The notes beneath the pieces were generated by a model that saw nothing but the letters and a program-made list of their open reading frames with translations, did not search any database and had not been told where the DNA came from. The position numbers were made by a program, and so were the translations under genes. Shown here piece after piece: positions 1-32,111 of a DNA stretch of 32,111 nt. The first letter of the stretch is position 1; each line of letters opens with the position of its first letter. The stretch is from Mycoplasmataceae bacterium (GTDB lineage Bacteria > Bacillota_I > Bacilli_A > Mycoplasmatales > Mycoplasmoidaceae): positions 1 to 32,111 of the forward strand of contig JAIRME010000003.1 of NCBI GenBank assembly GCA_031258945.1, read 5' to 3'.

Positions 1-28
1 CCACCATTTAAAACAGTGTCGTTTTACC

Positions 29-73
29 AAAAAAAGAAACCTAAATTGAAATTTATAATGGTTTCTTTTTTTT
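29..73. terminator. Bidirectional intrinsic terminator
   Basis: A 13-bp perfect inverted repeat (29-41 with 60-72, core GAAACC/GGTTTC) encloses an 18-nt loop. It is flanked by an A7 run on the left and a T8 run (66-73) on the right, so it can act as a hairpin plus U-tract on either strand. On the minus strand it lies about 25 nt beyond the stop of the Bax-inhibitor-like gene. On the plus strand it would end a gene lying before the window. Confidence 0.75.
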
Positions 74-97
74 AAAATGTGTAATTATAACTAGAAT

Positions 98-931
98 TTA
101 TCTAGCGAAACGCAACACAAAAATAGCAATATTTCAAATTAAACCTACTAAATCAACTAATAATCTAAAACCAAAAATCATGGCTAATGTTCAACTTAAT
201 TGAGTGTTATCAATTGTTAAAAATTGTTGAGTCTTACTAATGACACTAATATCAAATACCATATAAAGTAAAAATAAAATAGTAGATAAACCGATAATCA
301 TCAAAAATAAACCGTCACTACCAAAGCTGCTTGTAAAACTTGCTACAATTGTAGCAATCATAAAAACAAAAAACATAACCATAAAAGCAATAGATAGAAT
401 ACTAATAAATTTACCTAAACTCATCATCGCTTTGGTTGATAACGATTTGCCAATAAGTGCAGCGATCATAAATGCTATTCCACCTGCTGCAAATACGAAT
501 ATAAGATACAATATACCTTGTTGTCCGTTAAATTGCACCATAAAAGCTAAAAATAATAAACCAAAGCCTAACCCTTCTGCCACTATGTAAACTGTCCACA
601 TTGAATAAATTAGTCCTTTGGAAACATTGCCCATTCTTGTGAATAATTTCACATTTACCACCATCGATAAAATCATAGAAACTAAAATTAAGATAATACT
701 AAAAGTTCAAAGTAAGGTAATAGAATTATTCAAAGTTTCTATGTTGTTTGACTTCCAAATTCCCATTGCAATTGCAAAACCAATTAACGCAATTAACACA
801 AAACCGATTCCAGCATAAAGCATAGAACGATTCAATAGAGACATTTGTGAACGACTAAGTGTTTTTTGCCTAGTCGCACTGACATTAGGATTTATATCGG
901 TATAGTCTTGTGTATTTATATTATCAACCAT
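98..931 (-). CDS. Bax inhibitor-1/YccA-like membrane protein
   Basis: This is a 277-residue integral membrane protein read through three TGA (Trp) codons at 707, 191 and 134. After a polar N-terminal segment of about 35 residues come roughly seven hydrophobic helices, starting with LYAGIGFVLIALIGFAIAMG. The short polar stretch MVFDISVISKTQQF before the last helix resembles the FD/YD-x-x-x-I-x-K-x-Q motif of the Bax inhibitor-1 family. That family forms pH-sensitive cation/Ca2+ leak channels; the role in mollicutes is unknown. An AAGGAG ribosome site lies 6 nt before the ATG. The gene stands alone, divergent from tlyA across a 46-nt gap with a symmetric promoter, and ends at a strong terminator. 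Family assignment is fairly safe; function is inferred. Confidence 0.75.
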
Positions 932-953
932 AAGGCACTCCTTAAATAAATAT

Positions 954-974
954 TTCGTAATTATATAATACGAA
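954..974. promoter_or_regulatory. Symmetric divergent promoter (Bax-like gene / tlyA)
   Basis: A near-perfect 21-bp dyad with arms TTCGTA and TACGAA around an A/T centre carries two overlapping -10 hexamers. TATAAT on plus (964-969) serves tlyA and TATAAT on minus (960-965) serves the Bax-like gene. The plus start point would fall about 2 nt before the tlyA ATG, making that mRNA essentially leaderless. The minus transcript would have a leader of about 22 nt with a ribosome site. No strong -35 box is visible on either side. Confidence 0.6.
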
Positions 975-977
975 TAT

Positions 978-1700
978 ATGCGGTTAGATAAATTTCTTGT
1001 GATGCAAGGGTTTTATGAAACAAGAAGTAAAGCTCAAAATGCAATTTATGCAAATCTTATTAAGGTTAATAACATTATCGTAAACAAAGTTAATTATGCA
1101 GTACAAACAAATGATCAAATTATTAAGATAAATTCAGTTGAATATGTTTCAAGGGGAGCATATAAATTATTAACTGCTATCCAAACATGAAAAATTAATT
1201 TTAATAATCAAGTTGTATTAGATGTTGGGGCTTCAACTGGTGGTTTTACTGATGTAGCCATTAAAAATGGTGCACGATATGTTTACGCTATTGATGTAGG
1301 AACTAATCAATTACACCACTCACTTATGAAAAATTCTAAAGTTAAATCAATTGAAAATAAACATTTAAAAAATTTATCGTTAGATCTATTCCAACATCAT
1401 ATTGATATCATAGTAGCCGATCTTTCCTTTATTTCATTAACCAAATTAATTGATAAATTAATTAATTTATTTAACCATTCATATCAGTGCATATTTTTAA
1501 TTAAACCTGAATTTGAATTATCACCACAAGAAATTAAAAAAGGAAAAGTCAATAACGTTAAATTATTGGATAAAGCTGTAAATAAAATCAAAAAATATGC
1601 TATTGATCATGGCTTTAAAATAATAGGGATTATCCCATCATCAATTAAAGGTAAAAAAGCTCAAAATATTGAATATTTAATTTACATGGAGAAAAAATAA
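978..1700 (+). CDS. tlyA: TlyA-family rRNA 2'-O-methyltransferase
   Basis: A 240-residue protein read through one TGA at 1188. Residues 1-60 are an S4 RNA-binding domain (MRLDKFLVMQGFYETRSKAQ). It is followed by an FtsJ-like methyltransferase domain with the SAM-binding motif LDVGASTGGFTDV, VADLSFISL and LIKPEFEL. TlyA proteins methylate ribose 2'-OH groups in 16S and/or 23S rRNA and are often annotated as hemolysin A. Length is slightly short for the family but both domains are complete. The ATG has no ribosome site and sits about 2 nt from the expected start point. Its TAA overlaps the dinB ATG by one base, so the two are co-transcribed. Confidence 0.88.
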
Positions 1701-2881
1701 TGCGCTTTATTTTGCATTTAGATATGAATTCTTTTTATGCATCTGTAGAAGAATTACAAAATAATAAATATAAAAACAAACCAATTATTGTCTCGGGATA
1801 CACTAAACGTTCTGTAGTCGCTAGCGCTAATTATATTGCACGTAAATTTGGGATTAGAGCAGCTATGCCAGTTTTTATGGCACAAAAAATGTGCCCAAGT
1901 CTATTCATTGTAACTCCCCATTTTGACCTATACCATCAATATAGCGAAAAAATCATTGATTTAATTTCTACAAAATTTACTAATAATATTGAAATTGGTT
2001 CTATTGATGAATGTTACATAGATATCACTAATATGGTTAATAGTCAATATTCACCCACAGATATCGCTACAATAATTCAAAAAACCATTAAAGTCAATAT
2101 TGGTTTAGACTGTTCAATTGGTATTGCTAATAATAAATTTTTAGCTAAAATGGCAAGCGATTACCAAAAGCCTAGAGGAATTACTACGATGTACAAAAAC
2201 GAAATAAGCGTAAAACTTTGACCACAACCAGTTGAAAATATGCTTTGAATCGGTAAAGCTAGTGCTGCATTATTAAAAAAATATGGTATTAATACAATCG
2301 GAGATGTTGCCAATGATAACAATCAACAACTATTAAAAAAATTATTAGATAAAAATTGACATACTCATTATCAACATGCAAATGGAATAGGTAGCGATCA
2401 ACTTGATTATTCTCAAAATGTACCTAAATCCATTAGTGCAAGTGAAACATTTTTAAATAATACAAATGATTTTGAGGAAATAAAAATCAAATTGAAGGAA
2501 TTAACCTGCGATGTAATAAAAAGACTCAATTACCATCAACAAAAAACTAAGACAATTTCTGTCTGTATTAAAACAACTAATTTTCAACAGTTGAGTAAAT
2601 CATATACACTTACCAATTGTGTCGATGATTACAATTCTATTATTGTTACAGTAATGCGTCTATTTCAAAAATACTTTCTTCATACAACATTACGTCTAAT
2701 TGGTGTTACTCTTTCTAACTTATTCGAAAATAAAAATTTAAAAATATCTAGCGAATTATTTGATGATTATCAACATGATATTAATAACACTAATAAAATT
2801 TATGAACATGAAATTATCGAAATAATAAATAAAAAAATGGCTAAAAATATTCTTAGTATGGCTATTGAAAAATTAAAATAA
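1700..2881 (+). CDS. dinB: Y-family DNA polymerase (DinB/Pol IV-like)
   Basis: A 393-residue translesion polymerase with several internal TGA (Trp) codons, for example at 2219, 2249 and 2357. The N-terminus LHLDMNSFYASVEEL carries the first catalytic aspartate (D8). GSIDECYIDIT holds the second acidic pair (D103, E104). CSIGIANNKFLAKMASDYQKP is the conserved palm/thumb segment. A helix-hairpin-helix-like stretch (MLWIGKASAALLKKYGI) and a C-terminal little-finger domain follow. It incorporates nucleotides opposite damaged bases at low fidelity. It is translationally coupled to tlyA by a one-base overlap. No LexA-type operator is visible, so damage induction cannot be inferred. Confidence 0.9.
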
Positions 2882-3049
2882 TTATTCAATGGTTTTATTG
2901 ATTTACTATGTTAACTAATAAAACTTCATAATACATACCAATAGTACTAATGATTTTGGGTTATTACCACTAATTTTATCAAAGTTACTCTCACCGTAGT
3001 TGTTATCTGCTTCTCTAGTATTTGCATATTTGTATTTTTACATGTTAAC

Positions 3050-3139
3050 TTAATTTTTACTCAATAACAAATCTAATTTAGAATCAAGTTGATTAAATTT
3101 TGTATCAATTTTATAAATTAATTCGTCTAATTTAGTCAT
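3050..3139 (-). CDS. 29-residue peptide resembling the tail of the preceding small protein
   Basis: ATG at 3139 opens a 29-codon frame whose product contains KIDTKFNQLDSKLDLLLSKN. This closely resembles the C-terminal end of the 68-residue protein just upstream (KFDELNDKLNILLSKK). It lies in the same frame, separated by only TAG GTT TAA. No ribosome site is seen. It could be a remnant of a tandem duplication or a real micro-protein with the same short amphipathic helix. The similarity is directly visible; expression is unproven. Confidence 0.35.
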   Translation of the reverse strand: MTKLDELIYKIDTKFNQLDSKLDLLLSKN

Positions 3140-3145
3140 TTAAAC

Positions 3146-3352
3146 CTACTTTTTGCTTAGCAGAATGTTTAATTTATCGTTCAACTCGTCAAACTTACTA
3201 TCAACATATTCGATAGTTGCATATTTCAGTTTCTTGCCACCGACTTTTGCTAATCTAACTATTCCGCTATCTTTATCGTTTCGCTTCACAGCACGATAAT
3301 TATACACATTTCCAATTTTCAAAGAACAAGCAGGATTTTTATTATTTTTCAT
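3146..3352 (-). CDS. Small hypothetical protein after ruvB
   Basis: A 68-residue basic protein that I do not recognise. The N-terminal two thirds look like a small beta domain (LKIGNVYNYRAVKRNDKDSG, IVRLAKVGGKKLKYATIEYV). The C-terminus is a heptad-like amphipathic helix (VDSKFDELNDKLNILL) that could oligomerise. The ATG at 3352 overlaps the ruvB stop by 11 nt, implying translational coupling at the end of the ruvA-ruvB operon. An upstream TTG at 3367 in the same frame is a less likely start. No membrane segment or metal motif is present. Existence as a gene is likely; function is unknown. Confidence 0.6.
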   Translation of the reverse strand: MKNNKNPACSLKIGNVYNYRAVKRNDKDSGIVRLAKVGGKKLKYATIEYVDSKFDELNDKLNILLSKK

Positions 3353-4274
3353 TTTTATATTTCTCAATAAATTGAAACCCTTTTGTTGTTAATTCGCGTC
3401 CATGAATAGAACGATGAATATATTGTTTTTGTAACAAATAAGGTTCCACCTTTGTTTCAATAGTATATATATCCACATTAATAATTTGACTAATAGTTTT
3501 TAACCCTAATGGTCGATTAGCATTTTTAATAGAGTGTAAATAATTTAAATCATCAATGTCAAGACCTTTACTGATAATTTGTAATTTTTTTAAAATTGTA
3601 TTGATTGACATTTTTTCATTGTTAATTCGAAAGTCTTTTACTCTTCTAATTAGACGATTAGCATTACGTGGAATTCCTTTTGAATTTTCCGCCAGGATTA
3701 ATAGTTCTTTTTCACTAAGATTTAATTGTAATTTACCCATAGAAGTCTTTAAGATTTCCACAATATCTCTTGTTTCATATGTTTTTATATTAAATACAAT
3801 GCCAAACCGTTCTTCTAATGGTTGAGGAATTTTGCCCAATAAAGTAGTTGCCCCAATTAAAGTAAATTGAGGAATTTTGATTCTAGTAATTCTGGAATTA
3901 AAATCTTTCCCTAAAGCAATATCAATTACAAAATCTTCCATAATACTATATAGCAGTTCCACACATTGAGGATTAATAGCATGAATTTCATCAATGAACA
4001 AAATGTCCAATTCATTTAATGTCATAGCTAAATTGATAATGTCTATATTTTTTTGTATACTGCTTCCTTGCACAATCTTAATTTTGCGATTTAATTCATT
4101 TGCGATAATATGTGCTAAAGATGTTTTACCAGTACCTGGTAATCCATACAACAAACAATGATCTAATGCTTTATTTTGGGATAAACACGAATTCAAATAA
4201 ATACGAAGATTTTCTTTTAGCTCGGATTTCCCTTTAAATTCATCTAAATTAATTGGTCTTAAATGTACCTGCAT
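3342..4274 (-). CDS. ruvB: Holliday junction branch-migration ATPase RuvB
   Basis: A 310-residue AAA+ motor of the RuvAB complex, which drives branch migration of Holliday junctions. Visible elements are the N-terminal MQVHLRPINLDEFKG, Walker A GLPGTGKTS, Walker B ILFIDEIHAI, sensor region LIGATTLLGKIPQPLEERFG, and arginine-rich RNANRLIRRVKDF. A C-terminal winged-helix domain has GLKTISQIINVDIYTIETKVEPYLL. I chose ATG 4274 because the protein then begins as other RuvB proteins do; a TTG at 4292 would add six residues. The start overlaps the ruvA stop by 26 nt, so translation is coupled. Length is slightly below the usual 330-340. Confidence 0.93.
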   Translation of the reverse strand: MQVHLRPINLDEFKGKSELKENLRIYLNSCLSQNKALDHCLLYGLPGTGKTSLAHIIANELNRKIKIVQGSSIQKNIDIINLAMTLNELDILFIDEIHAINPQCVELLYSIMEDFVIDIALGKDFNSRITRIKIPQFTLIGATTLLGKIPQPLEERFGIVFNIKTYETRDIVEILKTSMGKLQLNLSEKELLILAENSKGIPRNANRLIRRVKDFRINNEKMSINTILKKLQIISKGLDIDDLNYLHSIKNANRPLGLKTISQIINVDIYTIETKVEPYLLQKQYIHRSIHGRELTTKGFQFIEKYKNEK

Positions 4275-4857
4275 GATCTTGACCTTGAGCAATTAATTTA
4301 ATTGATTGCGATATCAAATCACTTAAATCCGCTTCTTTATTAGTTAAGTTTATATGTTTCAATGCCAATTCTATATCTTTGGCACCATAACCTAATGATT
4401 TAAGTGCTTGAACTAATTTACCTAAGTCCATCCCTTGTCGTTCGTTTGTATGGCTCGCAAAAACATCGTATAAATTATCCACAATCACTCGGGCATATTT
4501 AGGTGTAATACCATTCAAAATGCTCAAACTCTGAATATCTCTTTGAGTAATCAATTGCTTTAACGCATTGATATCATTACTACAAATATTAAGTGCGGTT
4601 TTAGGACCAATGCCATTAATACTAATTAACATTAAAAATAATTCTTTATATTCATATTGTTCAAATCCATAAAGTTCTTCAATTAAATTATTTTTATTAT
4701 TTGTACTCATGTGCTTATATAAATACAATTTTTTAATTTTATTAATTTCAAATTTATCAGGTTTTATAACATTAATTACATAACCAATATAATTATTTTC
4801 AACAGTAATAGTTTTTTTATTTATGGATATTATTTTGCCTACCATGTATGAGAACAT
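4249..4857 (-). CDS. ruvA: Holliday junction DNA-binding protein RuvA
   Basis: A 202-residue protein with the three RuvA domains. These are an N-terminal OB fold (MVGKIISINKKTITVENNYIGYVI), tandem helix-hairpin-helix motifs (LISINGIGPKTALNIC and LSILNGITPKYARVIVDNL), and a C-terminal domain (LVQALKSLGYGAKDIELAL) that contacts RuvB. RuvA tetramers bind four-way junctions and load RuvB rings. The ATG at 4857 has an AGAGAGG ribosome site. It is the first gene of a ruvA-ruvB-small-ORF operon. The 160-nt upstream gap contains an 8-bp A/T inverted repeat (4962-4981) of unclear meaning. No RuvC gene is in this window. Confidence 0.92.
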   Translation of the reverse strand: MFSYMVGKIISINKKTITVENNYIGYVINVIKPDKFEINKIKKLYLYKHMSTNNKNNLIEELYGFEQYEYKELFLMLISINGIGPKTALNICSNDINALKQLITQRDIQSLSILNGITPKYARVIVDNLYDVFASHTNERQGMDLGKLVQALKSLGYGAKDIELALKHINLTNKEADLSDLISQSIKLIAQGQDHAGTFKTN

Positions 4858-5017
4858 TAGTTACCTCTCTTTCATATAGTAATAGACATGTTTTTTGAAA
4901 AATGACTTAAATATTTTTAAAAATTATTTTGAATGTTGTTGAAATAATCAATAAAATCAGGGAAAATATATAAATATTTTCTATTAAAAATAATATAAAC
5001 AAACAACCCAAAAAACA

Positions 5018-6256
5018 CTATTTATCTAATTTAATTTTTTTTAAATATTCATTCATTTTAGGTTCAATAGGATTATTAACATTAATTTTGTAATACTTTT
5101 TACTAACCAACTCATTTGGTAAATATTGTTGTTTTACATAGGCATTTTGATAGTCATGTGGATACAAATATCCAGTACGCCCTAATTTAGTGGCGGACTT
5201 ATAAGATTGATCCTTAATGTGTTTTGGAATTGAATAAGTTTTACCATTTTTCACATCTTGTAATGCATCAACAATCGCTAAATAAGCAGAATTGGATTTA
5301 GGAGATAAACACATTTCAATAACAATAGCAGCAAAAATTTGTTTACATTCGGGAAAACCTACTTCTTTTGCCGCATCGCATGCAGCAATTACTCGACTAC
5401 ACAGTTGTGGATTTGCTAAACCGATGTCTTCATATGCCATTGCAATTAATCGACGGCAAAGTGATTCAAGATCACCAGCGGCTAATAGTCTAGCTAAATA
5501 ATAAATAGCCGCATCAGGATCGCTACCTCGCAATGATTTATGTAATGCTGACTTAATGTCATAGTATTCATCACCATAATCTGCCGATAATACATAAGAT
5601 TGCTGCATGACATCTCTTAGTATTTTTTTATTAATTGTTTCATTAGCATATAGTGTGTTTAAAATATCAACTATGTTGATAGCAGCTCGTAAATCACCAT
5701 TTGTTTGTTCAGCAATCATTTTTAAAATTTCGTCACTAAACTTGGTATTTAATTGAATTGTACTTAATCTTTTTTTTAAACCTTTAAATACATCTTCTTT
5801 TGACAATGAAGATAATTCAAAAATTTGACAACGACTACGAATGGCAGGATTGATTGTGAAATAGGGGTTTTCAGTCGTGGTAGCAAAAATATGAACAACA
5901 CCATTTTCTAAAAAAGGTAACAAAATGTCTTGTTTATCACGATTTAAACGATGTACTTCTTCTAAGATAATAACATAACCATTATCAGAACGTTTTGCTA
6001 AATCAATAATACTCATCAATTGTTCTTTTCTATCTATTACTGCATTGTAAATCATATGCGGTATATTTAAATCGTTTGCCAAAGCTAAAGCAATAGAAGT
6101 TTTACCGATACCAGGTACGCCATAAAAAATAAGCGAATATAAACTTCTAGTTTTTACCATTCTATTTAAAACTGAATTTTCATTAAACAAATGTAACTGT
6201 CCTATGATTTCGCTAATCGTTTTTGGTCTTAAAATTAATGCTAGTGGTTCTTTCAT
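5018..6256 (-). CDS. rarA: Replication-associated recombination ATPase RarA/MgsA
   Basis: A complete 412-residue AAA+ ATPase of the clamp-loader clade. Residues 1-20 (LALILRPKTISEIIGQLHLF) match the RarA start. Walker A is YGVPGIGKTS, Walker B VIILEEVHRLNRDKQD, sensor 1 IFATTTENPYFTINPAIRSRC. The C-terminal half has the RarA-specific tetramerisation region (ALHKSLRGSDPDAAIYYLARLLAAGDLESLCRRLIAMAYEDIGLA). RarA acts at stalled replication forks and with SSB. The ATG overlaps the upstream HxlR-gene stop by one base, so the two share a transcript, an uncommon pairing that could place rarA under the regulator's control. Confidence 0.92.
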   Translation of the reverse strand: MKEPLALILRPKTISEIIGQLHLFNENSVLNRMVKTRSLYSLIFYGVPGIGKTSIALALANDLNIPHMIYNAVIDRKEQLMSIIDLAKRSDNGYVIILEEVHRLNRDKQDILLPFLENGVVHIFATTTENPYFTINPAIRSRCQIFELSSLSKEDVFKGLKKRLSTIQLNTKFSDEILKMIAEQTNGDLRAAINIVDILNTLYANETINKKILRDVMQQSYVLSADYGDEYYDIKSALHKSLRGSDPDAAIYYLARLLAAGDLESLCRRLIAMAYEDIGLANPQLCSRVIAACDAAKEVGFPECKQIFAAIVIEMCLSPKSNSAYLAIVDALQDVKNGKTYSIPKHIKDQSYKSATKLGRTGYLYPHDYQNAYVKQQYLPNELVSKKYYKINVNNPIEPKMNEYLKKIKLDK

Positions 6257-6621
6257 TATTTATTTCCTTTATACATTTCGCAATTAACTTCAATCCCTTG
6301 ATTAATTAAATAATCTTTCCCCCATTTATACATTTCCCGCATAACATTACCAATGCTTTTCCCAAAAGTAGTTAAACTATATTCTACCTTTGGTGGGACA
6401 ATCGGATATATCTTGCGCATAATTAAACGATCTTTTTCTAATTCTCTCAATTGCTGTGTTAACATTTTGGGAGTAGCATTGTGAATATATCGATGCAATT
6501 CACTATATCGCGTTGGCCCTTTGGTAAGATATCAAAGAATAATGGCTTTATATTTACCACCAATCAAATTAATCGTAGCAGTAACCGGACATTGGATTTT
6601 ATCATGTTGTATATGCTTCAT
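6256..6621 (-). CDS. HxlR-family winged-helix transcription regulator
   Basis: A 121-residue regulator with one TGA codon read as Trp. It matches the HxlR pattern closely: CPVTATINLIGGKYKAIIL, then RYSELHRYIHNATPKMLTQQLRELEKDRLI (recognition helix region) and YPIVPPKVEYSLTTFGKSI (wing). Cys11 sits at the conserved N-terminal position used as a thiol redox switch in YodB/HypR-type members (family knowledge). It is divergent from a 36-residue cysteine-rich protein, with promoters overlapping in the 89-nt gap, and is translationally coupled to rarA. Redox or metal-responsive control of the cysteine-rich gene is inferred. A TATAAT -10 box lies 14 nt before its ATG. Confidence 0.88.
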
Positions 6622-6635
6622 AGTATCCTTTTTGG

Positions 6636-6689
6636 TATTATACTACTTAAATGTGTATACTTGACATTTTGAAAGTAATAATTTAATAT
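6636..6689. promoter_or_regulatory. Divergent promoters and putative HxlR operator
   Basis: On plus, TTGACA (6661-6666), a 17-nt spacer and TAATAT (6684-6689) make the best sigma-A-type promoter in the window. It leads to the cysteine-rich gene. On minus, TATAAT (6636-6641) serves the HxlR gene. Between them is an imperfect dyad, ATACTAC (6640-6646) and GTGTAT (6653-6658), plus TACT/AGTA words of the sort HxlR proteins bind. It lies just before the plus -35 box and overlaps the minus promoter, so one bound regulator could control both genes. The promoters are clear; the operator role is inference. Confidence 0.6.
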
Positions 6690-6710
6690 CTATATTAGGA
6701 GGAAAATAAT

Positions 6711-6821
6711 ATGAGTAATAAAAAAGAAATGTGCCCTTGTGGTTGCGGTAAAACAATTGAAGATTGTGAATGTGTAGAAGATTGTGAATGTCGCGTTAGT
6801 GGACCTTGTAAGAAGAAATAA
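6711..6821 (+). CDS. 36-residue eight-cysteine mini-protein (metallothionein-like)
   Basis: ATG at 6711 follows a perfect AGGAGG (6697-6702) and the strong promoter above. The 36-residue product has eight cysteines (C8, C10, C12, C19, C21, C25, C27, C33) arranged as CPCGCGK, DCEC, DCEC and GPCKKK. It has no membrane segment and no TGA codon. CxC spacing and a 22% cysteine content are typical of metallothioneins or small zinc/copper carriers; CPCGCGK also recalls the start of SEC-C zinc motifs. It is not assignable to a known family by eye. Its neighbour across the shared promoter is an HxlR regulator with a possible thiol switch. Its last 26 nt overlap the convergent rnmV gene. Confidence 0.7.
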   Translation: MSNKKEMCPCGCGKTIEDCECVEDCECRVSGPCKKK

Positions 6822-7326
6822 TTTGTTTCAAGGTTTTGTTATCAATGCCCATCATATTCAAACGCTTAAATAGTCGCTTATTAGTAGATTCGCTAATTTT
6901 AAAATAATCAGCAACTATTTTTCTTTTAGCTTTATTTCAATCGTGTTGTAAATATTCGTCTCAACCAATCGAATCTTTAGGTTTATGAAAAGTGACTAAA
7001 TTTTGAAAGGCATTTACAATAGTTCTAGAATCTGCTTCAGCAACTCCGATTTTTTTCTTATCCGTTATATCTGCTTTGTTAATAAAAGCCTGTTTATAAG
7101 TAATTAAATTATTTTCTAGTTTACGTCTAATTGCTTCACCTGGCCCATCTGGATCCAAAAATAATATTACTCCACGATTATTGGCAGCTTTTTGAATAAG
7201 TACTATTGTTTCTCGAGATAAATAACTACCGTTAGTTTCAATTGTATCAACATCAAATAAAGATTGAAGTTTTATCGTATCTGTTTTACCTTCTACTACT
7301 ACTATTTCTTTAATGCTGGGCTTCAT
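6796..7326 (-). CDS. rnmV: Ribonuclease M5 (5S rRNA maturation)
   Basis: A 176-residue Toprim nuclease that trims precursor 5S rRNA, normally with ribosomal protein L18. The Toprim domain shows IVVVEGKTDT (catalytic Glu), the NGSYLSRETIVLI region and LFLDPDGPGEAIRRKLE (DxD metal motif). The C-terminal part, reached through TGA codons at 6961 and 6937, ends in RKIVADYFKISESTNKRLFKRLNMMGI, typical of RNase M5. The ATG directly follows the prs stop with no gap. Its 3' end runs 26 nt into the oppositely oriented cysteine-rich gene. Confidence 0.9.
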
Positions 7327-8319
7327 TTACTTAATAAAACGTGGAGCATAATGCTCGTAAACTTTGGAAATTGAACCATTCTCACTATAATAAACTTTAA
7401 TAATCTCTGACAAATATTTACCCAAATCACAAACATGTAAATTCAATATTTTACGATTGTACACTGATTCAATGGAGTTTGTTAAATAAATGTTAGAAAT
7501 AATATTAGATTTTACTGCTTTTGATAGTCTCTCAGTCGCAGGATCACTTAAAATTCCATGTGTAGCAGCAATTGTAATAGTTTTAGCACCATGCTCTTTC
7601 AATACTTTGCAAGCGGCTACTATCGTTCCAGCGGTATCAATCATATCGTCACTAATCAAACAATCTTTATTTTTTACATTACCCAATATGTTAGATATTT
7701 CGGCATGATTCGGAGAAGGACGACGTTTATCCAAAATCGCTAATGGCAAATTTAAAGTTGTAGCAATTTGTCTTGCTCTTTTAATACCACCATAATCTGG
7801 TGAAACGATTACCAAATTGGTACAATGAATTTTCTTGATTGCTTCTCTAACTGTAATAAATGATGCTCGTAATGTATCAACTGGAATATCAAAGAAGCCT
7901 TGTGTTTGTTCGCTATGAATATCAACAATTGCTACTCTTGATGCACCAGCCCTCTCTAATAAAGTAGCAACTAATTTACTAGTAATGGGTTCACGCCCTA
8001 ATGTTTTACGGTCTTGTCTAGCATAAGCATAATAGGGAATAACGACATTAATAGCCTTAACCGATGCCCTTTTCAATGCATCAATCGCAATTAATAATTC
8101 CATAATATTTTCATTCACTGGTTTAGTAATTGATTGGATAATAGTAACCGCACGGTATCGCACAGGCACTTCTGGTCTTATCATAATTTCTCCATCAGCA
8201 AAATGAGAAATAGTTACAGGTGTTTGTTTTACACCTAAATGTTCACAAATACTATCAGTAATTTTTTTAGCTCCTGATAATCCTATGATTAAAATGTCTT
8301 TTTTGTTAGTCTTTGTCAT
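7327..8319 (-). CDS. prs: Ribose-phosphate pyrophosphokinase
   Basis: A 330-residue PRPP synthetase making phosphoribosyl pyrophosphate from ribose-5-phosphate and ATP. Motifs include FADGEIMIRPEVPVR, IIQSITKPVNENIMELLIAIDALKRAS, PYYAYARQDRK (flexible loop/ATP site), VDIHSEQTQGFFDIP, VSPDYGGIKRAR and the PRPP-binding DDMIDTAGT. I place the start at ATG 8319, which gives an N-terminus of normal length. An in-frame ATG at 8346 would add nine residues. A short GGGGTG lies just before the chosen ATG. It is co-transcribed with rnmV (zero gap). A 5-bp CCACT/AGTGG hairpin (8393-8405) lies in the leader or promoter region. Confidence 0.93.
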   Translation of the reverse strand: MTKTNKKDILIIGLSGAKKITDSICEHLGVKQTPVTISHFADGEIMIRPEVPVRYRAVTIIQSITKPVNENIMELLIAIDALKRASVKAINVVIPYYAYARQDRKTLGREPITSKLVATLLERAGASRVAIVDIHSEQTQGFFDIPVDTLRASFITVREAIKKIHCTNLVIVSPDYGGIKRARQIATTLNLPLAILDKRRPSPNHAEISNILGNVKNKDCLISDDMIDTAGTIVAACKVLKEHGAKTITIAATHGILSDPATERLSKAVKSNIISNIYLTNSIESVYNRKILNLHVCDLGKYLSEIIKVYYSENGSISKVYEHYAPRFIK

Positions 8320-8476
8320 ATCACCCCGTATGATATTTGTAATCATTATAAATGATATGTATAAACTAGAGAAATAGAAACTTTAAAGTGCACCACTAAG
8401 AGTGGAACGCTCTATATTAATTTTATAATTTTACCGTTGTTCATTTGTAAACAATAAACGAACAAAAAAATCAATA

Positions 8477-8917
8477 CTAAGTTAACAAGCTAATTTCAAA
8501 TTGATCATAATATTTATGGGGATTAGTACCGGGCAAATACCACACTACATCTGAGTCTACTACTTTATCGTTGATAAACTGATAATTAAGTTCAATAGTG
8601 TAATTGTCAGCGTTATTAGTAAATTTATTCATTTTCTTTAAAGCAAATTTAAAAATATCACCAATATTTTCACGAAATTTTTGTTCATCAATAATTAAAT
8701 CATTTTTGGTACTCAGACATTTTTTAGCAAAATAATTACGATCAATAAAACTACTAATTGCTTCATGATCATAATTAGAATGATAACTTGGGTTTTTATC
8801 ATTTTCGTCTTTTTTTTGATCATGCGAAATTGCTAAAGAAGCCAAGATAGTTCCACCAATTATACTTAATGCCAAAGTAGCGCATCCAATACTACAAATT
8901 TTCTTGTTAATATTCAT
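8477..8917 (-). CDS. Hypothetical single-span membrane-anchored protein
   Basis: A 146-residue protein, not recognised. Residues 9-30 form one hydrophobic helix (SIGCATLALSIIGGTILASLA) after a short basic start (MNINKKI), suggesting an N-in/C-out anchor. There is no proper lipobox at either cysteine. The C-terminal region is polar with a helical stretch (KFRENIGDIFKFALKKMNKF) then beta strands (YTIELNYQFIND, DSDVVWYLPGTNP). It starts 2 nt after the stop of the 350-residue gene and is the last member of a three-gene operon. Function unknown. Confidence 0.7.
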   Translation of the reverse strand: MNINKKICSIGCATLALSIIGGTILASLAISHDQKKDENDKNPSYHSNYDHEAISSFIDRNYFAKKCLSTKNDLIIDEQKFRENIGDIFKFALKKMNKFTNNADNYTIELNYQFINDKVVDSDVVWYLPGTNPHKYYDQFEISLLT

Positions 8918-8919
8918 AA

Positions 8920-9972
8920 CTAAAATGTCATCCTTTTAAAATTATTGTTAATGCTATCTATTAAGATTGGTTTAATATTAACCGTGCGATCATAATAGGT
9001 TTCACTAGTAAAACTAAAAGTATTATGAAAGCAATAAATGCGTAAATTGTTATTTTGTACAATTTGCGTAATTACTTCATAATACCCTGCACTTCTAGTG
9101 GGTATATAAAAACCTTTATTCCCTATTAAATTGGTGGTTATATCTTTGGTTGTATCATCATAGGTTGTGATAGCATCAAAATTAATGTCGCAATTATTAT
9201 TAATAGGTAATATATCTTTATTTTCATAATGATATTCATGGATTTTATTTTCGTTACCAACTGAATAATAAAAATTAATGCGATAATTAACAATAGCAGC
9301 AGGTTGGTTTGCTTGTAATGTTAATAAGTAAATAATAGGTTTTTTTAACTCATCGCAATCATTATTCATTTTGTAATAAATGATGGATTGATTACTATAT
9401 CCACCATCGCTATACGAAGTTAAATAATATTGATTCCCATTGTCAAATCAGCCATCAATATTAGTAAATTTTAAATAATTACTGTAATTAAAACATACCG
9501 TTTGTTTTTGGAGAATTCATTCGTTTAAAAAATTATTGGTTTCATCATTTTCGTTATTGAATGTTGCTTTACTAATGACTTCAGCATCATAATTAAAAGA
9601 TAGCAATAAATACATGCTGTAATTACTAATTTGCTGATCAAAAAATTTATTGCCGTTAGTATCTATATTAATGGAAGCTTGGTAAACTTTACATTTATTA
9701 GGCTGACTAACAAATTTAGGAACACAAATATATGGATTTCAATTTAATGAAACGTCATTAACTGTTGCATAGGGTAAGGTAAGATTTACATTGAGCATGT
9801 TCATCGGCAAATTGCTATTCATGACAACATAAAAATTTAGATCAATGAATCATCGATTGTCATGGATAGCAAGATTTCCATCTACATTATCAACATAAAC
9901 ATACCGATAATTATTTACCAGGTTACCCGACAACTGTTGAATATTGTAATCAGTTGTGGTTGAAGTACTCAT
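8920..9972 (-). CDS. Hypothetical 350-residue beta-rich protein
   Basis: One open frame of 350 residues read through four TGA codons. It is rich in Asn, Tyr, Ile and Asp, with alternating hydrophobic patterns typical of beta sandwiches (WFIDLNFYVVMNSNLP, YYLTSYSDGGYSNQS, GFYIPTRSAGYYEVITQ). The two halves share a loose pattern: a Phe-Tyr strand early, then a G-Y-rich strand late. This may reflect two related domains. No signal peptide or membrane helix is evident, so export is not supported despite the surface-protein-like composition. It starts 5 nt after the upstream HTH-like gene and is followed 2 nt later by a membrane-anchored protein. No family recognised. Confidence 0.75.
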
Positions 9973-9977
9973 TTAAA

Positions 9978-10304
9978 TTATGACAGATATCTTAGAAAAG
10001 AAGTCGCCGCTTTTCGATACTTCACATAGTAAATCGAGCGGGAATATCCTAATTTATCTGACGGAATGCGATTTAAGTTAATGTCACGAATCAAATTAGC
10101 TTCTTCTTTATTCAAACATCTCAAAATTAATTCAAATGTACGAACATAATTTCGATATTGATTAATTTGTTTTTCATTAATTTTATTGTTCAAAATTGAA
10201 TTATTTATGTTTCGTAATTTAATTTCAGCAACACGGTATTGTTCACAAATTTGTTCAACACGATTTCGCACTAATCTGAAATCATCTTGTTCAGCAATAG
10301 TCAT
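9978..10304 (-). CDS. Sigma-region-4-like / HTH small protein
   Basis: A 108-residue protein. The first 60 residues are helical and charged (EQICEQYRVAEIKLRNINNSIL). The C-terminus, LNKEEANLIRDINLNRIPSDKLGYSRSIYYVKYRKAATSFLRYL, resembles the helix-turn-helix of sigma region 4 and of phage late-gene regulators. Small mollicute proteins of the MG284/MPN403 kind may be related, but I recall this only vaguely. It has the strongest ribosome site on this strand (AGGAGGTGA) and leads a tight three-gene operon with gaps of 5 and 2 nt. DNA or RNA-polymerase binding is inferred from the motif only. Confidence 0.65.
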   Translation of the reverse strand: MTIAEQDDFRLVRNRVEQICEQYRVAEIKLRNINNSILNNKINEKQINQYRNYVRTFELILRCLNKEEANLIRDINLNRIPSDKLGYSRSIYYVKYRKAATSFLRYLS

Positions 10305-10394
10305 CTAATTCACCTCCTAACTGCCTATATAGTAATATCCAAAAAAATAAAAAAATGCTTATTTTTTTCAATTTTTTTATTTTTGTACATTGAT

Positions 10395-11525
10395 TTATAA
10401 GTTTTTCAATAAATTTTTTACTCGGTTAGTCTTTTCTCAACTTGCCTGTAAATCATCTCGCCCAAAATGGCCAAAAACAGACGTATCTTTGTAAATAGGT
10501 TCATCTAATTTAAGTGTTTTAATAATGGTGGCAAGATCCATATTAAATGTTTTATTAACAGCACGATAAATTTTTTCAACACTAACATAGTTAGTGTTGA
10601 AAAAATCAATTCGCATGGAAATTGGTTTAGTCTCCCCGATTGCAAAAGCCAATTCCACTTCGCAGCGGTTAGCTAACTTAGCTGCCACAATATTTTTAGC
10701 GATTCAACGTGCAAAATAAGCTCCAGAGCGATCAACTTTAGTATAATCTTTGCCACTAAAAGCGCCACCTCCAACATGTGCAATTGCACCATAATTATCT
10801 ACTACGATTTTTCTACCTGTTAGACCTGTGTCACCAATCGGACCACCAATTACAAAGTCTCCCGCCGCATTTACGCGTGTTATAAAATTAGTATTTAAAT
10901 GATATTTTTTAGCAATAGGTTTCATGATTTTATTTACAACAAAATCATGAAAAACTTTTTTATCAATATTAGGTAGGTGCTGAATAGACATTAACATGTT
11001 GTCTACTTTAGGTTCTTTTCTACTTCAATCTATAGTGACTTGAGATTTCATATCATATTTAGCTGTTTTAAATTTACCTTGTTCAATTAATGAAGTAGCT
11101 GTTTTTACTAATTCATGTGCCAAAACGGTGGATAAAGGCATATAAGTTTTGGTTTTGTTAGTAGCATAACCGTAAACGATTCCTTGATCACCTGCACCGA
11201 TACCATGATGATTGGATTTGTCCACAAGTTTATGGATATCAGGTGATTGACGATTAATATTACTCAATATAGTGAAATCATTTTCATCATAACCTAATGG
11301 TTTTAGAATACTCCAAGTTATTTTTACTACATCAACGTAAGCCTTAGTAGTAATTTCTCCCCCAATTACAATTAAATGATTACTAGCTAATACTTCGCAT
11401 GCAACACGACTATTTTTATCGTATCTTAAACATTCATCTAAAATAGCATCTGCAATTTGATCACAAATTTTATCAGGGTGTCCTTTGCCCACTGATTCAC
11501 TAGTGTACAGTGATAAACTATTCAT
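10395..11525 (-). CDS. metK: S-adenosylmethionine synthase
   Basis: A 376-residue enzyme that makes SAM from methionine and ATP. Motifs include [55 protein letters not shown] and [23 protein letters not shown]. It is read through TGA codons at 11025, 10704 and 10437 and ends ...[14 protein letters not shown], as usual for the family. An AAAGGAGAA site precedes the ATG. The 165-nt leader carries a SAM-I-like riboswitch and an intrinsic terminator, so expression is probably tuned by SAM. SAM then feeds TrmD and TlyA, both in this window. Confidence 0.95.
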
Positions 11526-11549
11526 CGTATTTCTCCTTTAATTTGAAAC

Positions 11550-11587
11550 AAAAAAACTACTTCCATAAAGAGTTTCTATGAAAGTAG
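11550..11587 (-). terminator. Riboswitch expression-platform terminator before metK
   Basis: CTACTTTCATA (11587-11577) pairs with TATGGAAGTAG (11567-11557), 11 bp with one G-U pair, around a 9-nt loop. A run of seven T (11556-11550) follows. This is a clear intrinsic terminator 24 nt before the metK start. Its 3' arm overlaps the 3' strand of P1 and its 5' arm overlaps a possible P4 strand, so aptamer and terminator should be mutually exclusive. Confidence 0.75.
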
Positions 11588-11690
11588 CAAGGGAATTCCT
11601 AATACCATCATCCAAGTTTTAGCACCTTACTATATTTTCAATAGGTTGCTGTGTGATTGTTGAGCTTGTCTCTATCACACTCTTTATGGT
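11561..11690 (-). ncRNA. SAM-I (S-box) riboswitch aptamer upstream of metK
   Basis: Read on minus, the leader has the S-box order. An AAGAG word (11685-11681) is followed by a 7-bp P2 stem GTGTGAT (11680-11674)/ATCACAC (11657-11651). Within it is an inner GAG-ACAAG-CTC hairpin, then the conserved GCAACC (11649-11644), a short P3, and the hallmark AAGGTGCTAA (11628-11619). The P2 loop CAAG (11668-11665) can pair with CTTG (11616-11613) just after GCTAA, where the S-box pseudoknot belongs. The usual CUGG/CCAG has been replaced on both sides, i.e. it covaries. CCATAA (11689-11684) and TTATGG (11568-11563) can form P1. The transcript probably starts near 11691, from TATCAT (11698-11703). The aptamer call is strong; ligand binding is inferred from family and context. 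Confidence 0.8.
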
Positions 11691-11708
11691 TGCTAATATG
11701 ATAACACA

Positions 11709-11714
11709 TATAAT
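11709..11714 (+). promoter_or_regulatory. dnaX -10 box, leaderless start
   Basis: TATAAT ends 6 nt before the dnaX ATG at 11721, placing the transcription start on or next to the initiation codon. No ribosome site precedes the ATG. The site faces the metK promoter in a very short divergent gap. Confidence 0.55.
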
Positions 11715-11720
11715 TATGAT

Positions 11721-13430
11721 ATGTCTTACATTTCTTTATATCGCAAATACCGACCTAAGTCTTTTCGTCAAATTACAGGACAAGTGATTATTATTCACAC
11801 TTTAACCAATAGCATAAAATTGAATAAAGTTGGTCATGCTTATATATTTGCTGGTCCCAAAGGGATTGGTAAAACCACTATTGCAAAAATATTTGCAAAA
11901 GCAGTTAATTGTGAACATCCTATTGATGGTGATGCTTGTAACCAATGCATGCATTGTCAAATTATTAATAGTAATCAAACTACTGATGTACAAGAATTAG
12001 ATGCTGCTAGTAATAATGGAGTAGATGAAGTTAGAAATATCATTGATGGTGTGCGATTTTTACCGACTACTCTATCGAAAAAGGTTTACATCATTGATGA
12101 AGCCCATATGTTGACTACCGCTGCTTGAAATGCTATGTTAAAAACGATTGAAGAAACACCCCAACATGTCATTTTTATTTTTGCTACCACTGAAATGCAT
12201 AAAATACCAGCTACTATTTTATCACGTGCTCAACATTTCCTCTTTAGTCGATTAACCAATCCACAACTAAGTAACATGCTATCAACGATTGCCAAGCAAG
12301 AACATATTACTATTACTAATGATGCAATTGACAAAATTGTTGCTTTGGCAGATGGTTCTGCACGTGATGTATTAAGCATTCTTGAACAAATGGCAATGTA
12401 CACTAACAACCAAATTACTTTAAAAGATGTAATTGATGTGTTTGGTTTAGTAGATTTAGATAATAAAATTAAATTACTCAATTTAATTCTCAGTAAAGAT
12501 ACCAATACTATTATGCAATTGATAGATGAATATGCCCAAAATGGGATTAATTTCATGCAATTAGCAAATGATTTAACCGTTATCTTAATTGATAAATTAA
12601 TTTATTTGCAAACTAAGAATATCATGATTTTAAAAGTTTTAAATGAACATACAGTTCAATCTATTGAAATTGATCAAACTATTTGCGTACAACTAATTAA
12701 TGTGTGACAAGAAGTTTTCATGAAAATGCGTAATGTTAGCGATACCCGTTTTTATTTTGAATTAGGTATTTTTAACTCTTTTAAAAATGAAGTAACTACT
12801 AATCCCAAACAACCTCTAGAAAGTATTCCTGCCATACAATCTTTACCGTCAATTAAACAAGTTGATAAATCAATTGCTTCACATAACGTATTACCACCTT
12901 TAAATAAAGTGTTTACCATAACACCGTATACCGTTCATAGTTCAAAACTTGTGACATCTGACAATAAAATAATCAAACCAACAAAGTTAGATAAAGATAC
13001 TATTTTTAATCAAATTGCCTATAACAATAACAAAAAACAATTGGAAAATATAAGACATATTCTAGAAGAATTAAAAACTCATAACCAAATAAAAGTTTTA
13101 TCTTTTATGACTTCAGCTAGCAAGGTATTGGTGGCTTCTCAAAACGGGATGGTTTTATTATTTGATGACGATGTAGATGCAGAATTATTAAATGCTAAAA
13201 GTACCAACTTTAATTTCTTGATAGAAATAAAAAAATATTTTAATCAACCTATGCAAGTCCTTGGTTTATCTAAAGAAACAGGCAAAAAAATGGCTAATGA
13301 ATTTATGAAATTAAAAAAACAGGGTAATACTTTCAATGAACCAGATATTACCTATTTACAAGAAATCATGAAAGCTAATAATTCCATTGAGCAATTAGCA
13401 ATTGAAATTTTTGGTGATACTAATGCTTAA
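11721..13430 (+). CDS. dnaX: DNA polymerase III subunit tau/gamma
   Basis: A 569-residue clamp-loader ATPase read through TGA codons at 12126 and 12705. It opens YRKYRPKSFRQITGQ. Walker A is GPKGIGKTT (45-53). Four zinc-binding cysteines follow (C64, C73, C76, C79), then IIDEAHML (DEAH 126-129), AAWNAMLKTIEETP, sensor 1 IFATTEMHKIPATILSRAQ and SARDVLSILEQM. The C-terminal 200 residues are a poorly conserved Lys/Asn-rich tau region. No obvious frameshift site for a separate gamma form was noticed. Unlike most bacteria, dnaX is not followed by ybaB-recR but by an unknown membrane protein, whose ATG overlaps its stop by 8 nt. Confidence 0.92.
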
Positions 13431-14088
13431 TGAAATTACTCCATTAAAATTTGAACCTGGAATATTAACTTTTTATATTTTATCTTTGGTTCTTTATTTA
13501 GTGATATTTATATTTACGTATTCATATTATCAAAATGCTTACATGAAAGTTTACAATAAGTTACATTATCGTTTGCTTACTTATTTTTTGTTACTGCTTG
13601 TCGTATTTTTATTGTTAATTAGCGCCATAACTATTACCATTTTACACTATGATAAAACTAATGATCTATTTCTCAATAATATTTACATGATTCCTTTAAG
13701 TTGAATACTAGTAACATTAGCTATTAGTCATTTAATATTAATGATTGTAATTAAATTCATTGCCAACAAAAATAAAAAAGATATTAGTCATTTCCGCAAT
13801 GAAAATTTTCAAAAATTATTAGAAACATTAGAACAAAAATGTCCCAACGAAATATATTTAACTCGTTTTAAGAATAAGCACCCTAGGTATTTTTCTAATT
13901 TAGAACAACATGAAAAAATTATTAGTTCATCTATCGAAAATTATCATAAAGAAAATTATGAGCAAACTCTTTTGAATATCATTGTTTTCAACGATAATTA
14001 CACAACACATTGATTGCCTAGGAACAATTATTTTCAACTTAAAATCTTTTACGAATTATGTATTAAATTGCAAAAAAAATTAAAATAA
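13423..14088 (+). CDS. Hypothetical three-helix membrane protein
   Basis: A 221-residue protein with TGA codons at 13702 and 14011. Three hydrophobic helices are visible: ILTFYILSLVLYLVIFIFTY, LLTYFLLLLVVFLLLISAITI, and WILVTLAISHLILMIVIKFI. A cytoplasmic-looking polar domain of about 115 residues follows (NENFQKLLETLEQKCPNEIYLTRFKNKHPRYFSNLEQHEKI). I chose ATG 13423 (GGTGA seven nt upstream, 8-nt overlap with dnaX) over an upstream TTG. No family recognised. It lies between dnaX and recA and may be transcribed with both. Confidence 0.75.
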
Positions 14089-14142
14089 AATAAGCCAAAA
14101 AGTTTTTTTATGTAAATAAACATATATGGAGGCAAATAAAAA

Positions 14143-15135
14143 ATGACTATAAATGAGCAAAAATTATTTGATGAAGCTATAAAGCAAATTGAAATACAAT
14201 TTGGCAAAGGTAGTTTGACTACCTTTGCCAATGACGAACATAAGATTGAAGTAATCCCTTCAGGAAGCATTCAATTAGATCGTGCTTTAGGTGTAGGAGG
14301 GTATCCCAAAGGTAGAGTAATTGAAATATATGGCAATGAGTCTAGTGGAAAAACAACTTTAGCTTTGCAAGCTATTGCTCAATGCCAAAAATTAAATGGT
14401 AAATGCGCATACATTGATTTAGAGCATGCATTGGACGGTAAATATTGTGAATCCAATGGGGTAGATTTATCTAAATTATTATTAGCACAACCAGATTCAG
14501 GCGAACAAGCGTTTTCATTAATTGAAGCATTAATTAAAACCGATATGATTGATTTAATCATTGTAGACTCAGTAGCAGCTTTAGTCCCCAATGCAGAATT
14601 AATGGGTGAATTTGAAGATCAAACCATCGGTTTACAGGCTAGAATGATGTCTAAAGGATTACGTATCATTCAAGGGTTGATGGCTAAACATAATACCACC
14701 GTTATTTTTATTAACCAAATTCGTGAAAAAGTTGGAGTCATGTTTGGTAATCCTGAAACTACTACTGGTGGCCGAGCATTACGTTTTTATGCAACGGTAC
14801 GAATGGAATTACGTAAAGTAGAATTAATTAAAAATGGTAACGATTGTATAGGCATTCGTACCAGTGTTAAAATAGTAAAAAATAAAGTAGCACCGCCATT
14901 ATATAAAGCAATCATAGATATTTATTTTGATAAAGGTATTGATCACACTTGTGAAATTATTGATTTCGCCTTGGAAAAAAATGTCATAGAAAAACGAGGC
15001 GTTTGATATTATTTTGCAGGTGAAAAAATTGGGCAAGGACGTGATGGTACCAAAATTTTTTTAATGAACAATATTGAATTGTTTAACAAAATAAAAACTA
15101 AAGCATTTGAGGTAAACGAAGCACCTAAGAATTAA
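14143..15135 (+). CDS. recA: Recombinase RecA
   Basis: A 330-residue RecA. Walker A GNESSGKTT lies at 64-72. LIIVDSVAALVPNAEL (Walker B), the L1 region GEFEDQTIGLQARMMSKGLR, and L2 INQIREKVGVMFGNPETTTGGRALRFYA are all intact. The C-terminal domain reads through one TGA (15004): RGVWYYFAGEKIGQGRDGTKIF. The acidic C-terminal tail of longer RecAs is nearly absent, as is common in mollicutes. TGGAGGC precedes the ATG. A 13-bp perfect inverted repeat lies inside codons 20-30. No LexA-like operator is visible. It follows the membrane-protein gene by 54 nt. Confidence 0.96.
14201..14231 (+). repeat. 13-bp perfect inverted repeat inside the recA coding start
   Basis: TTGGCAAAGGTAG (14201-14213) and CTACCTTTGCCAA (14219-14231) are exact reverse complements around the loop TTTGA. 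The repeat lies 58 nt into recA, across the codons for FGKGSLTTFAN. In mRNA this would be a very stable hairpin for such an A/T-rich genome. Confidence 0.85.
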
Positions 15136-15696
15136 TTGATTTTGTCGCAAAATTAGAAATTATTTATTAAATTTGTCCGTGTAGTAAGACATTTTTTCTT
15201 CATGAAAATGTTAAAAATCATCGCTAATTTTTTTTGGGTTTAACTAATAATTAAGTGAATTGAATTAACTACTAAATAATTTAGAGACATGCAATCCGTT
15301 TGATTCCTTACAATAGCAGAATGAATGTATTGATAAACTCAAACTTAATACATTAAGAGACATACCCACAACATTGGTAAATGAACTATCTCTCTATGAT
15401 GAAGCATAATGTTGGCTGTCTTAATATAAGTTAACGCTCCTTAATAGAACAATATGTTACCGTACTGCACTGTTGTTCCAGTACGAATATGAATGAATTT
15501 TAAACCTTGTAAGTAAATTAAATGAATCAATACTTATCAATTATTGACAGCATCACTTGAGTTTGAATAAATATTATGGAATAGCACAAGTTTTATATGA
15601 TTTTATGGGTTTATGACAAATACTTAAAGTCAATATTTCAAATTTATATTCACTTAATAAATTGATTCACTTAATTTATTTTTAATCCACATTGCT

Positions 15697-15718
15697 AATT
15701 TTTTTCGTGAAAAAAATT
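15697..15718. terminator. Terminator-like A/T hairpin upstream of ald
   Basis: AATTTTTTT and AAAAAAATT (9 bp) flank the loop CGTG. The stem is entirely A/T and the T-run is on its 5' side on plus; on minus the same holds by symmetry. It may end transcripts entering the gap, or extrude as a cruciform. Evidence for termination is weak. Confidence 0.3.
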
Positions 15719-15721
15719 AAA

Positions 15722-15748
15722 TAGATATTTTATCTAAGATACTATAAT
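15722..15748 (+). promoter_or_regulatory. ald: ald promoter with a dyad in the spacer
   Basis: TATAAT (15743-15748) lies 33 nt before the ald ATG, and AGAGAGA ahead of the ATG can serve as ribosome site. Immediately upstream is a perfect dyad TAGATA-TTT-TATCTA (15722-15736) in the -35/spacer position, suitable for a repressor or activator. No good -35 hexamer is visible, consistent with a regulated promoter. Confidence 0.45.
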
Positions 15749-15781
15749 GTTTTTAAATAAAAAATAAAAGAGAGATATGAT

Positions 15782-16939
15782 ATGAAAATAGGATTACCCA
15801 AGGAAATAAAAAATAATGAAAATCGTGTTGGTTTGACACCAACTGCCGTTAAAACTTTAGTCAAACATGGCCATAAAGTTTTTGTTCAAAAAGGAGCTGG
15901 TATTGGTTCTGGTTTTAGTGATAAAGAATTTATTAGTGCAGGCGCAAAAATTGTTCCAACTGCTCAGCAAGCATGAAACAATGAAATGGTAGTTAAAGTA
16001 AAAGAACCATTAGTTAATGAATATCATTTTTTTAAACCAGGGATGCTATTATTTACTTATTTGCATTTAGCTGATAATTTACCATTAACAAAGGCTTTAT
16101 TAAAAAGTAAAGTAACCGGTGTTGCATATGAAACAATGAGAAAAAATGGTACATTGCCATTGTTAGCCCCTATGTCACGAGTTGCTGGTCGTCGTTCAGC
16201 AATTATTGCAGCTAATTTTATGGGTTCACATCATGGCGGAATTGGTTTATTACCGGGTGGCGTAGATGATAATGACCCTAAAAAAATAGGAACTGAAAAG
16301 GGCTTATTTTTAGTAATTGGAGGTGGAGTAGCTGGCTACAATGCTGCTACAACTGCAATGGGTTTGGGTGCAAATGTAGTTATTTTGGAACGTAATCCAA
16401 AAAGAATTCAAGAATTAAAACATGATAATAAATTAAATACATTAAGCAAAGTATTCAAAAGTAAAATTGTTATAGATGCTTCGACAGATGCTAACATTAA
16501 CAAATATATTTCTCAAGCCGATGCTTTAATTTCAACAGTTTTAATCCCGGGTGCTAAAGCTCCTAAAGTTGTAAAAACATCTATGGTTAAGAAAATGAAA
16601 CCTGGATCTATTATCATTGACATTGCTATTGATCAGGGTGGTTCAGTTGAAACTATTAATAGAACTACTACACATGACAATCCAGTTTATATAGCACATA
16701 ATGTAATGCATTATGCAGTAGCAAACATGCCGGGAGCAACATCAAGAACAGCAACTATGGCTCTAGTGAACGCAACTACACCATATGCAGTTGAATTAGC
16801 AGCTAGTGGTGTAGTAAATGCTGCTAAAAATTCTACTATTTATGATGGTATAAACACTTACCAAGGTAAATTAACTTTTAAACCAGTTGCAGAGGCTTTA
16901 AAAATTGCTTACACCGAAGCAAAAAGTTTGTTGAAATAA
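15782..16939 (+). CDS. ald: Alanine dehydrogenase
   Basis: A complete 385-residue enzyme (one TGA at 15974) that interconverts L-alanine and pyruvate plus ammonia with NAD(H). The N-terminus [20 protein letters not shown], the catalytic lysine segment MVVKVKEP, the catalytic histidine in YLHLAD, and [13 protein letters not shown] are present. Also visible are the Rossmann loop [24 protein letters not shown] and [26 protein letters not shown]. Alanine dehydrogenase is uncommon among host-restricted mycoplasmas; here it may feed alanine into pyruvate or recycle NADH. It is a single gene with its own promoter and dyad. Nothing suggests a pseudogene. Confidence 0.93.
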
Positions 16940-16976
16940 GTAGTTCAATATTCTATAAAAAAATAGACAATTGATT

Positions 16977-17050
16977 TGGAGCGGGTAATCGGAATCGAAC
17001 CGACATTAATAGCTTGGAAGGCTATAGTTCTACCATTGAACTATACCCGC
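16977..17050 (-). tRNA. tRNA-Gly (anticodon UCC), CCA encoded
   Basis: Read on minus, GCGGGTA pairs with TACCCGC as the acceptor stem, followed by T and an encoded CCA. The D arm is GTTCAATGGTAGAAC, the anticodon loop CTTCCAA carries TCC, and the T arm has GTCGGTTCGATTCCGAT. Length is 71 nt plus CCA. It starts 15 nt after the ROK kinase stop and may be cut from that transcript. Confidence 0.95.
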
Positions 17051-17065
17051 AAAAGTCAAATAATT

Positions 17066-17971
17066 TTAACCGAAAAATACTTGATTACAGTTTTTAATTG
17101 ATAAACATGCTGCCCCAATTAAAGTAGCATCACTGTGTAATTTAGCTTTTAATAATTTAACATTTTTAATTGGAAGTTTTGGCTCTACACAAAGTTTTAG
17201 CATCCAACTCTTTAATACTTTTAAACTAAAACATTTAGACTCAGCAATAGCTCCTCCGATAATTATGTTGCAAGGGTTAAGAATATAACAATAGTCATTA
17301 AGTCCTTTTGCTATCCCACGGTATCATTGATTGACAATATTCTTTAACAAAGGATTAGTTTTGGCTAATTTTAATACTTGCTCTCCTTTAAAAATAGTAT
17401 TTTTAATTTTTTTGGCATTATTAATCAAATTAAATGTATTACTTTGAAGTTTATAGTTAGTCTCATTAGAAAACAATAAACCACCTTCGCCAGCAGAATG
17501 GCTCATACCATCATAAATTTTGTTATCAATAAATAGTGCTGTACCAATGCCAGTTCCAATGACAAGCATAACACTATCTTGATGGTAGTTTTTTAAAGCA
17601 CCAAACATCTGTTCTCCTAATAAAGCACATCTAGCATCATTAGCACAATAAACTGGTAATTTAATATATTTGTTAATAATTTTATCAATTGGTTTACGAT
17701 GAAAATTTTTAAATATATAACTTGGTGTTATTACCATCTTTTTTTGTGAATCAACGATACCAGTAATACTTAAACTAACGGCTTTAAACTGATAATGTTG
17801 AATTAATTTTTGGGCAGTTTTACCAATTGTATTAAGAATATATACGCCATCTTTGCTGTATTCGCAGGTAAGATATTTGTTTTTATATATGATTTGATAT
17901 TGTTTATCATTAATATCAATAATTGCTCATTTAGTAAATGTCCCGCCAATATCAAAAGATAATATTCTCAT
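17066..17971 (-). CDS. ROK-family sugar kinase
   Basis: A 301-residue kinase read through several TGA codons (for example 17928, 17324, 17204). The phosphate-1 motif is LSFDIGGTFTKWAII. The sugar/catalytic region is VYCANDARCALLGEQ, followed by MLVIGTGIGTALFIDNKIYDGMSHSAGEGG. The C-terminal adenosine region is NPCNIIIGGAIAES and SDATLIGAACLSI. The CxCGxxGCxE zinc site of classic ROK kinases is absent, as in beta-glucoside kinase-type members, so the substrate could be glucose, a glucoside or an amino sugar. TATAAT (17982-17987, minus) lies 10 nt before the ATG, suggesting a near-leaderless mRNA. Confidence 0.88.
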
Positions 17972-18080
17972 ATGCATAGAAATTATATAAAGATAAGCCC
18001 AAGCTAAATATTTACCTACACTATTAAAAACTTTTATAAAAATAATATTTTATTTTTTCATAACATAATTAAAATATTGC

Positions 18081-18120
18081 CATAAAGTATATTTACTTTA
18101 TGTCTATGTTTCAATATAAT
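18081..18120 (+). promoter_or_regulatory. rpsP operon promoter with palindrome over the -35 box
   Basis: TATAAT (18115-18120) with TTTACT 17 nt upstream (18092-18097) is a likely promoter for rpsP-trmD-rplS. A perfect dyad, CATAAAGTA (18081-18089) and TACTTTATG (18094-18102) around TATT, covers the -35 box. It lies in a divergent gap, so it is better read as an operator than as a terminator. Confidence 0.5.
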
Positions 18121-18152
18121 ATGTCAACATTTTTTATAAAGGAGTAATAACA

Positions 18153-18551
18153 TTGGTAAAAATTAGATTAACTAGATTAGGAAAACATAAGGATCCATTC
18201 TACCGAATTGTAGCAACCGATTCTCGTGCAAAGCGAGATGGAGCATATGTCGCACTATTAGGTACATTCGAACCGAGCGAAGGTGTAATTAAAATTAAAA
18301 AAGATCTCGTAATTGATTTTTTAATTAAAGGTGCACAACCAACCGAAACAATTCTTAACATATTAAAAGAACAGGGTATTTGAGCTGATTATTTAAAAAC
18401 TAAAAAAATAGTAAAGAAGCATAAACGTAAATTAACAAAAAAACGTTATGCTATTAAAAAAGCTAAAAAAGAAGCACATAAGACAATTTTGGCTAAAAAA
18501 AATATTGCTTCCAAACCAGTCGAACAACCCAAAGTTGAAGAAACTAAATAA
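18153..18551 (+). CDS. rpsP: 30S ribosomal protein S16
   Basis: A 132-residue S16. The core (VKIRLTRLGKHKDPFYRIVATDSRAKRDG, YVALLGTFEPSEG) is standard. The frame continues through TGA 18381 (GIWADYLK) into a Lys/Ala-rich C-terminal extension (KKRYAIKKAKKEAHKTILAKKN) common in mollicutes. The start is TTG at 18153, supported by AAAGGAG eight nt upstream and by family alignment; no nearby ATG fits. It is the first gene of the rpsP-trmD-rplS operon, 3 nt before trmD. Confidence 0.95.
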
Positions 18552-18554
18552 TAA

Positions 18555-19253
18555 ATGCGTATTACCGTTTTAACTTTGTTTCCCAAACTATTTGATAATT
18601 TCTTGACACAATCAATTGTAAAAAGAATTATTCAAAAGAAATTAGTTAAAATTGAAATTATTGATTTTCGTAAATATTCTAAAAGTAAAACTAAGAGAGT
18701 AGATGACTATCAATATGGTGGTGGGCCAGGCATGGTAATTGGTTTAACTAGTATTGTACGGGCGATTAAAAAATATAAAACTCAAAATAGTAAGGTAATA
18801 TTACTTAGCCCGCAAGGCAAAACTTATACACAAGCATTGGCTAAAACTTATAAACAATCTAAACATTTGATTTTAATTGCTGGGCATTACGAAGGATTTG
18901 ATGAACGATTATTGCACTATGTTGATGAAGTTGTTTCCATCGGAGACTATGTGTTAACAGGTGGCGAAGTTCCAATAATGGTAATTATTGAATCAGTGAT
19001 TAGATTGTTAGATTACGGTATTAATAAAAAAAGTTTAGATCATGAGACATTTGATCAAAATTTGTTGGATTATCCCATTTATACTAAGCCATTAGTCTTT
19101 GAGGGACATCAAGTCCCTAAAGTATTACTAAGTGGTAATCACAAACTAATTAAAGCTTATCGTCTACAGGCACAAATCAATAAAACCAAAAAATATCGGA
19201 AAGATATGTATAAACAATATTTAAAGGAGTATCAAAATGACAAAATTAAATAA
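18555..19253 (+). CDS. trmD: tRNA (guanine-37-N1)-methyltransferase
   Basis: A 232-residue SPOUT methyltransferase that makes m1G37 in tRNAs and prevents +1 frameshifting. Diagnostic segments are MRITVLTLFPKLFDNFLTQSIVKR, VDDYQYGGGPGMV, LLSPQGKTYTQ, ILIAGHYEGFDERLL and the trefoil-knot loop VSIGDYVLTGGEVPIMVIIES. The C-terminal domain has PLVFEGHQVPKVLLSGNH. The last 17 nt overlap rplS. It uses SAM, supplied by the MetK of this window. Confidence 0.96.
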   Translation: MRITVLTLFPKLFDNFLTQSIVKRIIQKKLVKIEIIDFRKYSKSKTKRVDDYQYGGGPGMVIGLTSIVRAIKKYKTQNSKVILLSPQGKTYTQALAKTYKQSKHLILIAGHYEGFDERLLHYVDEVVSIGDYVLTGGEVPIMVIIESVIRLLDYGINKKSLDHETFDQNLLDYPIYTKPLVFEGHQVPKVLLSGNHKLIKAYRLQAQINKTKKYRKDMYKQYLKEYQNDKIK

Positions 19254-19596
19254 AACGGGAATCATTCGTCGCATTGAACGTTCACAAATGCGTGAAGATT
19301 TACCAGAATTTCGTGCGGGTGACACAGTATCAGTACATCAGAAAATCGTGGAAGGTAACAAAACACGCGTTCAAAGATTTGATGGTATTGTTTTAAAAAT
19401 TACCGGCAAAGGTCTTTCAAAAACATTCACTGTTCGTAAAGAATCAAGTGGTATTGGTGTTGAAGAAACTTTTCCTTATCATTCACCATTAATCGTTAAA
19501 ATTGAAATAATCAAGCATGGTAAAGTTCGACGAGCATATATTTCATATATGCGTCAACGTTCAGGTAAATCAGCCAGAATTAAAACAAAGAAGTAG
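19237..19596 (+). CDS. rplS: 50S ribosomal protein L19
   Basis: A 119-residue L19 with LPEFRAGDTVSVHQKIVEGNKTRVQRFDGIV and the terminal HGKVRRAYISYMRQRSGKSARIK. AAAGGAG sits 7 nt before the ATG, inside the trmD coding sequence, so initiation is independent but coupled. It is the last gene of the S16-TrmD-L19 operon; the next gene begins 15 nt later and may be read through. Confidence 0.97.
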   Translation: MTKLNKTGIIRRIERSQMREDLPEFRAGDTVSVHQKIVEGNKTRVQRFDGIVLKITGKGLSKTFTVRKESSGIGVEETFPYHSPLIVKIEIIKHGKVRRAYISYMRQRSGKSARIKTKK

Positions 19597-19611
19597 AATT
19601 ACTAATCAATC

Positions 19612-20931
19612 GTGCCAACTAATAAAAAACCAATCCCTAAAAATAATAAACAAACTACTAAACACGGGGTTTTTTCTTTTATGCATCATACTAAAAAATC
19701 ACTCGAATCATTCGATATAGGTAAATTTGACTATGTCCATTTAAAGTCTGGTAGTGTTAAATTTAAGTCATTGTATGGTCGTAATTCTTTATGAAAACGT
19801 TATTTAATTGCTATTATTTTGGGATTAGTAATGGGTACTGTAATTCAATTTTTAATCAAAAATACTGGTTTATACAACTCCGGATTAAATGCTATTGTGC
19901 AAGGAATTGCTCGTATTACCAATACAGCAATGCTAAATAGTAATAGCGAAAAAATCAATAATTTAGCTCCAACTATTTTTAACATATTGTTTTGGGGTTT
20001 ATATATTGTTGTTAATATACCATTATTCATGTTTGCTCGTCGTAAAATTGGTAAAACATTTGCCAATTTAACCATGATCTTTGTAATTGTTAATAGTTTA
20101 TGAGGTTTTTGTTTGTCTTACATTCCTGGAATTGACCAAATATTTTTATTCGGTAACTCCATTGCAGAAGGTAGTGAGGCTCATTTTGCAAATTCCAATA
20201 ATTTATTTGTACAAAAAGGTATATACAATATTCCATTTTGATATGTAGCTCATGGTGGTGTAACTGCTGCTGGTATAGAGTATGAAGATAATCAAATTTT
20301 TAATCCTGACTATGACCCATACAAAGCATTATTATTATTTATTTATGCCATAGCTTATGGGCTAGCCTCATCATTAGGTTATTCTATTTTATACATTATT
20401 GGTGGCTGTAGTGCTGGTGGTGATTTTATTTCTATTTATTATTCATCAATTAAGCACAAACCATTGGGTGGTTTAATGATTATCATTAACTCATCCATGA
20501 TGTTAGTAGGTTCTATCATAGGTTCATATATTTCAGCCGGTTTAGTCAACCCTCAAGGTTTCTCTTTTCCATTTCTTCTATCTGCTAATTTAGTTGCTTC
20601 ATTTTTGTCAGTTGTAATATTTGGTTTATTACTTAATCGTTTCTTCCCTTTACATCGAATGGTAAAGGTAGAAATTATTAGCGAACATTTAATTAGAGTT
20701 CGTGATGAATTATTTGCATCGCAATTTACTCATTCAATGACTATTACCAAAGGAATCGGTGCTTATAGCATGAAATCAAAAGATATTCTATGAACTGTTT
20801 GTATGTATATTGAAGTTCCAAATCTTGTGCGTCATATTCATAAGGTAGATGAAAATGCATTAATTCTTGTTACTACAATTAGCGATGTTGATGGTCATAT
20901 GAAGATTTATCGACAAGGATCCACTGATTAA
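19612..20931 (+). CDS. YitT-family (DUF2179) membrane protein
   Basis: A 439-residue protein with TGA codons at 19792, 20101 and others. About 62 polar residues precede several membrane helices (YLIAIILGLVMGTVIQFLI, FNILFWGLYIVVNIPLFMF, LLLFIYAIAYGLASSLGYSILYIIGG, LMIIINSSMMLVGSIIGSYISAG, ANLVASFLSVVIFGLLLN). The C-terminal DUF2179 domain begins HSMTITKGIGAYSMKSKDIL and contains CMYIEVPNLVRHIHKVDENALILVT. The function of the family is unknown. The start is uncertain: GTG 19612 gives the longest frame, while ATG 19681 would remove 23 residues; neither has a good ribosome site. It ends 6 nt before rbgA. Confidence 0.85.
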
Positions 20932-20937
20932 TTTTTT

Positions 20938-21744
20938 ATGTCCATTAATTGATTTCCTGGCCACATGGCCAAAACTTTGCATGACATTCAAAATATTTCA
21001 CATGCTGATGCTCTAATTGAAGTAGTAGATGCAAGAGCAATTCGAACTTCTAGTAATACAGAATTAACTAAAAATTTTAATAAACCAATACTAACAATAG
21101 CATTGAAAAGTGATTTGACCGATTTAAAACCAGCTGAATTTACTAATAATGTATTAATAGGATCCATTAAAAATAAAAAGTTTAAAAGTGAAATAATTAA
21201 TAAATTGGATCAAATTTTTATTGATAAAAAACAATCATTAAAGGAAAAAGGCCTAATTAATCCTGAATTTTACATTGTAGTGGTGGGGCTACCTAATGTT
21301 GGTAAATCTTCTTTAATTAATTTTTTAACTTCCAAAAATAAATTGGTGGTTGCTAATCGTCCTGGTGTTACTCGTACCAAACGATTAATTAGAATCAATC
21401 AAAACTATTTACTTTATGATACACCAGGTATTTTAATCCAAAAAATCAATCGACTAGAGGATGGTTATAAATTGGCATTAATTGGTACTATTAAAAAAGA
21501 AATCCTACCATTAAACGAAGTTGTTAACTGGGCATATGATTTTTTAAGCATATATTATTTTGACACTATTCAAAAAAAATATAGTTTAACCACAAAACTT
21601 CAATTTAATGCTTTTTTGGTTTTTATTTGTCAAAAATACAAATTTTTGACAAATAATTCACAACCCGATAAAAATAGAGCTATTGAATATTTATACAAAG
21701 ATTGAATTAATAATTTAAAAGTGAATTATGAAAAAGAAATATAA
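20938..21744 (+). CDS. rbgA: Ribosome biogenesis GTPase RbgA (YlqF)
   Basis: A 268-residue circularly permuted GTPase needed for late 50S assembly. The start MSINWFPGHMAKTLHDI is diagnostic and its conserved Trp is a TGA codon, direct support for the UGA=Trp code. ADALIEVVDARAI is followed by the G4 region TIALKSDLTD, then G1 VVGLPNVGKSSLINFL, the G2 threonines in NRPGVTRTKR and G3 LLYDTPGIL. The G4 motif is ALKSD rather than the expected LNKxD, so the usual Asn is missing. The C-terminal helical domain is present. Its end overlaps the rnhB start by 17 nt. Confidence 0.93.
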
Positions 21745-22372
21745 CATGTATGCCTTTGAAAACAAATATCGTTTAAAAGGTTATAAAAGTATTGTGGGTT
21801 TAGATGAAGCTGGTCGTGGTTCATGAGCCGGACCGTTAGTAGTTGCAGCTGTATCATTACCATTGAACTATCACAATGATAAAATTAATGATTCCAAACA
21901 ATTATCATTAAAGCAAAGAGAAGAGTTATTTAGCCAAATTTGTAAAATAGCAGAAGATTACTCAATCATATTCATTGATTCAAATCAAGTTAGTGATTTG
22001 AATCCTAAACAAGCATCCATTAATGGTATGAAGCAAGCATTAGAGGAACTAAAAATTAAAAAACCTTGCATGGCTTTAGTAGATGCTGAAAAAATCGAAA
22101 GTAAAATAGAAAATAAGTCTATTGTCAAAGGAGACGAGAAATCTATTTCCATTGCTGCCGCTAGTATTTTAGCCAAAGTATCGCGTGATCGCTTTATGGT
22201 TAAAATGGATAAAATCTATCCTCAATATCATTTTGCTAAACATAAAGGTTATGGAACTATTGATCATTTAAAGATGTTGCGTAAGTATGGACCCATCAAA
22301 AATTTCCACCGCTTTTCATATAAACCAATACAAAAAATATTAAAAACTTTACATAAGACAAAAATCATATAA
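21728..22372 (+). CDS. rnhB: Ribonuclease HII
   Basis: A 214-residue RNase HII that nicks RNA-DNA hybrids and single ribonucleotides in DNA. The active-site segments are SIVGLDEAGRGSWAGPLVVAAV (Trp from TGA 21824), INDSKQLSLKQREELF, MALVDAEKI, and KGDEKSISIAAASILAKVSRDRFM, ending in HKGYGTIDHLKMLRKYGP. ATG 21728 overlaps the rbgA end; a second in-frame ATG lies six codons later. The rbgA-rnhB order is the same as in many Firmicutes. Confidence 0.94.
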
Positions 22373-22384
22373 TTATTCATTCAT

Positions 22385-23044
22385 ATGAACAAGGAATTAG
22401 CGATGAAATCTACCATTAAAAAAATAACTACAATAAATACAGATAAAGAAGAGATCATAAAATCATTACGTGTTGATCATCAAATTGTACAATTACATTT
22501 TAAACGTTTAAGCGAATTATTTAAAAACGATACACCTGAACAAATCAGTCGAAAATTACAAAACATTGTTGTGCGCGATAATTTGTTTAATGCTATTATG
22601 GAAGAAGTCGTACGTAATTTTGAAGTAACATACGATGATGAAGAAATTAAAACTGTTGCCCAACGTTTAACTAGTCAATTTTCTAACAAAAAACCAGAGG
22701 TAATTACTGAAATTGCTAAAAAAGTTATTACCAAAACTTTGGTTTTTGAAGAACTAGCTAAAGAATGAAATATTACAGTGAGTGACCAAGAAGTAAATGA
22801 TTCATTAGAGCAATACTATAAATTTAGTAATCAATCTATTAGGCCATATAAAGAAGATAAGAATAAATTTGAAGGTATTCGTAATGTTATGTTAGAGGAA
22901 AAGATTTCTAATGAATTAATTCGCCGTTTCTCTAAAATTCGCTTAGACCATGAATCTATTAAAAAACAATTTGAGGAAGCTGCTCGTCGTCAAAAAGAAG
23001 CAGAGGCTGAAAAAACAGCATCAGCTCAAAATAATCATAAATAA
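22385..23044 (+). CDS. Trigger-factor-related chaperone (MPN555/MG377-like)
   Basis: A 219-residue, almost wholly helical protein (TGA at 22766). It resembles the C-terminal substrate-binding arm of trigger factor: LFNAIMEEVVRNFEVTYDDEEIKTVAQRLTSQF, then KVITKTLVFEELAKEWNITVSDQEVNDSLEQYY, and VMLEEKISNELIRRF. It has no recognisable ribosome-binding GFRxGKxP signature or PPIase domain. Mycoplasma pneumoniae MPN555 is a structurally known protein of this kind (recalled family knowledge). The C-terminus is a charged helix rich in Lys, Glu and Ala. It starts 12 nt after rnhB and is convergent with rnj, the two stops being one base apart. Confidence 0.7.
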
Positions 23045-23045
23045 A

Positions 23046-24737
23046 TTAAACATCAAAAACTGTAGTACGTACTAATGGTTTTTTCTTTTTATTTTTCCAA
23101 ATAAAAAATTCAGTAGTATTTTCGGTGATACGACGTATTTCATTATTGTTAATAATATGCTCACGACGTTTCATGGCATTCTCTACATTCTCTTTAATAG
23201 AATAAGCTATTTTGGTAATAAGTGGAGTAGACGTTTTAGCATAAAAAGAACCACGGGTAGCAATTACTGGTAATTCAGTAATTCTTTTATTCTCACGATC
23301 AATTAGCATCGTTACATTGAAAATACCATCTTGCGATAAAACTCGACGATATTTTAAAACACCAGTAGAATCTGAATTAATCTTATTACCATCTACATAT
23401 ACTTCACCTGCATCAATAAATTCTTCAGTTGCTGTGGCAACATGATTCAGAAGTTGAATTTTTTGTCCATTAACAACTTGAATAACATTAGCAGAATTAA
23501 TTCCTGATTCTACAGCGCTAATTCTTAAAGCCTTTAACATCTTAAACTCACCATGAATAGGAACAATATATTGAGGATTAATTAATTTGAACATTAGTTG
23601 ATGTTCCTGTTTGGTAGCATGCCCAGATGCGTGGATTTTACGCATGGAAGTATTTTGAACGATAACCATTCCGGTGCGATAAAACTTGTTGACCAAATTT
23701 TCTACAGCAGCATAATTTCCCGGAATGGGATTAGAGGATAATATTAAAGTATCCGTTGGTTTTAATGTAATCCAAGAATGTTTACCATTAGCCATTTGGC
23801 TTAAAGCTGCCATTTCTTCACCTTGTGAACCTGTTGATAAAATAATAATTTCGTTGTCTTTATATTGATCAACATCACGTGATTCAATAAAACATGAATT
23901 ATCTACGTTTAAAAAGCCTACATTAATGGATGTTTCAATATTTGTTTCCATGGAACGACCACATAAACAAATTTTTCGTCCTGCTTTTACAGCTATTTCA
24001 ATAACTTCTTCAATTCTTCCTAGATTAGAAGCAAAAGTAGAAAGAATAACTCTGCCTTTAGCTTTCAAAATTAAGCGTCTAAGCTCATCAATAATAAATT
24101 TTTCACTCATGCTAAAACCGGGTGTATCAGCGTTAGTTGATTCACAAAGAAGCACATCAATTTCACGACGGCCTAAATCCGCCATCTTTAAAATATCTGA
24201 TTCATCTCCTTGCGTACAAAAATCAAAACGAAAATCACCAGTTGACACAATCTTACCATTAATTGTTTCCACATATACGCCAAATGCATCAGGAATAGAG
24301 TGACAAACTCGAAAAAATTCAATTTTAAAATGTTTACTAGTAATTTTAGTATCATCACTAAAATGTTCAAAATGAAATGGTAATAAATCTTTGTGTTCTT
24401 TCAACTTTTTAGAAATAATACCAGCTGTTAATTTAGCAGCATGAATTTTAGGAATAGAAAGCGTTTTTAATAAATAAGGGATACCACCAATGTGGTCTTC
24501 ATGGGCATGAGTTACAATTAAACCCTTAATTTTATTTTTGTTTTCTACCAAATAATCAAACGGACAAATAATAGCATTTACTCCCAATAAGATATTTTCA
24601 TCTGCAAATTTTATACCACAATCAATAATATATATTTCATCATCATGTTCAATGACATACATATTTTTACCAATTTCTTCAATACCACCCAATGCATAAA
24701 TGTATGTTGGGATTTGATTTGTTGTTATATTTTCCAT
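23046..24737 (-). CDS. rnj: Ribonuclease J
   Basis: A 563-residue metallo-beta-lactamase/beta-CASP nuclease. The zinc motif LIVTHAHEDHIGGIPYLL has HAHEDH at 77-82. CHSIPDAFGVYVET and IVSTGDFRFD follow, then beta-CASP elements (LLCESTNAD, RVILSTFASNLGRIEEVIE), SGHATKQEHQLMFKLINPQYIVPIHGEFKML and a C-terminal domain (VLKYRRVLSQDGIFNVTMLI). It degrades mRNA and trims rRNA, with both exo- and endonuclease activity. Whether it is J1 or J2 cannot be decided here. GGAAGGAAT precedes the ATG, and it follows def by 23 nt in the same transcript. Confidence 0.93.
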   Translation of the reverse strand: MENITTNQIPTYIYALGGIEEIGKNMYVIEHDDEIYIIDCGIKFADENILLGVNAIICPFDYLVENKNKIKGLIVTHAHEDHIGGIPYLLKTLSIPKIHAAKLTAGIISKKLKEHKDLLPFHFEHFSDDTKITSKHFKIEFFRVCHSIPDAFGVYVETINGKIVSTGDFRFDFCTQGDESDILKMADLGRREIDVLLCESTNADTPGFSMSEKFIIDELRRLILKAKGRVILSTFASNLGRIEEVIEIAVKAGRKICLCGRSMETNIETSINVGFLNVDNSCFIESRDVDQYKDNEIIILSTGSQGEEMAALSQMANGKHSWITLKPTDTLILSSNPIPGNYAAVENLVNKFYRTGMVIVQNTSMRKIHASGHATKQEHQLMFKLINPQYIVPIHGEFKMLKALRISAVESGINSANVIQVVNGQKIQLLNHVATATEEFIDAGEVYVDGNKINSDSTGVLKYRRVLSQDGIFNVTMLIDRENKRITELPVIATRGSFYAKTSTPLITKIAYSIKENVENAMKRREHIINNNEIRRITENTTEFFIWKNKKKKPLVRTTVFDV

Positions 24738-24760
24738 AGTATTCCTTCCATAAATAATTA

Positions 24761-25309
24761 TTAATATTTAATTCAATCTGATTGAATAGTTAAGGGTTCA
24801 TTTTTATTTATGCGATCATAATACAAAATACCATTAAGATGATCAATTTCATGTTGTAAGCATATAGCTAATACACCCTCGGCATTAATTGTGATATTCT
24901 TTTGATTAAATAAATCATAGGCTTTAATAATAATTTTATTTTTTCGTTTAACTACTCCTTGATGATCTTGATCTACACTCAAACAACCTTCGCCTTCACC
25001 AATATAAGCACAAACCATAGATTCAGCAATAATTTGAGGATTAGCAATAAGATATTTATATTCTTGCTTATTAAAATCGCAGTGTAAATAAATTACTTTT
25101 TTTAATAATCCCACTTGCGGTCCAGCTAGTGCAATGCCAGTGCGAATACCATATTCTTTATTTTTTTTATGATAGCATGCATCAATGTATGATACCATGC
25201 GTTCTATCAATTCTTGATCGTTTTTAGATATAGGTAAAATTAATTCAACTGCTAATTTACGCAAATTTGGATCTGTGTCTTTTAATAACCAAGATTGGTT
25301 TGGTTGCAT
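24761..25309 (-). CDS. def: Peptide deformylase
   Basis: A 182-residue metalloenzyme that removes the N-formyl group from new proteins. Motif 1 is GIALAGPQVGLLKKVI, with Gly where Ala is usual in AAPQ. Motif 2 EGEGCLSVDQ supplies the metal cysteine and motif 3 CLQHEIDHLNGILYYDRI the HExxH histidines. The frame passes a TGA (24773) to end ...SDWIKY. The start MQPNQSWLLKDTDPNLRK fits the family. It is co-transcribed with rnj and faces rmuC across a 142-nt gap. Confidence 0.93.
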
Positions 25310-25345
25310 GGTTCAAAATAATATATCCCAGACTAATGTTTTCAC

Positions 25346-25351
25346 ATTATA
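25346..25351 (-). promoter_or_regulatory. Extended -10 promoter for def-rnj
   Basis: On minus the sequence TGTTATAAT is an extended -10 element with no clear -35 box, the best TATAAT in the def-rmuC gap. It predicts a leader of about 30 nt before the def ATG. Confidence 0.5.
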
Positions 25352-25451
25352 ACACAATGTTACAAAATGATATGGTCTCATCCATCCTTTAAGAAAAGAC
25401 AAATTAAACAAATTAAAGTTGGATTAATAATTTTGATAAGATTACTAAATT

Positions 25452-26624
25452 ATGAATTCCATTGATATTATCTTAGTAGTTATTATTTCTGTTTTATTAA
25501 TTTTTGTAATCGGTTTATTGCTACTTGTTTTCATTAAACCTAATCGTAATAAAACCAACACAGTAGATGATACAAAAAAGAAATTGGAAGATATTCTTTT
25601 GCAAAACCAAAGCCTAAAATCCCAATTAGAAATAATACTAAAAACTTATATTGGCTTGAGTGAAACAATTAGTAAAAAGGGCAATGAGTCTAGTCGTGAT
25701 ATTGCTACATTGTCAGAAAAAATTACGACTATGGATAAATTTCAAAAAGATTTAAATCAATTCAACAATGAAATTAAAGTTAACTTAGAAGCATTACATA
25801 CTACTACTCAAAATATTCCTTCTATTTCCAGTGAATTAAAGGGAATTGCGGATATTTATAAACACGCTAAAAATCGTGGCAACTTTGGAGAATTCCAACT
25901 CAAAGTAATACTAGAAGATATTTTTGGGTTAGATAGTAATTTAGTGAAGCAACAATACCATTTGCCTAACGGTGGAGTGGTAGATTATGTTGTAATATTT
26001 GGCGAATACACAGTACCGATTGATTCTAAATTCCCATTAGATAATTACCAAAAAATTAATCAATCTAAAAATGAATTAGAAATTGAAAAAGCAAAACAAT
26101 TGTTTAAGCGCGACATTATTAATAAATTTAAAGAAGTAAACAAATATGTCTCACCATCTACAGGTATTGAAAATGTAATTATTTTTATCCCATCAGAAGG
26201 AATGTTTAGTGATATTGTGGCATGATTTGGAAATGATTTATTATTAGAAGCTAATGGCTATCACGTTTTTTTATGTTCGCCTACTACCATTACAGCAATG
26301 TTAAAATTATTTGTGGCTAATGAGAAAGATAAAGTTTTATCAAAAAATATTGAAAAAATCAAAAGTCAAATAATTAAAATATTTGTGGATTTTAATAAAA
26401 TCGCTAAAAATTGAAATGAATATGTTAAAACACTTTTAACATTAACTAATAAAGCTAAACAATTAACACACACTAATACACAAATACTTAAAAGGGTAAA
26501 ACACATTGAAACTGATAATCACACTTTATTGGAAAATGTTGAACATACAATAGAAGAATCCACTGAATTAAAGGATAAATTAGAACAAGAACATATTGAT
26601 TTGAATGCAAACGACATGAAGTAA
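25452..26624 (+). CDS. rmuC: RmuC-family DNA recombination protein
   Basis: A 390-residue protein. One N-terminal membrane helix (IDIILVVIISVLLIFVIGLLLLVF) is followed by a coiled coil (residues ~38-115) and the RmuC nuclease-like domain: KNRGNFGEFQLKVILEDIFG, QQYHLPNGGVVDYVVIFG, VPIDSKFPLDNYQ, VIIFIPSEGMFSDIVAW and FLCSPTTITAMLKLF. A second coiled coil closes the protein. D/DSK residues fit a PD-(D/E)XK-type site. RmuC limits sequence inversions in E. coli; the biochemistry is poorly known. The N-terminal anchor suggests membrane association. The stop codon abuts a 9-bp hairpin. Confidence 0.9.
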
Positions 26625-26649
26625 AGTTTACCAAGTAAGGGGTAAACTT
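26624..26649 (+). terminator. Hairpin at the end of rmuC
   Basis: AAGTTTACC (26624-26632) and GGTAAACTT (26641-26649) form a perfect 9-bp stem with an 8-nt loop, starting at the last base of the rmuC stop codon. No T-run follows, so it may stabilise the mRNA 3' end or terminate weakly. Confidence 0.5.
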
Positions 26650-26958
26650 CAAAGTTCTTGTAAGTTGATTCTGAATATGTTGTATATATCACATTTGTTA
26701 TTCTACTGAAGTAGAGCATTGAAGTTTGGTATGATTACTAATACTAAGAATTGTTAATTTGTAGTCCGCAATAATTACTTTTGTTAATTATTCAAGATAC
26801 ATAACACGAATATTTATTTACATTTGAAACATTAATTTTGAATAAAAATTGTTCTTTTTTCAAAATAGGTAAGCTTTATTCATCATTTTTCCCATATAAT
26901 ATCAACGAAATTTTAAAGGTGTTTCCATTTTGGTAAAAATATATGTGGGGTATAGATA
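26650..26958 (+). promoter_or_regulatory. Long leader/promoter region of the surface protein gene
   Basis: No gene is present. TATAAT at 26895-26900 is the only good -10 box; its -35 region is weak. It predicts a leader of about 52 nt. A small palindrome, TCTACT-GA-AGTAGA (26702-26715), lies further upstream. No convincing ribosome site precedes the ATG at 26959 (GTGGGG lies 8 nt upstream). Nothing else recognisable was seen. Confidence 0.4.
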
Positions 26959-29900
26959 ATGAGCAACAACAACGTTATTAAAAATAATGATGGGGGGGGT
27001 GTTTTATCATCTAAACGCTATAAGGCTTGACGCCGCCACAAAAAACTCAAAGTTGCATTAACAAGTGCATTAGCTGTGACTACCATAGGTGGTGCAGCAG
27101 CAATTAGTATTATTACAACAAAACCTAAGTCAAAACCTGTGCTCCAATTTGAACCACACACAATTGATGAAAATTTAAAAGTTAACGATCCAAACGGTAC
27201 AATGAAAGTAACTGTAGCAGAAACTGATACTGAATCATTCGCTACCCCTGAAGTACATTTTCTCAAAGATGGTATAAATGTTGACCAATATTTTGAATGA
27301 AAAGATAATTGATCTACTAATAATTTGGAAGGCACTCGTACAATTATACTAAAAGATGCTACTGACCAATATTGGCAAAACCTTGATTTGAATTCCTCTC
27401 TAAATTTTCAAATTGAAGTTAATGTAGAAAGACGAAGTAAAACAGTTGATTTTCAAATAAATTCGCAAAATTCAATTTCTGCCCTCAGTGTTGTACGCAC
27501 AAACTTACAAGTGGGCGTCCCCAATTCAGAAGAAATTATTCATGCTAATACTAAAGGTTTTGATCCTGAACAACTTGAAATAGATACAGGCGAAACAGGG
27601 TTAGATTATGAATACATTCATAATTCTCAATGAAGAATATATGCAAGTAATCCTGCGAACATTTCTGCTGGTAATAAAACTATATATTTGAAAGCCCCAC
27701 AAGTTGAACCCGAACCTTTTATTGTCCATGTTGATTCTGCTCAAAAAATTATTACAACTATTACTAGTAATAATTTACAAAAAAATGTAACAGATACAAA
27801 TGCAACTATTGCATTGGAATCAGAGAACGGTGCCAATATAGATTATATTTTTTGTGAAGACATTACTGAAAACATTGAAGATAATGAAAAACTTCAATTA
27901 ACATATGACAAAGATACTCAAGTGCTAACTGCAATATCAGTAGACTCTAATAATGTAGCTACTGGTGAACACAAAATCAAAATATCCTCATTACTTTCAC
28001 CTAAATGAGATGATGTAATAATTAATTTGAATGTTTTTTCCGAAACTCAAAAAGCTATTTCAGCAGTAGTTATTAATGATAATTTACAAAAGAATGTTAC
28101 TACTTCAACCGCTCAAATAAAGGTTAACAAATTTAATATAGATGCATTAGATTCAATAGAATTTGTCAATTTACCAGATGGTTTATCTAACGGTGGATGA
28201 ATTAACGATGGTGATTCTTCGATAGGCACATTACAGTGAAATGGTATTGAACCTGGAGAATATACATGTGAGGTTAAGGGAATATATAGTAGTGATGCAG
28301 CTCAAGACGAAGTCACTGCTAATGTTGACATATTTGTTAGAGACGAAAAAAACATTGCAGCTTACATTGATACTAACAACATGGTATACAACAATGCTGA
28401 CTCTACTGCTGTTGTACAAATTCAATTAATTAATAGTTCTAATCCATCTATAGATCTTGATGATGTAGATTATGATTTATCGGACAGCGGTTTTGAATGC
28501 AAAAACATACAAATTATTGATAATAAAAAGCAATTTACTTTTACACCAGGTACGGCTAGTATCGGCAGTCATCAAATCAAATTTTTCTTGAAATCTGATT
28601 CAAATACTACTATACCTGTTAACTTAATTGTATCTAAACCAGAAGAAAAAATGGTACATATGAGTTTAGACAACAATTTATTAAGTCTAGATACACCTGC
28701 CGTCCCAATTACCGCAACCCTTACTGTTGATGGTTTTTCACCACAAGAATTGCCAACTGATATAAGTGGCTTTAATTTTAGTGATGATATTTTACCTGAG
28801 TTTAACATATCTTGAGACAATCAATGAATTAACAATCGCATTGCTAAAATTGAATTTACACTAAAAGATGATGCAAAACCTGGAACATATGAATTAGCAA
28901 TTGGAATTGATAATGTACAAAGTGACCCACAAGAAATAGAAATTGTTGCAAGTTATACATTAGAGCTCCCACAAACTACTGATTTTTTTACTTTTGGAAC
29001 AACTTATGAACCAAACGATACCATCACTGGATATGCCGATGCATTTGTCAATAGTTGAGTAAGTGATCAAACGTTAAATGTTTATTTAGCTGAACGACAC
29101 GTAACTGGTGTGAATACATTGTCATTTCAAAATAAAGTTGTATCCAGTGCACAATTTGCATTCAGTCCAAGTAATACAAAGTACACAAACATTAATACTT
29201 TTTATAAACGTTTAGGCAAATTAAATTTCCGTGCGGCAAAATGAAATTGAGACGTTATTACCGACCAAACAATATATGGGGCAATTGGTCTTAATACCCC
29301 AATTATTTCTACTGGTATTTGCTCATTTGGTGGTAAAGTTCTTTTTTCAGATGGTGAAACATCTCCTGCAGCAGACTTTAGCAATGTATCTTCCATAGAT
29401 TGAAATGATGTCAATTTTGCTCCTGATGCTATTCCTGATGCATTATTCGAAGGTGATCCGGCTCCCATGTATGTGAGTACAATGTCTTTTACTTTTTCAG
29501 GTATTAATTTTGAAAGTTTAAGAAGTTTGGATCTTGAATATGCTAATTTTGCAGGTAGTTTTGCAACAAGCAGCACAAAAATGAATAATCATGAAGTTTA
29601 TACTGCTCTTTATACTTTTTATGATACAAACTTATCTAAACTGGAAAAATTATATTTATCCGGTACTAGATTCGCTGCCACTGGAATGGGGAAATATTTT
29701 ATGAATACTGCCTCAAATACTTTTCGAAACTCAAACCTTTCGAATGTAAAATATCTTAATTTATCACAAGCTTATTTTGCTGATGAAAATATGATAAGCC
29801 CAATCAGTCCTTGCAATGTTCTCACAGCTGATTCTACTTTTATGGGGGCAAACTTTAATAGTGTCACTGAATTTAGTACGAGTGGAACATATTTTTCTTT

Positions 29901-30381
29901 TGTTAATATGGTGGATGTTACGAAGACAACAAATACGTACGTGGCTTCTTGTTATAATACGTTTGACCATAGCAGTTGAGATTCATTAAAAACATTGAAT
30001 TTAACTAATACTGCTTTTGTTCCATCTACAGGTAGTTCCCAATATGTTGAGTGTCAACCGGCAATTGGTTTATTTGCCTCTTCTAGTATGCCTTCTATTG
30101 AAAAAGTTTATATAACAGATTTATCTATTTATCGACAAACTTGAGAAACACCCCAAGATGGATATGACACTGGTAATGGAATAGATACAACTATCTTTCA
30201 AAGAATAACATCCGCTCAACAAGATATATACATATATGGAACACAAGAAAACACATATTTTGAAGAAGTGCCATATGATGACGCTACTACAAAAGATCTT
30301 TTTGATTCATATTGATTTGGAGCCCAGAAGCAGTATATTCATTACATTAGAGTCGGAACCGGACTTACAAATAGAAAATAA
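26959..30381 (+). CDS. Large repetitive surface protein, probably phase-variable
   Basis: One frame of 1140 residues with many TGA (Trp) codons. A basic cytoplasmic start (SSKRYKAWRRHKKLK) precedes a single membrane helix at about 31-54 (VALTSALAVTTIGGAAAISII). There is no lipobox, so it is probably anchored N-in with the rest outside. Residues ~60-663 form six tandem units of about 100 residues starting near 60, 161, 261, 364, 463 and 563. The units share xNxLQxNVT-like openings (units 3 and 4: NNLQKNVT, NDNLQKNVT) and PGxYxxxxG-like ends, an Ig-like pattern. After a linker domain, residues ~845-1060 hold six leucine-rich units (TFRNSNLSNVKYLNLSQAYF, TFYDTNLSKLEKLYLSGTRF), BspA-like. Codons 12-14 contain a run of eight G. 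Adhesin or antigen role is inferred. Confidence 0.75.
26992..26999 (+). repeat. Poly-G (8) tract near the surface protein start
   Basis: Eight G residues lie in codons 12-14 (GAT GGG GGG GGT), the only such run seen in this A/T-rich window. Adding one G gives a TAA five codons past the tract. Removing one G gives a TAA about 20 codons on. The present length keeps the 1140-codon frame open, so slippage would switch the gene off. Confidence 0.8.
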
Positions 30382-30404
30382 AACATTTTCAAAATAAAGA
30401 TCAA

Positions 30405-30435
30405 TTGTAGTATTTAGCAAAAATAAAAACTACAA
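30405..30435. terminator. Weak hairpin between surface protein gene and pyrG
   Basis: TTGTAGT (30405-30411) and ACTACAA (30429-30435) form a 7-bp stem around an A-rich 17-nt loop, overlapping the pyrG stop codon. The two convergent genes end 48 nt apart, so a shared terminator is plausible, but there is no clear T-run. Confidence 0.3.
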
Positions 30436-32031
30436 CTTATGTTTTTCGTGCTTAATTGCTGCACCCACAAAACCCATAAAAACAGGATCGGGATTACCTG
30501 GTCACGAATTAAATTCAGGGTGAAATTGTACGCCAAAGAAGAAAGGATGATTGGAAATTTCGGCCATTTCAACAGTTTTTTCTTTATCATTTGAAAAAGC
30601 CGTAAACTTAAACCCTGCTTTTTCAAATAAAGGAATGTAACTATTATTAAATTCTCATCGGTGACGATGTCTTTCTCCTACCATATCCACTTTGTATAGT
30701 TTATAAGCTAATGAATTTTTATCAGTAATAACGCATTGTTGTTCGCCCAAACGCATACGACCATCAATGTAGTGAAACAATTTATGTTCGACATTGGGAT
30801 CAATTTCAGTGGTATTGGCATTTTCCAAACCTAAAACATTACGGGCAAATTCAATTGTTGCAGTTTGCATACCGTAACATATACCAAGGTATGGTATTTT
30901 ATTTTCACGAGCATAACGAATAGCATTTAATTTACCATCAATACCACGACTGCCAAATCCACCCGGTACCAAAATACCATGGCATCCTCTAAAAATATTT
31001 TTAATGTTGGCATTAGACTTTTCTAAATCCTCAGAATTTATTCATTCAATTTTAATGTTTTTCTTATATTCCCAAGCAGCTAATTTTAAAGATTCTACTA
31101 ATGAATAATAAGAATCATGTAAATCATTGTATTTACCTACCATGGCAATTTTAATTTTATTTTTAATATTTTTAATTCTATTAACATAACGATTCCATTT
31201 ATTGATATTTTGCTTAGACTTAAGTTCTAAACCAAAATAATGATAAATTGCTTGATGAATACCTTGTTTATACAGTTCAGTAGGTAAATAATAAACGGAT
31301 GGTAAATTAAGTGATTTAAAAATATTTTGGACAGGAATATGACATAACATAGCTACTTTATCAATGGTACTTTTATCAATTGTTACATCACTGCGCATTA
31401 CCAACATGGCAGGTACCACACCCATATTACCAATTGTTTTAACAGCATGCTGTGTGGGCTTAGTTTTTAATTCACCACTAGTTACAACTTTAATTAATGG
31501 TGAACACAAAATAAATAACACATCATCACGACCATATTCACCACGAAATTGCCCTAAGGCTTCTACAAAAGGGATGGATTCAATATCACCAACTGTACCA
31601 CCAACTTCAATGATTAAAAAATCGGGCATTTCCGCTTTAATAATATTATAAATCTTACTTTTAATTTGATCGGTTACATGGGGAATGGTTTGCACCGTTT
31701 TACCATTAAACCCGCCAGCTCGCTCTTTTTCAATAATTTCTTTGTAAATACGTCCACTTGTAACGGTTGATAATTTTGTAATTTTACGTCCTAAAAATCT
31801 TTCATAACTACCTAAATCTAAGTCAGTCTCTCCGCCATCTTGAGTTACAAATACTTCACCATGTTGTAAAGGGCTTAGGGTGCCTGGATCCACGTTCAAA
31901 TATGGATCAAATTTCATCATTGATACTTTGTTACCTAATTCTGTTAAGATTCGAGCAATAGATGATGCAACAATTCCTTTGCCTAGAGAACTATATACAC
32001 CACCAAAAACCACCATCACTTTTGTTTTCAT
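30430..32031 (-). CDS. pyrG: CTP synthase
   Basis: A 533-residue enzyme making CTP from UTP, ATP and glutamine, of normal length. The synthetase domain has [73 protein letters not shown], and [12 protein letters not shown]. The glutaminase domain, beyond TGA 31042, has [15 protein letters not shown] and [10 protein letters not shown] with the nucleophile C385. VQFHPEF supplies the catalytic histidine and glutamate. The frame ends ...[10 protein letters not shown]. It stands alone on minus with its own promoter. No G-run of the kind used for CTP-sensed attenuation in other Firmicutes is present. Confidence 0.95.
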
Positions 32032-32053
32032 AACCAGATATTACCGCCTAATG

Positions 32054-32096
32054 GTTGAATATTATAGATCATATATTTACAAAGTAAATATTCAAC
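32054..32096 (-). promoter_or_regulatory. pyrG: pyrG promoter within nested inverted repeats
   Basis: On minus, TATAAT (32061-32066) has TTTACT (32083-32088) 16 nt upstream. The -35 box lies inside a perfect dyad, ATATTTAC (32073-32080)/GTAAATAT (32084-32091). Both elements are enclosed by a 10-bp pair GTTGAATATT (32054-32063)/AATATTCAAC (32087-32096). An operator or a cruciform-forming site is possible. Confidence 0.45.
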
Positions 32097-32111
32097 ATAT
32101 GAAACTTTTTA

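Follow-up and report, generated by a model that had tools for sequence, protein, structure and literature searches.

The metK leader and its features

The stretch of DNA analysed (hereafter the window, 32,111 nucleotides from a Mycoplasmataceae bacterium) carries on its minus strand a metK gene preceded by a leader that matches the Rfam SAM-I family (RF00162) at 11692-11602 (49.0 bits, E 1.7e-8, full model 1-108). The gathering score of this family is 44.4 bits, only 4.6 bits below that of the window. RF00162 was the sole Rfam cis-element in the 32-kb window, one tRNA being the only other model that passed, and no second match was found in the 835-kb host genome (46 contigs, 85.8% complete). 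The host reads TGA as Trp (table 4), and among its nearest named relatives uncultured Mycoplasmataceae bins and mycoplasmas predominate. The coordinates of the features are collected in Table 1.

Table 1. Features of the metK leader and gene (positions in the window)
Feature	Position	Strand	Basis or remark
-10 box TATCAT	11698-11703	-	Promoter-like site; ends 5 nt ahead of the aptamer match
SAM-I aptamer (RF00162), without P4	11602-11692	-	Rfam match; 20-nt tail after GGUGC
P1 5' strand ACCAU	11686-11690	-	Rfam alignment, covariation
J1/2 AAAGAG, SAM-binding joining region; last G doubles as first P2 base	11680-11685	-	
Putative antiterminator donor CCAUAAAGAGU: P1 5' strand, J1/2 and next P2 base	11679-11689	-	Inverted repeat
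P2 5' strand GUGUGAU (7 bp)	11674-11680	-	Covariation
P2b hairpin GAG-ACAAG-CUC	11662-11672	-	Covariation
L2 CAAG, pseudoknot 5' strand, in P2b loop	11665-11668	-	
P2 3' strand AUCACAC	11651-11657	-	Covariation
GCAACC, P3 5' strand, presumed SAM contacts	11644-11649	-	Rfam alignment, covariation
UAGUAAGG, P3 3' strand	11625-11632	-	Predicted ON-fold partner of CCCUUGCUAC
AAGGUGCUAA, P3 3' strand, presumed SAM contacts	11619-11628	-	Rfam alignment, covariation
J3/4 CUUG, pseudoknot 3' strand	11613-11616	-	Covariation
P1 3' strand AUGGU; no P4 between pseudoknot strand and AUGGU	11604-11608	-	
CCCUUGCUAC, linker and start of terminator 5' arm	11584-11593	-	Predicted ON-fold partner of UAGUAAGG; inference
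Intrinsic terminator hairpin, 14 bp, loop AACUC	11556-11588	-	-14.6 kcal/mol
Putative antiterminator acceptor ACUCUUUAUGG: terminator loop and 3' arm	11563-11573	-	Inverted repeat
Terminator U tract	11549-11556	-	
Shine-Dalgarno AAAGGAG	11533-11539	-	Sequence
metK, S-adenosylmethionine synthetase, 376 aa, table 4	10395-11525	-	PF00438, PF02772, PF02773

The first-pass annotation had proposed a SAM-I riboswitch in a mollicute metK leader. This proposal was borne out by a covariance-model score above the gathering score, by the Pfam domains of the encoded protein and by the reading of TGA as Trp; the elements then named (GCAACC, AAGGUGCUAA, a 7-bp P2 and a CAAG/CUUG pseudoknot) are all present on the minus strand. 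The interval it gave, 11561-11690, covers the aptamer and also includes most of the terminator (11588-11556), which was not mentioned. Nor did it note that a promoter lies at the 5' edge of P1, that 11 nt of the aptamer 5' strand are complementary to the terminator, that P4 is missing and that the kink-turn is altered. The core segments J1/2 AAAGAG, GCAAC(C) and (G)GUGC are unchanged in the window, as judged by the Rfam and genus alignments, and we take J1/2 AAGAG, GCAAC(C) and (G)GUGC to be the bases contacting SAM here. Pocket residues are listed in the accessible part of PMC6890682. The leader is a bona fide, trimmed-down SAM-I riboswitch of a gut mycoplasma metK, predicted to bind SAM, and as a riboswitch it simply adds one more member to a familiar family.

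The position of the -10 box makes it likely that transcription starts at about the first P1 nucleotide. Among the same-genus sites, 9 of 11 have a -10-like hexamer (>=5/6 matches) ending 5-6 nt upstream of the aptamer match; with the promoter directly upstream of P1, the P1 5' strand would thus lie at the 5' end of the mRNA. From the end of the aptamer match (11602) to the metK start (11525) there are 76 nt on the minus strand, which include the terminator; the terminator search found one, versus 0.3 expected. metK and dnaX are divergent, and in the region 11698-11721 a plus-strand promoter-like site for dnaX shares sequence with the beginning of the metK riboswitch.

Complementarity between the 5' end of the leader and the terminator

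In the textbook S-box, as described in the available part of PMC3656099, the P1 3' strand pairs with the 5' arm of the terminator. A repeat search of the window leader yielded a single inverted repeat, and this involves the P1 5' strand: CCAUAAAGAGU (11689-11679) is complementary to ACUCUUUAUGG (11573-11563) at 11 of 11 positions, the two lying 105 nt apart. When compared with shuffled sequences, the 5'-strand duplex of the window was significant (-16.6 kcal/mol, p 0.003) while the classical 3'-strand duplex was not (-6.4 kcal/mol, p 0.67). By this test the classical S-box pairing of the window leader is no stronger than chance, whereas family f7 and a number of controls did test positive.

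Both pairings were measured in 79 terminator-bearing leaders (42 of 60 order-level sites and 37 of 39 controls); those left out were the terminator-less L002, L010 and L014, two controls, and others that were mostly near-duplicates. The 5'-strand pairing was stronger than the 3'-strand pairing in six of seven same-genus metK leaders versus 12 of 72 others (Fisher 4e-4). Nucleotides 1-20 of the aptamer were also compared with the terminator or, in the terminator-less L002, with the 34 nt before metK. The longest Watson-Crick run was 11, 8, 6, 8, 7, 7, 9 and 6 nt in the eight testable same-genus metK leaders, including 9 in L007 and 8 in L004 and L002, versus 3-5 nt in 35 of 37 control leaders, the remaining two reaching 7 nt (Mann-Whitney p 6e-6); these p-values are nominal and serve as guides only, since the grouping was made after the pattern had been seen and the leaders share ancestry. 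A background was provided by 107 terminator-like hairpins from the window and from mollicute loci, all outside SAM leaders. None of these reached 7 nt with the window 5' segment, the maximum being 6. The close relatives L003 and L009 have 6-nt runs only, a length equalled with either of them by 11 of the 107. The position of the complement varies as well: in L004 it comprises the 5' arm and the loop of the terminator, and in L002 it lies in a leader with no terminator. Outside the genus, the metK leader L033 (genome G223, from another family of the order) has a 5'-strand pairing of -14.1 kcal/mol versus -9.5 kcal/mol for the 3' strand, and is possibly an independent case of a reversed platform.

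These complementarities have to be weighed against an ordinary S-box, in which antitermination would come from the aptamer's 3' side alone, with the P1 and P3 3' strands and the linker pairing with the 5' arm of the terminator, and the 5' complementarity would be a by-product of a terminator that resembles P1. Such an arrangement matches the SAM-I logic described in the accessible portions of PMC3656099 and PMC10853860. A pairing of AUGAUGGUA with UACUUUCAU, with one U.U mismatch, is present; L003, whose 3'-strand pairing is also strong (-14.4 kcal/mol), and the other-genus leader L054 are classical. Indeed, any terminator that resembles P1 will to some extent bring CCAU/AUGG pairing with it. 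However, the classical duplex of the window is weak, as given above, and the resemblance to P1 covers only ~4-5 nt, which leaves over the extension from J1/2 to the loop (11 nt here). The loop bases complementary to J1/2 are needed neither for the terminator, nor for P1, nor for a classical antiterminator, and this is the main argument that the 5'-strand pairing has a function. We regard an ordinary S-box as unlikely, although it is an explanation to be kept in mind.

Folds were computed with ViennaRNA, which ignores the pseudoknot, magnesium and the ligand, on transcripts whose last nucleotide closes the terminator stem. For the window, the fold with the 5'-strand helix (ON, -35.8 kcal/mol) and that with P1 plus terminator (OFF, -35.0 kcal/mol) were near-isoenergetic. 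The corresponding ON/OFF values (kcal/mol) were -32.0/-31.9 for L005, -31.9/-32.2 for L009, -41.8/-37.5 for L003, -41.9/-33.9 for L007 and -30.5/-35.3 for L006, the latter leader preferring OFF over the 5'-strand fold by 4.8 kcal/mol. When the window transcript was lengthened stepwise, the aptamer fold was the MFE structure between nt 92 and 104; by nt 108 it had given way to a pairing on the 3' side, of the P3 3' strand with the linker, and by nt 128 the 5'-strand helix had appeared. This precedence of a 3'-side antiterminator is a further point in favour of an ordinary S-box. The pairing of CCCUUGCUAC with UAGUAAGG predicted in the ON fold is specific to the window leader. In the predicted ON folds of L003 and L007, a 3'-strand helix is nested in the 5'-strand helix, with P2 and P3 kept, so that both P1 strands would exchange with both terminator arms.

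Aptamer periphery, covariation and distribution

In the RF00162 alignment, a single base of the window stands where the model has the 18 positions of the P4 helix, and the tail that starts at GGUGC and closes the aptamer measures 20 nt, versus about 30-43 in most control leaders. P4 is likewise missing from all 11 same-genus sites, eight f7 sites, L054 and four of the 39 control leaders (L084, L085, L087 and L089), its status in L004, L005 and L054 having been judged by eye. The tandem G-A pairs of the kink-turn are also lost: the P2 internal loop reads AUA/AACAAU versus the consensus gGA/uaUGAA, so that P2a is lengthened by ordinary pairs, while GAUGA is retained in the kink-turns of some relatives. 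In our view P4 and the P2 kink-turn are usual in SAM-I yet do not define it, and the model tolerates the loss of P4. Membership of two related families was rejected. SAM-IV (RF00634) matched in none of 12 genomes at E <= 10, and when the leaders were inspected by eye for a second pseudoknot of the SAM-IV kind, beyond a hairpin downstream of P1, no recurrent complementarity emerged. For SAM-I/IV (RF01725), the window scored 29.6 bits (E 0.003) and the SAM sites elsewhere in the genus 30.8-38.8, none of the 12 genomes exceeding the cut-off of 41.1.

Covariation was assessed in 11 aligned same-genus aptamers on which P1, P2, P2b, P3 and the pseudoknot were imposed. Of 251 cells, 96.0% paired, compared with 87.1% in shuffles (0 of 500 as high), and sliding the 3' partners reduced the paired cells to 29-41%. 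Changes on both sides were seen at 11 of 23 pairs (20 cells), which no shuffle of 500 reached. The comparison with relatives suggested by the first-pass annotation thus gave conservation of P2, the pseudoknot and the core. Its claim of a compensated pseudoknot holds insofar as both sides covary, two of the four L2/J3-4 pairs showing both-side changes across the 11 sites, but it is not news: CAAG/CUUG occurs in most same-genus aptamers, extended forms are found in family f7, related letters across much of the order, and CAGG/CCUG or UAGG/CCUA in other Bacilli, so a novel pseudoknot was rejected and the recoding is regarded as ordinary family covariation. CUGG/CCAG, which had been named as typical of S-boxes, was seen once among the 39 control leaders, where CAGG/CCUG was commonest and UAGG/CCUA next, some of these rows being uncertain because the script picks the longest match. 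The P3 pair beside the binding pocket is flipped from G-C to C-G (GCAACC..GGUGC to CCAACC..GGUGG) in four of the 11 same-genus aptamers (L007, L009, L010 and L015), and also in L039, L058 and L059.

An RF00162 match was found in 55 of 320 genomes of the order, in 13 of its 50 genera, and lay above the cut-off in 37 of the 320; in the class the figure was 134 of 296 genomes. The earlier statement that riboswitches are scarce in mollicutes is therefore half true and too strong; the accessible text of a 2025 survey (PMC12452182) calls them enriched in Mycoplasmatota. Within the genus the element occurs in 9 of 36 genomes. Among the same-genus MetK proteins with >= 67% identity to that of the window (n=11, window included), the leader is present in seven and absent in four, so this control is dispensable, and on a MetK tree of 28 rows its presence needs at least seven gains or losses. 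RF00162 was absent at the gathering score from the named relatives L091-L098, L101, L103 and L104, and inspection by eye of the DNA upstream of metK in genus members without a match (loci being available for 30 of 84 MetK-matching genomes) revealed no diverged aptamer.

Several other sites differ in layout or target. Family f7 (L016-L020, L038 and L060) has P4-less SAM-I leaders before repeat proteins instead of metK; the L016 protein is a DUF4116 protein (PF13475, E 2.3e-49), and those of L017-L020, L038 and L060 appear similar by eye. Genome G143 contains three f7-type sites. In L010 (genome G013), which has no terminator, the metK ATG lies within the P1 3' strand, and it looks as if the SAM-I aptamer would directly occlude the translation start. 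L015, the second SAM-I site of genome G033, has a classical antiterminator, and the gene downstream encodes a 130-aa cysteine-containing protein with no Pfam match.

The missing P4, the altered kink-turn, a score so near the cut-off, the patchy occurrence in the genus and the clean absence at four of 11 near MetK sequences might all be read as signs of a decaying relic, a SAM-I leader heading for loss that no longer regulates. Against this, changes in P2, P3 and the pseudoknot are compensated and 96% of cells pair; the promoter, core, terminator and Shine-Dalgarno sequence are intact; and a closely similar P4-less layout recurs in the 11 same-genus sites, the eight f7 sites and four of the 39 control leaders. 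A relic is very improbable. A SAM-I variant with another ligand can be set aside almost entirely: spermidine-sensing variants are known, one of those tested being a metK RNA (PMC10853860, in the part available), and the aptamer periphery is changed in the window, but in such variants it is J1/2 and the P3 internal loop that are altered, while the window keeps AAAGAG, GCAAC and GUGC, which led to the rejection of a spermidine-type variant, and the downstream gene encodes a SAM synthetase.

A proposed switch and its relation to known SAM riboswitches

The leader is, in our judgement, probably a SAM-I off-switch for metK that combines a P4-less aptamer with a 5'-strand antiterminator, a mechanism deduced from sequence and predicted folds. 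At high SAM, the P1-P2-P3 core would bind SAM, presumably its ligand, and P1 would be fixed; the terminator (11588-11556) would then form, stopping transcription prematurely and turning metK off. At low SAM, the 5' end of the transcript, CCAUAAAGAGU, would form 11 bp with the loop and 3' arm of the terminator as these emerge, and P2 would be prolonged into a single long helix. Pairing may begin at the loop ACUC before the 3' arm has emerged, in the manner of a toehold. Since the 5'-strand helix needs the terminator 3' arm to be out, it would have to outrun the local hairpin, a point that counts against the model. The terminator 5' arm might meanwhile be held by upstream sequence, by the P3 3' strand and linker in the window and by the P1 3' strand in relatives. 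Both P1 strands would thus swap partners with both terminator arms, the antiterminator covering the SAM site; as the switching strand includes the SAM-binding J1/2, antiterminator and ligand would compete for the same nucleotides. We are evenly divided on the fuller version, a four-strand exchange in which the 5' end (P1 5' strand and J1/2) invades the terminator via its loop and the other half of the exchange replaces the deleted P4 in the junction; the folds predicted for L003 and L007 do show this other half in the place of P4.

What is new here within SAM-I is the combination of a P4-less aptamer with a putative 5'-strand antiterminator. Searches of the open-licence PMC literature gave no paper dealing with mollicute SAM-I riboswitches, with P4-less SAM-I or with an S-box antiterminator formed by the 5' strand. 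In the S-box models available, in the portions accessible to us, switching is assigned to the 3' side of P1; if a 5' strand together with a ligand-binding joiner can also switch, then both the prediction of S-box antiterminators and the kinetic picture need a second case. Within a single genus, nearly identical aptamers are joined to platforms of the 5'-strand, 3'-strand or mixed type, and one has the start codon inside P1; this natural set makes the evolution of expression platforms directly testable. P4-less aptamers, for their part, represent a minimal SAM-I core.

The closest known system is the SAM-I S-box, such as that of B. subtilis yitJ, with which the window has in common the P1-P2-P3 core, the L2/J3-4 pseudoknot, J1/2 AAGAG and GCAAC/GUGC, as well as metK as a target of the class, the logic of P1 against terminator and the layout of an off-switch. 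It differs from yitJ-type S-boxes in that P4 is missing, the G-A pairs of the kink-turn are replaced, the aptamer begins at the likely 5' end of the mRNA, and the strongest antiterminator pairing predicted is that of the P1 5' strand and J1/2 with the terminator loop and 3' arm, in place of the 3' strand with the 5' arm. SAM-I/IV (RF01725) belongs to the same clan and has the same binding core, but the window retains the P2 internal loop and the L2 pseudoknot and has no P4. SAM-IV (RF00634) is also described as lacking P4 in the accessible part of PMC6890682. The P4-less SAM-I leaders of other Bacilli (L084, L085, L087 and L089) and of f7 resemble that of the window in their 19-20-nt tail after GGUGC/AGUGC, while those of f7 differ in preceding DUF4116-type proteins and in having mostly a classical 3'-strand antiterminator.

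Follow-up and report, generated by a model that had tools for sequence, protein, structure and literature searches.

A run of eight G (G8) near the start of a 1140-codon gene is very probably a coding contingency locus, that is, an ON/OFF switch, which belongs to a set of about 70 tracts that would control the surface of a Mycoplasmataceae bacterium. The window that was analysed, a stretch of 32,111 nucleotides, is contig 21 of an assembly of 835,014 bases in 46 contigs (85.8% complete, roughly 29-30% G+C), and its tract would be a single visible member of an extensive poly-G phasome, borne by a very small, A/T-rich genome. A second finding concerns a family of repeat-bearing 5' leaders found elsewhere in this genome and in its relatives, which we tend to regard as attenuator-type switches.

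The G8 tract and its gene

When the window is read with code 4, the gene spans 26959-30381 on the + strand, with 16 TGA codons read as Trp. Its ATG (26959-26961, +) has an in-frame TAG two codons upstream, and a TATAAT that is likely its -10 box can be read at 26895-26900 (+); the spacer of this promoter holds no poly-C. As an earlier note made from the same letters had stated, eight G lie in codons 12-14 (26992-26999, +) and the frame is open only at this length or at changes of three, so that nine or seven G lead to an early TAA: one alternative register is closed 4 codons past the tract (27012-27014, +), the remaining one 19 codons past it (27059-27061, +). The assembly therefore holds the gene in its putative ON state. 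The next in-frame starts after the tract are a GTG at codon 40 and an ATG at codon 82, and since none is usable between the tract and the hydrophobic segment that follows, translation must cross the tract. The arrangement is that of a contingency locus, with a repeat of an unstable type inside the ORF, near its start, where a change in length toggles between full length and early stop. A possible 9-codon upstream ORF (26930-26959, +), putatively started by a TTG after AAAGG (26915-26919), ends in a TAA that overlaps the ATG of the gene (TAATG), an overlap at 26959 that suggests translational coupling of the two frames.

The earlier description of the product as a giant surface protein is reasonable, since it has a cationic N-terminal tail, a single hydrophobic segment at about residues 32-54 (27052-27120, +; preceded by KRYKAWRRHKKLK) and a predicted beta-rich ectodomain; it is best described as a predicted membrane-anchored protein with beta-rich, Ig-like repeats. 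Searches with Pfam, PDB sequences and plasmid tblastn gave no confident family. The AlphaFold model is beta-rich and poor (pLDDT 50.6), so its Foldseek matches to Ig-like, S-layer and invasin structures are only indicative. The neighbouring genes are presumably rmuC-like on one side and CTP-synthase-like on the other, as named from their sequences. Elsewhere in the window, amid housekeeping genes, there is a 350-aa Asn/Tyr-rich ORF (8920-9972, -) with no function assigned.

Two orthologues of the window protein (P0001) occur in the congener G024 (46% and 43% identical), and their alignments start at about residue 29. Both are devoid of the first 28 or so residues, including Gly12-14, and the tract is hence not conserved protein sequence; conservation of the Gly run in relatives was what the earlier note had named as speaking against a switch. 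One G024 homologue (L042) has an unrelated G8 in mid-gene (a C run at 4101-4108 of the locus) that codes for LGGD, where its G024 paralogue reads LGRD.

G tracts across the genome and its congeners

Taken alone, a single G8 in 32 kb would be weak evidence. No other run of G or C in the window reaches 6 (the next longest are of 5), TRF listed no other clean mono- or dinucleotide repeats there, and the three overlapping G6 matches that the tract provides were equalled in 17 of 100 shuffles of the window. Within the window, the tract is thus only modestly unusual. Across the genome, chance does not account for such tracts: there are 69 of G>=8 (34 + 35) against 0.8-1.0 expected under a first-order Markov model. 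With G>=7 the count is 73, of lengths 7 (4 tracts), 8 (33), 9 (26), 10 (6), 11 (3) and 12 (1). Inspection of the surroundings of all 73 revealed three placements: the 5' ends of ORFs (mostly in lipoprotein signal peptides), the spacers between -35 and -10 boxes, and a repeated 5' leader.

In the first class, nine lipoprotein genes carry a tract upstream of or beside the lipobox cysteine, in register in five (L059, L065, L066, L080 and L095) and out of register in four (L061, L062, L077 and L097), where the frame after the tract is long and intact. Repeats well above chance (69 against about 1) are associated with variable surface genes, as in known contingency loci. A gene for an ABC-type ATPase (L071, 3934, -) is also out of register, at a G8 after the Walker A region. 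At two contig ends (C1, L059; C35, L089), 97% identical genes carry G8 and G9; we rejected them as clean length variants owing to 7 mismatches, which make them paralogues or strain variants.

In the second class, a -10-like hexamer lies 0-8 nt downstream of 17 of the 73 tracts when these are read as poly-C, against 6 of 73 when the orientation is reversed and a background rate of 6.8%. Such a promoter tract is sometimes accompanied by a second one in the leader or signal peptide of the same gene. Among congeners, tract counts range from 67 in G002 and G024 to 0-6 in many others. At least a dozen pairs of divergent tracts, 71-73 bp apart, occur in G002, and in each pair that was read one lipoprotein gene has both a poly-C in its promoter spacer and a poly-G in its signal peptide. 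Five G002 loci (L210, L224, L228, L232 and L238), with tracts about 73 bp apart, look like two stacked switches.

Organism and mismatch repair

Scanning the genome contigs with the window protein found no relatives, and RecA was used in its stead to place the organism. RecA is 89% identical to that of two MAGs labelled 'Mycoplasmataceae bacterium' and 80% identical to that of Hm464_bin127. The termite-gut bacterium Ancillula hodotermitis has another genome of the Hm464 series as its type (PMC11707648), which makes a termite gut the likely source. The 'mycoplasma surface antigen' of the earlier note has to be adjusted to this setting, an uncultured Mycoplasmataceae MAG whose nearest RecA relatives are gut MAGs, apparently from a termite sample series, so that evasion of adaptive immunity is not an obvious purpose. 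Insects, one of which is the presumed host, lack adaptive immunity, which calls for another driver of surface variation, for which protist partners, phages and other microbes are candidates.

MutS1 was not found in this genome or in 25 relatives, whereas 11 of 14 control genomes gave a match. That the gene is missing merely through incomplete assembly is unlikely, because it is absent in all of the relatives.

A probable coding switch and its rivals

The proposal of an ON/OFF switch is supported by the genome-wide excess of tracts, their 5' placement at surface-protein genes and their mixed registers, and further by two orthologues that lack the Gly run and by the failure to detect a MutS1. 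Mechanistically, replication slippage would add or remove a G at the window tract, and the start codon would be in frame with the 1126 downstream codons only at 8 plus or minus multiples of three, so that one register would leave the cell ON and the other two would leave it OFF. The roughly 70 tracts of the genome would then control surface proteins at three levels (promoter spacer, transcribed leader and coding start), the benefit being that the cell varies how its surface meets protists of the gut, other microbes or phages. Population switching, the rate of slippage and the benefit at the window tract are what we infer from these patterns. Two observations count against a switch: G8 is among the shortest tracts of this genome (range 8 to 12 for G>=8), and the window tract precedes a hydrophobic segment, whereas the lipoprotein tracts lie in or beside a signal peptide.

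The tract might be an ordinary Gly-Gly-Gly, kept for reasons of the protein and not switching, as would suit a tract that is in frame in an intact protein. This is improbable when GGG is used less than any other Gly codon (9.7% of those in the 23 other ORFs of the window), the orthologues dispense with the Gly run, and the genome-wide excess of such tracts extends to non-coding promoters and leaders. There is also a slim chance that the tract does vary, with a graded effect, transcriptional or ribosomal slippage on G8 yielding some full-length protein in every register; homopolymers can indeed cause polymerases or ribosomes to slip, but this would modify the switch instead of replacing it. It is very improbable, finally, that the length is an error of sequencing or assembly and that the gene is perhaps OFF in most cells. 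Homopolymers are error-prone and a metagenome assembly gives the majority length, but the assembled length yields an open frame of 1140 codons, and 73 tracts of 7-12, patterned in their placement, cannot all be artefacts. The ON/OFF switch is therefore the reading that we retain for the window tract.

Repeat-bearing leaders

The third class of tracts defines a leader that is present in 18 copies in this genome (20 model hits), in the order TATAAT, 5-7 nt, ATG, poly-G, hairpin 1, intrinsic terminator, ribosome-binding site and gene, with the poly-G beginning 12-19 nt after the A of the ATG (poly-G leader loci L063, L069, L070, L071, L072, L074, L075, L077, L078, L084, L087, L090, L091, L093 and L096). 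The genes behind these leaders encode lipoproteins, or proteins with a cationic N-terminal tail and a hydrophobic anchor like those of the window protein; several leaders are followed by such an N-terminus, an example being DNKKYLKWKKQHTRKIAWTS. The window gene itself is not preceded by a leader element: model R1 matches the window only at chance level, and the pairing of a repeat-bearing leader ORF with a terminator is missing upstream of it.

Model R1 locates copies in the relatives G024 (13), G021 (11), G006 (2) and G019 (2), and none in 15 genomes of other families. The leaders of G021, G019 and G006 mostly have (GA)n as their repeat and keep the order of parts seen in poly-G leaders. Model R2, built on the (GA)n leaders of relatives, adds (GA)n leaders from this genome (C16 and C32), from G024 and, in one copy, from G001; the (GA)n loci, from relatives and twice from this genome, include L182, L186, L188, L191, L197, L203, L239, L240 and L247, among others. 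Weak R2 hits at L241 and L243 were rejected as leaders, since they are without a terminator or an ATG.

Of the three frames past the repeat, one runs into or beyond the terminator, and two meet a stop upstream of its 5' arm. This rule is obeyed by each of the 27 poly-G leaders tested, which came from this genome and G024, and by 51 of 52 leaders from six genomes, (GA)n types included. Roughly half of the shuffled leader segments also have one such frame and no more, which leaves a single leader with little weight; with one vote per sequence cluster (65% identity), however, the rule holds in 7 of 7 against 3.2 expected (P = 0.004). When substituted bases were randomised in the poly-G family, all 27 leaders had an open frame in 6 of 2000 trials and exactly one in 4 of 2000, figures that call for caution, as changes are shared among related copies. 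In the terminator helix, which is supported by folds, 8 of 15 pairs show compensatory change and 97% of cells are paired; on four of five measures no shuffle came up to the structure as a whole. The register is open in 5 of the 18 leaders of this genome, which is near one third. Two degraded copies fit the switch model: L090 (C36, 1842-1959) has lost its ATG and has an interrupted G run, while in L181 (G021) ACG replaces ATG and all three frames are closed. An Rfam search gave no match to the leader, its matches being tRNA and tmRNA only.

In predicted folds, the leader repeats pair with the pyrimidine-rich arm of hairpin 1, so that a structural role for repeat length is possible, and poly-G length might mainly tune the hairpin-1 stem. 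We nevertheless lean, without great confidence, towards an attenuator-type switch for this leader family. It is, on balance, somewhat probable that a genus of Mycoplasmataceae, probably from termite guts, carries a multicopy and possibly mobile 5' cassette that is a phase-variable transcription attenuator. In this attenuator, the poly-G or (GA)n of a near-leaderless mini-ORF would set the frame, and a single frame would take the ribosome into the intrinsic terminator, upon which the surface-protein gene would be transcribed. If true, the cassette, the poly-C switches in promoter spacers and the poly-G switches in coding sequences would amount to a stacked, combinatorial control of the surface. 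The leader family would also offer dozens of natural variants of a repeat-controlled attenuator, in which the frame rule is directly testable.

Relation to known systems

Coding poly-G switches are classic, and the probable switch of the window gene is of a kind already known. In meningococci, 115 genes have been predicted to be phase-variable (PMC5084427). The poly-G loci of Neisseria and Campylobacter resemble the window locus in that there are many per genome, the tract is near the 5' end of a surface-protein ORF, and its register decides between full length and truncation. Here, in contrast, the organism is a mollicute of about 29-30% G+C, probably from an insect gut and known from one assembly, in which the same type of tract is also found in promoter spacers and attenuator-like leaders. 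Closer to home, Ca. Mycoplasma girerdii is likewise an uncultured mollicute, associated with the protist Trichomonas, in which repeat length sets the ON/OFF state of BspA-like surface proteins, with variants seen in reads (PMC5476646). Its repeats are mostly dinucleotides (20 loci), although one methyltransferase is controlled by a G8 (PMC5476646), whereas here they are mostly poly-G, with (GA)n in some leaders.

For the leaders, as distinct from the window gene, the nearest precedent is pil1 of S. gallolyticus, where leader-peptide attenuation with GCAGA repeats was shown by experiment at two pilus loci (PMC3894217). In both cases a short leader ORF holds a repeat that determines which frame is read after it, and some frames lead into an intrinsic terminator upstream of a surface gene (in the leaders described here, the ribosome would be taken there in one register). 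The leaders differ in their repeat, which is poly-G or (GA)n and is predicted to pair in hairpin 1, in their number, as many as about 20 per genome, and in a near-leaderless ATG after TATAAT; their attenuation is predicted from sequence. By analogy, they fit phase-variable attenuation of the pil1 type, here as a multicopy family; in the openly licensed literature, we found no second case of this repeat-controlled type.

As for promoter-spacer tracts, precedents cited in PMC10502178 are the poly-A promoter tract of vlp in M. hyorhinis and the promoter-spacer repeat of vmm in M. mycoides. A promoter-region repeat changes the transcription of mycoplasma surface lipoproteins there as it may here, where the repeat is instead poly-C, accounts for 17 of 73 tracts, and sometimes comes with a second tract in the leader or signal peptide.
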